In this document: piece by piece, positions 1 to 64,000 of the stretch
Position numbering within the stretch: the stretch's first letter is position 1
How the letters are laid out: each line of letters begins with the position of its first letter
NCBI RefSeq assembly: GCF_014270065.1
Contig: NZ_JACNME010000018.1
Location: 1-64,000, forward strand
Direction of reading: 5' to 3'
Length of the DNA: 64,000 bases
Source: Quadrisphaera sp. RL12-1S
GTDB taxonomy: Bacteria > Actinomycetota > Actinomycetes > Actinomycetales > Quadrisphaeraceae
Made by a program: the position numbers and the translations under genes
Notes under the pieces: generated by a model
What the model saw: only the letters and a program-made list of their open reading frames with translations
Databases searched by the model: none
What the model was told of the DNA's origin: nothing

Positions 1-2471
1 GCCGAGCCCGCCTCGAGGCGCGGGTGGCCGCGGCGCGCGGCTCCCTGGAGGCCGCCGCGGCCGAGGCGGCCCGCGCCGAGGCCCTGCTCGAGGCGGCACG
101 GGGGCGGGAGGCGCAGGCCACAGCCGCGCTCGCGCAGGTCGCCGGTCCCGCCGCCGCTGACGACGACGACGGGGGCCGCGTCCGGGAGGCGGCGGCCGCC
201 ACGGCGAGCGCCCTGGCCGACGCGGAGCAGCGGCTGGCGGCGGCCCGCGCCGCCGAGCGCGGCGCGGAGCGGGACAGGGCCGGTGCCGCAGCGCGCCTGG
301 AGGCGCTCGAGCTCGGGCTGGCCGGCCGCCGCGACGGCGCCGGAGCCCTCCTGGCCGCCGGGGCGCGCCAGCCGGGCGTGCTGGGGGCGGTGGCCGGCCA
401 GCTGCACGTCGAGCCGGGCGCGGAGGACGTCGTCACCGCGGCCCTCGGAGACCTCGCCGAGGCCGTGGTGGTCGAGTCGCTCGACGCCGCCGTCGACGCG
501 CTGCGCCTGCTGCGCCACGAGGCCGCCGGCAGCGCCGACCTGGTGGTGCTGCCCGGCGCCCGGACGCCGGCCGACCGGGGCCCGGGTGCGGGCGGGCGCC
601 GAGCCGCCCGCGCGGACGCCGCCCACGACGCGGCGGCGGAGCTGGCCGCGGTGCTGCGCGACCTGGAGGGCGTGGACGGGGCGCGTCCCGTCGCGGCGCT
701 CGTCAGCGCCGACGGTGAGCTCGGCCGGGCGGTGTCCGCCCTGCTCGCGGCGCACGTCGCCGTGCCGGGGCTCGCCCAGGCCCGTGCCCTCGTGGCGGCC
801 CACCCGGCGCTGGTGGCCGTGACGGAGTCCGGTGACGTGCTGCGCGCGGGGTCCGCCCGCGGCGGGGGCAGCACCGGCACGAGCCGCGTGCACGTGCAGG
901 CCGCGGCCGACGCCGCCCGGGAGGCGCTCGAGGACGCGCAGGCCGCCAGCGCCTCCGCCGCGGCGGAGCTGCGCACCGCCACCGCAGTGGCGGCCGCCGC
1001 CCGCGAGCGGCGCGACGCCGCCCTGGCGGAGCTGGCCTCCCGGGACGCCGCCGCGGCCCGCGAGGCCCGCCGCACCGGTGAGCTGACCGCCGCCGCCCGC
1101 GCCGCCTCCGCCGACGCCGCCCGTGCGGCGCAGCAGGACGAGCGCGCCCGTGCCGCCGTCGTCGTCGCCCGCCAGAAGGTGGAGGCGCTGTCCGCGGAGC
1201 TGGCCGCGGACCAGCAGGCAGCCGCCGCAGCGGCCCCGGCGGTCCTGGGGGAGCTGGAGGACGGGCAGGCGGCCGACGAGCGGGGCTCCCGGACCAGCGC
1301 TGAGCTGGCTGCGGCCTCCACGGCGGCGCGCGGCGCCGAGGTGGAGGCGCGCCTGGCGCTGCGGACCGCGGAGGAGCGCGAGCGGGCCAGCAGCGGTCGC
1401 GCCGAGGGGCTCGCCCGCGCGGCGCGCCAGGAGCGGGCCGCGCGCGAGCGCGCTGCCCAGCAGGCCGAGCGACACCGCGCGGGCGAGGCCGTCGCCGCGG
1501 CCGTCCGGGTCGGGGCGCAGGCGTCGCTGGAGGTGCTGGAGCGGGTGCTGGCCGAGGCCGGCCGCGTGCGCGAGGAGGCCTCCGCGCAGCGCGAGGGCGC
1601 CGCGGCGGCGGTCCGGGAGGGCCGCAGCGCCGTCGAGGGGCTGTCCCGTGAGCTCGCGGCCCTCACCGACGCCGCCCACCGCGAGGAGGTGGCGCGCGTG
1701 GAGCAGCGCGCCGCGCTCGACGCGCTGGCCGCGCGGGCCGCCGACGAGCTGGGGCTGGACGTGCCGGCGCTGCTGGCCGAGCACGCGCCCGGGGAGGACT
1801 TCGACCGCCCTGCCCAGGAGGCCCGGCTGGCGAAGGCCGAGAAGGCGCTGGCGCGCCTGGGGCGGGTGAACCCGCTGGCGCTGGAGGAGTACGCGGCGCT
1901 GGAGGAGCGCTCGGCGTTCCTCACCTCCCAGCTGGAGGACCTGCGCACCACCCGCGCCGACCTGCTGGAGATCGTGCGCACCGTCGACGAGCGCGTGCAG
2001 CAGGCGTTCGCGGAGGCGTTCGCCGACACGGCGGCCGCCTTCGAGAGCGTGTTCCCCCGGCTGTTCCCCGGCGGCGAGGGCCGTCTGGTGCTCACCGACC
2101 CCTCCGACCTGCTCACCACCGGCGTGGAGGTCGAGGCCCGTCCCGCCGGCAAGCGGGTCAAGCGGCTGAGCCTGCTCTCCGGCGGGGAGCGGTCGCTGAC
2201 CGCCGTGGCGCTGCTGGTGGCCATCTTCACCGCCCGCCCGAGCCCGTTCTACGTGCTCGACGAGGTGGAGGCGGCCCTGGACGACGCCAACCTGCGGCGG
2301 CTGCTGGCCGTGCTGGAGGAGCTGCGGGCCTCCAGCCAGCTCATCGTCATCACCCACCAGGAGCGCACCATGGAGATCGCCGACGCCCTGTACGGCGTGA
2401 CCATGCGCTCCGACGGCGTCACCGCGGTGGTGTCGCAGCGGCTGCGGGAGCGGGCCAGCACCTCCGCCTGA
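1..2471 (+). CDS. smc: Chromosome segregation protein SMC, C-terminal part (5' end outside window)
   Basis: Structural maintenance of chromosomes ATPase, which with ScpA/ScpB compacts and aligns the replicated chromosome. The frame is open from base 3, so the N-terminal head and much of the first coiled coil lie upstream; about 822 residues are visible. In order they are: an Ala/Arg/Glu-rich coiled coil, the hinge (around LGAVAGQLHVEPG and ALGDLAEAVVVES), the returning coiled coil, then the C-terminal ATPase half. That half has the ABC signature LLSGGERSLTAVALL, Walker B FYVLDEVEAALDD and the H-loop ITHQERTM. Position immediately before ftsY is the standard actinobacterial order. The coil is extremely Ala/Arg-rich, which creates long open frames on the other strand that are not genes. 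Confidence 0.97.
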   Translation, partial: RARLEARVAAARGSLEAAAAEAARAEALLEAARGREAQATAALAQVAGPAAADDDDGGRVREAAAATASALADAEQRLAAARAAERGAERDRAGAAARLEALELGLAGRRDGAGALLAAGARQPGVLGAVAGQLHVEPGAEDVVTAALGDLAEAVVVESLDAAVDALRLLRHEAAGSADLVVLPGARTPADRGPGAGGRRAARADAAHDAAAELAAVLRDLEGVDGARPVAALVSADGELGRAVSALLAAHVAVPGLAQARALVAAHPALVAVTESGDVLRAGSARGGGSTGTSRVHVQAAADAAREALEDAQAASASAAAELRTATAVAAAARERRDAALAELASRDAAAAREARRTGELTAAARAASADAARAAQQDERARAAVVVARQKVEALSAELAADQQAAAAAAPAVLGELEDGQAADERGSRTSAELAAASTAARGAEVEARLALRTAEERERASSGRAEGLARAARQERAARERAAQQAERHRAGEAVAAAVRVGAQASLEVLERVLAEAGRVREEASAQREGAAAAVREGRSAVEGLSRELAALTDAAHREEVARVEQRAALDALAARAADELGLDVPALLAEHAPGEDFDRPAQEARLAKAEKALARLGRVNPLALEEYAALEERSAFLTSQLEDLRTTRADLLEIVRTVDERVQQAFAEAFADTAAAFESVFPRLFPGGEGRLVLTDPSDLLTTGVEVEARPAGKRVKRLSLLSGGERSLTAVALLVAIFTARPSPFYVLDEVEAALDDANLRRLLAVLEELRASSQLIVITHQERTMEIADALYGVTMRSDGVTAVVSQRLRERASTSA

Positions 2472-2515
2472 TCCGGCGGTGCTGGCCCCGCGCGCGGGTC
2501 TGGGAGGCTGGGGGC

Positions 2516-3727
2516 GTGGACACGATCCAGCTGATCATCGGCGCCGTCATCCTGATCGGGGTGCTCGGCGCCGGGCTCGCGGTGGGGCTGGTGCGCCGCG
2601 GCCGCGACGCCGCCAGCCGGACCCTCGGCCGCCGTCCCGGCCAGGACGCCGACGGTGAGCACCTGCCGGGCGTCGGCGACGACGCCGAGGTCCCGCGCGA
2701 CAGCGCCACCCGCACCATCGACACCCTCCCCGCTCCTCACCTGCAGCTGCCCGACGAGGTCGAGGAGCCGACCACGCCGGCGGTGGACCGGCCCGAGCCG
2801 GCCGCCGGTCGCCTGGTCCGCCTGCGCGAGCGCCTGGCCCGGTCCAACACCGCGCTCGGGCGCGGGCTGCTGGCGCTGCTGAGCCGCGACACCATCGACG
2901 AGGCGACGTGGGAGGAGGTCGAGGACACCCTCCTGCTCGCCGACCTCGGCGTCGGCCCCGCCACCGAGCTGGTCGACAGGCTGCGCCTTCGCGTGCGCAC
3001 CCTGGGTGAGCGCGACCCGCAGCGCGTGCGCGCGATGCTGCGCGAGGAGCTGCTCGCGGTGGTCGACCCGTCGATGGACAGGTCGCTGCGCACCGCGCGC
3101 CCCGCCGAGGCGCCCGGGCACCCCGCCGTCGTCATGGTGGTCGGGGTGAACGGCACCGGGAAGACGACGACGGTGGGCAAGCTCGCCCGCGTGCTCGTCG
3201 CGGAGGACAAGGACGTCGTGCTGGGCGCCGCGGACACCTTCCGCGCCGCCGCCGCCGACCAGCTCGCCACCTGGGGTGAGCGCGTGGGCGTGCCCACCGT
3301 CCGCTCCGACCGGGACGGCGCCGACCCGGCGTCGGTGGCCTTCGAGGCCGTCAGGACCGGCACGGAGGCCGAGGCCGACGTGGTGCTCATCGACACCGCC
3401 GGCCGCCTGCAGAACAAGGCGGGCCTCATGGACGAGCTGGGCAAGGTCAAGCGCGTCATCGAGCGCAGCACGCCGGTCAGCGAGGTGCTGCTCGTGCTCG
3501 ACGCGACCACGGGGCAGAACGGCCTCAAGCAGGCCGCCGTGTTCTCCCAGGTGGTGGACGTCACGGGCATCGTGCTCACCAAGCTGGACGGCACCGCCAA
3601 GGGCGGCATCGTGGTGGCGGTGCAGCGCGAGCTGGGCGTGCCGGTGAAGCTGGTCGGGCTGGGGGAGGGCCCGGACGACCTCGCCCCGTTCGACCCCGAG
3701 GCGTTCGTGGACGCGATCCTCGCCTGA
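2516..3727 (+). CDS. ftsY: Signal recognition particle receptor FtsY
   Basis: SRP receptor GTPase that docks ribosome-Ffh complexes at the membrane for co-translational insertion. The 403-residue protein starts at GTG. It has a hydrophobic N-terminal anchor (LIIGAVILIGVLGAGLAVGL), an acidic linker, the N-domain helical bundle, then the G domain with the P-loop GVNGTGKTTTVGKLA near residue 210, DTAGRLQNK (G3), TKLDGTAKGG (G4) and a C-terminal GLGEGPDDLAPFD stretch, all typical of FtsY. The single transmembrane anchor is the usual actinobacterial arrangement. A GGGAGG sequence lies about 9 nt before the GTG. Its partner Ffh is encoded 4.5 kb downstream. Confidence 0.97.
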   Translation: MDTIQLIIGAVILIGVLGAGLAVGLVRRGRDAASRTLGRRPGQDADGEHLPGVGDDAEVPRDSATRTIDTLPAPHLQLPDEVEEPTTPAVDRPEPAAGRLVRLRERLARSNTALGRGLLALLSRDTIDEATWEEVEDTLLLADLGVGPATELVDRLRLRVRTLGERDPQRVRAMLREELLAVVDPSMDRSLRTARPAEAPGHPAVVMVVGVNGTGKTTTVGKLARVLVAEDKDVVLGAADTFRAAAADQLATWGERVGVPTVRSDRDGADPASVAFEAVRTGTEAEADVVLIDTAGRLQNKAGLMDELGKVKRVIERSTPVSEVLLVLDATTGQNGLKQAAVFSQVVDVTGIVLTKLDGTAKGGIVVAVQRELGVPVKLVGLGEGPDDLAPFDPEAFVDAILA

Positions 3728-3840
3728 GCCGCCCCCGCCGGGCGCAGGCCCCCGACCAGGGGGTCTCACGGCCCCGGAAAGCCCCTGCGGGGGACGGCGA
3801 AACGCAGTGTTCACACGAACGGGGCCGATGACACGGCTCA

Positions 3841-3856
3841 GTAACACCGAGGGAAC
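3841..3856 (+). promoter_or_regulatory. Candidate GlnR-binding box upstream of amt
   Basis: GTAAC-n6-GGAAC matches one half (a-b pair) of the actinobacterial GlnR consensus gTnAC-n6-GaAAC. The preceding register at 3830 reads GACAC, a 4/5 match to GaAAC, but the next one does not match. A TTGACG hexamer follows at 3863. GlnR activation of amt-glnK-glnD in Streptomyces is known for the family; occupancy here is inferred. Confidence 0.45.
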
Positions 3857-3988
3857 GCGCGCTTGACGGTGGGTGGGCACCTTTCTCTGCAGCGCCCCCG
3901 GCGACCGGGGGCTCGCGGCAGCCGGACGACGGCGCCGCTCCCCACACCCCGGCCCGCACGGGCCGCGCTCCTGGCAGGAGGTGGCCGG

Positions 3989-5688
<1,700 letters not shown>

Positions 5689-5696
5689 CACCCCTG

Positions 5697-5739
5697 CGGG
5701 CGGTGCTCCTGTCGCTGTCAGCGGCAGGAGCACCGCCCG
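5697..5739 (+). terminator. 20-bp hairpin between glnK and glnD
   Basis: An inverted repeat with arms 5697-5716 and 5720-5739 pairs over 20 bp (one G-T pair) around a 3-nt loop, starting 9 nt after the glnK stop. There is no T-run, as is common for terminators in very G+C-rich actinomycetes. It would reduce glnD expression relative to amt-glnK, or protect the amt-glnK mRNA 3' end. Confidence 0.7.
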
Positions 5740-5776
5740 ACGCACTTCCCCCGCACCACCGAAGAGAGGGTGACCC

Positions 5777-8227
5777 GTGACCGCTGGAGCCATCCCCCGC
5801 AGGGACCTCCGCAGGGAGCGGCTCGCCCTCGCCGTGCGCGCCGGCCTGGACGACCCCGCGCGCGGCCCCGACCGGCGCGAGCGCCTCGCGGGCCTGGTGG
5901 ACGCCTGGCTCGAGGACGTCTGGACCGACGCCGTCCTGTCCCACCCCGCGGGTCCCGCCGTCGGCGCCACCGCCACCGCCACCGGCATCGCGCTGGCCGC
6001 CGTGGGGAGTCACGCCCGCCGCGACGCCGGCCCCGCCAGCGACCTCGACCTGGTGATCCTCCACGACGGGCGCCAGCTGGGCACCGACGACGTCGCCGCT
6101 CTGGCCGACCGGGTCTGGTACCCCGTCTGGGACGCCGGCCTGCGCCTGGACCACTCCGTGCGGTCGCCCGCTCAGTGCCGCGAGGTGGCCGCCGCTGACG
6201 CCTCGGCGGCCGTCGGCCTGCTCGACCTGCGGCCCCTCGCCGGTGACGCCGCGATGGTGCTGCGCACCCGCGAGGCCGTCCGCGAGGACTGGCGGCGCAC
6301 CGCGCGCAAGCGCCTGCCGGTGCTGCTCGACGAGGTCGCGGCGCGCCACCGCCAGCAGGGTGACCTGGCCTACCTGCTCGAGGGCGACCTCAAGGAGGCC
6401 CGCGGCGGGCTGCGCGACGTCGTCGTCCTGCGGGCCCTCGTGGCCAGCTGGGTGGCGGACGCGCCCCACGGCGGTGGCGGGGCCCACGGCGTGCTCGACG
6501 AGGCGACGGGCCTGCTGCTGGACGTCCGCGACGGGCTGCAGGCCGTGACCGGCCGCGCCGGTGACCGGCTGCTGCTGCCTGAGCAGGACGCCGTGGCCGC
6601 GGCGCTGGGCCTGGGCGACGCCGACGAGCTGCTCGCCCGCGTGGCCGGTGCCGCCCGTGCGGTGGCCCACGCCCTGGACCGCACCACCCGGCGCGCCCGC
6701 GGCGCCATGACCTCCCGGCGCGGCCTGCGCCGCGCCCGCCCGCGGCTGCGCAGCCTCGGACCCGACCTCGTCGAGCACGAGGACGAGCTGTGGCTGGGCG
6801 CCCAGGCGCGTCCGCAGACCGACCCCGCGCTCGCGCTGCGCGCCGCCGCCACCGCCGCCCGCGCCGGCATCCCGCTCTCCCCGATCACCGCCGAGCACCT
6901 CGCCTCCGGCGGCGCTCCGCTGCCCGACCCCTGGCCGGTCCCCGCCCGCGAGGCGCTGGTGGACCTCCTCGGCACCGGCGAGGCGCAGGTGCCGGTGTGG
7001 GAGACCCTCGACCAGGCCGGACTGGTGGTGCAGTGGTTCCCCGAGTGGGCCGCCGTGCGCAACCGCCCGCAGCGCACCGTCGTGCACCGCCACACGGTGG
7101 ACCGCCACCTGGTGCAGACGGCCGTGGAGGCCGAGCCGCTGCGCTCGTCGGTCTCGCGCCCCGACCTGCTGCTGCTCACCGCCCTCCTGCACGACCTGGG
7201 CAAGATCGGCAGCGGTGAGGAGCACTCGGCCAAGGGCGCTCCCATCGCCGCGGGCGTGGCCCGGCGCGTGGGCCTGTCCGACGCCGACGCCGCCGTCGTC
7301 CACCGGCTCGTCCTGCACCACCTGACGCTGGTGGACCTCGCCACCCGGCGCGACCCCGACGACCCGCGCACCGTGGCCGAGCTCGTGGACGCCGTGGACG
7401 GCCGGGAGGACGTGCTCGACCTGCTGCGCGCGCTGACCGAGGCCGACGCCCGCGCTGCCGGCCCCGCCGCCTGGACCGCCTGGCGGGCGCGGCTCGTGGA
7501 CGACCTCACGCACCGCGCGCGGCGGGTGCTGCAGGGCCACGAGCCTCCCGGCCCGGCGCCGCTGACGCAGGAGGAGTCCGCGGCCGTGGACGGCGTGCTC
7601 GCCGACGGGCAGCCGCGGATCCGGGTGGACCAGGTGGCCGGCCTCCACGCCGTGCACGTGGTGGCCCCCGACCGCCCCGGCCTGTTCGCCGACCAGGCGG
7701 GCCTGCTGGCCAGCCACCGGCTGTCGGTGCGCTCGGCGCTCGTGCGCACGGTCGACGGCGCGGCGGGCCGGCCCGGGAGCACGGGCGTGGCCGTGGACAC
7801 CTGGTGGGTGGAGGCGCCCGCGGGCCTTCCCGACCCCGGCGTGCTGCTCACCGGTCTGCGCCGCCTCGCCTCCGGGGACGACGCGGTGCTCGAGCCCATG
7901 CGCCGCCGCGACGCGGGCTGGCGCCCCGGCACCTCGGCGGCCCAGACCCGCGCCACCGCCCCGCCCCGCGTGCTCGTGCTGCCCGGGGCCTCGGGGGAGG
8001 CGACCGTGGTGGAGGTCCGGGCCCTCGACAGGCCGGGCCTGCTGCACGCGCTGGGGTCGGAGCTGGCCGGCATCGGCGTGGAGATCCACAGCGCGCACGT
8101 GGCCACCTACGGCGGGCAGGCCGTCGACGTGCTCTACCTCGGCGAGCCGGACGGCAGCCCGCTGGCGCCCGCCCGGGTGGCCGCGGCGGTCTCGGTGCTG
8201 GGCGCGGCCGCCGACGTCGACGCCTGA
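5777..8227 (+). CDS. glnD: PII nucleotidyltransferase GlnD
   Basis: Bifunctional enzyme that modifies and demodifies PII in response to glutamine; 816 residues. Domains in order: nucleotidyltransferase with [19 protein letters not shown] near residue 76 (the DLD acidic pair binds metal), the GlnD-specific helical region with [14 protein letters not shown], an HD hydrolase domain ([15 protein letters not shown] near residue 471), then two C-terminal ACT domains ([14 protein letters not shown] and [14 protein letters not shown]) that bind glutamine. GTG start with AGAGGG 6-7 nt upstream. It completes the amt-glnK-glnD set, although the hairpin at 5697 may uncouple its level. Actinobacterial GlnD usually acts as an adenylyltransferase. 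Confidence 0.95.
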
Positions 8228-8260
8228 CCTCCAGCGCTCCACCGCGCGGCGGCCCGCCGG

Positions 8261-8266
8261 TAGCCT
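8261..8266 (+). promoter_or_regulatory. -10 hexamer TAGCCT of ffh (leaderless start)
   Basis: TAGCCT fits TANNNT and lies exactly 7 nt before the ffh GTG, so transcription would begin at or next to the start codon. No Shine-Dalgarno sequence is present between them. Confidence 0.5.
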
Positions 8267-8273
8267 GGACGTC

Positions 8274-9893
8274 GTGTTCAGCTCCCTGTCCGACCGGCTC
8301 ACCGCGACCTTCAAGGGCCTGCGGGGCAAGGGCCGGCTCACCGAGGCCGACGTCGACACGACGGTGCGCGAGATCCGCCGCGCGCTGCTCGAGGCCGACG
8401 TCGCCCTGCCCGTGGTGCGCGCGTTCACCGGGAGCATCCGCGAGCGGGCTCTCTCGGCGGAGGTCTCGCAGGCGCTGAACCCGGCGCAGCAGATCGTCAA
8501 GATCGTCAACGAGGAGCTCATCGGCGTCCTCGGGGGGCAGACGCGGCGGCTGCGCTTCGCGAAGAACCCGCCGACCGTGATCATGCTCGCGGGCCTGCAG
8601 GGCGCCGGCAAGACCACCCTCGCCGGCAAGCTGGGCAAGCACCTCAAGGACACCGGGCACACCCCGCTGCTCGTCGCCTGCGACCTCCAGCGCCCCAACG
8701 CCGTCACCCAGCTGCAGGTGGTCGGCCAGCGCGCCGGCGTCGAGGTCTTCGCCCCCGAGCCGGGCAACGGCGTCGGGAACCCGGTCGAGGTGGCGCGCCG
8801 CGGTGTCGAGCACGCCCGCGACAAGCAGTACGACGTCGTCGTCGTCGACACCGCCGGCCGCCTCGGCGTCGACGCGGAGATGATGCAGCAGGCCTCCGAC
8901 ATCCGGGAGGCCACGCAGCCCGACGAGGTGCTGTTCGTGGTCGACGCGATGATCGGCCAGGACGCGCTCGCGGTGGCGCAGGCGTTCCAGGAGGGCGTCG
9001 ACCTCACCGGCGTCGTCCTCACCAAGCTCGACGGCGACGCGCGCGGCGGTGCCGCCCTGTCCGTGGCCACCACCACCGGTCGCCCGGTGCTGTTCGCCTC
9101 CACCGGCGAGGGCCTGGCCGACTTCGAGGTCTTCCACCCCGACCGGATGGCCTCGCGCATCCTCGACATGGGTGACGTGCTCACCCTCATCGAGCAGGCC
9201 GAGCGCGCCTTCGACGCCAAGGAGAGCGCGGCGCTCGCCAGCCGCTTCGAGGCCGGGGAGGACTTCACCCTCGAGGACTTCCTCACCCAGATGCAGGCCC
9301 TCAAGAAGATGGGCCCGCTCAACAAGGTGCTCGGGATGCTCCCCGGCATGGGCGCCATGAAGGACCAGCTCGACGAGCTCGCCAGCGACGGCGCGATGAA
9401 GCGCATCGAGGCGATCGTGAGGTCCATGACGCCGCTGGAGCGCCACAACTCCAAGGTGCTCAACGGCTCGCGGCGCGCCCGCATCGCCCGCGGCTCCGGC
9501 GTGGAGGTCAGCGAGGTCAACCAGCTCATCGACAGGTTCACCGAGGCGCAGAAGGTCATGCGTGCCATGCGGGCCAAGGGCGGCGGCGGTCTCGCCGGCG
9601 CGCTCGGCGGCATGGGCGGCGGCCCCGGCGGCGGGATGGCCGGCCTCGCGGGCGGCAAGAAGTCGCGCGGGCGCATGCAGGCCCCGCCGGCCAAGGGCAA
9701 GAAGGCGAAGTCGGGGAACCCCGCCAAGCGCGCCGAGCAGGAGCGCGCCGCCTCCGAGAAGGCCCTCGCCAGCCGCGGCTCGGCCTTCGGGCCTGGCGCG
9801 GCCTTCGGCGCGGGCGCCTCGACGGGTGACGAGCCCCAGCTGCCTCCGGGCTTCGAGCTGCCCTCGGGCTTCGACAAGCACCTGGGTCGCTGA
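8274..9893 (+). CDS. ffh: Signal recognition particle protein Ffh (SRP54)
   Basis: GTPase subunit of the signal recognition particle; binds signal sequences and 4.5S RNA. The 539 residues comprise an N domain, a G domain (P-loop GLQGAGKTTLAGKLG near residue 105, DTAGRLGVD, TKLDGDARGGA), and an M domain beginning near FTLEDFLTQMQALKKMGPLNK with the helix-loop SKVLNGSRRARIARGSG. A Gly/Met-rich tail (LGGMGGGPGGGMAGL) and a Lys/Ala-rich extension ending in DKHLGR follow. The start is leaderless (see 8261). The next gene begins 3 nt after its stop. Confidence 0.97.
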   Translation: MFSSLSDRLTATFKGLRGKGRLTEADVDTTVREIRRALLEADVALPVVRAFTGSIRERALSAEVSQALNPAQQIVKIVNEELIGVLGGQTRRLRFAKNPPTVIMLAGLQGAGKTTLAGKLGKHLKDTGHTPLLVACDLQRPNAVTQLQVVGQRAGVEVFAPEPGNGVGNPVEVARRGVEHARDKQYDVVVVDTAGRLGVDAEMMQQASDIREATQPDEVLFVVDAMIGQDALAVAQAFQEGVDLTGVVLTKLDGDARGGAALSVATTTGRPVLFASTGEGLADFEVFHPDRMASRILDMGDVLTLIEQAERAFDAKESAALASRFEAGEDFTLEDFLTQMQALKKMGPLNKVLGMLPGMGAMKDQLDELASDGAMKRIEAIVRSMTPLERHNSKVLNGSRRARIARGSGVEVSEVNQLIDRFTEAQKVMRAMRAKGGGGLAGALGGMGGGPGGGMAGLAGGKKSRGRMQAPPAKGKKAKSGNPAKRAEQERAASEKALASRGSAFGPGAAFGAGASTGDEPQLPPGFELPSGFDKHLGR

Positions 9894-9896
9894 CCC

Positions 9897-10997
9897 GTGC
9901 TCCACCTCCCCGGTCCCGTCCTGGCGCGCCTCGACGACTCCGGCGAGGTGGAGGTCCGCGACGGCGCCTGGGTGCTCGACGGGCGCATCACCTTCGACCG
10001 CCCGACCTCGGCGGGACGCGACGACGTCGAGGTGCTCGACGGCTGGGTGCTGCCCGGCCTGGTCGACGCCCACTGCCACGTCGGCCTCGGCCCGACCGGC
10101 CCGGTCGACGCCGAGACCGCCCGCCGCCAGGCCGAGACCGACCGCGACGCCGGCGCGCTGCTGCTGCGCGACGCCGGCTCCCCGGCCGACACCCGCTGGA
10201 TGGACGACGACGACGCCATGCCCCGCGTGCTGCGCGCCGGGCGGCACGTCGCGCGCTCGCGGCGCTACCTGCGCGGGGTGGGCGAGGAGGTCGAGCCGGA
10301 AGACCTCGTGGCCACGGTCTCGGCGCAGGCCCGGACCGGTGACGGCTGGGTCAAGGTGGTCGGGGACTGGATCGACAGGTCCACGGGCGACCTGTCCCCG
10401 TGCTGGCCGGTGGAGGAGCTCACCCGCGCCGTGGCCGCCGCGCACGCCCTCGGCGCGCGGGTGGCGGTCCACACGTTCTCCGAGCAGACCCTGCCCGACC
10501 TGCTGGCCGCCGGCGTCGACTGCTGGGAGCACGCCACCGGGCTCGACGGCGAGACCGCGGCCGCGGCAGCCGCCGCGGGCGTGGCCATCACACCGACGCT
10601 GGTGAACACCGCGAGGTTCCTCGAGTTCGCCGCGGCGGGTGCGCCGAAGTTCCCCACCTACGCCGCCCACATGCGGGCGCTGCACGCCCGTCGTCCCCAG
10701 GCCGTGCGCGACGCGGTCGACGCGGGTGTGCGGCTCCTCGTCGGCACCGATGCGGGCACGGAGGTGCCGCACGGGCTGGTCGCCGACGAGGTCGCCGCGC
10801 TCGTCGAGGCCGGGCTCACGCCGCTGCAGGCGCTCAGCGCGGCCACCTGGGGCTCGCGGGCCTACCTCGGGGCGCCCGCCCTGGAGGAGGGCGCCCCGGC
10901 CGACCTCCTCGTGCTGCCGGCCGACCCCCGCGAGGACGTCGACGTGCTGCGCGCGCCACGCGCGGTGGTCCTGCGCGGACGCGCCGTCGCCACCTGA
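9897..10997 (+). CDS. Amidohydrolase family protein
   Basis: Metal-dependent hydrolase of the amidohydrolase superfamily, 366 residues. A small beta-sandwich flanks a TIM barrel. The N-terminal metal site is VDAHCHVGLG, a further metal histidine is in VAVHTFSEQ, another in CWEHATG, and the C-terminal catalytic aspartate is in LLVGTDAGTEVPHG. The product then ends with the usual ADLLVLPADPREDVDVL strand. The substrate cannot be told; imidazolonepropionase or prolidase-like hydrolases are the nearest shape. It starts 3 nt after ffh, so it is probably co-transcribed with ffh, yet it is not a usual neighbour of SRP genes. Confidence 0.85.
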   Translation: MLHLPGPVLARLDDSGEVEVRDGAWVLDGRITFDRPTSAGRDDVEVLDGWVLPGLVDAHCHVGLGPTGPVDAETARRQAETDRDAGALLLRDAGSPADTRWMDDDDAMPRVLRAGRHVARSRRYLRGVGEEVEPEDLVATVSAQARTGDGWVKVVGDWIDRSTGDLSPCWPVEELTRAVAAAHALGARVAVHTFSEQTLPDLLAAGVDCWEHATGLDGETAAAAAAAGVAITPTLVNTARFLEFAAAGAPKFPTYAAHMRALHARRPQAVRDAVDAGVRLLVGTDAGTEVPHGLVADEVAALVEAGLTPLQALSAATWGSRAYLGAPALEEGAPADLLVLPADPREDVDVLRAPRAVVLRGRAVAT

Positions 10998-11042
10998 CCT
11001 GTGCGTGCGGTTCCAGGACCGCCGGATCGTGCCCGTCTCAAC

Positions 11043-11048
11043 TACTGT
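11043..11048 (+). promoter_or_regulatory. -10 hexamer TACTGT of the amino-acid ABC operon (leaderless)
   Basis: TACTGT lies 7 nt before the GTG of the binding-protein gene, with no Shine-Dalgarno sequence in between. It sits in the 58-nt gap after the amidohydrolase gene, so the transporter probably has its own transcript. Confidence 0.45.
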
Positions 11049-11055
11049 TCGGCGC

Positions 11056-11955
11056 GTGCTGCGCCGACCCGCCCTGCTCCTCACCGCCCTCGCGGGAGCG
11101 TCCGCCCTGCTCGTGGCGGGCTGCGCGCCCCAGGAGGAGGCCGGGGGAGCGGCCGGCGCCTCCAGCGCCGGGGGCTCGGCGTCCGCGACGACGACGGCGA
11201 GCTGCTCCCCGGCCGACCTCAAGACGCTCACGCCAGGCACGTTCACGGTCGCCACCGACACCCCCGCCTACGCGCCGTGGTTCTCGGACGACGACCCGAG
11301 CAACGGCAAGGGCTACGAGTCCGCCGTCGCGTACGCGGTCGCGGGGCAGCTGGGCTACTCCAAGGATGCGGTCACCTGGAAGGTCGGCAGCTTCAACGCC
11401 GCCATCGCGCCCGGTCCGAAGGACTTCGACGTCGACATCAACCAGTTCTCCATCACCGACGAGCGCAAGCAGGCCGTCGACTTCTCGACCCCGTACTACG
11501 ACGTCGCGCAGGCCGTGGTCACCGAGGGCAGCTCCAAGGCCGCCTCGGTCACGACGCTCGCGGGCCTCAAGGACCTGCGCCTCGGCGCCCAGGTGGGCAC
11601 CACGAGCTACACGGCCATCACGGACCAGATCAAGCCGTCGACCCAGCCGAGCGTCTTCAACACCAATGACGACGCCGTCGCGGCGCTGAAGAACGGCCAG
11701 GTGGACGCCATCGTCGTCGACCTCCCCACCGCCTTCTACATGGCCGGCGCCCAGCTCGACGCCGGCAAGGTCGTCGGCCAGCTCCAGACGCCCAGCGGCG
11801 GCGCCACCGACACCTTCGGCATGGTGCTCGACAAGGGGTCGCCGCTCACCGCGTGCGTGAGCCGCGCCGTCGACACGCTCCGCGCCGACGGCACGCTCGC
11901 CAAGCTGCAGCAGCAGTGGCTCGACGAGGCGGCCCAGGCGCCCGTCCTGACGTGA
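11056..11955 (+). CDS. Amino-acid ABC transporter substrate-binding lipoprotein
   Basis: Extracytoplasmic solute receptor of the polar amino-acid family (SBP family 3), 299 residues from GTG 11056. A lipoprotein signal LRRPALLLTALAGASALLVAGC ends in the lipobox VAGC, then a Ser/Ala/Gly-rich linker leads to the mature domain. Family signatures include FTVATDTPAYAPW, KGYESAVAYAVA, FDVDINQFSITDERKQAVDFS and a GTTSYTAI hinge. It heads a three-gene operon with overlapping junctions (GTGA) to the permease and ATPase. The amino acid carried is unknown. The upstream amidohydrolase might supply substrate, but nothing in the sequence proves it. Confidence 0.9.
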   Translation: MLRRPALLLTALAGASALLVAGCAPQEEAGGAAGASSAGGSASATTTASCSPADLKTLTPGTFTVATDTPAYAPWFSDDDPSNGKGYESAVAYAVAGQLGYSKDAVTWKVGSFNAAIAPGPKDFDVDINQFSITDERKQAVDFSTPYYDVAQAVVTEGSSKAASVTTLAGLKDLRLGAQVGTTSYTAITDQIKPSTQPSVFNTNDDAVAALKNGQVDAIVVDLPTAFYMAGAQLDAGKVVGQLQTPSGGATDTFGMVLDKGSPLTACVSRAVDTLRADGTLAKLQQQWLDEAAQAPVLT

Positions 11956-12827
11956 GCGCCCCGCCGTCAGCCGGGGTGGTCCTCCCGCCGGTCAGCGACG
12001 TCGAGGCGGGGCGCCGCTCCTACCGCCGCTCGCGCCAGCGGCGCTCGACGGGGATCGCCGTCCTCTCGACGGTCGTCTTCGCCGTCGTGCTGGTCGTGGG
12101 GACGACGAGCGCCCCGGGGTGGCCGCGGACGCAGCAGTCCTTCCTCGACCCCGACGTCGCGCGCCGGGCCCTGCCGCTCGTGCTCGAGGGCCTGTGGCTG
12201 AACCTGCGCGTGCTCGTCGTCGCGGCGGTGCTCGTCCTGGTGATCGGCCTGGGGGTGGCGCTGCTGCGGACGCTCCGGGGGCCGCTGTGGGCGCCGGTGC
12301 GCCTCCTGGCGGCGCTGTACACCGACGTGTTCCGCGGCATGCCGCTCATCGTGCTGCTGTACATCATCGGGTTCGGGGTCCCGGGGCTGCGCCTGCAGGG
12401 CGTCCCCACCGACAAGGTGGTCCTGGGCACCACGGCCATCGTCCTGGTCTACGCGGCCTACGTCTCAGAGGTCTTCCGCGCGGGCATCGAGTCGGTCCAC
12501 CCCAGCCAGCGCGCTGCTGCCCGTGCTCTGGGGCTCACGCACCGGCAGACCACGCGCCTCGTCGTCCTCCCGCAGGCCGTCCGCAACGTCACGCCGCCGC
12601 TGCTCAACGACCTCGTGGCGCTGCAGAAGGACGTCGGCCTCATCTCCGTGCTGGGCGCGATCGACGCCGTCCGGCAGGCCCAGATCCTCTCGGCCACCAC
12701 TGCGAACTTCACCCCGTACATCGTCGCCGTGGTCCTCTTCGTCCTCCTGGCCGTGCCGACCGCCCGGCTCGCCGACTGGTCCACCGCGAGAGCGCGGCGC
12801 CGGCAGCAGGCGGGAGGCATCCTGTGA
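11952..12827 (+). CDS. Amino-acid ABC transporter permease
   Basis: Membrane subunit of a HisM/GlnP-type importer, 291 residues from GTG 11952, which overlaps the stop of the binding-protein gene by 4 nt. Hydrophobic segments begin at IAVLSTVVFAVVLVVGT, followed by LNLRVLVVAAVLVLVIGLGV, the middle helices and a last helix IVAVVLFVLLAVPTARLADW. The EAA loop that docks the ATPase is clear: RAGIESVHPSQRAAARALGL. A single permease gene implies a homodimeric channel. Confidence 0.92.
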   Translation: MSAPPSAGVVLPPVSDVEAGRRSYRRSRQRRSTGIAVLSTVVFAVVLVVGTTSAPGWPRTQQSFLDPDVARRALPLVLEGLWLNLRVLVVAAVLVLVIGLGVALLRTLRGPLWAPVRLLAALYTDVFRGMPLIVLLYIIGFGVPGLRLQGVPTDKVVLGTTAIVLVYAAYVSEVFRAGIESVHPSQRAAARALGLTHRQTTRLVVLPQAVRNVTPPLLNDLVALQKDVGLISVLGAIDAVRQAQILSATTANFTPYIVAVVLFVLLAVPTARLADWSTARARRRQQAGGIL

Positions 12828-13588
12828 GCGACCAGCCGGTGCTGCGGGTGCGGAACCTCGTCAAGACCTACCCGACGGCCCAGGGACCCGCGCCGGTGCT
12901 GCGGGGCATCGACCTCGACGTCGACGAGCACCAGGTGGTCACGCTCATCGGGGCGTCCGGCTCGGGCAAGTCGACCCTGCTGCGCTGCGTGGACCTGCTC
13001 GAGCAGGTCGACGACGGGCAGGTGTGGCTCGACGGGCAGGACGTCACCGACCCCCGGGTCGACGCGGACGCCGTGCGCCGCCGCATCGGGGTGGTGTTCC
13101 AGGCCTACAACCTCTTCCCGCACCTGTCGGTGCTCGACAACGTCACCCTGGCCCCGCGCCGCGTGCACGGCGTGCCGCGCGAGCAGGCCGAGGCCGCGGC
13201 CATGGAGCTGCTCGAGCGGATCGGCCTCGCAGCGCGCGCCCGCGCCTACCCCGACCAGCTCTCCGGCGGCCAGGCGCAGCGCACGGCGATCGTGCGGGCG
13301 CTGGCGGTGCAGCCGCGGCTGCTCCTGCTCGACGAGGTCACGTCCGCGCTCGACCCCGAGCTGGTGGGGGAGGTGCTCGCCCTGGTGCGCGAGGTGGCGG
13401 CCGGGGGCATGACCATCCTCATGGCCACCCACGAGATGGGGTTCGCCAGGTCCGCCGCCGACGTCGTGTGCTTCCTCGAGGGCGGCGTGCTGCTGGAGCA
13501 GGGCCCGCCCGAGCAGGTGCTGGGGGACCCGCAGCACGAGCGCACCCGGACCTTCCTGCGCCGGGTCGTCGAGGCCGGGCGCCTCTGA
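12824..13588 (+). CDS. Amino-acid ABC transporter ATP-binding protein
   Basis: GluA/GlnQ-type ATPase, 254 residues, GTG start overlapping the permease stop by 4 nt. Walker A GASGSGKSTLLRC near residue 44, Q-loop FQAYNLFPHLSVLDN, signature LSGGQAQRTAIVRAL, Walker B LLLLDEVTSALDPEL and H-loop MATHEMGFAR are all intact, so the subunit should be active. It closes the importer operon; a short hairpin CCGCC-GGAA-GGCGG at 13592-13605 follows the stop. Confidence 0.93.
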   Translation: MSDQPVLRVRNLVKTYPTAQGPAPVLRGIDLDVDEHQVVTLIGASGSGKSTLLRCVDLLEQVDDGQVWLDGQDVTDPRVDADAVRRRIGVVFQAYNLFPHLSVLDNVTLAPRRVHGVPREQAEAAAMELLERIGLAARARAYPDQLSGGQAQRTAIVRALAVQPRLLLLDEVTSALDPELVGEVLALVREVAAGGMTILMATHEMGFARSAADVVCFLEGGVLLEQGPPEQVLGDPQHERTRTFLRRVVEAGRL

Positions 13589-13630
13589 GGGCCGCCGGAA
13601 GGCGGTGACGGGGCAGGCCCGGACTACCGG

Positions 13631-13636
13631 TACGAT
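13631..13636 (+). promoter_or_regulatory. -10 hexamer TACGAT of the rpsP operon
   Basis: TACGAT is a good TANNNT -10 element in the 176-nt gap before rpsP. The best -35 (GTGACG around 13605) is spaced rather wide. The start codon is about 128 nt downstream, giving a long leader with a GCAGGAGCA ribosome-binding site at 13749. Confidence 0.45.
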
Positions 13637-13764
13637 CGAGGGCTGTACTCGGCGGTGTGCGGCCCCTCTCTCCGCGATCCGCTGGTCCTCGGGCCCGACG
13701 CAGCGCGACACCCACCGCGCGGCCGCCGGCCCACACCCGCGAACCGAAGCAGGAGCACTACCCC

Positions 13765-14244
13765 GTGGCTGTCAAGATCCGCCTCAAGCGCCTGGGCAAG
13801 ATCCGCGCCCCGTACTACCGCATCGTCGTCGCCGACTCGCGCACCAAGCGCGACGGTCGTGCGATCGAGGAGATCGGCAAGTACCACCCGACCGAGGAGC
13901 CCTCGCTCATCGAGGTCGACCGCGAGCGCGCGCAGTACTGGCTCGGCGTCGGCGCCCAGCCGACCCCCCAGGTCGAGGCCATCCTCAAGATCACCGGTGA
14001 CTGGCAGACCTTCAAGGGCCTCCCGGGCACCGAGGGCACGCTGAAGACCAAGGCCCCGAAGGCCCCCGCGGCCGGCGCCGAGGACTTCTCCGCCGACAAG
14101 CGCGAGAAGCCGAAGAAGGCCGACAAGCCCGCCGCTGACGAGAAGGCGGAGACCCCGGTCCAGCCCGCCGAGGTCGCCAACGCCGAGCAGCCGAACGGCA
14201 CCGACGAGCCGGCCGAGGCCGGTTCCTCGGGCACCTCGGCCTGA
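13765..14244 (+). CDS. rpsP: 30S ribosomal protein S16
   Basis: Small-subunit protein that stabilises the 5' domain of 16S rRNA. The core [33 protein letters not shown] and [17 protein letters not shown] is canonical. GTG 13765 follows AGGAG by 9 nt; upstream in-frame GTG codons are not in the family alignment. At 159 residues it is about 70 longer than the Escherichia coli protein, because of a C-terminal Lys/Ala/Glu-rich tail (from about residue 95) common in actinobacteria. It is the first gene of rpsP-khpA-rimM-trmD. Confidence 0.96.
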
Positions 14245-14267
14245 GCACCGGGCAGGAGCAGGCCGTC

Positions 14268-14522
14268 GTGCTCGCTGACGCGCTCGACCACCTGGTCCGC
14301 GGCATCGTCGACAACCCCGACGACGTCCGGGTCACCACCCGCCGCCTGCGGTCCGGCGAGGTCCTCGAGGTGCGCGTGCACCCCGAGGACCTCGGCCGGG
14401 TCATCGGGCGGTCGGGTCGCACGGCCAAGGCGCTGCGCACGGTCGTGAGCGCCCTGGCCGGTGACGACGACGTGCGCGTGGACGTCGTCGACGTCGACCG
14501 CCCGCGTCGTCGTCCCTCCTGA
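14268..14522 (+). CDS. khpA: KH-domain RNA-binding protein KhpA
   Basis: Small (84 residues) single KH-domain protein that binds RNA, often as a partner of KhpB/Jag. The KH GxxG loop is VIGRSGRTAKALRTVVSAL, preceded by VLEVRVHPEDLGR. It lies between rpsP and rimM, the invariant position in actinobacteria and Firmicutes. GTG start with CAGGAGCA 10 nt upstream. The C-terminus ends in an Arg-rich RPRRRPS, which would add RNA affinity. Confidence 0.92.
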   Translation: MLADALDHLVRGIVDNPDDVRVTTRRLRSGEVLEVRVHPEDLGRVIGRSGRTAKALRTVVSALAGDDDVRVDVVDVDRPRRRPS

Positions 14523-14534
14523 CAGGAGCTGCAC

Positions 14535-15065
14535 GTGGAGGTCGTCGTCGCCCGCATCGGGCGCCCCCACGGGGTGCGCGGTCAGGTGAGCGTCGAGGTC
14601 CGCACCGACTCCCCCGGCGAGCGCTTCGCCGGGGGAGCGGTGTTCTCCACCGACCCCGCCGCCGCGGGGCCGCTGGTGCTGGAGTCCGCACGCGACCACA
14701 ACGGCGTCACCCTGCTCTCGTTCCAGGGCGTGGCGGACCGCAACGCCGCGGAGGGCCTGCGCGGCGTGCTGCTGCTGGCCGACGTGCCCGCCAGCGCCGA
14801 CGACGAGCCCGACGCGTGGTCGGTGCCCGCGCTCGTGGGGCTGCGCGCCGAGCGCACCGACGGGCGCACCGCCGGCGAGGTGGTCGGCGTGGAGCACGGA
14901 CCGGCCCAGGACCTGCTCGTGGTGCGGCAGCCCTCGGGGTCGCTGGCGCGGGTGCCCTTCGTCGCAGCCCTCGTGCCCGTCGTCGACGTCGAGGGCGGCC
15001 GGGTGGTCCTGGACCCGCCCGGCGGCCTGCTCGAGGGCGACGGCGCCCCGGAGGACGCCCGGTGA
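14535..15065 (+). CDS. rimM: Ribosome maturation factor RimM
   Basis: 30S assembly factor that binds S19 and helps maturation of the 16S 3' domain; 176 residues. The N-terminal beta-barrel starts [20 protein letters not shown], a hallmark of RimM. The second PRC-barrel begins near [20 protein letters not shown] and includes [23 protein letters not shown]. The GTG start has CAGGAG 7 nt upstream. Stop and the following trmD start are 7 nt apart. Confidence 0.95.
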
Positions 15066-15072
15066 CCGTGCT

Positions 15073-15882
15073 GTGAGGATCGACGTCGTCTCGATCTTCC
15101 CCGAGTACCTGTCGCCCCTGGAGCTGTCGCTCATCGGCAAGGCCCGTACGACGGGTCTGCTCGACCTGCACGTCCACGACCTGCGCACCTGGACCACCGA
15201 CCGCCACCGCACCGTCGACGACGCCCCGCTCGGCGGGGGCGCGGGCATGGTCATGCGCCCCGAGCCCTGGGCCGCGGCGCTGGCCGACGTCCGCGAGGCG
15301 GGCCGGCGCACGCTGGAGGAGCCCGACGCGGTCCCGCACCTGCTGGTGCCCAGCCCCGCGGGCGTCCCCTTCACCCAGGCGATGGCCCACGAGCTGGCCG
15401 ACGAGGCCTGGCTGGCGTTCGCGTGCGGGCGCTACGAGGGCATCGACGAGCGCGTGCTCGACGTGGCCGCCGAGCAGGGGCCCGTGACGCCCGTCAGCCT
15501 CGGCGACTACGTCCTCAACGGCGGTGAGGTGGCCGTCCTCGCCGTCGTCGAGGCCGTGGCGCGCCTGCTGCCGGGCGTGCTGGGCAACCCGGAGAGCGTG
15601 GTGGAGGAGTCCCACGCTCCCGCCACCGGCGGACTGCTGGAGGCCCCGGTCTACACCCGACCCGCGACCTGGGAGGGCCGGTCGGCGCCCGACGTGCTGC
15701 TGTCGGGCCACCACGCGAAGGTGGCGGCCTGGCGGCGCGAGCAGTCGCTGCGGCGCACCGCCGCGCGGCGCCCCGACCTGCTGGAGCGGCTCGACGCCGC
15801 CCAGCTGACGCGCGCCGACCGCGCCGTCCTGGCGGACCTGGGCTGGGAGAGCGGCGACGACGGGGTGCGCCGCACCTCCTGA
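15073..15882 (+). CDS. trmD: tRNA (guanine-N1)-methyltransferase TrmD
   Basis: Methylates G37 of tRNAs reading CNN codons, preventing +1 frameshifts. The 269-residue protein has the SPOUT knot: [13 protein letters not shown] at the N-terminus, [28 protein letters not shown], then [15 protein letters not shown], which forms the AdoMet-binding trefoil knot. The C-terminal domain includes [23 protein letters not shown] start; a second GTG lies at 15067 out of frame. It ends the rpsP operon; rplS has its own leader after a 224-nt gap. Confidence 0.96.
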
Positions 15883-15934
15883 CCGCCCGGTCCGCCGCTG
15901 TGCTCGCGAAGCCCTGGTCGGTGGTGCGCCGCCG

Positions 15935-16017
15935 CTGTGGCAGACTGGGACGCCGTGCCGTGACCGGCGCCCGCCCCTGCCACAGGGGGCGAGCGGTCGC
16001 CGGAGGGGACCGGCACG
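15935..16017 (+). promoter_or_regulatory. Structured leader upstream of rplS with competing hairpins
   Basis: Two inverted repeats compete for the same bases. CTGTGGCAG (15935-15943) pairs with CTGCCACAG (15977-15985), while CCCCTG (15974-15979) can instead pair with CAGGGG (15983-15988). An outer pairing, CGTGCCG (15954-15960) with CGGCACG (16011-16017), encloses the second hairpin. Such an arrangement suggests an autoregulatory L19 leader, as known in Bacillus; this is inference from pairing only. Confidence 0.4.
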
Positions 16018-16106
16018 ACGACAGAGGCAGACCAGCGGCCCACCGCACACCGCGGCGGGCCAGACGTCGCGCGTGACCTGTGGCACCGCGGGAACGGACA
16101 CCAACC

Positions 16107-16463
16107 GTGCACACCTTCGACGCTCTCGACGCCGCGTCGCTCCGCAGCGACCTGCCGTCCTTCGGCCCTGGCGACACCATCAAGGTCAACGTCAAGGTCG
16201 TCGAGGGCAGCCGCTCCCGCATCCAGGTCTTCCAGGGCGCGGTCATCCGCCGCTCCGGCGGCGGCGTCCGCGAGACCTTCACCGCCCGCAAGGTCAGCTT
16301 CGGCGTGGGCGTGGAGCGCACCTTCCCGCTGCACTCCCCGGCGATCGACTCCATCGAGGTCGTGACCCGCGGTGACGTGCGCCGCGCCAAGCTGTACTAC
16401 CTGCGCGACCTGCGCGGAAAGGCCGCCAAGATCAAGGAGAAGCGGGACGTCCGTCCCGCCTGA
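16107..16463 (+). CDS. rplS: 50S ribosomal protein L19
   Basis: Large-subunit protein at the 30S-50S interface. From GTG 16107 the protein is 118 residues starting [19 protein letters not shown], matching the actinobacterial family start; a GTG at 16080 would add nine unaligned residues. Family motifs are [51 protein letters not shown] (here FTARKVS) and [17 protein letters not shown] leader with alternative hairpins precedes it and a 19-bp terminator follows. Confidence 0.96.
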
Positions 16464-16479
16464 GCGCCTCCCGCTCACC

Positions 16480-16521
16480 GCAGCAGGGGCCCGGTCCGTC
16501 CTCGGACCGGGCCCCTGCTGC
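16480..16521 (+). terminator. Terminator after rplS
   Basis: Perfect 19-bp stem (16480-16498 with 16503-16521) and a TCCT tetraloop, 16 nt after the rplS stop. No T-run follows, but the length and perfection of the stem make termination likely. Confidence 0.8.
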
Positions 16522-16611
16522 ATCCCCACCGGCGCTCCCGAGCGCGGTCCTGACGGCTGTCCCCAGCGCGGTCCCGGCCGCCACCTCACGGAGCCTCCCA
16601 GCCCCGCGACG

Positions 16612-16617
16612 TAGCCT
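16612..16617 (+). promoter_or_regulatory. -10 hexamer TAGCCT upstream of lepB
   Basis: TAGCCT (TANNNT) lies between the rplS terminator and lepB. It would give a leader of about 47 nt that contains the GGAGGA ribosome-binding site at 16657. Confidence 0.4.
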
Positions 16618-16665
16618 TCCGAGGTCGCCGGCGCACCGCCGCGGCCCCCATCCCCCGGAGGACGA

Positions 16666-17424
16666 GTGGTTGACCAGCAGGCGCGGCACGAGTCCCCGCC
16701 ACCGGACGGCCCCGGCCGCCGCTCGCGCGAGCGCGGTCCGCTCGCCGGCCTCCTCGCGGCCCTGCGCGAGGCCGTCGTCGTGGTGGTCGCGGCGCTCGTG
16801 CTGTCGCTGCTCGTCAAGACCTTCCTCGTGCAGGCGTTCTACATCCCGTCGGAGTCGATGGAGGACACCCTGCTCGTGGGGGACCGCGTGCTGGTCAGCC
16901 AGCTGACGCCGGGCCCGGTCGCGCTCCAGCGCGGGGACGTGGTGGTCTTCGAGGACCCGGGCGGCTGGCTGCAGCCGCAGCCCGAGCCCGACCGGGGCCC
17001 CGTCGGCAACGCCGTCGTCGACGTGCTCACCTTCGTGGGGGTGCTCCCCTCCAACTCCGGCCAGCACCTCATCAAGCGCGTCATCGGGCTGCCGGGCGAC
17101 CACGTGGTCTGCTGCGACGCGCAGGGCCTGACCACCGTCAACGGCGTCGCGATCCACGAGGACTTCCTCAAGCCCGGGTCGGTCTCCAGCGAGAAGTCCT
17201 TCGACGTCACCGTCCCGCCGAACAGCCTGTGGGTGGAGGGCGACAACCGGCAGAACTCCGGTGACTCCCGCTACCACCCCGGCTCGCCCGGCGGCGGCGC
17301 CGTGCCGGTCGACGACGTCGTGGGGCGGGCCGTCGTCATCGTCTGGCCGCTCGACAGGCTCACCTGGCTGGGCCGGCACGCCGAGGCGTTCGCGGGCGTC
17401 CCGGCCGCCTCCAGCGGTGGCTGA
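16666..17424 (+). CDS. lepB: Signal peptidase I
   Basis: Membrane serine protease that removes signal peptides from exported proteins; 252 residues. A short cytoplasmic tail precedes one transmembrane helix ([20 protein letters not shown]). The catalytic Ser is in [12 protein letters not shown] (about residue 64) and the general-base Lys is in [13 protein letters not shown] (about residue 137). The box [15 protein letters not shown] completes the S26 family signatures. GTG start with GGAGGA 4-9 nt upstream. rnhB begins inside its last codons. Confidence 0.95.
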
Positions 17425-18229
17425 GCGCCCCACCGCCCGGCGCCCCCGCTCCACCGCCCCCACCCTGCGCCGCGAGCGGGAGCTGCTGCGCTCCGGGCAC
17501 GCCCTCGTGGCCGGCGTGGACGAGGTGGGGCGCGGAGCGCTCGCCGGGCCGGTGACCGTCGGCGTCGTCGTCGTCGAGCTCTCCACCCGCAGCGCCCCCG
17601 TCGGCCTGCGCGACTCCAAGCTGCTGAGCCCCGCGGCCCGGGAGGCGCTCGTGCCGGCGCTGCGCCGCTGGGCGCCGGGGTGGGCGGTCGGGCACGCCTC
17701 CGCCGCCGAGGTGGACGCCCTGGGCATCCTGCGGGCCCTGCGGCTGGCGGGGACGCGCGCCCTGCACCAGCTGCCGGCGCTGCCCGCCGCGGCCCTGCTC
17801 GACGGCGACTACGACTGGCTGAACCGGCCCCACCCGCCGCCGGCGGCGAGCTGCGCGCCGCTGGGGGGCGGCGTCGACGTCGTCACCCAGGTCAAGGGGG
17901 ACCTGCGCTGCGCCGCCGTCGCCGCGGCCTCGGTGCTGGCGAAGGTCGAGCGGGACGCCCTCATGGTCGGGCTGGACGCCGAGCACCCCGGCTACGGCTG
18001 GGCCGGCAACAAGGGCTACAGCGCCCCCGACCACCTCGCGGCCCTGCGCGAGCTCGGTCCCTGCGTCCAGCACCGCCGCAGCTGGCGCCTGCCCGGCACC
18101 ACCGCCGCGGGGCAGGCGGCGCTGGCCGAGCAGCTCGACCTGCTCGGCGCCCTCGACGCCCCGCCGGAGGACCGGGCGGGCGCCGAGCCCCGGGGCTCCG
18201 ACGAGGCGCTGGGCGCGCGGGGTGCATGA
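17417..18229 (+). CDS. rnhB: Ribonuclease HII
   Basis: Endonuclease removing ribonucleotides from DNA hybrids; 270 residues from GTG 17417, which overlaps the lepB end by 8 nt. The active site has the Asp-Glu pair in [15 protein letters not shown], the third acid in [10 protein letters not shown] and the fourth (Asp) in VERDALM after [20 protein letters not shown]. The [12 protein letters not shown] motif is typical. A C-terminal tail of about 40 residues, rich in Ala/Glu/Pro, goes beyond the usual end. The frame is open further upstream but that part lies inside lepB. Confidence 0.94.
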
Positions 18230-18238
18230 TGAGCCGCG

Positions 18239-18562
18239 ATGAGCGCTGAGGACCTCGAGGACTACGAGACCGAGATGGAGCTCGCGCTCTACCGCGAGTA
18301 CCGCGACGTCGTCGGCCTGTTCTCCTACGTGGTGGAGACCGAGCGCCGGTTCTACCTGGCCAACTCCGTGGACCTGCGTCCCCGCACCACCGACGGGGAG
18401 GTCTGGTTCGAGCTGGTCCTGTCCGACGCGTGGGTCTGGGACGTCTACCGCTCGGCGAGGTTCGTCAAGACCGTCCGCGTGGTGACGTTCAAGGACGTCA
18501 ACGTCGAGGAGCTGTCCAAGAGCGACCTCGAGGTGCCCAAGCCCGAGGGCTTCAGCGGCTGA
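18239..18562 (+). CDS. DUF2469 family protein
   Basis: Conserved actinobacterial protein of 107 residues, function unknown, almost always found just after rnhB. The acidic start MSAEDLEDYETEMELALYRE and the aromatic core GLFSYVVETERRFYLANSVD, VWFELVLSDAWVWDVYR and VRVVTFKDVNVEELSK are highly conserved in the family. No signal peptide or membrane segment. ATG start; CATGAT lies 8 nt upstream and could serve as a -10 element. A hairpin follows the stop. Confidence 0.93.
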   Translation: MSAEDLEDYETEMELALYREYRDVVGLFSYVVETERRFYLANSVDLRPRTTDGEVWFELVLSDAWVWDVYRSARFVKTVRVVTFKDVNVEELSKSDLEVPKPEGFSG

Positions 18563-18567
18563 CCCTC

Positions 18568-18586
18568 CGGCGGGCTGGGCCCGCCG
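18568..18586 (+). terminator. Hairpin after the DUF2469 gene
   Basis: Seven-base-pair G+C stem (18568-18574 with 18580-18586) and a 5-nt loop, beginning 6 nt after the stop. Short but well placed; no T-run. Confidence 0.45.
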
Positions 18587-18701
18587 CGCGTGCTGAGCAC
18601 GTCGTCCGCCCACAGGCTGCCGCTGCCGGCCCGCCGTCCACAGGGCGCCCACCGCCGGTCGGCGGCGCACGGGCCTCCGCGGGCAGCGTGACCACCCGGA
18701 G

Positions 18702-19154
18702 GTGGTCGAGGTGGTCGAGCTGGTCGACGCGGCGGATGGCCGGGACGGGGCCCACGAGGTGGTCGGCCCGGTGTTCCCGGGGGTCGGGGCGCTCTCGCGC
18801 CGGGAGGTCGGCGCCCACGGCGAGCGGCTGGCCGAGGCGCACCTGGTCGCCGGCGGCGCCGAGGTGCTCGACAGGAACTGGCGCTGCCGCTGGGGAGAGC
18901 TCGACCTCGTCGTGCGCGACGGCGACGCGCTGGTGGCGGTGGAGGTCCGCACCCGCCGCACCACCGCGGCGGGCACGCCGCTGGAGTCGGTGACGCCGGT
19001 CAAGGTGGCCCGGCTGCGCCGGCTGCTCGGGGCCTGGTGCGCCGACCACCCCGGGCGCGTGCGCTCCGGAGCGCTCCGCCTCGACGTGGTGGGGGTGCTC
19101 CTGGAGCCCACCGGCGAGGCGTCCGTCCAGCACGTGCGCGGGGTCGGCGCGTGA
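18702..19154 (+). CDS. UPF0102 (YraN) family protein
   Basis: Putative nuclease-fold protein (Holliday-junction resolvase-like, PD-(D/E)XK), 150 residues. The core is EAHLVAGGAEVLDRNWRCRWGELDLVVRDGDALVAVEVRTR, with the catalytic-type residues E-(x)-D-(x)n-E-(x)-R preserved, then VKVARLRRLLGAW. The GTG at 18702 is the first available; the first 35 residues (EVVELVDAADG region) are poorly conserved, so a later GTG could be the true start. The encoding DNA has a small GTGGTCGAG tandem repeat. It overlaps comM by 4 nt (GTGA). Confidence 0.88.
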   Translation: MVEVVELVDAADGRDGAHEVVGPVFPGVGALSRREVGAHGERLAEAHLVAGGAEVLDRNWRCRWGELDLVVRDGDALVAVEVRTRRTTAAGTPLESVTPVKVARLRRLLGAWCADHPGRVRSGALRLDVVGVLLEPTGEASVQHVRGVGA

Positions 19155-20731
19155 GCGTCGGCCGGTCCCTGTCCGTGGCCCTGGTCGGCCTGTCCGGCCA
19201 CCTCGTGGAGGTCGAGGCCGACGTCACCCCCGGTCTGCCCGCCTTCGTGGTCAGCGGCCTCCCCGACGCCGCGCTCAACGAGTCCCGCGACCGCGTGCGC
19301 TCCGCGCTGCGCAACGCCGGCCTGGCCGTGGCCGACCGCCGGGTGGTGGTCAACCTCTCCCCGGCGTCGCTGCCCAAGCAGGGCGCCTCCTTCGACGTCG
19401 CGGTCGCCGCGGCGATCATCGCCTCCCAGCAGGGCCTGCGGCCCGCCTCGGCGGCCAGCGCCCTGCACCTGGGGGAGCTGGGGCTGGACGGCTGGGTCCG
19501 CCCCGTCCGCGGGGTGCTGCCCGCCGTGCTCGCGGCGCGCTCCCACGGCGTGCGCCGCGCGGTGGTCCCCACCGCCAACGCCGCCGAGGCCGCACTGGTG
19601 CCGGACGTGGAGGTGGTGCCCGTCGAGCACCTGGGAGACGTGGTCCGCGCCCACGGCGGCTCCGCGGTGGGGCCTCCGGTGCGCTCCTCGCGCCGCGCCG
19701 ACGGCTCCGGTGGCCCGTCTGGCGCGGCGCTCACCGCAGGGCCGGCAGGTCCGGGGGACGCGGGGGACCTGGCGGACGTGGTCGGCCAGGCCGACGCGCT
19801 CGACGCCCTGCGCGTGGCCGCCGCCGGCGGCCACCACCTCCTCATGACCGGGCCGCCCGGCGCCGGCAAGTCCCTGCTGGCAGCGCGCCTGCCCGGCGTG
19901 CTGCCCCCGCTGTCGGAGGACGAGGCCGTGGAGGTCACCGCCGTGCACTCCCTGGCCGGCACCTTCGACCCCTCCCGCGGGCTGCTCCACCGGCCGCCGT
20001 TCGAGGCTCCGCACCACACCGCCTCCGCGGCGGCCGTGCTGGGCGGCGGGTCGACCGGGCCCGCGCCCGGTGCCGTCTCCCGCGCCCACCGCGGGGTCCT
20101 CCTGCTCGACGAGACCCCCGAGTTCGACCGCAGGGTGCTCGAGGGCCTGCGCCAGCCCCTGGAGGACGGCGAGGTGGTCATCGCGCGCTCGCGGGGCACC
20201 GCCCGCTTCCCCGCGCGCTTCCAGCTGGTGTGCACGGCCAACCCCTGCCCCTGCGGGCGCGCCACCGACAAGGGGCTCGCCTGCCGCTGCACCCCGCAGG
20301 AGCAGCGCCGCTACCGCAACCGGCTCTCGGGGCCCCTCCTCGACCGGGTGGACCTGCAGGTGGCCGTGGCCCCGGTCTCCCGCACCGAGCTGGACGCCGC
20401 CGAGCGCGGCACCGGACGGCTCACCACCTCGGCGCAGGTGGCGCGGCACGTGGCCACCGCGCGCGACGCTGCCGCGCAGCGCCTGCGCGGCACGCCGTGG
20501 CGGTGCAACGGCGAGGTCCCGGGCAGGCACCTGCGCGGGCCGCTGCGCCTGCCGCCCGCCGTGGTGCGGCCCGCCATGGTCCGCCTCGACGAGGGCGAGC
20601 TGACGCTGCGCGGCCTGGACCGGGTGCTGCGCGTCGCGTGGACCCTGGCCGACCTCGCCGGCCGCACCGCCCCGGGCTCGGCGGACGTCGAGCGCGCGCT
20701 GTCCTGGCGGCTGCCGTGGGCCCTCGCATGA
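19151..20731 (+). CDS. comM: YifB/ComM family Mg-chelatase-like AAA+ ATPase
   Basis: AAA+ helicase of the ComM type, which promotes branch migration during natural transformation; 526 residues. The N-terminal Lon-S5-like domain begins VSVGRSLSVALVGLSGHLVEVEADV and includes LPAFVVSGLPDAALNESRDRVRSAL. The ATPase has Walker A TGPPGAGKSLLAARLPG (about residue 235), Walker B GVLLLDETPEF, the zinc-finger-like CTANPCPCG...CRCTPQEQRRY, and sensor region LSGPLLDRVDL. GTG start overlaps the yraN stop; dprA overlaps its end by 4 nt (ATGA). Confidence 0.93.
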   Translation: MSVGRSLSVALVGLSGHLVEVEADVTPGLPAFVVSGLPDAALNESRDRVRSALRNAGLAVADRRVVVNLSPASLPKQGASFDVAVAAAIIASQQGLRPASAASALHLGELGLDGWVRPVRGVLPAVLAARSHGVRRAVVPTANAAEAALVPDVEVVPVEHLGDVVRAHGGSAVGPPVRSSRRADGSGGPSGAALTAGPAGPGDAGDLADVVGQADALDALRVAAAGGHHLLMTGPPGAGKSLLAARLPGVLPPLSEDEAVEVTAVHSLAGTFDPSRGLLHRPPFEAPHHTASAAAVLGGGSTGPAPGAVSRAHRGVLLLDETPEFDRRVLEGLRQPLEDGEVVIARSRGTARFPARFQLVCTANPCPCGRATDKGLACRCTPQEQRRYRNRLSGPLLDRVDLQVAVAPVSRTELDAAERGTGRLTTSAQVARHVATARDAAAQRLRGTPWRCNGEVPGRHLRGPLRLPPAVVRPAMVRLDEGELTLRGLDRVLRVAWTLADLAGRTAPGSADVERALSWRLPWALA

Positions 20732-21960
20732 GCGCCCCCGGCAGCTCGGCCCCGGGGTGGCAGGACGCCCTGCCCGCCTTCGGGCGGCGCCTGCCGCGCT
20801 GGGCCGCCGACGAGCGGCTCGCGCTGCTCGCGTGGTCCCGCCTGTCCGAGCCGGAGGACCTCGTGGCCAAGGCCTTCGTCGCGGGCCGCGGAGCGCGCCA
20901 GGCCCTGGAGCGGCTGGCGTCCCCGGCCCCGGTGAGCGCCGCCGAGTGCCTCCTCGGTGAGAGGACCGAGCACCTGCGGGCCGGGCTCGCGCGCTGGGCG
21001 AGCCGCTGGGAGGAGACCGACCCCGAGCGGGACCTCGACCGGGTGCAGACCCTCGGAGGCCGGGTGGTGCTCGACGGTGACCCCGAGTGGCCCGACGGGC
21101 TGGCGCTGCTCAACGGCGGCGAGCCCTTCGCGCTGTGGGTGCGCGGCCCCCTCCACCTCGCCCGGGCCTGCGAGCGCAGCGCCGCCGTGGTGGGCGCCCG
21201 AGCGGCCACCGCCTACGGCGAGCGCCTCGCGGCGAGCATCGCCGTGGGCCTCGGGGACGCCGGCGCCACCACCGTCTCCGGGGCCGCCCTCGGCGTCGAC
21301 GGGGCGGCGCACCGCGGCGCCCTCGCGGCGGGCGCCCCGACCCTGGCCGTGCTGGCCTGCGGGGTGGACCGCGCCTACCCGCCCTCCCACCAGCGGCTGC
21401 TGCGGGCCGTGGCCGAGGAGGGCCTGGTGGTGAGCGAGGTGCCACCGGGTTCCAGCCCGATGCGGCGCCGGTTCCTCCAGCGCAACCGCCTCATCGCCGC
21501 GGTCTCGAGCGCCACCGTGGTGGTGGAGGCCGGCTGGAGGTCGGGGTCGCTGTCCACCGCGGGGCTCGCGATGGACCTCGTCCGTCCGGTCGGGGCCGTC
21601 CCGGGGCCGGTCACCTCCCCGTCCTCGGAGGGCTGCCACCGGCTGCTGCGCGCCGGCGCCATCTGCGTCACCGACGCCGCCGAGGTGCTCGAGCTGGTCA
21701 GCGGGGTGGCCCCCGACGCGGTGCGGCGGGTGGAGGCGCGACCTCACGACGGCCTGGACGCGCTCCAGCTGGCCGTCTTCGACGCCCTGCCGGTGGTGTC
21801 GGCGCAGTCCGCGGAGCGCATCGCCGTGACCGCCGGGCTGGCGGCGCCCGACGTCCCGCCCGTCCTGCGGGACCTCTCGCAGCGGGGCCTGGCGTCCCGC
21901 TCGTCCGGCGGGTGGCGGCGCGCCCCGCGGGGGTCCGGCGCCGGGGGTGACCGACAGTAG
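20728..21960 (+). CDS. dprA: DNA-processing protein DprA
   Basis: Protects incoming single-stranded DNA and loads RecA; 410 residues from ATG 20728, overlapping comM by 4 nt. An N-terminal SAM-like helical region is followed by the Rossmann fold: [76 protein letters not shown] and [25 protein letters not shown] winged-helix C-terminal domain (about residue 340 on) ends the protein. All DprA signature residues seem intact. Confidence 0.94.
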
Positions 21961-22906
21961 GGGGGTGCAGCAGGATCGTGACGCGCCGGAGGGCGCCGGT
22001 GAGGGGTGCCCCGCGCAGTGGCCCCGGCTGTTCTGCCGGCACCTGGAGCTCGAGCGCGGCGCCTCGCCGGCCACCACCCGGGCCTACACCGCCGACCTCG
22101 CCTCCCTGCAGGCGCACCTGGACGCCTCCGGCACCGACCTCGCGGCCCTGTCCCTGGCGGACCTGCGCTCCTGGCTCGGTGCCCTGGCGGCCTCCGGGGC
22201 CGCCCGCTCCTCGCTGGCGCGGCGCACGTCAGCCGTCCGCAGCTTCACGGCGTGGGCGGTGCGCACGGGGCGCCTGCCCGCCGACCCCGCGCTGCGGCTG
22301 CGCTCGCCGTCCCCGAACCGGACCCTGCCGACGGTGCTGCGCGCCGACCAGGCCGGGCGCCTCATGGACCTGGCGGCCACCCGCGCCGACGACGACGAGC
22401 CGGCCCACCTGCGGGACCGGGCGGCGGCGGAGCTGCTGTACGCCAGCGGCATCCGCGTCAGCGAGCTCGTCGGCCTGGACGTCGACGACGTCGACCGCGC
22501 CCGGCGCACCCTGCGGGTGCTGGGCAAGGGGTCCAAGGAGCGGGTGGTGCCGTACGGGCAGCCCGCCGACCGCGCGGTGGGGGACTACCTCGAGCGGGGG
22601 CGCCCGCGGCTCGCCACGCCCGGGTCGCCACCGGCTCTGCTGCTCGGGGCCCGCGGTGGCCGCTGGGACCAGCGCCAGGTGCGCGCGGTGGTCCACGCGC
22701 TGCTCAGGGGCCTGGAGGAGGGCGTCGACGCGGCTCCCCACGCCCTGCGACACACCGCGGCGACCCACCTGCTCGACGGCGGCGCGGACCTGAGGTCCGT
22801 CCAGGAGATGCTCGGCCACGCTAGCCTGGCGACCACGCAGGTCTACACCCACGTCTCGGTCGAGCGCCTGCGCCGCAGCTACGAACAGGCCCACCCGCGG
22901 GCGTGA
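21947..22906 (+). CDS. xerC: Tyrosine recombinase XerC
   Basis: Site-specific recombinase that resolves chromosome dimers at dif; 319 residues. The N-terminal SAM-like DNA-binding domain contains [20 protein letters not shown]. The catalytic pentad is visible: Arg170 in [11 protein letters not shown], His265 and Arg268 in [12 protein letters not shown], His291 in [10 protein letters not shown], and nucleophile Tyr300 in VYTHVS. The GTG start overlaps dprA by 14 nt; an additional 20-25 N-terminal residues before the core are poorly conserved. Its place between dprA and whiG is the common actinobacterial order. Confidence 0.93.
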
Positions 22907-22955
22907 GCGCCCCGCAGGCGCCCGGCGGGGAGCCCCGTCGGGGAGAGGCAGGGAC

Positions 22956-23870
22956 ATGACCGAAGCAGCTCCCGTCGAAGCGCCCCCGGCGCCGACCATC
23001 ACCACCGCCACGTCCGCGGGCGCCCCCGCTCCGGCCCCCGCGCAGCGCGCGCCCCGGCTCAGCAGCCGGCTGGCGGCCAAGGGCGCCGACGCCGAGGCGG
23101 TCGCCCGCAACGAGGCGCTCCTGCGGGACCTGTGGGAGCGGTTCAAGGCCCACGGCGACCCCGTCGTCCGCGAGCGGCTGATCCTCCACTACGCCCCGCT
23201 GGTGAAGTACGTCGCCGGCCGCGTGGCCGTGGGCCTGCCGGCCAACGTCGACCAGGCCGACCTGGTGTCCTACGGGGTCTTCGGCCTCATCGACGCCATC
23301 GAGAAGTTCGACCTCGAGCGGGCCATCAAGTTCGAGACGTACGCGATCACCCGCATCCGCGGCGCGATCATCGACGAGCTGCGCGCCATGGACTGGATCC
23401 CGCGGTCGGTGCGCAGCAAGGCCCGTGACGTCGAGCGCGCCTACGCCGCCCTCGAGGCGGAGCTGCACCGCACGCCCACCGAGCCCGAGGTGGCGGCCCG
23501 CATGGGCATCACCCTCAAGGAGCTGCACGCGATCTTCAGCCAGGTGTCCTACGTCAACGTGGTGGCGCTCGACGAGCTGCTGGGCGTGACGGGGGAGAAG
23601 GGCGAGTCCCTCTCCCTCGGCGACACCCTGAAGGACACCCGCGTCGAGGACCCGGTCACCGCGTTCGAGAACGAGGAGACCAAGTACCTGCTCGCCCGCG
23701 CCATCGACCAGCTCCCCGAGCGGGAGAAGATCGTCGTGACCCTCTACTACTACGAGAACCTCACGCTGTCGGAGATCGGCAAGGTGCTCGGGGTGACGGA
23801 GTCGCGGGTGTGCCAGATGCACACCAAGGCCGTGGTGGCGATGCGGGCGAAGCTGGCCGAGGCCAGCTGA
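22956..23870 (+). CDS. whiG: RNA polymerase sigma factor WhiG/FliA family
   Basis: Alternative sigma-28-type factor; controls sporulation in Streptomyces and flagellar genes in motile actinomycetes. The 304 residues have a Pro/Ala-rich N-terminus of about 40, region 2 ([58 protein letters not shown]), region 3 ([20 protein letters not shown]) and region 4 with the helix-turn-helix [23 protein letters not shown] start with GAGAGGCAGGG upstream. No anti-sigma gene lies in the window. Its 3' end is overlapped in antisense by the M23 peptidase gene. Confidence 0.92.
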
Positions 23871-24438
23871 CCGGACGGCCCGCCACGGGGCCGCCGCCCC
23901 AGCCGGGCACCGGCAGCAGCCGGACCCGAGGGCGCAGCAGCGCCAGCGGGTCGCGGTAGCGGACCTGCGCCCCCGACCCGGCCCGCACGCCCCAGTGCAG
24001 GCAGGTGCGGGTCCCGCAGTGCGCGCCCGCGGCGGCCAGCGCCCCGACGCGCTGGCCGCGGACCACGCGCTCTCCCACCGCCACCGAGGCGTCCACCGGT
24101 TCCAGCGTGGCCCGCCAGCCCGACGCGGCGCGGATGCTCACCACCGGGCGCCCCGCCACGTCCCCGGCCGCCACCACCACGCCGTCGACGGGGGCCAGCA
24201 CGACCTGGCCCGGGGCCGCCGCCAGGTCCACCCCGCGGTGCCCCGCCTGCCAGGGCCGACCGGGCAGCGACGCGCGGCGCAGCACCGCCGGGGGCCCGCC
24301 GGCGTCGTCCAGGGGCCACCACCAGCCGGTCCCGCTCGGTGCGGCTGCGGCTGCGGGCCTGACCACGGCCACGGCGGGCGCCGCCGGGAGCACCGGGACC
24401 AGCAGTGCCAGGAGCACGACGACGACGAGGGCGGGCAC
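23761..24438 (-). CDS. M23 family metallopeptidase (secreted)
   Basis: LytM/M23-type peptidoglycan endopeptidase, 225 residues from GTG 24438. A signal peptide [23 protein letters not shown] is followed by the domain: [21 protein letters not shown] carries the HxxxD zinc ligands, and [13 protein letters not shown] carries the HxH-equivalent pair (H-W in CLHWG; the usual HLH is replaced by LHWG). The domain ends near RYRDPLALL, then a Pro/Arg-rich tail runs antisense into the last 110 nt of whiG. This tail may be spurious readthrough of an overlapping frame, but no earlier stop exists. M23 genes beside rpsB are common in actinobacteria. The start is uncertain, as no strong ribosome-binding site is seen. 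Confidence 0.75.
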
Positions 24439-24620
24439 CCGGCCAGGCTGGCCCGACGCCGACCGTGCGCACCGGACCCCGCGAGCCCCTGTGGACAGGT
24501 CCGCGGGCGGCCGCCCCCGGCGGCTCCCTGTGGGCGGCTGACAGCCCGGTGGCCGTCCTCCAGCCCTCGTCCGGCCCTCGTCCGCCTGGGCCGTGGTCAG
24601 GGCGGACCCGCCCGTCCGCG

Positions 24621-24626
24621 TAGGAT
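24621..24626 (+). promoter_or_regulatory. -10 hexamer TAGGAT of the rpsB operon
   Basis: TAGGAT is a strong TANNNT element about 200 nt before rpsB. A convincing -35 at 17-18 nt is not seen. The resulting transcript would carry the structured leader described at 24660. Confidence 0.45.
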
Positions 24627-24659
24627 GGAGCACGGCCGGTCTCACGACCGGTACTTCGC

Positions 24660-24724
24660 GTGCCCGCACACCGCTTCGCGGCGGGGTGCGCCACCTCGGT
24701 CCCGGCGCAGCCGGGCGGTGGCGC
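24660..24724 (+). promoter_or_regulatory. Structured rpsB mRNA leader
   Basis: Two neighbouring hairpins. One is closed by GCAC/GTGC with CCGC-TTCG-CGG at its tip (about 24666-24689). The second has an 8-bp outer stem GCGCCACC (24688-24695) with GGTGGCGC (24717-24724) and an inner CCCGG/CCGGG stem (24701-24705 with 24711-24715). Ribosomal protein S2 represses its own operon in other bacteria through the leader; a similar role is inferred only. Confidence 0.35.
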
Positions 24725-24826
24725 TCCGCAGGCACCAGGGCGGCGGCCGGACCCGGTCCGCTGCGACCAACCGAGGAGAGCCCCGTCTCCGCGAGCGATC
24801 GCGGGTGGGGCCGAGAGGAGTGCGGC

Positions 24827-25771
24827 ATGGCCGTCGTCACCACGCGCCAGCTGCTCGAGAGCGGCGTCCACTTCGGGCACCAGACCCGTCGCTGGAACCC
24901 CAAGATGAAGCGGTTCATCCTGACGGACCGCAACGGCATCTACATCATCGACCTGCAGCAGTCGCTGACCCACATCGACCGCGCGTACGAGTTCGTCAAG
25001 CAGACGGTCGCGCACGGCGGCTCGATCCTCTTCGTGGGCACGAAGAAGCAGGCCCAGGAGCCGCTGGCCGAGCAGGCCGCGCGCGTCGGGATGCCCTACG
25101 TGAACCAGCGCTGGCTGGGCGGCATGCTCACCAACTTCCAGACGGTGAGCAAGCGCCTGCAGCGCCTCAAGGAGCTCGAGCAGATCGACTTCGACGACGT
25201 GGCCTCCTCGGGCCGCACGAAGAAGGAGCTGCTCATGATGCGCCGCGAGAAGGAGAAGCTCGAGCGCACCCTCGGCGGCATCCGCGACATGGCCCGCACG
25301 CCCTCGGCGATCTGGGTCGTGGACACCAACAAGGAGCACCTCGCCGTCGACGAGGCCCACAAGCTGGGCATCCCGGTGGTGGCGATCCTCGACACCAACT
25401 GCGACCCGGACGTCGTGGACTACCGCATCCCCGGCAACGACGACGCGATCCGCTCGGTCACCCTGCTGACCCGCGTCATCGCTGACGCCGTCGCCGACGG
25501 CCTGCGCACCCGCGCCGGTGGTGGCGAGGCCGCCGCCGAGCCGATGGCCGCCTGGGAGGCCGAGCTGCTCGCCGGCGAGACCCAGACCGGCGCTGGCGCC
25601 GGCGACAACGCCGCTGGCGCTGCCGCCGCGCAGGGCGAGGAGAAGGCCGCCGCCGAGGTCCCCGCGGGCGCCACCCCGGCCGCCGCGATCGACCAGGCCG
25701 AGGGCGAGGCCAGCGAGCCCGCCGCCGCGCCGGCCGAGGCCGCCGCCGACGAGGCGCAGCCCAGCGCCTGA
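24827..25771 (+). CDS. rpsB: 30S ribosomal protein S2
   Basis: Last-assembled small-subunit protein. ATG 24827 (GAGAGGAG 7 nt upstream) begins [20 protein letters not shown], the canonical start. Other signatures are [48 protein letters not shown], and [22 protein letters not shown]. At 314 residues it is longer than the usual 240-260 because of an Ala/Glu-rich C-terminal tail from about residue 245, as in other high-G+C actinobacteria. An open frame upstream to 24593 is leader, not protein. Confidence 0.97.
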
Positions 25772-25779
25772 CGCGCACC

Positions 25780-25810
25780 GCCGCGCCGCCCCCGACCGGG
25801 GCGGCGCGGC
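25780..25810 (+). terminator. Intercistronic hairpin between rpsB and tsf
   Basis: Perfect 13-bp stem (25780-25792 with 25798-25810) and a 5-nt loop, 8 nt after the rpsB stop. It may attenuate transcription into tsf, matching the need for different S2 and EF-Ts levels. No T-run. Confidence 0.55.
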
Positions 25811-25910
25811 ACCGCCGACCGGCCCCACCGGGCCGGCGGCACCAGACCACGAAGACCGCGCGCCCGCACGACCGGCGCGCGGAGGACACCAGGCGAGAGG
25901 ACGGACCCCC

Positions 25911-26735
25911 ATGGCGACCACCGCCGCTGACATCAAGGCCCTGCGCGAGCAGACCGGCGCCGGCATGCTCGACGTCAAGAAGGCGCTCGACGAGGCCGAC
26001 GGCGACCGCGCCAAGGCCATCGAGATCCTCCGGGTCAAGGGCCTCAAGGGCGTGACCAAGCGCGAGGGGCGCACCACCAGCAACGGCCTCGTCGCGGCTC
26101 GCGTCGAGGGCGGCGTGGGCACCCTCGTCGAGGTCAACTGCGAGACCGACTTCGTCGCGAAGGGCGAGCGCTTCATCGCCCTGGCCGACCGCGTGCTCGA
26201 GCTGGCCGTCAGCTCCGGCGCGAAGGACGCCGCGTCGCTGCTGGCCGCCGAGATCGACGGCAAGCCGCTGCAGGCGCTGCTCGACGAGTCCAACGCCACC
26301 ATCGGCGAGAAGATCGAGGTCCGTCGCGTGGCGCGCCTCGAGGGCGAGCACGTCGCCTCCTACCTGCACCGCACCAGCCCCGACCTGCCCCCGCAGATCG
26401 GCGTGCTCGTGGCGCTGGACAGCGAGGAGGTCGACACCGCCCGCGACGTCGCCATGCACGTCGCCGCCCTGTCGCCGCTGCACCTGCACCGCGACGAGGT
26501 CTCCGAGGAGACCGTGGCCAACGAGCGCCGCATCGCCGAGGAGACCGCGCGCGAGGAGGGCAAGCCCGAGGCCGCCCTGCCGCGCATCATCGAGGGCCGC
26601 GTGAACGGCTTCTTCAAGGACAACGTGCTGCTCGAGCAGTCCTTCGCGAAGGACCCCAAGCGCACGGTCCAGCAGGTGCTCAACGACTCCGGGGTCAAGG
26701 TCCTCGGCTTCGCCCGCTTCCGGGTCGGCGCCTGA
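25911..26735 (+). CDS. tsf: Elongation factor Ts
   Basis: Guanine nucleotide exchange factor for EF-Tu; 274 residues from ATG 25911 (GGCGAGAGGACGG upstream). The N-terminal UBA-like domain is [29 protein letters not shown], followed by the KRE/SNGLV stretch and the conserved [15 protein letters not shown]. The second half contains [15 protein letters not shown] and the C-terminal [16 protein letters not shown]. Length and motifs are normal. It shares an operon with rpsB, pyrH and frr. Confidence 0.97.
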
Positions 26736-26739
26736 GGCC

Positions 26740-27498
26740 GTGAGCACCCCGGTCAGCAGCGCGCAGGACGGCGCCGCCGGGCGCGGTGACGGCTGGCGCC
26801 GCGTCGTCCTCAAGCTGTCGGGCGAGGCCTTCGGCGGCGGCCGCGTCGGGGTGGACCCCGACGTGGTCGCCTCCGTGGCCCAGGCCATCGTCGGCCCCGT
26901 GCGCGAGGGCGTGCAGGTGGCGATCGTCGTCGGCGGGGGCAACTACTTCCGCGGCGCCGAGCTCAGCGAGGGCGGCATGGACCGCAGCCGCGCCGACTAC
27001 ATGGGCATGCTCGGCACGGTCATGAACTGCCTGGCCCTGCAGGACTTCCTCGAGCAGGCGGGCGTCGACACCCGCGTGCAGACGGCCATCACCATGGGCC
27101 AGGTCGCGGAGCCGTACGTGCCGCGCCGCGCCATCCGCCACATGGAGAAGGGCCGCGTCGTCATCTTCGGCGCGGGCGCCGGGCTGCCGTACTTCTCCAC
27201 GGACACGGTGGCCGCGCAGCGGGCGCTGGAGGTCCGGGCGGACGCGGTGCTCATGGCCAAGAACGGCGTGGACGGCGTGTACACCGCCGACCCGCGCAAG
27301 GACCCCGACGCCGCCCGCCTGGACGAGGTCAGCTACGGGGACGCGCTGCGCCAGCAGCTCAAGGTGGTCGACGCCACCGCCTTCAGCCTGTGCATGGACA
27401 ACGGCCTGCCCATGGTCGTGTTCGGCATGGACGGGGAGGGCACCATCTCCGCCGCGCTGCGCGGTGAGAGGATCGGCACGCTCGTCTCGGCGGGCTGA
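26740..27498 (+). CDS. pyrH: UMP kinase
   Basis: Hexameric uridylate kinase making UDP from UMP, feedback-inhibited by UTP; 252 residues. Motifs of the amino-acid-kinase fold: [51 protein letters not shown], and [20 protein letters not shown], then [16 protein letters not shown]. The GTG start is 4 nt after the tsf stop. The first 20 residues ([17 protein letters not shown]) are an ordinary unconserved extension. A perfect hairpin lies between it and frr. Confidence 0.96.
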
Positions 27499-27501
27499 GC
27501 C

Positions 27502-27527
27502 CCCGCGCCCCCCGCGGGGGGCGCGGG
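27502..27527 (+). terminator. Intercistronic hairpin between pyrH and frr
   Basis: Eleven to twelve G+C pairs (27502-27512 with 27517-27527) and a small loop, 4 nt after pyrH. It could be an attenuator; frr has its own GGAGG ribosome-binding site at 27551. Confidence 0.5.
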
Positions 27528-27564
27528 ACAGCCCGACGACGCACGGACCAGGAGGGCCAGGCCA

Positions 27565-28122
27565 GTGATCGACGACACGCTCCTCGAGGCCGAGGAGAAG
27601 ATGGAGAAGGCGGTCGAGGTCGCGAAGAGCGACTTCTCGGCCATCCGCACCGGCCGCGCCAACCCGGCGCTGTTCGCCAAGGTCAACGTGGAGTACTACG
27701 GGGCGATGACCCCGCTGCAGCAGCTGGCGTCGTTCCAGGTGCCCGAGGCGCGCACGGTGATCATCAGCCCGTTCGACAAGTCCTCGATGGCGGCGATCGA
27801 GAAGTCCCTGCGCGCCTCGGACCTCGACGTCAACCCGTCCAACGACGGCAACGTCATCCGCATCATCCTCCCGCAGCTCACCGAGGAGCGGCGTCGCGAC
27901 TACATCAAGCTCGCCCGCTCCAAGGCCGAGGACGCCCGCGTCTCCGTGCGCAGCGTCCGCCGCAAGGCCAAGGACGAGCTCGACCGCGTGGTCAAGGACG
28001 GCGAGGCCGGCGAGGACGACGTCGCGCGCGCCGAGAAGGAGCTCGACTCCCTGACCCGTCGCTTCGTCGACGAGATCGACGAGCTGGTCAAGCACAAGGA
28101 GACCGAGCTCCTCGCCGTCTGA
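27565..28122 (+). CDS. frr: Ribosome recycling factor
   Basis: Splits post-termination ribosomes with EF-G; 185 residues. Hallmarks: [57 protein letters not shown], and [18 protein letters not shown]-type [16 protein letters not shown], then [16 protein letters not shown] start with GGAGG 9 nt upstream. Length equals that of the family. It is followed after 19 nt by cdsA. Confidence 0.97.
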
Positions 28123-28141
28123 GCGGCGGAGCGGAGACCCG

Positions 28142-29032
28142 GTGGGAGCCGTGGCCGAGCCAGCGGTGAAGCCCGCCCGCCCCCCGGGGCGGGCGGGGCG
28201 CAACCTCCCGGCCGCCATCACGGCGGGCGTCCTGCTCGGCGGTGGGGTCCTCGTGGCCCTGCTGCTGGTCAAGCAGGTCTTCATCGCCATCGCGGCGGTC
28301 GCCGTGGGCCTGTCGGTGCGCGAGCTGGCGCGGGCGCTGGCCACCCGCCACCGCCGTGTCACGCAGGTGCCGCTGGTCGTGGGGTCCGCGGCCACGCTCG
28401 TCGCGGCCTACGTCGGCGGGCTGGACGCGCTGCTCGTGGGGGTCTGCCTCACCGCGGTGGCCGCGGTGCTGTGGCGGGTCCTGGAGGTCCCGGACCTCCC
28501 GCCGCACGTGGGCGAGGGCACCTCCGCGCCGGGGGTGGCCCTCGTGCGCGACGTCACCGCCGCCGTCCTCGTCGTGGGCTGGCTGCCCCTGCTGGCGGGC
28601 TTCGCGATGCTCATGCTCGCCGCCGACGACGGCGCCCAGCGGGTCGTTGTCTTCGTCCTGCTCACCGTCTGCAGCGACGTCGGCGGCTACGCGGCCGGCG
28701 TCCTCCTCGGCCGCCACCCGATGGCGCCGTCCATCAGCCCCAAGAAGTCGTGGGAGGGCCTGGCCGGCTCCGCCGTGGCCTGCCTGGTGGCCGGCTCGCT
28801 GTCCGTGTCGCTGCTGCTCGGGGGCACGTGGTGGGCGGGTGCCCTCGTGGGCCTCGCCGCCGTGGTGGCAGCGACCCTGGGGGACCTGTCCGAGTCCATC
28901 CTCAAGCGCGACCTCGGCATCAAGGACATGGGCACGCTCGTCCCCGGGCACGGCGGGATGCTCGACCGGCTGGACTCGCTGCTGGCCGTCGCGCCCACCA
29001 CGTGGGTGCTGCTGGACCTGCTGGTCCGCTGA
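28142..29032 (+). CDS. cdsA: Phosphatidate cytidylyltransferase
   Basis: Integral membrane enzyme forming CDP-diacylglycerol, the precursor of all phospholipids; 296 residues with about 8 hydrophobic segments. The C-terminal signature is intact: SISPKKSWEGLAGS, then SILKRDLGIKDMG and PGHGGMLDRLDSLL. The N-terminal helix pair AAITAGVLLGGGVLVALLLVKQVFIAI is typical. The GTG 28142 start has GGAG 7 nt upstream; GTG 28151 is an alternative. It lies in the usual frr-cdsA-rlmN order. Confidence 0.95.
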   Translation: MGAVAEPAVKPARPPGRAGRNLPAAITAGVLLGGGVLVALLLVKQVFIAIAAVAVGLSVRELARALATRHRRVTQVPLVVGSAATLVAAYVGGLDALLVGVCLTAVAAVLWRVLEVPDLPPHVGEGTSAPGVALVRDVTAAVLVVGWLPLLAGFAMLMLAADDGAQRVVVFVLLTVCSDVGGYAAGVLLGRHPMAPSISPKKSWEGLAGSAVACLVAGSLSVSLLLGGTWWAGALVGLAAVVAATLGDLSESILKRDLGIKDMGTLVPGHGGMLDRLDSLLAVAPTTWVLLDLLVR

Positions 29033-29080
29033 CCTGCGCGGCGCCGGCTGGGCCGCACCCGTGGGACCATGGAGAACGCC

Positions 29081-30262
29081 ATGGCTGACTCCTCCGCTCC
29101 TGCTGCCGCCCCCGCCGCGGCTCCCGCCGCTGCTCCTGCCCCTGCTGCGGCGGGGACCCGTCCTGCCCTGACCCTGGCCGCGCCGCGCCGGGCCAAGCCC
29201 CCGCGCCACCTGGCCGACCTGGCCCCCGCTGACCGCGCCTCCGCGGCCGCGGAGCTCGGCGTGCCCCCGTTCCGCGTCAAGCAGGTCGCGCAGCACTACT
29301 TCGGGCGCGGCGAGGTGGACCCGGCCGGCATGACGGACCTGCCCGCGGCCCTGCGCGAGCAGCTGGGTGCGGCGCTGCTGCCGCCGCTGCTCACGCAGAC
29401 CCGCGTCCTGGAGGCCGACGGCGGCGACACCGTGAAGACCCTGTGGCGGCTCTTCGACGGCGCCCGCATCGAGAGCGTGCTCATGCGCTACCCGGGGCGC
29501 GTGACGCTGTGCGTCTCCAGCCAGGCCGGCTGCGGGATGGCCTGCCCCTTCTGCGCCACCGGACAGGGCGGGCTGCAGCGCAACCTCTCGGCGGCCGAGG
29601 TGGTCGAGCAGGTCGCGGCCGCCAACCGCCACCTGGCCCCCACGGGCGAGCGCGTGCACAACGTGGTCTTCATGGGCATGGGGGAGGCGCTGGCCAACTA
29701 CAAGGCCTGCGTGGGTGCGGTGCGCCGCATGGTGGACCCGGCTCCTGACGGGCTGGGGATGTCCGCGCGCGGCATCACCGTCTCGACCGTGGGCCTGGTC
29801 CCCGCCGTCGACAAGCTCGCGGGGGAGGGGCTCGCGGTGACGCTGGCGCTGAGCCTGCACGCCCCCGACGACGTGCTGAGGAACGAGCTGGTGCCGCTGA
29901 ACAGCCGCTTCGACGTCGCCGCGGTGCTCGACTCGGCCAAGCGGTACTTCGACGCGACGGGCCGGCGCGTGAGCATCGAGTACGCGCTCATCCGGGACGT
30001 CAACGACCACGCCTGGCGCGCGGACCTGCTCGCCGAGCAGCTGCTGGCACGGGGGAGCGGCTGGGTGCACGTCAACCCCATCCCGCTGAACCCGACCCCC
30101 GGCTCGCGCTGGACAGCCTCGGACCCGGACGTCGAGTCCGAGTTCGTGCGGCGGCTGCGCGACGCGGGCATCCCGACCACGGTGCGCGACACCCGCGGGC
30201 GTGACATCGACGGCGCCTGCGGCCAGCTGGCCGCCTCCGACATCGCCCAGCCGACCGGCTGA
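29081..30262 (+). CDS. rlmN: 23S rRNA (adenine-C2)/tRNA methyltransferase RlmN
   Basis: Radical SAM enzyme methylating C2 of A2503 in 23S rRNA and A37 of some tRNAs; 393 residues. The radical SAM cluster is [11 protein letters not shown] (CxxxCxxC); the two further conserved cysteines of the family are likely those in [11 protein letters not shown] and near the C-terminus (IDGACGQL). GMGEALANY and [11 protein letters not shown] are typical. I prefer ATG 29081 because GGAG sits 7 nt upstream; ATG 29069 in the same frame would place that GGAG inside the gene. The first 30 residues are an Ala/Pro repeat tract. A hairpin follows at 30364. Confidence 0.95.
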
Positions 30263-30363
30263 CCTCGCGCTCGAGCCTCCCGCGGGGAGCCTCCTCGTGC
30301 GCCCTGGACCTCGTGCTGGGACCACGAGCCGTCACCGGGTGGGCTCGTGCCCACGGGGTGGGC

Positions 30364-30398
30364 TGGCGCCCGGCTGCGAGCCCTGCACCCGGGCGCCA
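30364..30398 (+). terminator. Hairpin downstream of rlmN
   Basis: Perfect 10-bp stem (30364-30373 with 30389-30398) around a 15-nt loop, in the 243-nt gap before the LLM gene. It would end the rpsB-rlmN transcript. Confidence 0.5.
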
Positions 30399-30505
30399 CC
30401 CAGTGGACCCCGCGCCGTCCAGTCCCCCAGTGCGACCCCGGCGGATGTCGCCCGATCCTCCGCGGATGCGGGAACACACCACCGCTGCCGGGAGTTAGTT
30501 GAAAC

Positions 30506-31582
30506 ATGAAGAACATCGGGTTCCTCAACTTCGGCAACTGGCGACCCGCCCGCGGCTCCCAGGTGCGCACGGGCGCTGACGCGCTCTTGCAGACCGTCGA
30601 GCTGGCCGTGGCCGCCGAGGAGCTCGGGCTGGACGGCGCGTTCATCCGCGTCCACCACTTCGCCCCCCAGCTCTCCTCGCCCTGGCCGCTGCTCGCGGCG
30701 ATGGCCGCGCGCACGTCCCGCATCGAGCTCGGCACGGGTGTCATCGACATGCGCTACGAGGAGCCGCTCGCCATGGCGGAGCTCGCGGCCTCCACCGACC
30801 TCATCGCCGGCGGCAGGCTGCAGCTGGGCGTCTCCCGGGGCTCACCCGAGCCCGCGCTGCGCGGCGCCGAGGCCTTCGGCCACGTCGCCCCCGAGGGGCG
30901 CACGGACGCCGACCTGGCCCGCGACCACACGCGCCGCTTCCGCGCCGCCATCGCCGGCGCCGGCGTGGCGGCCATGGACCCGCAGATGACGGGGCGCCAG
31001 GGCCTGCTCTCGGTGCAGCCGCAGGCCCCGGGTCTGTCCGACCGCATCTGGTGGGGCGCCGGCACCCGCGCGACCGCCCGCTGGGCGGGGGAGCAGGGCA
31101 TGAACCTCATGAGCTCCACGCTGCTCACCGAGGACACCGGCGTGCCGTTCGACCAGCTGCAGGCCGAGCAGATCGCCGGCTTCCGGGAGGCGTGGGCGCA
31201 GGCCGGCTGGTCCGGCACCCCGAGGGCGTCGGTCTCGCGCAGCGTCATGCCCATCACCACCGAGGAGGACCGGCTGTACTTCGGCGGAGACGTCGACAGC
31301 ACCGACCAGGTCGGCTTCCTCGACGGTGGCCTGGCGCGCTTCGGGCGGCACTACGCCGGAGACCCCGACGTCGTCGCCGAGCAGCTGGCCCGCGACGTGG
31401 CCGTGCAGGAGGCGGACACGCTGCTGCTGACCATCCCCAACATGCTGGGCGTGGAGTACAACACCCGGCTGCTCGCCGCCATCGCCGAGCACGTGGCCCC
31501 GGCGCTCGGCTGGACCCCGGCGCACCTGCGCGTGCAGCAGGAGGCGGACCAGCCGACGGGTCAGCGGTCCGCCGCCCTCTGA
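30506..31582 (+). CDS. LLM-class flavin-dependent oxidoreductase
   Basis: Bacterial luciferase-like TIM-barrel monooxygenase using FMN or F420; 358 residues. The start is MKNIGFLNFGNW, with GGAG 11 nt upstream in a strikingly A+T-rich patch (TTAGTTGAAAC). Family motifs: VELAVAAEELGLDGAFIRVHH, RIELGTGVIDMRYEEP, STDLIAGGRLQLGVSRGSPE and DRIWWGAGTRATARWAGEQG. The substrate is unknown; the closest types are alkanal monooxygenase-like proteins. It is the first gene of the accessory stretch after rlmN and is monocistronic, ending at a 21-bp hairpin. Confidence 0.85.
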   Translation: MKNIGFLNFGNWRPARGSQVRTGADALLQTVELAVAAEELGLDGAFIRVHHFAPQLSSPWPLLAAMAARTSRIELGTGVIDMRYEEPLAMAELAASTDLIAGGRLQLGVSRGSPEPALRGAEAFGHVAPEGRTDADLARDHTRRFRAAIAGAGVAAMDPQMTGRQGLLSVQPQAPGLSDRIWWGAGTRATARWAGEQGMNLMSSTLLTEDTGVPFDQLQAEQIAGFREAWAQAGWSGTPRASVSRSVMPITTEEDRLYFGGDVDSTDQVGFLDGGLARFGRHYAGDPDVVAEQLARDVAVQEADTLLLTIPNMLGVEYNTRLLAAIAEHVAPALGWTPAHLRVQQEADQPTGQRSAAL

Positions 31583-31666
31583 GGCTCGTCCACGGGGACC
31601 AGCGTCCCCTTCGTGGAGCGTGGCTCTGGTGGGCGGGGTGACCGGCGACGACGGTCAGGCGCGTCA

Positions 31667-31720
31667 GCGTCACCTCCCACCCCGCCGTCGCGCTGCGTGC
31701 GGCGGGGTGGGAGGTGGCGC
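31667..31720 (+). terminator. Terminator after the LLM gene
   Basis: An inverted repeat with a perfect 17-bp core (31671-31687 with 31700-31716), extended by one G-T and three further pairs to 31667/31720, loop of 12 nt. No T-run. Confidence 0.7.
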
Positions 31721-31826
31721 GCAGATGCATGATCGTCGCCTGGTGGCGGGCGTGCGATCGACAGCGGGGCTCGGGAGGGGAAACCCGTGTGACGGCGGCG
31801 CGGGGCGTCGGGGAGGATCGACGCCC

Positions 31827-33539
31827 GTGGCGCACCTCGAGGTCTCCGGGATCTCCTACGACCTCCCGGACGGCCGTCCCCTCCTGCGCGAGGTGGACCT
31901 GCGCGTCGGTGACGGCCAGCGCACGGCGCTGGTGGGCCCCAACGGCACCGGCAAGACCACGCTGCTGCGCATCATCACCGGCGAGCTGGTGCCCACCTCC
32001 GGCTCCGTCGCGCGCTCCGGAGAGCTGCAGGTCATGCAGCAGTCCGCCGGCGCCGGCGCCGCCGAGGTCCGCGACCTGCTGCTGTCCGTGGCGCCGGCGT
32101 CCCTGCGCGCCGCCGCGGCGGAGCTGGACGCCGCCGAGCTGGCGATGATGGAGCTCGACGACGAGCCCACCCAGATGCGCTACGCCACGGCGATCACCGC
32201 CTGGGGCGACGCCGGCGGCTACGAGGCGGAGGTGGCCTGGGACGTCGTCTGCGACGCCGCGCTCGGCGTGCCGTGGGAGCGCGCCCGCTGGCGCGACGTC
32301 GCCACGCTGTCCGGCGGGGAGCGCAAGCGGCTCCTCCTGGAGTCGCTGCTGCGGGGGCCGGCTGGCGTGCTGCTGCTCGACGAGCCCGACAACGCCCTCG
32401 ACGTCCCCGGCAAGCGCTGGCTGGAGGAGGCGCTGGTGGCCAGCGGCCGCACGGTGCTGCTCATCAGCCACGACCGCGAGCTGCTGGCCCGCACCGCCAC
32501 CCGCGTGGCCACCCTCGAGCCCAGCGCCGCCGGCGCCCGGATGTGGGTGCACGGCGGCGGCTTCTCCGGCTACGCCGACGCCCGCGCCGACCGCGCCGCC
32601 CGTCTGGAGGAGCTGCGCCGCCGCTGGGACGAGGACCACGCGGCGCTCAAGCAGCTGGTGGTGACCCTCAAGCAGAAGGCCACCTTCAACGACGGCATGT
32701 CCAGCCGCTACCAGGCCGCCCAGACCCGGCTGGCGCGCTTCGAGGAGGCCGGTCCGCCCGAGGCCGCCCCGGTGGCCCAGCGGTTCGGCATGAGGCTGCG
32801 CGGCGGCAGGACGGCGAAGCGCGCGGTGACGTGCGCGCAGCTGGGCCTGACGGGGCTCGTCGCACCCTTCGACCTCGAGCTGCACCTGGGAGACCGGCTC
32901 GCCGTCCTCGGGTCCAACGGCTCCGGCAAGAGCCACCTGCTGCGGCTGCTCGCCGGCGGCGGCACCCACCCCGAGGCCGAGCACGAGCCCGTCGGCCCGC
33001 TGTCCGACGGCCCACCGCCCGCGCCGGTGGAGCACACGGGGACGGCGAAGCTCGGCGCGCGGGTGCGCCCGGGCTGGTTCCGCCAGTCCTCGGCCCTCCA
33101 CGGGGAGGCGGCCACCAGCGCTGACCCGCACGCCGGCAAGACCCTGCTGGAGGTGCTGCACCGCGGGGACGGCCACCGGCAGGGGCTGCCGCGCGAGCCC
33201 GCCACCCGCGCCCTGGACCGCTACGGCCTGGCCGGGGCCGCCGAGCAGCGCGCCGACACCCTCTCCGGCGGCCAGCGGGCGCGGTTCGGGGTGCTCCTGC
33301 TGGAGCTGTCCGGGGCCACCCTGCTGCTGCTCGACGAGCCCACCGACAACCTCGACCTGGAGTCCGCCGAGGCGCTCGAGGCCGCGCTCGAGCGCTTCGA
33401 GGGGACCGTGGTGGCGGTGACCCACGACCGGTGGTTCGCCCGCGGGTTCGACAGGTTCCTCGTGCTCGGCGCGGACGGCACGGCACGCGAGGCGCCCGAG
33501 CCGGTGTGGGACGAGCCACGGGTGCGCCGCACGCGCTGA
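31827..33539 (+). CDS. ABC-F family ATP-binding protein
   Basis: Soluble protein with two ABC ATPase domains and no membrane part, the ABC-F (Uup/EttA/antibiotic-resistance) architecture that acts on the ribosome E site. 570 residues from GTG 31827. First domain: Walker A VGPNGTGKTTLLR, signature LSGGERKRLLLES, Walker B LLLLDEPDNALD. An Arg/Lys-rich linker (RLEELRRRWDEDHAALKQL) follows. Second domain: Walker A GSNGSGKSHLLRLL, signature LSGGQRARFGVLLLE, Walker B LLLLDEPTDNLDLES, H-loop VTHDRWFARGF. GAGGAT 8 nt before the GTG hints at a leaderless start. Resistance versus housekeeping role cannot be decided. Confidence 0.9.
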   Translation: MAHLEVSGISYDLPDGRPLLREVDLRVGDGQRTALVGPNGTGKTTLLRIITGELVPTSGSVARSGELQVMQQSAGAGAAEVRDLLLSVAPASLRAAAAELDAAELAMMELDDEPTQMRYATAITAWGDAGGYEAEVAWDVVCDAALGVPWERARWRDVATLSGGERKRLLLESLLRGPAGVLLLDEPDNALDVPGKRWLEEALVASGRTVLLISHDRELLARTATRVATLEPSAAGARMWVHGGGFSGYADARADRAARLEELRRRWDEDHAALKQLVVTLKQKATFNDGMSSRYQAAQTRLARFEEAGPPEAAPVAQRFGMRLRGGRTAKRAVTCAQLGLTGLVAPFDLELHLGDRLAVLGSNGSGKSHLLRLLAGGGTHPEAEHEPVGPLSDGPPPAPVEHTGTAKLGARVRPGWFRQSSALHGEAATSADPHAGKTLLEVLHRGDGHRQGLPREPATRALDRYGLAGAAEQRADTLSGGQRARFGVLLLELSGATLLLLDEPTDNLDLESAEALEAALERFEGTVVAVTHDRWFARGFDRFLVLGADGTAREAPEPVWDEPRVRRTR

Positions 33540-33587
33540 GGGCGTGTTCTCCTGCGCCCCGTGGGGCTGCTGGGGCACCATGCTGCA

Positions 33588-34157
33588 GTGACCCCGGGGC
33601 CGACGTTCGAGCGCACCACCGGCTTCCGCCGCGGCTACGCCGTGGAGCAGGTCGAGGAGTTCTTCGCCAGGGCCCGCGTCTCCTACGAGACCGGCGGCCC
33701 CCGCGGTGGCGTCAGCAGCCGCGACGTGCGCGAGGTGGGCTTCGACCTCGTGCGCCGCGGCTACGACGTGCAGATGGTCGACGCCGCCCTGGACCGCATG
33801 GAGGACGCCTTCCTGCGCCGCGAGCAGGAGGTGGTGCGGGGGCGCCTGGGCGCCGACCGCGCCTACGCCGAGCTCGCCGCCCGCGCGGCCACGCTGCGCC
33901 CCCGCCTCGAGCGCCCCGAGGGCGACAGGTTCGACAGGGCCGCCCACGGCCACCCCGGCTACGACCCGGCCGAGGTGGACGCTCTGTGCGACCGCATCAG
34001 CGGCTGGCTCGACGGCGAGCCCGGGCTCAGCCACGACGACCTGCGCCGCTCCGTCTTCAGCACCCGCCGCGGCGAGCAGGGCTACGCCGAGCACCAGGTG
34101 GACGCGTTCATCGACCGCACCGTCGAGGTCATGGCGGCCTCGATCACCACCGCCTGA
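33588..34157 (+). CDS. DivIVA-domain-containing protein
   Basis: Small cytoplasmic protein of 189 residues with three DivIVA-like motifs. Each contains a variant of GFRRGYAVEQVEEFFARA: residues about 8-30, then VGFDLVRRGYDVQMVDAALDRM, and GHPGYDPAEVDALCDRI; a fourth partial one is GEQGYAEHQVDAFIDRTVEVM. Such repeats of the G-Y-x-x-x-x-V-D motif are found in actinobacterial proteins of unknown function related to the polar-growth protein DivIVA/Wag31. No long coiled coil follows, so it is not Wag31 itself. GTG 33588 is preferred; GTG 33561 is possible. Confidence 0.7.
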   Translation: MTPGPTFERTTGFRRGYAVEQVEEFFARARVSYETGGPRGGVSSRDVREVGFDLVRRGYDVQMVDAALDRMEDAFLRREQEVVRGRLGADRAYAELAARAATLRPRLERPEGDRFDRAAHGHPGYDPAEVDALCDRISGWLDGEPGLSHDDLRRSVFSTRRGEQGYAEHQVDAFIDRTVEVMAASITTA

Positions 34158-34204
34158 CCCCGCGCCCGGCCCGGCGCCCGGACCCGCCCCGGCGGCGCAG
34201 AGGC

Positions 34205-34227
34205 GGCGCGGACGGGGGAACCGCGCC
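34205..34227 (+). terminator. Weak hairpin between the DivIVA-like and GH43 genes
   Basis: Seven-base-pair stem GGCGCGG/CCGCGCC with a 9-nt loop in the 136-nt gap. In this G+C content such stems are frequent, so the call is weak. Confidence 0.25.
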
Positions 34228-34293
34228 GGCCGGGGTCCTCCGGACGGAGCAGCGCCCCTGCGGTCCGCAGCGGCGCCTGCCGACCACGTCCCC

Positions 34294-35718
34294 GTGGCCC
34301 ACCCCCGCCGTCCTCGCCCCGCCCTCCCGGCGCGCCCGACCCGGCTGGCGCGCCTGCGCGCGACCGCGTCGCTCGCGCTCGCCGGCCTGCTCGGAGGCCT
34401 CGTGCTGCTGCCCGCCGGCACCGCGGCCGCCGTGGACGGCACCGAGACCCGGGCGCCGGAGGTCAAGAACAACTGGACCGTGCCCGGTGAGGTCTGGCAG
34501 GGCGACTTCGCCGACCCGTCCGTGGTGCGCGTGGGCAGCACCTACTACGCCTACGCCACCAACACCGCCGGCCGCTACGTGCCCGCGCTGACCAGCACCG
34601 ACCTCGTCACGTGGCGGGCGCGGCCCACGTACAGCCAGTCCGGTCCGCCCGGGAAGCCTGGGTACTCGGTGGCCACCGACACCGCGGTGCCCGCGGAGTT
34701 CCGGTCCCAGAGCTGGTCGGACTGGGACAAGTACAACAACAACGACGTGCTCGTGAAGCCCGCCTCGTGGGGGCTGAAGACCTCCGACGGACCCTGGGTG
34801 CGCACCGAGTACTGGGCGCCGTCGGCGTTCCAGATCGGCTCCACCTGGTTCCTGTACTCCGCGGTGCGGGTGGGCGCCACGCGCTTCTGCCTCACCGTCG
34901 CCACCGGACCGGGGCCGCTGGGCCCGTTCCGGGACGACACCACCGGCCCGATCCAGTGCCAGCCGGTGGCCAGCGACCCGGACGGCTCCATCGACCCCGC
35001 CGCCTACCACGACCCCGCCACCGGCAAGGACTACCTGCTGTGGAAGGCCCTGGGGAAGGTGAACAGCCACCCGAGCGCGATCCTCTCGGTGGAGCTGGGC
35101 GCCGACGGCCTGCCCAGGCCCGGTGCCGGCTGGAACACCCTCCTCACGACGCACGAGGGCGGGTGGGAGGGGACGACCGTCGAGAACCCCTCCATGGTCA
35201 GCTACGGCGGCACCACCTACCTCTTCTACTCCGCCAACCACTGGGGGACCACGGACGCGGCCGGCCACAGCGCCTACGCCACCGGCTACGCCATCTGCCC
35301 CCAGGGCCCCACGGGCCCGTGCACCCGCCCGGACGAGAAGCCGCTGCTGTCCAGCAGCGGCACCGCGCAGGGCCCCGGCGGGTCCGCGGCGTTCCTCGAC
35401 GCCGACGGCGGGCTGCGGATCGCCTACGCCACGTACTTCCTCGGGGAGGACCGCCGCGGCGAGGCCATCCGCCAGCCGCGCCGCCTGGGCGTCGGCACGC
35501 TGGTGCGGGCCGCGGACGGCCGCCTCTCCGTGGTGGCCGGCACGGCTCCGGTCGGGCCGTGGACGCCCGCCGCGGCGCCCGCGCCCAAGGCGCCGTCGTC
35601 GCCTCCCGCCGCCAAGCCGCCGGCGGTGAAGGCCCCCGCCACGAAGCCCGCCAAGAAGCCCGCCGCCAAGAAGCCGGCCAAGAAGCCCGTCACGAAGGCG
35701 GCGCCCAGGAAGCGGTAG
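34294..35718 (+). CDS. Secreted glycoside hydrolase family 43 protein
   Basis: Five-bladed beta-propeller glycosidase (arabinan/xylan type), 474 residues. Signal peptide: RLRATASLALAGLLGGLVLLP with cleavage near GTAAAVDG. Catalytic residues by family pattern: Asp in QGDFADPSVVRVGSTYYAYAT (base), Asp in GSIDPAAYHDPATGKDYLLWK (pKa modulator), Glu in TVENPSMVSYGGTTYLFYS (acid). ARYWAPS-equivalent EYWAPSAFQIGSTWFLYS is also present. After about residue 420 a Pro/Ala/Lys tail with KPAKKP-like repeats and a final PRKR ends the protein, unusual for this family. Its stop abuts that of pabBC on the other strand. Substrate uncertain. Confidence 0.85.
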   Translation: MAHPRRPRPALPARPTRLARLRATASLALAGLLGGLVLLPAGTAAAVDGTETRAPEVKNNWTVPGEVWQGDFADPSVVRVGSTYYAYATNTAGRYVPALTSTDLVTWRARPTYSQSGPPGKPGYSVATDTAVPAEFRSQSWSDWDKYNNNDVLVKPASWGLKTSDGPWVRTEYWAPSAFQIGSTWFLYSAVRVGATRFCLTVATGPGPLGPFRDDTTGPIQCQPVASDPDGSIDPAAYHDPATGKDYLLWKALGKVNSHPSAILSVELGADGLPRPGAGWNTLLTTHEGGWEGTTVENPSMVSYGGTTYLFYSANHWGTTDAAGHSAYATGYAICPQGPTGPCTRPDEKPLLSSSGTAQGPGGSAAFLDADGGLRIAYATYFLGEDRRGEAIRQPRRLGVGTLVRAADGRLSVVAGTAPVGPWTPAAAPAPKAPSSPPAAKPPAVKAPATKPAKKPAAKKPAKKPVTKAAPRKR

Positions 35719-37599
35719 TCAGGCCAGCACCGCGGCCCGCCACCCGCGCAGCGAGCTGAGCACGGCCAGGCCCTCGGCCCGGCGCAGGTCGCCGGGGTGG
35801 AGCACCCGCAGCTCCAGCTGACCGGACTCCAGCAGCCGCTCCCGCAGCACCCCCGGCAGCAGCCCGCACTCCACCGGAGGGGTCCACCAGCGGCCGTCGA
35901 GGCGCACCGCGAGGGTGGCGGTGCTCGCCTCGCAGACCTCGCCCCGCTCGTTGGTCCACACCACCTCGTCGGGACCGCCGGGCCCGCCCACCCGGTGCTC
36001 GGCGCGCAGCTGCTCGATCCAGGCGCGGCGGGTGGTCTTGTGCCGCGGCCACCAGTCGTCGCTGCGCACGCGCGGGGCGTCGTCCACCACCAGCCGCACC
36101 GGCGACGACGACGACGGCAGCGGGGCGGTGGTCACGGACGCACGGCCGTCCGGCGACAGTTCCAGGCGCACCCGCAGCGGGACCTCGGCCCCGGCGGGCG
36201 ACCGTGCTGCGGCCTTCGCGGCGGCCACCGCGGCGTCCAGGGCCGCGCGCGCGGCGGGCTCGTCGAGCGGGACCCCGACGAAGGCCGCCGAGTCCCGCAG
36301 ACGGCGCAGGTGCCGCTCCACGTCCACCAGCCCGACCCCGGGGCGGTGGGCCAGCGTCTCCAGCAGCCCGGGCCGCGGCTCCCGGTGGCCCAGCACCGCG
36401 GCCTTCGCGAGCACCTCCCGGTGCTCGGCCCCGGCCCGCGAGCCCCACGTCACGCCGCTGCCCGTGCCGTAGACGACCTCGGCCCCGCCCCCCTCGCGTG
36501 AGCCCCCGGTGACGACGGCGGTGCGGATGGCCACCGAGAAGCGCGCCGTGACCGGCTCGCCGGGAGGGGCCAGCCAGCCCACGGCCCCGCAGTAGACCCC
36601 CCGCGGGGAGCGCTCCAGCGCCGCGATGGCCCGCATGGTCGAGGCCTTCGGGGCACCCGTCACCGAGCCGCACGGGAACAGCGCGCGGAACAGGTCCACG
36701 GTCGAGGTGCCCTCGCGCAGGCGCCCCTCCACGGTCGAGACCACCTGGTGGACCGTCGGGTACGTCTGCGCCGCCAGCAGCTCGCTCACCTCCACCGACC
36801 CGGGCTCGCACACGCGGTGCAGGTCGTTGCGGAGCAGGTCGACGATCATGACGTTCTCCGCGCGCTCCTTGGCGCTGCTCGCCAGCCGCCCCAGCGCGAG
36901 CGCGTCCTCCGCGGCCGACCGGCCCCGCGGGGCCGTCCCCTTCATGGGGCGCGTCACCACGCGGCGCCGGCCGGGTGCGCCGGGGTCGTCGACCACGGCG
37001 AAGAACGCCTCCGGGCTGGCGCTGGCCACCACCACGTCCTCGCCCCACGGCCGCAGGTCCAGCAGCGCCCCGTGGTCACCGCGCTGCGCGCGCACGAGGT
37101 CGGCGTAGAGCGCGGCCGCGTCCCCGGAGAAGGGGGCGCGCAGCCGCAGGGTGAGGTTGACCTGGTACGTCTCGCCCCGGGCGATGCGCTCGCGGACGCG
37201 CGCCACCGCCTGCGCGTGCTCGGCGGGGGAGGTGTCCGGCGCCCACGCCCCTGCCGACCAGGCGCGCTCGTCGTCGTCGCCGTCGCCGTCGCCGCCGTCG
37301 GGTCCCGCACCGCTGGCGCCGACCGGCGCCACCTCGCGCGGCGGGTCGACCAGCGCGAACCACACCAGGGGCAGCCCGGGCTCCGGAGCGCGGGTGACGA
37401 GGGCGCTGTCCAGTGCGGGGGCCGCCTCGTAGGCGACGAAGCCCACCGCCCAGCTGCCCGCGCTCACGGCCTCCTGCACGGCCTCCAGCGCCGGCACCAC
37501 GGCGTCGAGCTCCCGCGCGACGACGACGCCCCGCGGCGGCATGTCGGGACCAGCGAAGAGCAGCGCCCGCCCGGTGCGGAGGTCGTCGGTGCGGAGCAC
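35719..37599 (-). CDS. pabBC: Fused aminodeoxychorismate synthase component I / 4-amino-4-deoxychorismate lyase (PabB-PabC)
   Basis: Makes p-aminobenzoate for folate. 626 residues from GTG 37599. The first two thirds are the chorismate-binding PabB domain: VTRPMKGTAPRGRS, ENVMIVDLLRNDLHRV, GSVTGAPKASTMRAIAALE and YCGAVGWLAPPGEP, ending VYGTGSGVTWGS. The last third is a class IV PLP lyase: PLP lysine in RHKTTRRAWIEQL, TNERGEVCEAST and GLLPGVLRERLL. The glutaminase partner PabA is not in the window. Acid-rich loop DGGDGDGDDDE at about residue 110 is an insertion. Earlier in-frame starts exist, but GTG 37599 (GVLRTDDLRTGRALLFAG) fits the family. Confidence 0.92.
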   Translation of the reverse strand: MLRTDDLRTGRALLFAGPDMPPRGVVVARELDAVVPALEAVQEAVSAGSWAVGFVAYEAAPALDSALVTRAPEPGLPLVWFALVDPPREVAPVGASGAGPDGGDGDGDDDERAWSAGAWAPDTSPAEHAQAVARVRERIARGETYQVNLTLRLRAPFSGDAAALYADLVRAQRGDHGALLDLRPWGEDVVVASASPEAFFAVVDDPGAPGRRRVVTRPMKGTAPRGRSAAEDALALGRLASSAKERAENVMIVDLLRNDLHRVCEPGSVEVSELLAAQTYPTVHQVVSTVEGRLREGTSTVDLFRALFPCGSVTGAPKASTMRAIAALERSPRGVYCGAVGWLAPPGEPVTARFSVAIRTAVVTGGSREGGGAEVVYGTGSGVTWGSRAGAEHREVLAKAAVLGHREPRPGLLETLAHRPGVGLVDVERHLRRLRDSAAFVGVPLDEPAARAALDAAVAAAKAAARSPAGAEVPLRVRLELSPDGRASVTTAPLPSSSSPVRLVVDDAPRVRSDDWWPRHKTTRRAWIEQLRAEHRVGGPGGPDEVVWTNERGEVCEASTATLAVRLDGRWWTPPVECGLLPGVLRERLLESGQLELRVLHPGDLRRAEGLAVLSSLRGWRAAVLA

Positions 37600-37687
37600 C
37601 CCGGGATCCTGCCGCACGCGCGCCTGCCAGCGGCACCGGCGTCCGCCGCCGGCGTCTGGTCCCGCGCCGGGCGCCACGGCGCGCGGG

Positions 37688-37693
37688 TAGCGT
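37688..37693 (+). promoter_or_regulatory. -10 hexamer TAGCGT, leaderless start of the membrane-protein gene
   Basis: TAGCGT is 7 nt before GTG 37701. It lies 88 nt from the divergent pabBC start, within the short divergent intergenic region. Confidence 0.45.
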
Positions 37694-37700
37694 CGCGGGG

Positions 37701-38234
37701 GTGCCGGCCTGGACCGACGGCGCCCCGTTCTGGGCGCTGTTCGCCTTCTTCTTCGCGGTGGCGGCGGTGCGCACGCAGGCGACCTACTGGCTCGCCCGCG
37801 TCGTGGCGGCGTGGTCCGCGCCGGACGCCAGCGCCGGGGAGCGGAGCGCCCGGCGTCCCCGCTGGGTGCTGCGGGCGGGCGGGTGGCTGCGGCGGGCCTC
37901 CTCCGGACGGGGCGTGCGCGCCGTCCAGCGGTGGGGGCTGCTCGCCGTGCCGGCGTCGTTCCTGGCCACCGGCACCAAGACGGCCGTCAACGGCGCCGCG
38001 GGGCTGCTGCGGATGCCGTACGGCAGGTACACCGCGGCGATGCTGGTCGGGTGCGCCCTGCACGCGACGATCTACGCGACGGTCGGGTGGGCGGCGTGGA
38101 CGGCGGCGCTGTCGGCGGCCACGGGGTCGGCCTGGGGCGCAGCGGTGCTCACCGCGCTGGCAGCGGTCGTCGTCGTCCTCGGGGTGCGGGCTGCGAGGAG
38201 GGCGAAGGCGCGGCAGCGCTCAGGGACGCGCTGA
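37701..38234 (+). CDS. Small integral membrane protein, DedA/VTT-like
   Basis: 177 residues with 3-4 hydrophobic segments: FWALFAFFFAVAAVRTQATYWLARVV, then GLLAVPASFLATGTKTAVNGAAGLL, CALHATIYATVGWAAWTAAL and a last helix AAVLTALAAVVVVLGV. The central Arg/Gly and PYGRY pattern (GLLRMPYGRYTAAMLVG) resembles the conserved loop of DedA/SNARE-associated proteins (VTT), which act in lipid flipping. The match is partial and the protein is short. Function unknown. The 3' end overlaps the convergent YdeI-like gene by 15 nt. Confidence 0.7.
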   Translation: MPAWTDGAPFWALFAFFFAVAAVRTQATYWLARVVAAWSAPDASAGERSARRPRWVLRAGGWLRRASSGRGVRAVQRWGLLAVPASFLATGTKTAVNGAAGLLRMPYGRYTAAMLVGCALHATIYATVGWAAWTAALSAATGSAWGAAVLTALAAVVVVLGVRAARRAKARQRSGTR

Positions 38235-38789
38235 CCGCAGCTGCTCCAGGAGGGCCGCCACGTGGCGCGCGCGGGTCTCCGGGCGCTTGACGGTGTGCAT
38301 CCGGTACAGCCAGGGGTACCGGTCGCCTCGGGACATCGCCTCCCACGCGGCGGCGGCCACGGGGTCGGCGGCGAGCGCCTCGGCGAGCTCGGGCGGCGGC
38401 TGGATGGTGGCCGACCCGGCGTAGGCGCGCTCCCAGCGGCCGTCGGCCTTGGCGGCGGCGACCTCCGCGGCCCCGCGGGGGCGCATGCGGCCGGCCGCCT
38501 CCAGCGCGGCGACCCGCTGGACGTTCACCGCCGACCAGTTCGAGCGCGGCCGGCGCGGGGTCATCCGGATCGCGTAGCTGACGTCGTCGCGCGCGGTCAC
38601 CTGGCCGTCGATCCACCCGTGGCACAGCGCCTCGAGCACCGCCTGCTCGTAGAGGAGCGCGGTGGGCTCGGTGGCGCCGCCCTTGGCCAGGGCCAGGCGC
38701 ACCCCGGCGGACGCGGTGGCGTGCTCCTCGAGCCAGGCGCCCCACGCGGCGGCGTCGGCGACGACGAGGTCGGGCAGCGGCGTGGCCAC
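38220..38789 (-). CDS. YdeI/OmpD-associated family protein
   Basis: Cytoplasmic protein of 189 residues from GTG 38789, related to the YdeI (bacteriocin-protection) family. Typical motifs are LYEQAVLEALCHGWIDGQV, RMTPRRPRSNWSAVNVQRVAALEAAGRMRPRG and AYAGSATIQPPPEL; the C-terminal PWLYRMHTVKRPETRARHVA is the family end. The role of the family is not established beyond resistance phenotypes in Salmonella. It is divergent from the HTH gene across 79 nt containing an operator-like dyad. An open frame upstream of the start runs into the HTH gene and is not used. Confidence 0.8.
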   Translation of the reverse strand: MATPLPDLVVADAAAWGAWLEEHATASAGVRLALAKGGATEPTALLYEQAVLEALCHGWIDGQVTARDDVSYAIRMTPRRPRSNWSAVNVQRVAALEAAGRMRPRGAAEVAAAKADGRWERAYAGSATIQPPPELAEALAADPVAAAAWEAMSRGDRYPWLYRMHTVKRPETRARHVAALLEQLRSARP

Positions 38790-38850
38790 GGCAGGAGTGT
38801 GCCGCGCAGGACCGACAGGGGGAAGCGTGTCAGGTTCGCTCGACTTCCTG

Positions 38851-38869
38851 TCGTGTCTACTTGACACGA
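38851..38869 (+). promoter_or_regulatory. Operator-like dyad over the start of the HTH gene
   Basis: TCGTGTC (38851-38857) and GACACGA (38863-38869) form a perfect 7-bp dyad with a 5-nt spacer, ending on the first base of the ATG. A second, slightly offset dyad CTCGAC/GTCGAG (38839-38844 and 38871-38876) surrounds it. Binding by the HTH product would block its own start and the divergent promoter. Confidence 0.5.
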
Positions 38870-39156
38870 TGTCGAGTTCACCAGACAGTGGAGGGGTGGG
38901 AAGGACGTCAGCGAAGGGCCGCAGCAACGGCGTCCGCGCTGCCCGGGCGGTGCTGGGGCTCACCCAGGCCGACCTGGCGGCGGCGGCGGGCGTCACGCGG
39001 CAGACGGTCGTGGCCGTCGAGGCGGGTGACTACGCCCCGTCGGTCTACCTGGCCCTGGCGATCGCGGCCCGGCTGGGCCGGACCGTCGAGGAGTTGTTCG
39101 GTCAGGACGAGGCGAAGGTCGCTGCCGGTGCGGCAGCAGCGGAGGAGCAGCGGTGA
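38869..39156 (+). CDS. HTH-type transcriptional regulator (Cro/CI, HipB-like fold)
   Basis: 95-residue DNA-binding protein. The helix-turn-helix is LTQADLAAAAGVTRQTVVAVEAGDYAPSVYLALAIAARLG, followed by the common TVEELFGQ and an Ala/Glu-rich tail. This YozG/HTH_3 class is typically paired with a small membrane protein, as here: its end overlaps the next gene (GTGA). Start choice is uncertain: ATG 38869 has no ribosome-binding site, and GTG 38896 is an alternative. The start lies within a dyad, suggesting autorepression. Confidence 0.8.
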   Translation: MSSSPDSGGVGRTSAKGRSNGVRAARAVLGLTQADLAAAAGVTRQTVVAVEAGDYAPSVYLALAIAARLGRTVEELFGQDEAKVAAGAAAAEEQR

Positions 39157-39632
39157 GCGAGCAGGCGCGTGACGGCTGGTTCGTGCGGGCGGCGGCGCGG
39201 GTCGGTGACCTCGGCAGCCCCTTCTACGCCGAGGAGTACCGGCGGGACGTCTGGAACGAGGCGAGCGCCATCGGCTTCCAGCTGGTGCTGTGGCTGCTGT
39301 CGCTGGCGGCGGTGGTCTCGGTCTGGGTCGGCGGTGCGCCGGCCGTGCCCTACGCCCTGGTGATGTTCCTCGTGCCCGGCGCGGCCTCGTGGGTGGTCCT
39401 GTCCTACGCCAGCGCCCACGGCGTCGACGGCGCGACGGGGAGCAGGAAGGTCCTCGGGTGGCGCGTGGGCGTCTTCGTCGTGCTGGCGCTAGCGCTGTGC
39501 GCGGGCGTGGTCCGGGCGATGGCCGGTGCTGACCTGGCTCCGGGTCTGCTCACCGGGCTCGTCGTCGGTGCGCTGCTCGGCGGGCTGGGCGTCTGGTGGT
39601 CCAAGCGGCGCGCCGCCGCGGGTGGTGCCTGA
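39153..39632 (+). CDS. Membrane protein of unknown function, cotranscribed with HTH regulator
   Basis: 159 residues with about four hydrophobic segments (FQLVLWLLSLAAVVSVWVGG, YALVMFLVPGAASWVVLSYA, VGVFVVLALALCAGVVRAMAG, LLTGLVVGALLGGLGVWW) and a positive C-terminus KRRAAAGGA. GTG start overlaps the HTH gene by 4 nt and has GGAGGAG 5-6 nt upstream. HTH plus DUF-type membrane protein pairs occur in many Gram-positive genomes; the regulator may respond to the membrane partner. No known domain is certain. Confidence 0.72.
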   Translation: MSEQARDGWFVRAAARVGDLGSPFYAEEYRRDVWNEASAIGFQLVLWLLSLAAVVSVWVGGAPAVPYALVMFLVPGAASWVVLSYASAHGVDGATGSRKVLGWRVGVFVVLALALCAGVVRAMAGADLAPGLLTGLVVGALLGGLGVWWSKRRAAAGGA

Positions 39633-39644
39633 GGCCCGAGCGCC

Positions 39645-40052
39645 TCAGCGCAGGTGCGAGGAGCTCATGACGCGGTCCACGGCGATCTCGACGACGACGC
39701 GCAGCGGGTCCTCACGAGGCTCGCGCTCGTAGCGGACGGCGTAGCGGGCGACGGCGTCAGCGACGACCTCCGGCTCGTCCCGCACGCGGACCGGCCCCTC
39801 GAGGGTGATCCACTGCGCCCTCTCGAAGGAGCACAGCACCGCCCGGCCGGCCGGGCCGGCGGCCGTCTCGGCGAGCCGGGCGTTGCGCACCTTGCGGGAG
39901 GTCGACCGCGCGGTGATGCGGGCGAGGCCCGCCTCGGGGTCCCACGTGAAGCCCACCGGCACCACGTGCGCCGTGCCGTCGGGGCGGTGGGTGGTCAGGG
40001 TCGCCAGGCGGCGCTCGGTGACGAAGGTCAGTGCGGCGGGGGTGAGCTCCAC
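39645..40052 (-). CDS. PPOX-class F420-dependent oxidoreductase
   Basis: Split beta-barrel flavin/deazaflavin enzyme, 135 residues from GTG 40052. Family stretches are LTFVTERRLATLTTHRPDGTAHVVPVGFTWD, ITARSTSRKVRNARL, and AVLCSFERAQWITLEGPVRV. These match the F420-binding PPOX (Rv1155-like) group more than FMN-only PNPOx. Substrate unknown. It lies after the long palindrome at 40129, which separates it from the aminotransferase operon on the same strand. Confidence 0.82.
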   Translation of the reverse strand: MELTPAALTFVTERRLATLTTHRPDGTAHVVPVGFTWDPEAGLARITARSTSRKVRNARLAETAAGPAGRAVLCSFERAQWITLEGPVRVRDEPEVVADAVARYAVRYEREPREDPLRVVVEIAVDRVMSSSHLR

Positions 40053-40107
40053 GCCGACCAGGGTGGCGGACCGCTCACGGCCATGGACGGGCGGGCGTCC
40101 GGGAAGT

Positions 40108-40121
40108 CCATGATCACGGTG
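40108..40121 (+). repeat. Direct repeat copy of CCATGATCACGGTG
   Basis: Fourteen bases identical to 40140-40153, 32 nt apart. The second copy forms the heart of the 43-bp palindrome next to it. No gene lies here. Confidence 0.6.
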
Positions 40122-40128
40122 GGAAGGT

Positions 40129-40171
40129 GCTCGGGACTCCCATGATCACGGTGATCATGGGAGTCCCGAGC
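40129..40171. repeat. 43-bp palindrome (21-bp perfect arms), likely bidirectional terminator or dispersed repeat
   Basis: Arms 40129-40149 and 40151-40171 are perfect reverse complements around one central G. It is 4 nt beyond the stop of the aminotransferase gene. Contains CATGATCAC/GTGATCATG. It can act as the terminator of that operon. The extra copy of the core at 40108 suggests a dispersed palindromic repeat family. Confidence 0.7.
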
Positions 40172-40175
40172 GCTC

Positions 40176-41594
40176 TCAGAGCAGCGCCCAGGCGCGGGTG
40201 AGGACGTCGCGCAGGGTCGCCTCGATCATGTCGAAGTCGGACTGGTCCGCGATGAGCGGCGGCGACAGCTGGATCACCGGGTCTCCGCGGTCGTCGGCGC
40301 GGCAGTACAGGCCGGCCTCGAACAGCGCCCCCGACAGGAAGCCGCGCAGCAGCCGCTCGGCCTCCTCGCCGGAGAACGTCTCGCGGGTGGCCTTGTCCTT
40401 GACCAGCTCGATCCCGTAGAAGAAGCCCTCGCCGCGCACGTCCCCGACGATCGGCAGGTCGAGCAGCTTCTCCAGCGTCGCCCGGAACGCCGGGGCGTTC
40501 TCCCGCACGTGGTCGTTGAGGCCCTCGCGCTCGAAGAGGTCGAGGTTGGCCATGGCCACCGCCGCCGAGACCGGGTGCCCGCCGAAGGTGTAGCCGTGGG
40601 CGAAGGACGTGTGGCCGTGCGCGAACGGCTCGTAGACGCGCTCGGAGGCGATGCACGCGCCGATGGGGGAGTAGCCGCTGGTCATGCCCTTGGCGCACGT
40701 GATGATGTCCGGGGTGTAGCCGAGGTCGGTGCAGGCGAACATCGACCCGATCCGCCCGAAGGCGCAGATCACCTCGTCGGAGACCAGCAGCACGTCGTGG
40801 CGGTCGCAGATCTCGCGCACCCGCTGGAAGTACCCGGGCGGCGGGGGGAAGCAGCCGCCGGAGTTCTGCACCGGCTCCAGGAAGACCGCCGCCACGGTCT
40901 CGGGGCCCTCGAACTCGATGGCCTCCTCGATGCGGTCGGCGGCCCAGCGGCCGAACGCCTCCGGGTCGTCCCGCAGGTGCTCGGGGGCCCGGTACTGGTT
41001 GGTGTTCGGCACCCTGAAGCCACCGGGCACGAGCGGCTCGAAGACCGCCTTGGCCGCGGGGATGCCCGTGATGGCCAGGGCGCCCTGGGGGGTGCCGTGG
41101 TAGGCGACCGAGCGGCTGATGACCTTGGTCTTCAGCGGCTTGCCGACCAGCTTGAAGTGGTTCTTGGCCAGCTTCCACGCGGTCTCGACGGCCTCGCCAC
41201 CGCCGGTGGTGAAGAACACCCGGTCCAGGTCTCCCGGGGTGTAGGAGGCCAGCCGCTCGGCGAGGTCGATGGCGGGCGGGGTGGCGTAGGACCACAGCGG
41301 GAAGAAGGCCAGCTCGCTCGCCTGCTTCGCGGCGGCCTCGGCCAGCTCGCGGCGTCCGTGGCCGGCCTGCACGGTGAACAGCCCGGCCAGGCCGTCGAAG
41401 TACCGCTTGCCGGCGTCGTCGTAGATCCAGCAGCCCTCGCCGCGGGTGATCACCGGGACGCTCTTCTCCCAGGCGGACTGCCGGGTGAAGTGGCCCCACA
41501 GGTGGTCGCGGGCGGCCTGGGCGCGCGGGGTCCCCGACGGCGTCAGACCGGCGGGAGCGGTGGTGGGCGTGCGGTCGAGCGGAGTCGTCGTCAT
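40176..41594 (-). CDS. Class III aminotransferase (omega-amino acid/putrescine-pyruvate type)
   Basis: PLP-dependent aminotransferase, 472 residues from ATG 41594. Landmarks: WIYDDAGKRYFDGLAGLFTV, FFTTGGGEAVETAWKLAKNH, SRSVAYHGTPQGALAITG, FLEPVQNSGGCFPPPPGYF, VSDEVICAFGRIGSMFA, and the PLP lysine in ITCAKGMTSGYSPIGA. These fit the omega-amino acid:pyruvate/putrescine transaminases found in actinobacterial polyamine catabolism. It overlaps the Lrp gene by 4 nt (ATGA) and lies downstream of an APC permease, so import, regulation and first deamination are encoded together. The exact amine cannot be told. Confidence 0.9.
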   Translation of the reverse strand: MTTTPLDRTPTTAPAGLTPSGTPRAQAARDHLWGHFTRQSAWEKSVPVITRGEGCWIYDDAGKRYFDGLAGLFTVQAGHGRRELAEAAAKQASELAFFPLWSYATPPAIDLAERLASYTPGDLDRVFFTTGGGEAVETAWKLAKNHFKLVGKPLKTKVISRSVAYHGTPQGALAITGIPAAKAVFEPLVPGGFRVPNTNQYRAPEHLRDDPEAFGRWAADRIEEAIEFEGPETVAAVFLEPVQNSGGCFPPPPGYFQRVREICDRHDVLLVSDEVICAFGRIGSMFACTDLGYTPDIITCAKGMTSGYSPIGACIASERVYEPFAHGHTSFAHGYTFGGHPVSAAVAMANLDLFEREGLNDHVRENAPAFRATLEKLLDLPIVGDVRGEGFFYGIELVKDKATRETFSGEEAERLLRGFLSGALFEAGLYCRADDRGDPVIQLSPPLIADQSDFDMIEATLRDVLTRAWALL

Positions 41595-42055
41595 CGGGTT
41601 CCCCAGTCGTAGCGCTGCTTGATGAGCTTGAGGTAGACGAGCGTCTCGGTGGACGTGACGCCCGGGACGGCGCGGATGCGCCGGGACAGCAGGTCGAGCA
41701 GGCGGTCGTCGTCCTCGCAGACCACCTCGGCCAGCACGTCGAAGGTGCCGGCCACCGCCACCACGTACGTGACCTCCTGCATCTCGGCCAGGGCGTCGGC
41801 CACGACGGTGGTGTCACCGCTGCAGCGCACCCCGACCATCGCCTGGCGCGGGAACCCCACCTGCATCGGGTCCGTCACCGCGACGATCTGCATGACGCCC
41901 GCCTCGAGCAGGCGCGCCACGCGCTGGCGCACCGCCGCCTCGGACAGCCCCACGTCGGCGGCGATGGCCGCGTACGAGCGGCGGCCGTCGGCCTGCAGCT
42001 GCTCGATGATGCGCTTGGAGGTCTCGTCGAGGACGGGACCCGAGCGTGCTGCCAT
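41591..42055 (-). CDS. Lrp/AsnC family transcriptional regulator
   Basis: 154-residue feast/famine regulator. N-terminal winged helix: DETSKRIIEQLQADGRRSYAAIAADVGLSEAAVRQRVARLLEAGVMQIVAV. C-terminal RAM ligand domain: MVGVRCSGDTTVVADALAEMQEVTYVVAVAGTFDVLAEVVCEDDDRL. ATG 42055. It is coupled to the aminotransferase and probably regulates it, the permease and the divergent saccharopine-dehydrogenase-like gene with the amine or amino acid as effector. An imperfect 17-bp dyad lies 40 nt upstream. Confidence 0.92.
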   Translation of the reverse strand: MAARSGPVLDETSKRIIEQLQADGRRSYAAIAADVGLSEAAVRQRVARLLEAGVMQIVAVTDPMQVGFPRQAMVGVRCSGDTTVVADALAEMQEVTYVVAVAGTFDVLAEVVCEDDDRLLDLLSRRIRAVPGVTSTETLVYLKLIKQRYDWGTR

Positions 42056-42094
42056 GCGACCCGAGCATGCACCCGATCGTGGGTGGAAGCAAGG

Positions 42095-42150
42095 AGGGAA
42101 GACGGTTTCCGTCGCGATGGATGCGTGAAGCGCCGGAAACCGTCGTCCCT
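42095..42150 (-). promoter_or_regulatory. 17-bp dyad between the permease and Lrp genes (terminator or Lrp operator)
   Basis: Arms 42095-42111 and 42134-42150 pair at 16 of 17 positions around a 22-nt loop. It begins 13 nt beyond the permease stop and lies 40 nt before the Lrp start, so it can be a terminator of the permease gene or an autoregulatory site. Confidence 0.5.
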
Positions 42151-42163
42151 CAGGTGGTGTCGG

Positions 42164-43699
42164 TCAGAGGCCCCCGACGGGCGGCGCGCCCGTGTCCGGC
42201 ACCAGGACCTCGGTGCGGGCGTTGAGCGTCTCGCCGCGGAAGAACGCCCGCAGGCGGATCGCGCAGAGCAGCATGAGCGGCACCCCGAGGGCGAGCATGC
42301 CGACGCCCAGCACGAAGACGCCGCCGACGCCGCCGATCACGGTCTCCCCGTAGTCGGGGCGGGCCATGTCCACCACGCTGTAGCCGAAGATCACCAGCAT
42401 GAACAGGCCGCCCAGGAACGGCAGGATCCCGCGCAGCCACAGGTGCGCCGCGGACTGGCGCAGCGTGGAGCGGAAGAACCACACGCACGCGAAGCTCGTG
42501 ATGCCGTAGTAGAACGCGACCGCCAGGCCCAGGCTGGCGATGGAGTCGGCCAGGGCGTTGGTGCTGATGAGCGAGAGCAGCACGTAGAAGCCCACGGCGG
42601 TGGCGCCCATCACCAGCGTGGAGAAGCCGGGCGTCTTGAACCGGGGGTGCACCGTGCCGAACTGCGGCGGGAGCGCCTTGTACACGGCCATCGCCAGGGT
42701 GCCGCGCGCGGTCGGGAGGATGGTCGACTGGGTGGAGGCGGCCGCCGACACCGCGATGGTGATCATCAGCAGGACGGCGAGGACGGGTCCGCCCAGGGGG
42801 TCTCCGAGCACGGTGATCGTGTCGTCGGCGTTGTCGGGGTTGCCCAGCCCGATGCCGGTGGTCCCGAAGCCGCTGTAGGCCTGGATGGCCGTGGCGACGG
42901 CGGTGAACGTCACCACGAGGATGATCGTGGCCAGGGTGGCCGCGCGGCCCGGGATGCGGTCGGGGTCCTTGCTCTCCTCGTTCACGGCCAGGCAGGCGTC
43001 CCAGCCCCAGTACAGGAAGATGCACAGCACGATGGCGGCGACGGCGTCGCCGAAGCTGATGCCGGTGGGGATGAACCAGCTGAGCTCGGGCTGCACCGCC
43101 TGCGGGCCGGCCGAGCCGCTGTAGACCGCGAACAGGGCCCAGGCGGCCAGCACCACGAGGAAGAGGAACTGCCACGCCACCAGCACGTTCTGCATCCGCT
43201 CCGACAGCAGGATGCCGCGGTAGCTGACGTACGTCATCACGGCGATGAACGCCACGGCGAAGGCCATCCGCCCCCACTGGCTGTCGGCCAGCCCGTCCAG
43301 CCCCACCACGCGCAGCGTGTAGATGGCCGCGATCTCGGCCACGTTGGCCAGCACGATGATCGCCGAGACGGCCACGCCCCAGCCGCCCATCCAGCCGACC
43401 ACCGGGCCGAAGGCCTTGGTGGCCCACGTGAAGGTGGTGCCGCAGTCGGGCACGGCCTTGTTGAGCTGCTGGTAGGCGATGGCGGTGAGGACCATCGGGA
43501 CGAACGCCACGATGAACATGGCGGGTGCCTTCTCGCCCACCCCGAGGTAGCCCAGCGTGGCCGCGAGCCCGTACGCGGGGGCCGTCGAGGCGAGCCCGAT
43601 GACGGTGTTGCCCCACAGCCCCAGCGTCCCGGTGGCGAGCCCCTTGCCCTCGCCCGTGCTCCCAGCGGTCGGCGCTCCTGCGCTGACTCCCGATGCCAC
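42164..43699 (-). CDS. APC family amino-acid/polyamine permease
   Basis: Secondary transporter with about 12-13 helices, 511 residues from GTG 43699 (GGAGG 5 nt upstream); ATG 43756 would add 19 residues. Features: LGLWGNTVIGLASTAPAYGLAATLGYL (first helix with the unwound Gly-Ala-Ser region), KAVPDCGTTFTWATKAFGP, GWGVAVSAIIVLANVAEIAAI, and WGWDACLAVNEESKDPDRIPGRAA, which is the conserved APC loop. The substrate is likely the amine or amino acid degraded by the adjoining aminotransferase. Divergent from the saccharopine-dehydrogenase-like gene. Confidence 0.9.
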   Translation of the reverse strand: MASGVSAGAPTAGSTGEGKGLATGTLGLWGNTVIGLASTAPAYGLAATLGYLGVGEKAPAMFIVAFVPMVLTAIAYQQLNKAVPDCGTTFTWATKAFGPVVGWMGGWGVAVSAIIVLANVAEIAAIYTLRVVGLDGLADSQWGRMAFAVAFIAVMTYVSYRGILLSERMQNVLVAWQFLFLVVLAAWALFAVYSGSAGPQAVQPELSWFIPTGISFGDAVAAIVLCIFLYWGWDACLAVNEESKDPDRIPGRAATLATIILVVTFTAVATAIQAYSGFGTTGIGLGNPDNADDTITVLGDPLGGPVLAVLLMITIAVSAAASTQSTILPTARGTLAMAVYKALPPQFGTVHPRFKTPGFSTLVMGATAVGFYVLLSLISTNALADSIASLGLAVAFYYGITSFACVWFFRSTLRQSAAHLWLRGILPFLGGLFMLVIFGYSVVDMARPDYGETVIGGVGGVFVLGVGMLALGVPLMLLCAIRLRAFFRGETLNARTEVLVPDTGAPPVGGL

Positions 43700-43723
43700 A
43701 TCCACCTCCGGGTCGCTCCGTCG

Positions 43724-43749
43724 CGGCCTGGATCGACCGGCCTGGATCG
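43724..43749. repeat. Two direct repeats CGGCCTGGATCG in the divergent promoter region
   Basis: CGGCCTGGATCG at 43724-43735 and 43738-43749, a 14-nt period. Three AGCGGT copies follow at 43775, 43781 and 43800. Together they form a candidate operator array between the permease and the divergent dehydrogenase. Confidence 0.4.
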
Positions 43750-43804
43750 GCATCATGGCCCCCGAACAGGCGGAAGCGGTAGCGGTGAGGCCGAATCGCA
43801 GCGG

Positions 43805-43810
43805 TAACCT
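43805..43810 (+). promoter_or_regulatory. -10 hexamer TAACCT, leaderless start of the saccharopine-dehydrogenase-like gene
   Basis: TAACCT lies 6 nt before ATG 43817. There is no ribosome-binding site between them. Confidence 0.5.
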
Positions 43811-43816
43811 CCGCCG

Positions 43817-45088
43817 ATGAGGATCCTGATCGTCGGTTCCGGAGGTGTCGGGGACGCGCTGTCGCGGATCCTGGCCCGCCGCTTCCGCACCGCTCCCTTC
43901 GCCGACGTCGTCGTCGTGGCCGACTACGACGAGTCCCGCGCCCAGCGCACCGTCGAGGCGGTCCGCCACCGCGAGGGCGACGCCGCCGCGGGCGCCTTCA
44001 CCGCCGCGCGCGTCGACGCCTCCGACGCGAGCTCGGTGGAGGCGCTGGCCCGCCAGGTGGGCGCCACGCACGTCATGAACGCCGTGGACCCGCGCTTCGT
44101 CATGCCGATCTTCACCGGGGCGCTGGCTGCGGGGGCGGACTACCTCGACATGGCGATGTCCCTGTCGAAGCCCCACCCCACCGAGCCCTGGTCGAAGACC
44201 GGCGTGAAGCTGGGCGACGAGCAGTTCGCCCTCGCGCCGCAGTGGGAGGACGCCGGCCGCCTGGCGCTGGTCGGCATCGGCGTGGAGCCCGGCCTGGCCG
44301 ACGTCTTCGCCCGCTACGCCTGCGAGGAGCTCTTCGAGACCGTCACCGAGCTCGGGGTCCGCGACGGCGCCAACCTCACCGTGGACGGGTACGAGTTCGC
44401 GCCGTCGTTCTCGATCTGGACCACCATCGAGGAGTGCCTCAACCCGCCCGTGGTCTGGGACGACGGCGCGTGGAGCACCCTGCCCCCGTTCAGCGAGCCG
44501 GAGGTCTTCGACTTCCCCGGCGGCATCGGGCCCGTCGAGTGCGTGCACGTGGAGCACGAGGAGGTGCTCCTCATGCCGCGCTGGCTCCAGGCGGACCGCG
44601 TGACCTTCAAGTACGGGCTCGGCGAGGAGTTCATCGGCGTCCTCAAGACCCTGCGCAAGCTGGGCCTGGACCGCACCGAGCCGCTCACCGTCAAGGGCGT
44701 CCAGGTCAGCCCGCGCGACGTGGTCGCTGCGTCCCTGCCCGACCCCGCCACTCTCGGGCCGCTCATGAAGGGAGCCACCTGCGCCGGTCTGCTCGTGACG
44801 GGCACCGGCAAGGGGGAGGGGTTCGCCGGGCGCCCGCGAGAGGTGTACCTGCACCACGTGGTCGACAACGCCTGGTCCATGGAGGAGTTCGGCGCGCAGT
44901 GCGTGGTATGGCAGACGGCGGTCAACCCCGCCGTCGCCCTGGAGCTGCTCGCTGACGGCCGCTGGTCAGGCGCCGGCGTGCTCGGCCCGGAGGCGCTGCC
45001 GCACCGGCCGTTCCTGGACCTGCTCGCCGCCGAGGACGGCTACGCCAGCCCGTGGGGGATGCAGGAGCGCACGCCCTCGTCGTCCTGA
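43817..45088 (+). CDS. Saccharopine dehydrogenase family protein
   Basis: NAD(P)-dependent oxidoreductase of 423 residues. The Rossmann nucleotide motif is MRILIVGSGGVGDALSRILA at the N-terminus; the conserved middle includes HVMNAVDPRFVMPIFTGALAAGADYLDMAM and GIGVEPGLADVFARYA. The C-terminal domain has EEFIGVLKTLRKLGLDR and ends near LLAAEDGYASPWGM. It could act in lysine degradation (saccharopine route) or in a polyamine pathway (carboxynorspermidine-type); the aminotransferase and permease across the divergent promoter favour a catabolic role. Function beyond family is inference. Confidence 0.85.
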   Translation: MRILIVGSGGVGDALSRILARRFRTAPFADVVVVADYDESRAQRTVEAVRHREGDAAAGAFTAARVDASDASSVEALARQVGATHVMNAVDPRFVMPIFTGALAAGADYLDMAMSLSKPHPTEPWSKTGVKLGDEQFALAPQWEDAGRLALVGIGVEPGLADVFARYACEELFETVTELGVRDGANLTVDGYEFAPSFSIWTTIEECLNPPVVWDDGAWSTLPPFSEPEVFDFPGGIGPVECVHVEHEEVLLMPRWLQADRVTFKYGLGEEFIGVLKTLRKLGLDRTEPLTVKGVQVSPRDVVAASLPDPATLGPLMKGATCAGLLVTGTGKGEGFAGRPREVYLHHVVDNAWSMEEFGAQCVVWQTAVNPAVALELLADGRWSGAGVLGPEALPHRPFLDLLAAEDGYASPWGMQERTPSSS

Positions 45089-45109
45089 TCCTGCGGCACC
45101 CTCTCGGTC

Positions 45110-45832
45110 GTGGACACCTCGCGGTGGGGCCTGCCGGTGCGCCGGGTCGAGCCGGACCCGGACGTCGCACCGCTGCCCGCGGGGGAGTGGCCCATGACCG
45201 TGCCGGCCGTCGCCGCGCTCCTGGGCGACGGCCTGGACCTGGGACCCGCGACCGTGCTCGTCGGGGAGAACGGGGCGGGAAAGTCCACCCTGCTCGAAGG
45301 CATCGCGTGGGCCTTCGGGCTGGACAGCCGCGGCGGCTCGGCGAACACCCGCGGCATGCTCAGCGAGGACGAGCCGGACCCCGTGGGACGCGCCCTGCGC
45401 GTGGTGCGAGGGCCGGGAGCGGGGCGATGGGGCTTCTTCCTGCGCGCCGAGACCATGCACCGGGTCTTCGAGACCATCCCCGGCCGGACCGATCCCGACT
45501 TCCACGCGATGAGCCACGGGGAGTCCTTCAACGCCCTGCTCGGCACCCGCAGGTACCGAGGCCCGGGGTTCTACTGCTTCGACGAGCCCGAGAGCGCGCT
45601 GTCGTTCACCAGCCAGATGGCCCTGGTCGCGCAGCTCGTGGACCTGGTCGCCACCGGCACCGCACAGGTGCTGGTGGCGACCCACTCACCGCTCCTGGCG
45701 GCCCTGCCGGGCGCCCGGGTGCTGCTTGTCGACGACGACGGCCTGACCGACGTCCCCTGGGACTCCCTGCCGCTCGTCGCGCACTGGCGGGCGTTCATGG
45801 ACGACCCCCGCCGGTACCTGCGCCACCTGTGA
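45110..45832 (+). CDS. AAA family ATPase (solitary, YbbL-like)
   Basis: 240-residue P-loop ATPase. Walker A VGENGAGKSTLLEGIAW near residue 60, Walker B GFYCFDEPESALS, and the H-loop VLVATHSPLLAALPGARVLLVDDDG. The signature region is short (SHGESFNALL), in place of LSGGQ. This ABC-like single-domain group (AAA_21/AAA_23) has no membrane partner here. It is 21 nt after the saccharopine-dehydrogenase-like gene, possibly cotranscribed, but no functional link is obvious. GTG start. Confidence 0.8.
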   Translation: MDTSRWGLPVRRVEPDPDVAPLPAGEWPMTVPAVAALLGDGLDLGPATVLVGENGAGKSTLLEGIAWAFGLDSRGGSANTRGMLSEDEPDPVGRALRVVRGPGAGRWGFFLRAETMHRVFETIPGRTDPDFHAMSHGESFNALLGTRRYRGPGFYCFDEPESALSFTSQMALVAQLVDLVATGTAQVLVATHSPLLAALPGARVLLVDDDGLTDVPWDSLPLVAHWRAFMDDPRRYLRHL

Positions 45833-45852
45833 GGCGCCCCCGCGGCCGGGCG

Positions 45853-46248
45853 TCAGATGCGTCCGCCGGCGTTGCTCCCGGTGGCCGGCGGGACGGGCGT
45901 CAGGGGAGTCGTCGACCCCGGCTGTCCCGCGCTGGCGCTCGTGCTGGTCCCGGTGCTGGTCCCGGTGCTGGTCCCGGTGGTGCTGGCGGAGTCGCCGCCG
46001 CTGCCGGGCAGCTTCTCCTTCACCGCCTGCACCGCGGAGCTGTTCGCGGCCGCGTCCTTGGCGCTGGCGGCAGCGCTCTTCGCGGTGTCGACAGCCGCGG
46101 TCTGGGCCTGGTCGACCCTCGTCTTGACCTTGGGGTCGTTCCAGAGGCGCGAGACCGACGAGACGATCTGGTCGTAGCGCTGGCGGCCCGCCCGGGCGCC
46201 GAGCACGTAGCCGATCGCGGCGCCGATGAGGAGCGACTTCTTGCCCAC
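45853..46248 (-). CDS. YtxH-like membrane-associated protein
   Basis: 131 residues from GTG 46248 (GGAGG upstream). The N-terminus GKKSLLIGAAIGYVLGARAGRQRYDQI is the YtxH-type short hydrophobic segment with GYVLGARAGRQRY, common in actinobacteria. A helical Ala-rich region with K/D (KVKTRVDQAQTAAVDTAKSAAA) follows, then a low-complexity tail of Thr/Ser/Gly (TGTSTGTSTGTSTSASAG) from repeated GGTCCCGGTGCT-type DNA. Stress-protein-like; function unknown. Confidence 0.78.
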   Translation of the reverse strand: MGKKSLLIGAAIGYVLGARAGRQRYDQIVSSVSRLWNDPKVKTRVDQAQTAAVDTAKSAAASAKDAAANSSAVQAVKEKLPGSGGDSASTTGTSTGTSTGTSTSASAGQPGSTTPLTPVPPATGSNAGGRI

Positions 46249-46342
46249 GGGTTCCTCCAGGAGGGTGAGGGGCTGGCGTCCCGGTGTTCTCCAGGTGGAC
46301 CACGTGTCTACCGCGAGAGGGCGCTCCTGGCACCCTGGCGCC

Positions 46343-46840
46343 GTGACGCTGGAGGACCGGAGCGCTGACGGCCGAGCGCGACTGGTGCTCGTGGAGGCCG
46401 CCTACGACAGCCCCCTCGTGCAGGAGCTCGTGGCGGAGGTGCAGGCCGAGTACGTCCAGCGCTACGGAGGCCCCGACGAGACGCCCCTGAGCCCCGCTGA
46501 GTTCGCCCCGCCCGGTGGGGCCTTCCTCGTGGCGCTCCTGGACGGCGAGCCCGTGGGCACGGCCGGTCTGCGCGACCACGGAGACGGCGACGTCGAGCTC
46601 AAGCGGATGTACGTCCGCGCCGCCCACCGGCGGCGCGGCCACGCGAGGCGCCTGCTGGCCGCAGTCGAGGAGCGGGCCCTGGCGCTGGGGCACCGACGGC
46701 TGGTGCTGGAGACCGGCCAGATGCAGCCCGAGGCGGTGGCGCTGTACCGCAGCGCGGGCTACGGGCCGATCGCGCCGTACGGCCACTACGCCGACTCCCC
46801 GCACAGCATCCACCTGGCGAAGGTCCTGGCCACGGGCTGA
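46343..46840 (+). CDS. GNAT family N-acetyltransferase
   Basis: Acetyl-CoA-dependent acyltransferase, 165 residues from GTG 46343. The motif-A pyrophosphate loop is VELKRMYVRAAHRRRGHARRLLAAVEERAL, followed by HRRLVLETGQMQPEAVALYRSAGYGPI and a C-terminal SIHLAKVL. Substrate unknown. The frame is open further upstream into the YtxH gene region but with no conserved residues. A 9-bp hairpin follows the stop at 46867. Confidence 0.85.
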   Translation: MTLEDRSADGRARLVLVEAAYDSPLVQELVAEVQAEYVQRYGGPDETPLSPAEFAPPGGAFLVALLDGEPVGTAGLRDHGDGDVELKRMYVRAAHRRRGHARRLLAAVEERALALGHRRLVLETGQMQPEAVALYRSAGYGPIAPYGHYADSPHSIHLAKVLATG

Positions 46841-46866
46841 GGCGCTCTGACCTGGGCGGACGCGGG

Positions 46867-46900
46867 TGACCGTCCGACCAGGGGATGACGCGGACGGTCG
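46867..46900 (+). terminator. Hairpin after the GNAT gene
   Basis: GACCGTCCG (46868-46876) pairs with CGGACGGTC (46891-46899), plus an outer T-G pair; loop of 14 nt, 27 nt after the stop. Confidence 0.55.
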
Positions 46901-46951
46901 CTCTCCCCGACCCGGGTCGGTCGCGCGGGGGTCGGCGGGGCGGGCAGGGTC

Positions 46952-47380
46952 GTGTCCGTGGTCGACGTGCGCCTGGAGCCCGGCGGTGGGCCGCGGCCCG
47001 ACGAGGTCGCGAGCCCGCTGCGTGTCAGCGTGCTCGAACGCGAGCCCGCCCTGCCAGGATGGGCTCAGGCCGACCCGGCGTGGTCGCCCCTGGTGCTCGG
47101 CTGGGCCGACCGGCGCGGTGAGCCCGTGGGTGACGCGCTGGTGCTGCGCCGCAGGGTGCCGGGCAGCCGGCGCTTCCTGGCGCTCCTGCCCGAGCCCCCG
47201 CGGCTCGGTGGGCTGGAGCGCGAGGCGTCCCTGTGGCGACCGCAGGCGGTCGCGCTGCTGCGCGCCCTGGGCGCGTTCGCGGTGCGGATCGGTCTCGGGG
47301 TGCCGTCGGACTCGCACGCCGTGCCGGAGCTCGCGAACGCTGACGAGCCGGCGAGGAACCTCCCAGCCCGCCTTCGTTGA
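46952..47380 (+). pseudogene. Truncated FemX/FemAB-like peptidyltransferase (N-terminal third only)
   Basis: 142 residues that follow the N-terminal third of lipid II:glycine glycyltransferase (FemX/FemAB) proteins: LPGWAQADPAWSPLVLGWADRRGEPVGDALVLRRRVPGSRRFLALLPEPPRLGG, then LLRALGAFAVRIGLGVP. Full family members have about 350-370 residues with two GNAT-like folds; here the frame ends after ALGAFAVRIG plus an unrelated NLPARLR tail, and only 40 nt separate it from the next gene. No C-terminal part is found elsewhere in the window. I read it as a broken remnant. The stop lies in a 19-bp palindrome. Confidence 0.65.
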
Positions 47381-47396
47381 AGATCCAGGATCTTCA
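47378..47396. repeat. 19-bp palindrome at the end of the FemX remnant
   Basis: TGAAGATCC-A-GGATCTTCA is a perfect 9-bp dyad around one A; its first three bases are the stop codon of the remnant. It is unusually A+T-rich for the region and 25 nt before the next gene. It may be a terminator stem, an operator for the hydrolase gene, or a scar of the deletion. Confidence 0.55.
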
Positions 47397-47420
47397 CAGC
47401 CCCCTCACGAGGATGTCCCT

Positions 47421-48572
47421 GTGAGCCTGACCGGGTCCCCGCTGCAGTACGGCAGCATCGCCATCGCGGCCGTGGCGTTCGTCGTCGTCATCGTCCTGTG
47501 GGGGCGGCTCGCGAAGGTGAACGTGGTCACGGTGGCCGTCCGGGCCGTCGCGCTGCTGGGCGTCAACGCGCTGGTGGTCTTCGCGATGCTCGTCTCGGCC
47601 AACGACTACTTCGCCTTCTACAGCGGCTGGGACGACCTGGCCGGCGCCAACGCCGACGCCGTGGTCGCCACCAAGGGCGCCGCCAGAGCCACGGAGACCA
47701 AGGCCCAGGAGAACGCCCTCCTGGCGGGCACCACCAAGCCGGCGGCTCCGCAGGGCACGCCGGTGGACGGCTACGACGGGCGGGTCCAGCGGCTCACCGT
47801 CACTGGCCCCTCGGGCACCACGGGCACCGTGCTGGTGGTGCTGCCGCGCGGCTACGACGACCCCTCGCAGGCCTCCACCACGTACCCCGTCCTCGTGGCC
47901 CTCCACGGCTCCCCGGGCAGCCCCAAGCAGTGGCTCACCGCGCTCGACGTCCGTCCCGCCGTCGACCTGGTCGTGAAGGCGAACCAGATGGCCGAGCCGA
48001 TCGTGGTGCTACCCGACCTCGGCATCCCCGCCGGACGGGACACCGAGTGCCTCGACGGACCGCAGGGCCAGCCCCAGGTCGAGACCTGGCTCTCGGACGC
48101 GCTGCCCAAGGCGGTCGAGGCGAGCTACCGCGCACGGACCAGCCCCCAGGCGTGGGCCGCCATGGGCTTCTCCATGGGCGGCTGGTGCGCCGCCGAGCTG
48201 ACCATGCTGCACCCCCAGCAGTACGGCGCCGGCATCGTCATGGGCGGGTACTTCCGGTACGAGCCGGGCAGCGGCTACGTGCCGTTCCCCAAGGGCAGCC
48301 AGGAGGCGCAGGCGCACGACCTCGTGGCGGTGGCCGCCAAGAAGCCGCCGGCGGTGTCCCTGTTCGTGGCCTCCAGCCAGGACGACCCCGAGAGCTGGCC
48401 CACCACCAAGGCGTTCCTGGCGGCGGCCAAGGCGCCGATGTCGGTGACGTCCCTCATCGCCAAGACCGGGGGCCACCGCAGCGACGTGTGGGCCGGGCAG
48501 ATGCCCCAGGCCCTGGTCTGGCTGGGGAAGACCGCGCCGGGCTTCGCCCCCGCCGGGACGCCCGCCCAGTAG
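47421..48572 (+). CDS. Membrane-anchored alpha/beta hydrolase (esterase D/antigen-85-like)
   Basis: 383 residues from GTG 47421. Two N-terminal hydrophobic segments (GSIAIAAVAFVVVIVLWG and TVAVRAVALLGVNALVVFAMLV) anchor an extracytoplasmic hydrolase fold. The oxyanion and nucleophile motifs are VALHGSPGSPKQW and WAAMGFSMGGWCAAEL (Ser in GFSMGG). The last catalytic His is likely in KTGGHRSDVWAGQ. A fold related to mycolyltransferases/esterase D is suggested; mycolate transfer itself is not implied. GAGGA lies 7-8 nt upstream of the start. Confidence 0.85.
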   Translation: MSLTGSPLQYGSIAIAAVAFVVVIVLWGRLAKVNVVTVAVRAVALLGVNALVVFAMLVSANDYFAFYSGWDDLAGANADAVVATKGAARATETKAQENALLAGTTKPAAPQGTPVDGYDGRVQRLTVTGPSGTTGTVLVVLPRGYDDPSQASTTYPVLVALHGSPGSPKQWLTALDVRPAVDLVVKANQMAEPIVVLPDLGIPAGRDTECLDGPQGQPQVETWLSDALPKAVEASYRARTSPQAWAAMGFSMGGWCAAELTMLHPQQYGAGIVMGGYFRYEPGSGYVPFPKGSQEAQAHDLVAVAAKKPPAVSLFVASSQDDPESWPTTKAFLAAAKAPMSVTSLIAKTGGHRSDVWAGQMPQALVWLGKTAPGFAPAGTPAQ

Positions 48573-48628
48573 CGGTCAGCAGCGGACGGCGGCGGCCGCG
48601 GGACGACGGCGGCGCGTCTGCAGGCTCC

Positions 48629-49525
48629 TCAGAGCTGTGCGGCCGTGCTCGTGTCGCAGGCGGCGGGGTCGCCGGAGTCGTACCCCGTCGAGAACCACCG
48701 CTGCCGCTGCTCGGCGGTGCCGTGGGTGTACGTCTCAGGGTCGGTCCGCCCGGTAGCGGCCTCCTGGATCCGGTCGTCGCCGACCGACGCCGCCGCGGAG
48801 AGCGCGTCCGCCACGTCGGTCTGCGTCAGCGGCTCCAGCAGGGGCCGGCCGGTGTCCGGGTCGGGGGTGGTCGTCGCGTGGTGGGCCCACACCCCCGCGA
48901 AGCAGTCGGCCTGGAGCTCGCTGCGGACCGCGGCGGAGTCCGCGCCGGTCCGGTCCCCCTGGACGCCGGCGAGCAGGCCCTGCTGGTCCTGCACCGCGTG
49001 CCCGAACTCGTGCGCCACCACGTACTCCTGGGCCAGCGGCCCGCCGCTGGCCCCGAACCTGTCGGTCAGCTCCTGGAAGAACGCGGTGTCGAAGTACGCC
49101 GTGCCGTCGCCCGGGCAGTAGAACGGGCCCACGTCGCTGGTCGCCTCCCCGCACGCCGTGCTCACCGCCCCCGTGAAGAGGGTCAGCGCCGGCTCCCGGT
49201 ACTCGCCGGGCAGCAGCTGCCCCCACACGGCGTCGAGCGACTCGGCGGTGGCGATGACGCGGCAGTCGACGTCCTCGTTGGCCGCCTGGCCGGTGGTGCA
49301 GTCGGGGAACGCCTGGCGCCCGTCGACGGCCTGCCCCTGCTGGCTGCCGCCCCCGGAGCCGACCTGCTGCCCGGACACCACGCCGGACAGGTCCAGGCCG
49401 AAGTAGGCGCCCACGAGGAGGATGAGCAGGCCACCGACGCCCCCGCCCACGGCGACACCGCGCCGCCCTCCGCCGCCGCGCGAGGCGCGGCCGGGGTCGA
49501 TCCTGCCGCCGGGGTCGAACGTCAC
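48629..49525 (-). CDS. Neutral zinc metallopeptidase (YpfJ family)
   Basis: 298-residue membrane-anchored metallopeptidase. The N-terminus MTFDPGGRIDPGRASRGGGG is Gly/Arg-rich, then a single helix GGVGGLLILLVGAYFGLDL. The YpfJ/neutral zinc metallopeptidase domain has the zinc motif EYVVAHEFGHAVQDQQG and the downstream ELQADCFAGVWAHHA, with Cys pairs for disulfides (DCTTG, STACGEA, FYCPGDG). The C-terminal FSTGYDSGDPAACDT is typical. Substrate unknown. GTG start. It is in the same orientation as gabT but separated by a hairpin. Confidence 0.9.
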   Translation of the reverse strand: MTFDPGGRIDPGRASRGGGGRRGVAVGGGVGGLLILLVGAYFGLDLSGVVSGQQVGSGGGSQQGQAVDGRQAFPDCTTGQAANEDVDCRVIATAESLDAVWGQLLPGEYREPALTLFTGAVSTACGEATSDVGPFYCPGDGTAYFDTAFFQELTDRFGASGGPLAQEYVVAHEFGHAVQDQQGLLAGVQGDRTGADSAAVRSELQADCFAGVWAHHATTTPDPDTGRPLLEPLTQTDVADALSAAASVGDDRIQEAATGRTDPETYTHGTAEQRQRWFSTGYDSGDPAACDTSTAAQL

Positions 49526-49533
49526 GCCCGGCA

Positions 49534-49556
49534 GCCTGGCCCTGAGCGGGCCAGGC
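49534..49556 (-). terminator. Terminator after gabT
   Basis: GCCTGGCCC (49534-49542) pairs with GGGCCAGGC (49548-49556), loop TGAGC; located 20 nt past the gabT stop on the minus strand and just before the metallopeptidase start. Confidence 0.6.
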
Positions 49557-49576
49557 CGCCAGCCGTCAGCGGGTGG

Positions 49577-51007
49577 TCAGCCGGCCAGCGCCGCCAGCAC
49601 CGCCGTCTCCAAGACGTCCAGCGCGTCGTCCAGCAGCGCCGGCTCGATGGTCAGCGGCGGCAGGAAGCGCAGCACGTTGCCGTACGTGCCGCAGGTCAGC
49701 GTCACCACGCCGGCCGCGTGGCAGGCGGCGCTGATGGCGGCGGCCCCCGCAGCGTCGGGCTGGCGCGTGGCGCGCCGCGCCCCGTCGCCGTCGTCCTCGG
49801 TCTCGACCACCTCGATCGCCAGCATCGCGCCGCGGCCGCGCACGTCACCGATGCCCGGCCGCTGCGCCTGCAGCGAGCGCAGGCGCGGCAGCATGCGCTC
49901 CTCGATGCTGCGGGCCGCGCCCACGAGGTCGAGGTCGGCCATGGCGTCCAGCGCCCCGAGGGCCGCGGCGCACGCGACGGGGTTGCCGCCGTAGGTGCCC
50001 CCGAGCCCGCCGCTGTGCACGGCGTCCATGGCGTCGGCGCGCCCGACCACCCCGGCCAGCGGCAGGCCGCCGGCCACGCCCTTGGCGATGGTCACGAGGT
50101 CGGGGCGGACGCCCTCCGCCTCGCAGGCGAACACGTCACCGGTGCGCGCGAACCCCGTCTGCACCTCGTCGGCCACGAACAGCGCGCCGTTCGCGCGGCA
50201 CCAGGCGGCCAGCGCGGGCAGGAAGCCCGGGGCCGGCGCCACGAAGCCGCCCTCGCCCTGGACGGGCTCGATGACCACGCAGGCGACCTGGTCCGCGCCC
50301 ACCTGGGCCTCGATGACCGCGATCGCGCGGGCCGCCGCCTGCTCCCCGGTCATCCCCTCCGGGTCGCGGAAGGGGTAGCTCATGGGCGCGCGGTAGACCT
50401 CGCCCGCGAACGGTCCGAAGCCCTTCTTGTAGGGCATGGCCTTGGCGGTCATGGCCATCGTGAGGTTGGTGCGGCCGTGGTAGGCGTGGTCGAAGACGAC
50501 GACCGCGTCGCGCCCGGTGGCGTGGCGGGCGATCTTCACCGCGTTCTCCACCGCCTCCGAGCCGGTGTTGAACAGGGCGGCCTTGGCGGGACCGTCGACC
50601 GGGGCCAGGCGCACCAGCGCCTCGCACACCGCCACGTACTCCTCGTACGGGGTGACCATGAAGCAGGTGTGGGTGAAGTCGGCCACCTGCGCCTGCACGC
50701 GCTCCACCACGCGAGGCTGGGCGTGGCCCACGTTGACCACGGCGATGCCGGCGCCCAGGTCGATGAGCTGGTTGCCGTCCGCGTCGAGCAGCACGGCCCC
50801 CTCGGCGCGCTCGACGAACACCGGCAGCGTCGACCCGACGCCCTTGCTCACAGCCGCGAGCCGCCGCTCCTGCAGCGCCTTCGAGCGCGGGCCGGGGACC
50901 TCGGTGACGAGCCGGCGGACCTGCTCGAGGGGCTCGCGGGACGCGGTGGCGCTGCTGGTGGCGGAGGCGCTGCCGGTGGAGGAGCGGGGGTCGGCCGTGG
51001 TGGTCAT
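49577..51007 (-). CDS. gabT: 4-aminobutyrate--2-oxoglutarate transaminase
   Basis: Class III PLP transaminase, 476 residues from ATG 51007, converting GABA to succinic semialdehyde. Landmarks: LLDADGNQLIDLGAGIAVVNVGH, FNTGSEAVENAVKIARHATGR, VFDHAYHGRTNLTMAMTAKAMPYKKGFGP, EPVQGEGGFVAPAPGF, VADEVQTGFARTGDVFA and the PLP lysine in VTIAKGVAGGLPLAG. The match to GabT is close throughout. Its usual partner GabD is not in the window. With the putrescine-type aminotransferase 8 kb away it could serve a putrescine-to-GABA-to-succinate route. Confidence 0.92.
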   Translation of the reverse strand: MTTTADPRSSTGSASATSSATASREPLEQVRRLVTEVPGPRSKALQERRLAAVSKGVGSTLPVFVERAEGAVLLDADGNQLIDLGAGIAVVNVGHAQPRVVERVQAQVADFTHTCFMVTPYEEYVAVCEALVRLAPVDGPAKAALFNTGSEAVENAVKIARHATGRDAVVVFDHAYHGRTNLTMAMTAKAMPYKKGFGPFAGEVYRAPMSYPFRDPEGMTGEQAAARAIAVIEAQVGADQVACVVIEPVQGEGGFVAPAPGFLPALAAWCRANGALFVADEVQTGFARTGDVFACEAEGVRPDLVTIAKGVAGGLPLAGVVGRADAMDAVHSGGLGGTYGGNPVACAAALGALDAMADLDLVGAARSIEERMLPRLRSLQAQRPGIGDVRGRGAMLAIEVVETEDDGDGARRATRQPDAAGAAAISAACHAAGVVTLTCGTYGNVLRFLPPLTIEPALLDDALDVLETAVLAALAG

Positions 51008-51017
51008 GGAGACGAGG

Positions 51018-52091
51018 TTAGGACCCGCGCGGCCGCTTGTGGAGCGCCCACAGCACCCAGCCGGAGCCGCCGACCAGGCCCAGGCTCACCGCGCGGTAGA
51101 GGACGTCGGCGGCGAGCGCCTCGCCGGGGGTCGCCCCCGCCGCGACCAGGCCGACCGTCAGGGCCGCGTCCACCACGCCCAGGCCCGCCGGGACCAGCGG
51201 GAAGGACGCGGCGGCCATGGCGGCCGTGTACGCCAGCAGCACGTGCTCCGGGCGCAGCCCGTCGAGACCCGCCGCCGTGCAGCACAGCCACAGCGCCGCG
51301 GCGTCGAGCACCCAGTTGGCCAGCGCCCCCGCACCCGCCCACACCCACGTGCTGGGGCGGACCCGCACGGCCGCGAGGCCGTGCGCGCCCGCGTGCACCC
51401 GGTGCAGCGCGGCGCCCGTGCGGGGACGGCGGCCCGACAGCCGGGTGAGCGCGGCGGTGGTGACGTCGTGCGCCGTCGAGGCCCAGGCGCGGTGCGCGCC
51501 CAGCATCCGCGCCGCCACCACGACGACGACGAAGACCCCGGCCGCCGCCAGCAGGTGCCCCAGGTCTCCGCGCGCGCCGGTCCAGACGCCGCCCACCGCG
51601 CCGAGCAGGGCCAGCGCCGCCGACGAGAGCACGCCGCTGACCGCGATCACCCAGGTGGTGGTGGGCCGGGACGCGCCCAGGGCGGTCATCCGCGCGAAGT
51701 TGTGCGCGGTGGAGAAGACCGGGCCGCCCGGCAGGGAGATGCTCAGCGAGTGCGCCTCGAAGGCCAGCGCCGTGGTGGCCCGGCGCCGGGCCGCGCTCCG
51801 CGGGACCCCCGCGCCCAGCAGCAGCCGGCGCTGCATGACGGCGTACGCCACCATCGAGGCGAGGTCGACCAGCGCCGCCAGACCCAGCGTCCACCAGACG
51901 GGGTCGCTGACGGCGCGCAGCGCCCGCAGCACGTCGCGGCGCCCGGCGACCAGCTCCACCGCCACCACGCCGAGCAGCAGCACCACCACGGCCCAGCGCG
52001 TGAGGCGCCACCACGACGCCGCCGGACGCGCGGCGCCGCCGGTCGCACCGGTCGCGTCGGTCGCGTCGAGGTCGGGCACCGTGCTGCTCAT
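51018..52091 (-). CDS. Lysylphosphatidylglycerol synthase-type flippase-like membrane protein
   Basis: About 357 residues with 7-8 hydrophobic helices, of the LPG_synthase_TM/UPF0104 family, which resembles the MprF flippase half without the catalytic domain. Typical elements: [54 protein letters not shown] and the C-terminal [26 protein letters not shown] prefer ATG 52091, which follows a GGGGG tract; ATG 52103 is an alternative. It is divergent from dxr with only about 32 nt between. Substrate unknown. Confidence 0.85.
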
Positions 52092-52123
52092 CACCCCCAT
52101 CATCGGCGCGCGAGGATGGAGGC

Positions 52124-53329
52124 GTGAGCAGCACGCGCGACGTCGTCCTCCTCGGGTCCACCGGGTCGATCGGCACGCAGGCCGAGGACGTCGTCGCCAG
52201 CGCCCCCGGGCGCTTCCGCGTGGTGGCCGTGGCCGCCGGCGGGTCCGACCCCGCGCGCCTGCGCCAGCTGGCCGAGCAGGCGGTGCGCCTCGAGGTGCAG
52301 GCCGTCGGCGTGGCCGACCCCGCCGCCGAGCCCGCGCTGCGCGAGCACCTGGCCTCCGCGGCCCGCGGGGCGGGCCGCACCGGGTGGGCCCCCGAGGTGC
52401 TCGCCGGGCCCGAGGCCGCGGTCGAGCTGGCCGGCCGGCGCTGCGACGTCGTCCTCAACGGCATGACGGGGTCGGTGGGCCTGCGGCCCACCCTGGCGGC
52501 GCTGGCGGCGGGCACCACCCTGGCGCTGGCCAACAAGGAGTCTCTGGTGGTGGGCGGGCCCCTGGTCAAGGCCCTCGCCGCTCCCGGGCAGGTGGTCCCG
52601 GTCGACTCCGAGCACTCCGCCATCGCCCAGTGCCTGCGCGGCGGCACGGCCGCGGAGGTGCGCCGGCTGGTGCTCACCGCGTCCGGCGGCCCCTTCCGCG
52701 GGCGCTCGCGCGCCTCGCTGGCCGAGGTGACCCCCGAGCAGGCGCTGGCCCACCCGACGTGGGCGATGGGCCCGGTGGTCACCACCAACTCCGCGACCAT
52801 GGTCAACAAGGCCCTCGAGGTGGTGGAGGCGCACCTGCTCTTCGACCTCCCGCTGGAGCGCATCGACGTCGTCGTCCACCCGCAGTCGGTGGTGCACTCC
52901 ATGGTGGAGTTCACCGACGGCTCGACCCTCGCCCAGTGCTCACCCCCGGACATGCGCCTGCCGATATCCCTGGGCATGGGGTGGCCGGACCGGGTGGAGC
53001 GCGCCGGCTACGGCGTCGACTGGACGCAGGCGACCGCGTGGACGTTCGAGCCGCTCGACGAGGAGGCCTTCCCCGCGGTGGCCCTGGCGCGCTCGGCGGC
53101 GACCACGGGCGGCACGGCGCCGGCGGTCTTCAACGCCGCCAACGAGGAGTGCGTCGCGGCGTTCCTCGCACGCCGGCTGCCGTTCCTGGGCATCGTGGAC
53201 ACCGTCGCCCGCGTGGTCGAGGAGCACCGCGGGCACAGCGCGCTCCCAGGCGAGGGGCTGACGGTGGACGACGTGCTGGCGGCAGAGGGCTGGGCGCGCA
53301 CGCGCGCCCGCGAGCTGGTGGGGGTCTGA
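52124..53329 (+). CDS. dxr: 1-deoxy-D-xylulose 5-phosphate reductoisomerase
   Basis: Second enzyme of the MEP isoprenoid pathway, NADPH-dependent; 401 residues. N-terminal NADPH motif [16 protein letters not shown], then [34 protein letters not shown], the metal/substrate site [23 protein letters not shown], and [31 protein letters not shown]-type helices (here PTWAMGP). The flexible loop [14 protein letters not shown] is intact. GTG start. It opens the dxr-rseP-ispG group; its stop is 3 nt before the rseP start. Confidence 0.96.
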
Positions 53330-53332
53330 GCG

Positions 53333-54727
53333 GTGGGTGAGGTCGTGGCGTGGGTCGTCGGGGTCGGGGTGTTCGTGCTCGGCCTGGGGATCTCCATCGC
53401 CCTGCACGAGGTGGGGCACCTGCTGCCCGCCAAGCGCTTCGGCGTGAAGGTGACGCAGTACATGGTCGGCTTCGGGCCGACCCTCTGGTCGCGCCGGCGG
53501 GGTGAGACCGAGTACGGGGTGAAGGCGATCCCGCTCGGGGGCTACGTGCGGATGGTCGGCATGTACGCGCCGCTCACCGCCGTGGTGGAGGAGCGCGTCG
53601 ACGACGAGGCGCGCGCCCTCGAGGGTGACGCCGCCGCCGCCGGACGGGTGCGCCGGCAGCGGCGCCAGGGCCCGTTCGCGCAGATGGCGGCCGACGCGCG
53701 CGCCCAGGCCGCCGAGGAGGTCGTGCCGGGGGAGGAGCACCGCTCCTTCCACCGCCTGCCCGTGGGTCGGCGGATCGTGGTGATGCTCGGCGGTCCGGTG
53801 GTCAACCTCGTCATCGCCACCGTGCTGCTCGGTGGATACGTCACCACCACCGGCCTGCCGCAGACCACGCCCGTGGTCAGCTCGGTCTCGCAGTGCGTGC
53901 TGCCCGCCGGGAGCGCACAGACGGCGTGCACCGCCTCGGACCCCGCCAGCCCCGCCGCGCGGGCCGGGCTGCAGCAGGGCGACCGCATCGTCTCGGTGGA
54001 CGGCGTGGCCGCGGACGGCGACTGGACGCGCGTGCAGCAGACCATCCGGGCCTCGGCCGACAAGACCGTGCCGATCGTGGTGGAGCGCGGTGGGCAGCGG
54101 CTCACCCTGCAGGCGCCGATCATCCCCAACCAGGTGGCGCGGGTGTCTTCCTCCGGTGCCGTACAGACCGCGCCGGACGGCACCGTGCTCACCGACCGCG
54201 TCGGGTTCCTGGGCGTCACGCCCAGCACCGAGGTGGTGCCGCAGCCCGTCACCGCCGTGCCCGGCTTCATGGCCGAGCAGACCTGGAACGTCGCCAAGAT
54301 CGTGCTGACGCTGCCGCAGCGCATGGTCGGGGTGGCGCAGGCCGCGTTCGGCGACGGTCCGCGCGACCCGAACGGGCCGATCGGCATCGTGGGCGTGGGG
54401 CGCCTGTCGGGGGAGATCGCGAGCAGCGACCTGTTCCACTCGACCGGGCAGCGGGTGGCGGCGATCGTCTCGGTGCTCGGCTCGCTGAACCTCGCGCTGT
54501 TCGTCTTCAACCTCGTGCCGCTGCTGCCGCTGGACGGCGGCCACGTGGCCGGGGCGCTGTGGGAGGGCGCCCGCCGCAAGGTGGCCTCCTGGCGGGGCCG
54601 GCCCGACCCGGGGCCCTTCGACCTCGCCAAGCTGCTGCCCGTCACCTACGCCGTCACCCTGGTGATCATCGCGATGTCCGGGCTGCTGCTCTACGCCGAC
54701 GTGGTGCGCCCCATCACCCTGGGGTGA
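53333..54727 (+). CDS. rseP: Site-2 protease RseP (M50)
   Basis: Intramembrane zinc protease (Rip1-like), releasing sigma factors or clearing signal peptides; 464 residues from GTG 53333. HEVGH zinc motif at residues 25-29 in the first helix; GFGPTLWSRRRGETEYGVKAIPLGGYVRMVGM follows. A PDZ domain (PVVSSVSQC... ARAGLQQGDRIVSVDGV) sits in the middle, and the second zinc ligand is Asp in LVPLLPLDGGHVAGAL. An insertion with basic residues (RVRRQRRQGPFAQMAADARAQ) lies between. The dxr-rseP-ispG order is standard. Confidence 0.95.
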   Translation: MGEVVAWVVGVGVFVLGLGISIALHEVGHLLPAKRFGVKVTQYMVGFGPTLWSRRRGETEYGVKAIPLGGYVRMVGMYAPLTAVVEERVDDEARALEGDAAAAGRVRRQRRQGPFAQMAADARAQAAEEVVPGEEHRSFHRLPVGRRIVVMLGGPVVNLVIATVLLGGYVTTTGLPQTTPVVSSVSQCVLPAGSAQTACTASDPASPAARAGLQQGDRIVSVDGVAADGDWTRVQQTIRASADKTVPIVVERGGQRLTLQAPIIPNQVARVSSSGAVQTAPDGTVLTDRVGFLGVTPSTEVVPQPVTAVPGFMAEQTWNVAKIVLTLPQRMVGVAQAAFGDGPRDPNGPIGIVGVGRLSGEIASSDLFHSTGQRVAAIVSVLGSLNLALFVFNLVPLLPLDGGHVAGALWEGARRKVASWRGRPDPGPFDLAKLLPVTYAVTLVIIAMSGLLLYADVVRPITLG

Positions 54728-54745
54728 CGCGCGCGGGCGGCGGGG

Positions 54746-54751
54746 GATACT
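54746..54751 (+). promoter_or_regulatory. Candidate -10 hexamer GATACT of ispG (leaderless)
   Basis: GATACT lies 6 nt before the ATG of ispG, in the 30-nt gap after rseP. It matches TANNNT only partly, and no Shine-Dalgarno sequence is seen. Confidence 0.3.
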
Positions 54752-54757
54752 GGTCGC

Positions 54758-55921
<1,164 letters not shown>

Positions 55922-55991
55922 GGCGGGCGCACAGCCGCCGATCGGGAACCTCCCCGGTCGCGGCCAGCCCGCCGACCGGCAGGATGCCGCT

Positions 55992-56864
55992 GTGTTCCGC
56001 AGCCCGCTGCGCGTCCTCGACGACGCCGACCGCGCCGACGTCCTCGCGCTGTGCGCGCAGGACCCGGTGGCGAGCATCTTCGTCACCAGCCGCGTGGCCG
56101 CCGTCGGGGCGGCTCCCGCACGCCTCGGCGGCCAGCTGTGGGGGTGGGGCGGGCCGGGTCGCCTGACCGGCATCTGCTGGGACGGCGCCAACCTCGTGCC
56201 CGTGCTCAGCACCGCGCTGGCGCCCGCCGAGCAGGCCCTCGCCCTGGACGCCTTCGCCGCCCGCGCCCGCCGCGTGGGACGGCGCTGCTCCTCGCTGGTC
56301 GGGTCCGCGCCCGCCGTCCTGGGCCTGTGGGACAGGCTCCAGGGCAGCTGGGGACCCGCCCGTGACGTACGGCCCGACCAGCCCCTCATGGCCGTGCGCA
56401 CACCGCCGCTGGTGGCGCCCGACACCGCCGTCCGCCGCGCCACGGCCGACGACCTCGACGTCCTCGTGCCCGCCTGCATCGCCATGTTCACCGAGGAGGT
56501 CGGGTACTCGCCGACCGCCGGGGACGGCGGCGCCACCTACCGCCGGCGCGTCGAGGAGCTCGTGGCGGCCGGCAGGTCCTACGTGCGGATCGAGGGCGAG
56601 GGCAGCGCGCGGGAGGTGGTCTTCAAGGCCGAGCTCGGCGCGGTGGCCCCCGGGGTCGCCCAGGTGCAGGGCGTGTGGGTGCACCCGGAGCGCCGCGGCC
56701 ACGGCATCGCCGAGCCGGGCATGGCCGCCGTCGTCCTGTCCACCCAGGCCGCCGGCTACCCCGTGGTCAGCCTGTACGTGAACGACTACAACACCCGCGC
56801 CGTGCGCGCCTACGAGGCCGTGGGCTTCGAGCGGGTGGGCACCTTCGCCACCGTGCTCTTCTGA
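55992..56864 (+). CDS. GNAT family N-acetyltransferase with DUF4081 N-terminal domain
   Basis: 290-residue two-domain protein. The N-terminal DUF4081 half has VLALCAQDPVASIFVTSRVAA and WGWGGPGRLTGICWDGANLVPV; the C-terminal acetyltransferase has motif A VQGVWVHPERRGHGIAEPGMAAVVLSTQ and motif B VSLYVNDYNTRAVRAYEAVGFERVGTF. This gene is a constant neighbour of ispG in actinobacteria; its substrate is unknown. CAGGAT 6 nt before the GTG might be a -10 element. Confidence 0.92.
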   Translation: MFRSPLRVLDDADRADVLALCAQDPVASIFVTSRVAAVGAAPARLGGQLWGWGGPGRLTGICWDGANLVPVLSTALAPAEQALALDAFAARARRVGRRCSSLVGSAPAVLGLWDRLQGSWGPARDVRPDQPLMAVRTPPLVAPDTAVRRATADDLDVLVPACIAMFTEEVGYSPTAGDGGATYRRRVEELVAAGRSYVRIEGEGSAREVVFKAELGAVAPGVAQVQGVWVHPERRGHGIAEPGMAAVVLSTQAAGYPVVSLYVNDYNTRAVRAYEAVGFERVGTFATVLF

Positions 56865-56907
56865 CGCCCTTCTGACGCGCGGGCGCCGCGGCAGCGCCGC
56901 CACCCAC

Positions 56908-56913
56908 TAGCGT
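56908..56913 (+). promoter_or_regulatory. -10 hexamer TAGCGT upstream of the NCS2 permease
   Basis: TAGCGT in the 103-nt gap, followed about 50 nt later by the GTG. A GGGTGAGGGTGAGGG purine stretch serves as the ribosome-binding site. Confidence 0.35.
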
Positions 56914-56967
56914 CAGCGGGCCGCGCAGCACGGGCGGCGACCACAGCACGGGTGAGGGTGAGGGTTC

Positions 56968-58281
56968 GTGGCGCGCACGAGCGGGTTCTGGCAGCTGCAC
57001 GGTGACGGGCGGACCATCGAGCAGGGGGCCGTGGTGGCCCCGGAGGAGCGCCTCAGCTGGCCGCGCACGGTGGGCATCGGGATGCAGCACGTGGTGGCGA
57101 TGTTCGGCGCCACCTTCCTCGTGCCGCTCATCACCGGCTTCCCGCCGTCGACCACGCTGTTCTTCTCGGCCGTGGGCACGGCCCTGTTCCTGCTGCTGAC
57201 GCGCGGGCGCCTGCCCAGCTACCTGGGCTCCAGCTTCGCGTTCCTCGCTCCGATCGCGGCGGCCAAGACGGCGGGCGGCCTGTCGGCGGCGCTCGGCGGC
57301 GTCGTCGTCACCGGGGTGCTGCTGGCCCTGGTCGGGCTGCTGGTGCAGCGCGCCGGCGCCGCGTGGATCGAGCGGCTGCTGCCGCCGGCCGTCACCGGGA
57401 CGATCGTGGCGCTCATCGGCCTCAACCTGGCCCCCGCGGCCTGGAACAACGTCAAGGGGGCGCCGGTCACCGCCGTCGTGACGATCGCCGCGATCGTGCT
57501 GGCGTCGGTGCTGCTGCGCGGGCTGCTGGGGCGGCTCTCGATCCTGCTGGGCGTGCTGGTCGGCTACCTCGTGGCCGTGGTCCGCGGGGAGGTGGTCTTC
57601 GACCAGGTGAGGGCCGCGGCCTGGGTGGGGCTGCCGGCGTTCTCCACGCCCACCTTCGACCTCGCGGTGATCGTCGTCTTCGTGCCGGTGGTGCTCGTGC
57701 TCGTGGCGGAGAACGTCGGGCACGTCCGCTCCGTGGCCGCGCTGACCGGGCGCGACCTCGACCCGCTCACCGGCCGGGCGCTCCTGGCCGACGGCCTGGC
57801 CACCACGCTCGCGGGCCTCGGCGGCGGGTCGGGCACCACCACCTACGCGGAGAACATCGGCGTCATGGCCGCCAGCCGCGTCTACTCCACCGCGGCCTAC
57901 GCCGTGGCCGCCGGCGCCGCGCTGGTGCTCAGCCTCTGCCCGAAGTTCGGGGCGGTCATCGCCACCGTCCCCGCCGGCGTGCTCGGCGGTGCCGGCACCG
58001 TGCTGTACGGGCTCATCGGCGTGCTCGGGGCGCGGATCTGGGTGCAGGCGCGGGTGGACTTCTCCCGCCCCGCCGTCCTCACCAGCGCCGGGGTGGCGCT
58101 CATCATCGGGATCGCTGACTACACGCTCACCGTGGGCGGCTTGACGCTCACGGGCATCGCGCTCGGCACCCTCGCCGCCGTCGGGCTCTACCACCTCATG
58201 ACGGCCCTCGGCCGCTGGCGCGGCACCGACCCCGGCGACGGCCCCCGCTCCGAGCCGGCCAGCCCCGCCTACCGCGTCTGA
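56968..58281 (+). CDS. Uracil-xanthine permease (NCS2 family)
   Basis: Nucleobase-proton symporter, 437 residues with 12-14 helices. UraA-like features: SWPRTVGIGMQHVVAMFGATFLVPLITGFPPSTTLFFSAVG, GRLPSYLGSSFAFLAPI, then LVAENVGHVRSVAALTGRD (the Glu-containing uracil-binding helix) and GGGSGTTTYAENIGVMAASRVYSTAAY. The presence of TTTYAEN favours uracil. It lies alone, without upp or pyr genes. GTG start. Its 3' side is the first palindromic element. Confidence 0.9.
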   Translation: MARTSGFWQLHGDGRTIEQGAVVAPEERLSWPRTVGIGMQHVVAMFGATFLVPLITGFPPSTTLFFSAVGTALFLLLTRGRLPSYLGSSFAFLAPIAAAKTAGGLSAALGGVVVTGVLLALVGLLVQRAGAAWIERLLPPAVTGTIVALIGLNLAPAAWNNVKGAPVTAVVTIAAIVLASVLLRGLLGRLSILLGVLVGYLVAVVRGEVVFDQVRAAAWVGLPAFSTPTFDLAVIVVFVPVVLVLVAENVGHVRSVAALTGRDLDPLTGRALLADGLATTLAGLGGGSGTTTYAENIGVMAASRVYSTAAYAVAAGAALVLSLCPKFGAVIATVPAGVLGGAGTVLYGLIGVLGARIWVQARVDFSRPAVLTSAGVALIIGIADYTLTVGGLTLTGIALGTLAAVGLYHLMTALGRWRGTDPGDGPRSEPASPAYRV

Positions 58282-58306
58282 GCCTCCCGACCGACCTGCG
58301 GCCCCT

Positions 58307-58383
58307 GTGACGCCGGACAGGCAGAAGTCCTCGTCAGCTGCTCCGCAGGGTGCTCCAGGGGAGTTCTGCCTGTCCGGCGTCAC
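58307..58383. repeat. Palindromic element copy 1 (upstream of the DUF559 gene)
   Basis: Left arm 58307-58326 and right arm 58364-58383 are perfect 20-bp reverse complements (GTGACGCCGGACAGGCAGAA); after one mismatch five more pairs extend the stem inward to 58332/58358, with a loop of 25 nt. It is 26 nt after the permease stop and 49 nt before the DUF559 gene. The same arm sequence recurs in copy 2 at 59281. Confidence 0.8.
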
Positions 58384-58384
58384 C

Positions 58385-58401
58385 TGTGGACAAGATCCAC
58401 A
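58385..58401 (+). promoter_or_regulatory. Small dyad TGTGGA-n5-TCCACA before the DUF559 gene
   Basis: Perfect 6-bp dyad directly after palindromic element copy 1, 31 nt before the GTG. The encoded AbiEi-like winged helix is of a type that autoregulates, so an operator is plausible. Confidence 0.35.
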
Positions 58402-58431
58402 TCTACGCCGTCGGTTCGCCACGGTGATCGG

Positions 58432-59322
58432 GTGGACGTCAACGAGGTGTGCAGGGCCCTGTGGAGGAACGGCGGCGTGGCGGTGCGCCGAGAGCTCGCC
58501 TGCGACTGGCGCGCCCTGGAACGCGCTCTGCTGAGCGGCCGGGTGCTGCGCCTGGCGCGCGGTGTCTACGGGCTGTCCAGCGGAGCCGCCCCGCTCGCGG
58601 CGGCGGCCAGCGTCAGCGGTGTGGCCTCGCACCTGAGCGCGGCACAGCTGTGGATGCTGGACGTGGTCGCGCCGCCGGCGCTGCCGCACGTGACCGTCCC
58701 GCGCCACCGCAGGCTCGTCAGCGACCAGGTGGTGCGCCACTGGGCGGACCTACCGCCCGGTGACGTGGACGGTCGCGTCACCACACCGCTGCGGACGGTG
58801 GTCGACTGCGCCCGCACGCTGCCCTTCCCCGAAGCTCTCGCTGTGGGCGACTCCGCCCTGCGGCGCGGGCTCGTGACCCGCTCCGAGCTGCTCGCACGTG
58901 CGGACGCCACCCGCGGCGCCGGGAGGGCGGCGGTGCGGCGCGTCGCTGAGCACGCGTCGGGTCGGCCTGCCAACCCGTTCGAGTCGGCGCTGCGAGGCAT
59001 CGCGCTGGGCGCCGGACTGACGGGCCTGCTGCCGCAGGTCTGGCTGGACGGCGACTCCGGCAGCATCCGTCCCGACCTCATCGACCCGGCGCTGCGGCTC
59101 GTCGTCGAGGCGGACAGCTTCGAGTGGCACGGCAGGCGCTCCGCCCTGGCTGCGGACTGCCACCGCTACGACGAGCTGGTCGCCGACGGGTGGACGGTCC
59201 TGCGGTACGCGTGGGAGCAGGTGATGTTCGACCGGGAGTGGGTCGCCAGCACCCTGCAGCGGACCGCACGCAGGTGCGCTGTGACGGCCGACATGCAGAA
59301 GTCCCTCAGCGTCGCCGCGTGA
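58432..59322 (+). CDS. AbiEi-like antitoxin-domain/DUF559 (Vsr-fold) protein
   Basis: 296-residue protein. The N-terminal 60 residues are a winged helix like the AbiEi antitoxin domain (GGVAVRRELACDWRALERALLSGRVLRLARGVY). The C-terminal DUF559 domain has a PD-(D/E)XK/Vsr-like layout: Glu184 in NPFESALRG, Asp215 in IRPDLIDPALRLVVEADSFEWHG with Glu226 and Asp228, His and Arg in WHGRR, then VLRYAWEQVMF. The toxin AbiEii is absent. The last 14 residues (VTADMQKSLSVAA and stop) are encoded by palindromic element copy 2. Function is unknown; nuclease activity is inferred. GTG start. Confidence 0.75.
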   Translation: MDVNEVCRALWRNGGVAVRRELACDWRALERALLSGRVLRLARGVYGLSSGAAPLAAAASVSGVASHLSAAQLWMLDVVAPPALPHVTVPRHRRLVSDQVVRHWADLPPGDVDGRVTTPLRTVVDCARTLPFPEALAVGDSALRRGLVTRSELLARADATRGAGRAAVRRVAEHASGRPANPFESALRGIALGAGLTGLLPQVWLDGDSGSIRPDLIDPALRLVVEADSFEWHGRRSALAADCHRYDELVADGWTVLRYAWEQVMFDREWVASTLQRTARRCAVTADMQKSLSVAA

Positions 59323-59357
59323 GGGGCTCGCAGGGACTTCTGCCCGTCCGGCGTCAC
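59281..59357. repeat. Palindromic element copy 2 (overlaps the 3' end of the DUF559 gene)
   Basis: Left arm 59281-59306 and right arm 59332-59357 are reverse complements at 22 of 26 positions. The right arm matches copy 1 almost fully (core GTGACGCCGGACGGGCAGAA on the complement), the left arm is diverged at four positions and lies inside the gene. Loop is 25 nt, the same as the copy 1 loop. Confidence 0.8.
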
Positions 59358-59405
59358 GCGGGCGCGGGCCGGCGGGACGCGCGGGGCGGGGTGAGGGGGC
59401 GGCAC

Positions 59406-59411
59406 TAAGGT
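59406..59411 (+). promoter_or_regulatory. -10 hexamer TAAGGT of proS (leaderless)
   Basis: TAAGGT lies 6 nt before GTG 59418. No ribosome-binding site is possible in the gap, so a leaderless mRNA is likely. Confidence 0.55.
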
Positions 59412-59417
59412 CGGGGC

Positions 59418-61211
59418 GTGCTGTTGAGGACCTCCACGCTGCTCCTGCGCACCCTGCGCGAGGACCCGGCCGACGCCGAGCTGGCCAGCCACAAGCTGCT
59501 CGTGCGCGCCGGGTACATCCGCCGCGCCGCCCCGGGCGGCTTCTCGTGGCTGCCGCTGGGCCTGCGGGTGCTGCGCAAGGTCGAGCGGATCGTCCGCGAG
59601 GAGATGGACGCCATCGGCGCCCAGGAGGTGCACTTCCCCGCGCTGCTGCCGAAGGAGCCGTACGAGGCGACCGGCCGGTGGACGGAGTACGGTCCCAACC
59701 TCTTCCGCCTGCAGGACCGCCGCGGCGCCGACTTCCTCCTCGCGCCCACCCACGAGGAGATGTTCACGCTGCTCGTGAAGGACCAGTGCTCGTCCTACAA
59801 GGACCTGCCGCTGAGCCTGTACCAGGTGCAGACGAAGTACCGCGACGAGGCGCGGCCCCGCGCGGGCCTGCTGCGCGGCCGCGAGTTCGTCATGAAGGAC
59901 AGCTACTCCTTCGACGTCGACGACGCCGGGCTGGAGAAGGCCTACCAGCGCCACCGCGAGGCCTACGTCCGCATCTTCGACAGGCTCGGGCTGGAGTACG
60001 TCATCGTCTCCGCGGTCTCCGGCGCCATGGGCGGCTCGGCCAGCGAGGAGTTCCTCCACCCCAGCCCCCAGGGCGAGGACACCTACGTCCGCTCCGCCGG
60101 CGGGTACGCCGCCAACGTCGAGGCGGTCACCACGGTCGCGCCCGAGCCGGTGGCCTGGGACGACGCCCCGCCCGCCGTGGTCCGCGACACCCCGGACACC
60201 CCGACCATCGACACGCTGGTGGCGGTCTCCAACCAGCTGCACCCGCGCGAGGACCGCGCCTGGGAGGCCGCGGACACCCTCAAGAACGTCATCGTGCTGC
60301 TGCGCCACCCCGACGGCTCCACGGAGCCGCTCGCGATCGGCGTGCCCGGAGACCGCGAGGTGGACCCCAAGCGCCTCGAGGCCGCCGTGTCGCCCGCCAC
60401 CGTCGAGCCGTTCGACGAGGCGCAGTTCGCCCAGCACCCCGAGCTGGTCAAGGGCTACATCGGCCCCGGCGGCCTGGGCCTGCGCCTCACCGGCGAGACC
60501 GACGAGCACGGCCAGCCCGTCACCACCGGGATCCGCTACCTGCTCGACCCGCGCATCGCCCCCGGCACCGCGTGGGTCACGGGCGCCGACCAGCCCGGCC
60601 GGCACGTCTTCGGGCTCGTGGCCGGCCGGGACTTCACCGGCGACGGCACCATCGACGCCGCCGAGGTCCGCGACGGCGACCCCGCCCCCGACGGCTCCGG
60701 CCCGCTGGAGACCGCCCGCGGCATGGAGATGGGGCACATCTTCCAGCTCGGCCGCAAGTACGCGCAGGCCCTGGGCCTGCAGGTGCTCGACGAGAACGGC
60801 AAGCTCGTCACGGTCACCATGGGCTCCTACGGCGTGGGCGTCTCCCGCGCCGTCGCCGCCATCGCCGAGGCCGGCCACGACGAGCTGGGCCTGGTCTGGC
60901 CGCGCTCGGTGGCCCCCGTCGACGTGCACGTGGTCGTCGCGGGCAAGGACGCCGCGGTCGTCGAGGGCGGCGAGCGCCTCGCCGCCGAGCTGGTGGCCGC
61001 CGGCCTCGACGTCCTCCTGGACGACCGCCCCCGCGTCAGCCCCGGCGTGAAGTTCAAGGACGCCGAGCTGGTGGGCGTGCCCACGATCGTCACGGTGGGC
61101 AAGCGCCTCGCCGACGGCGTCGTCGAGGTCCGCGACCGCGCCTCCGGCGAGCGCACGGACGTGCCCGTCGAGGGCGCCGCGCAGCACCTCGTCGCGCTCG
61201 TGCGCGGCTGA
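59418..61211 (+). CDS. proS: Prolyl-tRNA synthetase
   Basis: Class II aminoacyl-tRNA synthetase, 597 residues of the bacterial type with an editing (INS) insertion. Motif 1 region [21 protein letters not shown], motif 2 [27 protein letters not shown], motif 3 [16 protein letters not shown]; the INS domain runs from about residue 225 to 405 ([21 protein letters not shown]...). The C-terminal anticodon domain begins [16 protein letters not shown] and ends [24 protein letters not shown]. Starts [20 protein letters not shown]. Leaderless GTG (see 59406). Confidence 0.96.
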
Positions 61212-61215
61212 CGCC

Positions 61216-62004
61216 CTGCTCGGGCTCGAGGGGCTGACCCCCGAGGTCTTCGCCCTGCTCCTGCTCGCCGCGCTGGCGGCCGGGTGGGTCGACGCGGTGG
61301 TCGGCGGCGGCGGTCTCGTCCAGCTGCCGGCGCTGCTGCTCGTCCCCGGGATCAGCCCGGTCCAGGCCCTGGCCACCAACAAGCTGGCGGGGTTCGCGGG
61401 GACGACGACGAGCGCCGTCACGTACGCCCGCCGCGTGCGCGTGGACCTGCGCACCGCGGTGCCCATGGCGCTGGCCGCCGGCCTGGCCGCGGCCGGGGGA
61501 GCGGCCCTGGCGCACTGGGTGCCCGCCGGCGCGCTGCGCCCGGTGGTGCTCGTGGCGCTGGTGGCCGTGGCCGCGTGGACCCTGCTGCGCCCACCCCCGG
61601 CGGAGGCGGCGGCGCTGCGCTTCGACGGGCGCCGACACGCCGCGGCCGCCGCGGCGCTGGGCGGGCTCGTCGGCCTCTACGACGGCGCGCTCGGGCCGGG
61701 CACCGGCTCGTTCCTCGTGGCCGGGCTCGTCGGCCTCGGGTACGCCTTCCTGCCCGCCAGCGCCGTCGCGAAGGTGGTCAACGCCGCCACCAACCTCGGG
61801 GCGCTGGTGGTGTTCACCCTCGCCGGGTCCGTGGTGTGGGGGCTGGGCCTGTCCATGGCCGTCGCCAACGTGCTGGGCGGATACCTCGGGGCCCGCACCG
61901 CCGTGGCCCGCGGCAGCGGCTTCGTGCGGGTGGTCTTCCTCGTGGTGGTCGGCGCGCTGGTGCTGCGCCTGGGCTGGCAGGTGCTGGCCCCCCTGCTCGG
62001 CTGA
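61216..62004 (+). CDS. TSUP family transporter (probable non-standard CTG start)
   Basis: Sulfite/anion exporter-family membrane protein with about 7-8 helices. The first ATG/GTG in frame is GTG 61297, but that removes half of the first helix. The frame upstream reads GLTPEVFALLLLAALAAGWVDAVVGGGGLVQLPALLL, which is the normal TSUP N-terminus, so translation must begin earlier. No ATG, GTG or TTG exists between the preceding stop at 61048 and 61297; CTG 61216, 5 nt after the proS stop, is the best candidate (262 residues). TSUP repeats are visible: VVGGGGLVQLPALLLVPG and LYDGALGPGTGSFLVAGLVG. Substrate unknown. Confidence 0.75.
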   Translation: MLGLEGLTPEVFALLLLAALAAGWVDAVVGGGGLVQLPALLLVPGISPVQALATNKLAGFAGTTTSAVTYARRVRVDLRTAVPMALAAGLAAAGGAALAHWVPAGALRPVVLVALVAVAAWTLLRPPPAEAAALRFDGRRHAAAAAALGGLVGLYDGALGPGTGSFLVAGLVGLGYAFLPASAVAKVVNAATNLGALVVFTLAGSVVWGLGLSMAVANVLGGYLGARTAVARGSGFVRVVFLVVVGALVLRLGWQVLAPLLG

Positions 62005-62025
62005 CGGCGCGACCCCGGACCGCCC

Positions 62026-63174
62026 TCAGCGGCCGGACAGCCCGGGCAGCGCCACCAGCCCCGGCGCAGACGCGGCGCTGCGCCACTCCTGCCAGCGGAG
62101 CGCGGCCAGCCGCAGCTGGGCGGCGGCGGGGGCACGCCGCTCCCGGTCGGACGCGGCCACCACGTCCGCCCAGGCCGCCGCGGAGGCACCTTCCAGCCGC
62201 TGCGCCAGGTCGAGCGCGGCCGCCGCACCGGTGACGGGAGACGGCAGCGCCCACGCCGGGGCAGGAGGCGGCGGGGCGGCGCCCTGGGCGAGCAGGTCGT
62301 CGCGCAGCAGCTCCACGAGGTCCGTGTGGGAGGCCAGGTCGCGGACGGCGGTGTCGCGCTGTGCGCCGGCGAGCCGGGCGGCCACCACCCCGTAGCCGTA
62401 CTCGGCGGCCTCCTCCACGCCGAGGGCCGCCACCAGCGCCGCCTGCTCGCCCGAGGCCGCCGCGGCGGTGGGGCTGGCCGAGGCGCGGGTGCCCGGGCCG
62501 GCCGACGAGGCGAGCGGGGACGCCGACGCCGCAGCAGACGCCGCAGCAGACGACGGAGACGAGGACGGGGACGACGACGGCGCGGGGCTCCCACCGGGCG
62601 CGGCCTGCTGCCCCAGCGACGCGCGCGTCCAGGCGGCCCCCGCGTCGAGCCCCGCGGCCAGGCAGGCGAGCATCCGCGCCGTCCCGCCGGCCACCGCGGC
62701 GAGGTCCGCGGAGGCCGTCTCGGCGGCGTCCTCCAGCAGCCCCGCCACCTGCTGGGCTGAGGGCTGGGCTGAGGGCTGGGCTGACGGGGGAGCGGTGCCG
62801 GTGCTGGTCGCAGCGCTCGCGGACGGGCTGCTCGTCGTCGTCGTGGTCCTGGCCGTGCTGGTGCTGGTGCTCGTGGGAGCGGTGGTGGGGGCGGTGGCCC
62901 CCAGCGCCACCAGCTGCTCGTCGAGCGCCGCGCGCAGGGGGCCGGCCAGGGACGCGTCCAGACCGCCCAGCTGCGCCAGCACGGCGCCGACGGCGCCCAC
63001 CGCGGCGCGCCGGGCGAGCTCGTCGGGGTCCGGGGGGCCGGGCGTGGGCGACGGGTCACCGCCCAGCGGCTGGAGGCGGAGCCGGCCCCACGGGGTCGCG
63101 CAGCCCGCCAGCCCCGCCGCGGCGGACGCGGACAGGGCCGCCAGCACGGCGCGCCGCGTGGGGGAGGTCGGCAC
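62026..63174 (-). CDS. DUF4439 ferritin-like lipoprotein with low-complexity inserts
   Basis: 382 residues from GTG 63174. Signal PTSPTRRAVLAALSASAAAGLAGC with twin-arginine-like TRRAVL and lipobox LAGC. The ferritin-like DUF4439 domain is EQAALVAALGVEEAAEYGYGVVAARLAG, ... RDTAVRDLASHTDLVELLRDDLLAQGA, and the C-terminal WADVVAASDRERRAPAAAQLRLAALRWQEW. Two Ser/Thr/Pro/Ala inserts, TTAPTSTSTSTARTTTTTSS and PAPSSSPSSSPSSAAASAAAS, with (SAQP)3, enlarge it well beyond the usual core of about 150. This DUF4439 gene is a constant neighbour of rimP in actinobacteria, divergent from it here. Function unknown. Confidence 0.8.
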   Translation of the reverse strand: MPTSPTRRAVLAALSASAAAGLAGCATPWGRLRLQPLGGDPSPTPGPPDPDELARRAAVGAVGAVLAQLGGLDASLAGPLRAALDEQLVALGATAPTTAPTSTSTSTARTTTTTSSPSASAATSTGTAPPSAQPSAQPSAQQVAGLLEDAAETASADLAAVAGGTARMLACLAAGLDAGAAWTRASLGQQAAPGGSPAPSSSPSSSPSSAAASAAASASPLASSAGPGTRASASPTAAAASGEQAALVAALGVEEAAEYGYGVVAARLAGAQRDTAVRDLASHTDLVELLRDDLLAQGAAPPPPAPAWALPSPVTGAAAALDLAQRLEGASAAAWADVVAASDRERRAPAAAQLRLAALRWQEWRSAASAPGLVALPGLSGR

Positions 63175-63237
63175 GCCTCGTGATCCTGCCACCGGCGGCC
63201 GGCGCTCGCGGCGCTCTGGGCATCCCCGCGCGGCGAC

Positions 63238-63243
63238 TAGGGT
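63238..63243 (+). promoter_or_regulatory. -10 hexamer TAGGGT of the rimP-nusA operon
   Basis: TAGGGT fits TANNNT and lies in the 151-nt divergent gap. rimP starts about 82 nt downstream with CAGGAG as ribosome-binding site. Confidence 0.45.
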
Positions 63244-63325
63244 TCTCGGGTCGCCGCCGTGCCCGGGCCCCGCCCGGGGCGGACCGTGCGATCGCTGCTC
63301 AGCCCTCGAGATCCCAGGAGTCCCG

Positions 63326-63865
63326 GTGCCAGCCCCCCAGGCCGCGCACGACCGCGTGGTCGCCGCCGTCCAGCCCGCCGTCACCGGCAGCGGCCTCGTG
63401 CTGGAGGAGGTCGAGCTCGCCCGCGCCGGTGCCCGCACCGTGGTCCGCGTGGTGGTCGACCTCCCCGACGACGCCGTGGGCGCCGTCTCCTCCGACGCCC
63501 TGGCCGCCGTCTCGCGCGCGGTGAGCGCCGCCATGGACGCCGTGGACGGCGTCCTCGGGGACCGTCCGTACGTGCTCGAGGTGGGCTCGCCGGGCGTGTC
63601 GCGGCCGCTGACCGAGCGCCGGCACTGGTCCCGCGCGCGCACCCGTCTCGTGGCGGTGCCGGTGGCGGGCGTCGCCACCACGGGCCGCGTCGTCGCCGTC
63701 GACGACGACGGCGTCGTGCTCGACGTGGACGGCGAGCAGCGGCGCGCCGCCTGGGAGGACCTGGGCACCGGGCGCGTGCAGGTGGAGTTCGGGCGGCCGA
63801 CCGCCGCCGACGAGGCCGACGACGAGCTGGCCGCAGACGACGAGCTGGACGAGGACGAGGACTGA
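63326..63865 (+). CDS. rimP: Ribosome maturation factor RimP
   Basis: 30S assembly factor binding before S12; 179 residues from GTG 63326 (CAGGAG 5 nt upstream). N-terminal domain: VAAVQPAVTGSGLVLEEVELARAGARTVVRVVVD and DALAAVSRAVSAAMDAVDGVL; the conserved LEVGSPGVSRPLTERRHW is at the domain junction. The C-terminal barrel is followed by an acidic tail (DELAADDELDEDED). Two bases after its stop, nusA begins, giving the conserved rimP-nusA pair. Confidence 0.95.
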   Translation: MPAPQAAHDRVVAAVQPAVTGSGLVLEEVELARAGARTVVRVVVDLPDDAVGAVSSDALAAVSRAVSAAMDAVDGVLGDRPYVLEVGSPGVSRPLTERRHWSRARTRLVAVPVAGVATTGRVVAVDDDGVVLDVDGEQRRAAWEDLGTGRVQVEFGRPTAADEADDELAADDELDEDED

Positions 63866-63866
63866 C

Positions 63867-64000
63867 GTGGACATCGACATGGCGGCGCTGCGCGCCGTGG
63901 AGCGCGAGCGCGAGATCCCCCTCGACGTGCTGGTGACGGCCATCGAGCAGGCGCTGCTCGTGGCCTACCACCGCACCGAGGGCTCGCAGCCCCGGGCGCG
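63867..64000 (+). CDS. nusA: Transcription termination/antitermination factor NusA, N-terminal fragment (cut by window end)
   Basis: Only about 44 codons are visible: VDIDMAALRAVEREREIPLDVLVTAIEQALLVAYHRTEGSQ, the NusA N-terminal RNA-polymerase-binding helix pattern. GTG 63867 is directly after rimP; ATG 63879 is an alternative start. The rest of the gene (S1 and KH domains) lies outside the window. Confidence 0.9.
   Translation, partial: MDIDMAALRAVEREREIPLDVLVTAIEQALLVAYHRTEGSQPRA

Follow-up and report, generated by a model that had tools for sequence, protein, structure and literature searches.

Palindromic hairpins bracketing an AbiEi-like/DUF559 nuclease gene in Quadrisphaera: a candidate REPIN/RAYT-like partnership with an unrelated enzyme

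REPINs and the RAYT transposases occur in Pseudomonas, E. coli and Stenotrophomonas. Two other kinds of enzyme bear on the locus described here, namely the EDxHD homing endonucleases, whose genes home into an empty allele, usually from an intron, an intein or a gap between genes, and Vsr, which nicks DNA at T:G mismatches. In the passages cited here, the RAYT gene is flanked by its own palindromes and is present in one copy per type, with a hairpin diversity that tracks the protein (PMC2817692, PMC3116915), and RAYTs behave as resident, selected genes (PMC3116915). Dispersed palindromes without a known transposase partner are represented by the mainly alphaproteobacterial CGTC-tagged REPs, as characterised in the cited part of PMC3733652, while the EDxHD family is described in the cited section of PMC3943268, according to which the target that an I-Bth0305I dimer occupies spans nearly 60 bp. 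In the cited portion of PMC12907096, a Vsr-like repair function is proposed for a DUF559 protein of Caulobacter; the word palindrome is absent from the text of that paper, and among the open-licence papers searched we found no description of a DUF559/AbiEi-like nuclease bracketed by its own palindromes.

The locus lies in a 64,000-nt stretch of DNA from Quadrisphaera sp. RL12-1S (the window), and is laid out as follows.

56968..58281, + strand: flanking gene for an NCS2 nucleobase:cation symporter, outside the unit
58305..58385, + strand: palindromic element copy 1, upstream of the gene (core 58307-58383, arms of about 20-24 nt, interior variable)
58432..59322, + strand: CDS with GTG start, 296 aa, AbiEi-like DNA-binding half plus DUF559/EDxHD-like (Vsr-fold) nuclease
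58432..58959, + strand: residues 1-176, AbiEi antitoxin fold (winged helix plus C-terminal domain)
58972..59283, + strand: residues 181-284, nuclease domain with the fold of I-Bth0305I, 3hrl and Vsr
59279..59359, + strand: palindromic element copy 2, downstream, covering the CDS end
59418..61211, + strand: flanking gene proS, proline--tRNA ligase, outside the unit

Four arms match GTGACGCCGGACAGGCAGAA with at most three mismatches (58307-58326 and 59281-59300 on the + strand, 58364-58383 and 59338-59357 on the - strand), where shuffled sequence would give 0.02 matches, and by ungapped scan the loop is 25 nt in both hairpins (58307-58383 and 59281-59357), with copy 2 pairing at 22/26 positions (85%). 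The initial annotation, which had reported these four arms with a common core in two copies, the 25-nt loops, the copy 2 pairing and a single AbiEi-like/DUF559 gene between the palindromes, was borne out on each of these points, the ORF at 58432-59322 being the only one between them. Folded as single-stranded DNA, copies 1 and 2 yielded z values of -7.5 and -6.2, and none of 200 shuffles folded as well; their scores against covariance model R1, which was built with both copies among its input, are 84.1 and 76.5 bits. An Rfam scan of 56900-60000 gave nothing meaningful, the best hit (E 0.2) being a microRNA model over copy 2. Copy 2 takes in the last ~14 codons of the nuclease gene together with its stop, so that the protein ends in palindrome-encoded residues (...DMQKSLSVAA), and the downstream palindrome overlaps the ORF end in seven other Quadrisphaera units as well.

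We modelled the 296-aa protein with AlphaFold2 (pLDDT 94.7, pTM 0.89) and searched for its structural neighbours, using Foldseek among other comparisons. Residues 1-176 of the model align with AbiEi 6y8q (Z 10.4, rmsd 4.7, 169 aligned), and the PADLOC AbiEi profile gives a clear match (E 2.2e-16), while Pfam AbiEi_4 gives a weak one under the cut-off (E 0.012). In its N-terminal fold and PADLOC match the protein is thus like the AbiEi antitoxins and COG5340 regulators, and differs from AbiEi in being fused to a nuclease. Membership in an AbiE type IV toxin-antitoxin system was rejected, as no AbiEii nucleotidyltransferase gene is adjacent and the neighbours are the NCS2 symporter and proS. Pfam DUF559 is matched at 23.3 bits, above its cut-off of 20.6, and residues 181-284 of the model are closest to I-Bth0305I (3r3p; Z 13.1, rmsd 2.1, 96 aligned), tied with the endonuclease-like 3hrl (Z 12.6, rmsd 2.0, 92 aligned), followed by Vsr (1cw0; Z 11.2, rmsd 2.1, 100 aligned). 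Across 64 sequences D215, E226, H233 and D242 are invariant and E184 is kept in at least 90%, an E...D...E...H...D pattern that we read as EDxHD. As far as the model goes, the protein would share with EDxHD homing endonucleases the fold of the catalytic domain, the conserved catalytic residues and the make-up of a multidomain DNA-binding nuclease, and with the Vsr mismatch repair enzyme the predicted fold only. Unlike that of I-Bth0305I, however, its gene is intergenic rather than housed in an intron or intein, it is bracketed by palindromes that also stand alone elsewhere, and its DNA-binding half is AbiEi-like. The dN/dS of the nuclease gene is 0.18, 0.16 and 0.10 in three species pairs, the nuclease domain lying below the rest of the protein in both pairs that were split by domain, and by this measure the enzyme is under purifying selection.

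Would the arm core be found only here, as the initial annotation had asked? Arm and core-palindrome searches detected 16 elements in the genome, the two that bracket the gene and 14 others on contigs C1, C2, C4, C6, C7, C10, C12 and C13, including three doublets. Eleven of the 16 carry arms of type A (GTGACGCCGGAC...GCAGAA) and five arms of type B (GTCCCGCCGAGC...GCAGAA). Aligned with two flanking bases per side, 14 are 81 nt long and two are 82 nt, and their interiors are otherwise unrelated (median identity between copies 0.45); nearly all interiors differ between copies, so recent copying is rare, which counts against the partnership. The conserved stretch extends one base beyond the core at each end, and ends there in the 42 elements aligned, in which no direct repeat stood clearly above cross-pairs at k=2-10, although old insertions may have lost a target-site duplication. 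Paired stem changes are found in 9 of the 22 predicted pairs, several of them being differences between types A and B. In a permutation test on 45 elements drawn from various Quadrisphaera genomes, a left half paired better with the right half of its own element than with that of another in three regions, namely outer arm, core and the first six positions of the interior (p at most 0.0005 for each), the outer-arm result owing something to the A and B types, while the deeper interior beyond these six positions had no excess of self-pairing (p 0.46).

With gene positions taken from a simple purpose-made gene caller, scattered elements on C4, C7 and C13 lie between convergent gene ends, and several elements are at gene 3' ends. 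The 14 scattered elements are all away from the nuclease gene and none adjoins another DUF559 gene of the genome; those genes have different palindromes or none. Searched genome-wide, the covariance model found matches in 8 of 58 genomes, these being six Quadrisphaera genomes, G010 from the same family and G050 with a single weak match, and all five of the other Quadrisphaera genomes contain them; counts per genome cover both strands, with at most 80 candidates scored, and are to be read as "at least". One element is present in G004 and absent from the matching intergenic site of G005. At C1 and C7 no clean insertion could be read from the comparison of G001 with our genome (G000), because the palindromes at 483200 and 503859 of G001 sit at the edges of non-matching segments, and among all the comparisons made no exact insertion event with its junctions is documented; this, like the lack of target duplications, counts against a partnership in which hairpins move. 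A second and unrelated dispersed palindrome, the GAGGTGGCCGTCTCCCCATGATCACG hairpin, was observed at L069:992-1053 (G000 C10 ~108491-108552); several matches to it are in G003, and G000, G001, G002 and G004 have some as well.

Protein searches matched 48 of 59 genomes, our own included, and we examined 20 regions with the closest homologues. By covariance model, each of the eight intact Quadrisphaera units, which come from six genomes (two of these have a second unit), is bracketed by palindromes. Weaker palindromes surround the units of G011 and G007 from the same bacterial family, in G007 with one side only at E 0.3. De novo hairpin searches found that most of the more distant homologues are flanked on both sides by lineage-specific palindromes, as are the paralogues on C3 and C5 of our genome, while L118 had none and L117 and L127 had one on one side only. 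Two broken remnants of the nuclease, L128 in our genome (C19:29707-30024) and L129 in G004 (C5:412663-413286), lack any palindrome recognised by model R1 or any strongly matched hairpin pair (scores 12 and 10), which counts against the partnership.

For a controlled comparison we gave each gene the score of its best-matching pair of upstream and downstream hairpins, taking the best 80 of 246 relatives as loci in named genomes, including some from genomes already examined, and 272 other genes of the same loci as controls; Quadrisphaera, Nocardioides, Kribbella, Kineosporia, Terrabacter, Knoellia, Intrasporangium, Phycicoccus and others are represented. Scores of 14 or more were reached by 47/80 nuclease genes and 6/272 controls, and scores of 18 or more by 29/80 and 0/272 (Mann-Whitney p 4.9e-22 for the two distributions). 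With the 11 loci from already examined genomes left out, the counts are 37/69 and 23/69. The association of DUF559 genes with palindromes beyond chance, which the initial annotation had asked to be checked, thus holds at the threshold of 18 as well as in the eight Quadrisphaera units. Against the partnership, 33 of the 80 homologue loci score below 14, eight of them lacking a hairpin on at least one side. The counts include L202 (34.5) and L217 (17.5), from Phycicoccus and Terrabacter, where short GGTATGCCG...CGGCATACC hairpins occur on both sides, further from the gene than usual, and may belong to another repeat family.

The same test was applied to the ten DUF559/AbiEi-like genes of our own genome, a set that includes L132 (AbiEi_4, with no Pfam DUF559 match) and L131 and L133, which were found by protein similarity only. 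The test window here reaches 250 bp into the ORF because gene starts are uncertain, controls being treated alike. Six of the ten reach 18 and seven reach 14, compared with 0/64 and 1/64 controls, while three score 11 or less, counting against the partnership. Several of the paralogous units were also observed individually. L130 (G000 C1 ~666923-667951) is an AbiEi-like/nuclease paralogue with matching ATGGGCGTTGTGCGCACAC hairpins on both flanks (score 39). GATCATGCAGAAGACCCGCAC hairpins were observed at L074:4149-4224 and 5230-5301 and at L043:1501; they bracket the DUF559 paralogue on C5, one more copy with the same flank being located at C1:481533, and other GCAGAAGACCCGCAC hairpins lie on C12, C15 and C16. 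Paralogue unit L075 has its bracket, but no scattered hairpins of its type were found, which counts against a simple rule. Plasmid searches with the protein gave no match, and phage searches gave a single record, L370 (MT837367.1, 'Bacteriophage sp.'), in which the nuclease homologue has no matched hairpin pair (score 9); by its genes and 75% GC this record looks like a piece of actinobacterial chromosome.

When every upstream hairpin was compared with the downstream hairpins of all other loci, a score of at least 14 was found in 84/6150 pairs with protein identity below 60% (at least 18 in 2/6150), in 29/122 pairs at 60-75% and in 29/48 pairs above 75%. Hairpin sequence, as judged from these comparisons, varies among lineages and mostly follows protein type. 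We also searched nine Nocardioides-type genomes with arms of types X and Y, allowing one mismatch and counting as a hairpin any two opposed arms with starts 63-65 nt from each other. The four X-type genomes G059-G062 have 4, 12, 3 and 6 X hairpins, and G063, G064 and G065, which have Y-type units, contain 5, 6 and 4 Y hairpins, with none in the other six. X hairpins outside the X-type genomes number 8 in G063, 3 in G067, 1 in G065 and 0 in G064 and G066, where G066 and G067 have related units whose outer arms differ and do not fit the Y pattern. Two of the X hairpins in G063, where only the Y-type gene had been recognised before, are 972 bp apart and enclose a nuclease gene whose product is 77% identical to an X-type protein, so that this single prediction from the hairpin pattern held. 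None of the three X hairpins of G067 is spaced like an X unit, which counts against a simple rule, and the one in G065 counts against the partnership.

We consider it probable that these sequences form a two-part element that works like REPIN/RAYT with an unrelated enzyme, that is, a partnership between a hairpin and a hydrolytic nuclease. The first part of the proposed element is a hairpin of ~80 nt with two inverted arms of ~24 bp and an interior nearly fixed in length and free in sequence; the second is a nuclease gene between two copies of its own hairpin, mostly inherited vertically. The case for the partnership, as far as it can be read from DNA, is made by bracketing, type-tracking, scattered copies, near-constant length, paired stem changes and purifying selection, and the linked nuclease-palindrome unit analogous to RAYT/REP suggested in the initial annotation finds support in the fact that different lineages have their own bracketing palindromes. 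Like a REPIN, the element has two inverted arms, a fixed length and a variable interior paired only in its first six positions; like REPIN/RAYT, the partner gene has its own type of palindrome on either side, though this was not detected in all homologues, and the palindromes are scattered over the genome, though not those of paralogue L075. The differences are that the enzyme is an AbiEi plus EDxHD/Vsr-fold nuclease rather than a Y1 transposase, that no GTAG head is visible by eye on the arms, and that about 3 to 40 elements are found per genome where counted (partly lower bounds), in Actinomycetota. Membership in REPIN/RAYT proper was rejected, since Y1_Tnp (PF01797), the RAYT domain, has no match in our genome, while 6 of 14 control genomes match, and the partner is a DUF559/EDxHD-like enzyme; the unit may work like REPIN/RAYT and yet not be a member of it, because the defining enzyme was not found in the genome. 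With the CGTC-tagged REPs it shares dispersed palindromes without a known transposase, but those have stems of 8-9 bp, loops of 4-5 nt and no partner gene in the cited part of PMC3733652, in contrast to stems of ~20 bp or more and a partner gene here. That a separate, convergent actinobacterial class exists, with REPIN-like hairpins, mobile or domesticated, maintained and spread by hydrolytic AbiEi-EDxHD nucleases and with several differently specific pairs per genome, is a broader proposition, for and against which we see the balance as about even.

In mechanistic terms, an AbiEi-like winged-helix dimer would bind the two inverted arms, and the nuclease domains would meet over the interior, an arrangement that would explain why the interior is nearly fixed in length and free in sequence. 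A dimer on two ~24-bp arms is a natural guess because AbiEi binds 23-bp inverted repeats and I-Bth0305I dimerises on nearly 60 bp. The hairpin or cruciform might then be nicked or cut by the Vsr-fold domains, probably where it is single-stranded at a fork, and repair of the break could copy a hairpin elsewhere, or convert and invert the bracketed unit in place. Since a hydrolytic nuclease forms no strand-transfer intermediate, copying would have to depend on host repair, which counts against the scheme.

The upstream copy would probably double as the operator of the gene, and we asked how far such a function could account for the palindromes on its own, the AbiEi-like protein repressing its own gene, and perhaps a small regulon, with nothing mobile. 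The position of the upstream palindrome suits it, its end lying a median of 79 bp before the matched start (10th-90th percentile 50-165 bp, matches scoring at least 16), and the AbiEi promoter contains two 23-bp inverted repeats to which AbiEi itself binds, as stated in the cited part of PMC3985639. In the same matches, where the median length is 85 nt, the downstream element starts a median of 10 bp past the matched end. An operator leaves unexplained this downstream copy, which regularly covers or follows the stop codon, as well as the elements between convergent gene ends on C4, C7 and C13, the doublets, the presence or absence of elements between species and the conserved nuclease residues. 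We regard an operator without mobility as unlikely.

Just as unlikely, in our judgment, is a homing unit, in which the nuclease would cut the palindrome or empty site and the whole cassette would be copied in by recombination, single palindromes being targets or scars. The best fold match of the nuclease domain is to the homing endonuclease I-Bth0305I, tied with 3hrl, and a symmetric site would admit the cassette in either orientation; of the 12 proS loci, six have the gene in the same direction as proS and six in the opposite one, with the A and B protein lineages, which are separate in the tree (support 95/88 and 92/91), oriented oppositely there, and certain close pairs from other genera differ by an inversion in place. 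Such flips, however, may be plain recombination between inverted hairpins. The tree gave no clear species order within Quadrisphaera from which a replacement of A by B at the proS site could be read. The neighbouring genes are the same for most close homologues from other species, some of which are inverted in place, second Quadrisphaera units sit at other sites, and the gene is mostly inherited vertically and in place, contrary to what homing would predict. The initial annotation had called for an empty-site comparison, and a unit-free locus does exist in G008, where NCS2 and proS are adjacent with no nuclease between. Placed on G008, the outer flanks of five Quadrisphaera units come to lie between -26 and 44 bp apart, those of the window's unit 1 bp apart, at a junction where some 80-130 bp are unalignable and the NCS2 reading frame continues to 11 bp before proS. 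A hairpin scan of proS-region sites without the unit found no clear single palindrome (best score 11.5), and among the loci compared there was no other site, with both outer flanks close together elsewhere, that would set a unit against a single palindrome; the single palindromes, moreover, are found at unrelated sites without the flank homology that homing needs. With its shared neighbours, in-place inheritance and dN/dS of 0.10-0.18, the nuclease gene instead behaves like a resident, selected gene, as RAYTs do, unlike a freely jumping element.

The palindromes might also be miniature elements of an unrelated transposase, the nuclease gene being cargo between two copies, since any composite element would give bracketing and scattered copies. 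We hold this to be very improbable: one and the same protein family has different bracketing palindromes across many genera, hairpin type mostly tracks the protein, Y1_Tnp, the only transposase family searched, has no match in our genome, and target duplications, which old insertions could have lost, did not show up. Least probable of all are ordinary transcription terminators or mRNA-stabilising hairpins, alike by chance or local duplication, which would account for GC-rich stem-loops, several at gene 3' ends, and are already contradicted by the comparison with control genes, which lack such matching, as well as by the near-fixed length with a free interior, the two-sided matching specific to this gene family and the lineage-specific arms that follow protein type.

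REPINs, to our knowledge, rely on a single family of enzymes, the RAYTs. If the hairpin-nuclease partnership is real, such partnerships would have arisen at least twice, and the enzyme need not be a transposase. A role could then be proposed for many DUF559 ('unknown function') genes in Actinomycetota, and if the broader convergent class exists, many DUF559-type genes of this phylum would act as partners of hairpins and not in repair or restriction. The natural diversity of matched enzyme/hairpin pairs makes their specificity directly testable.
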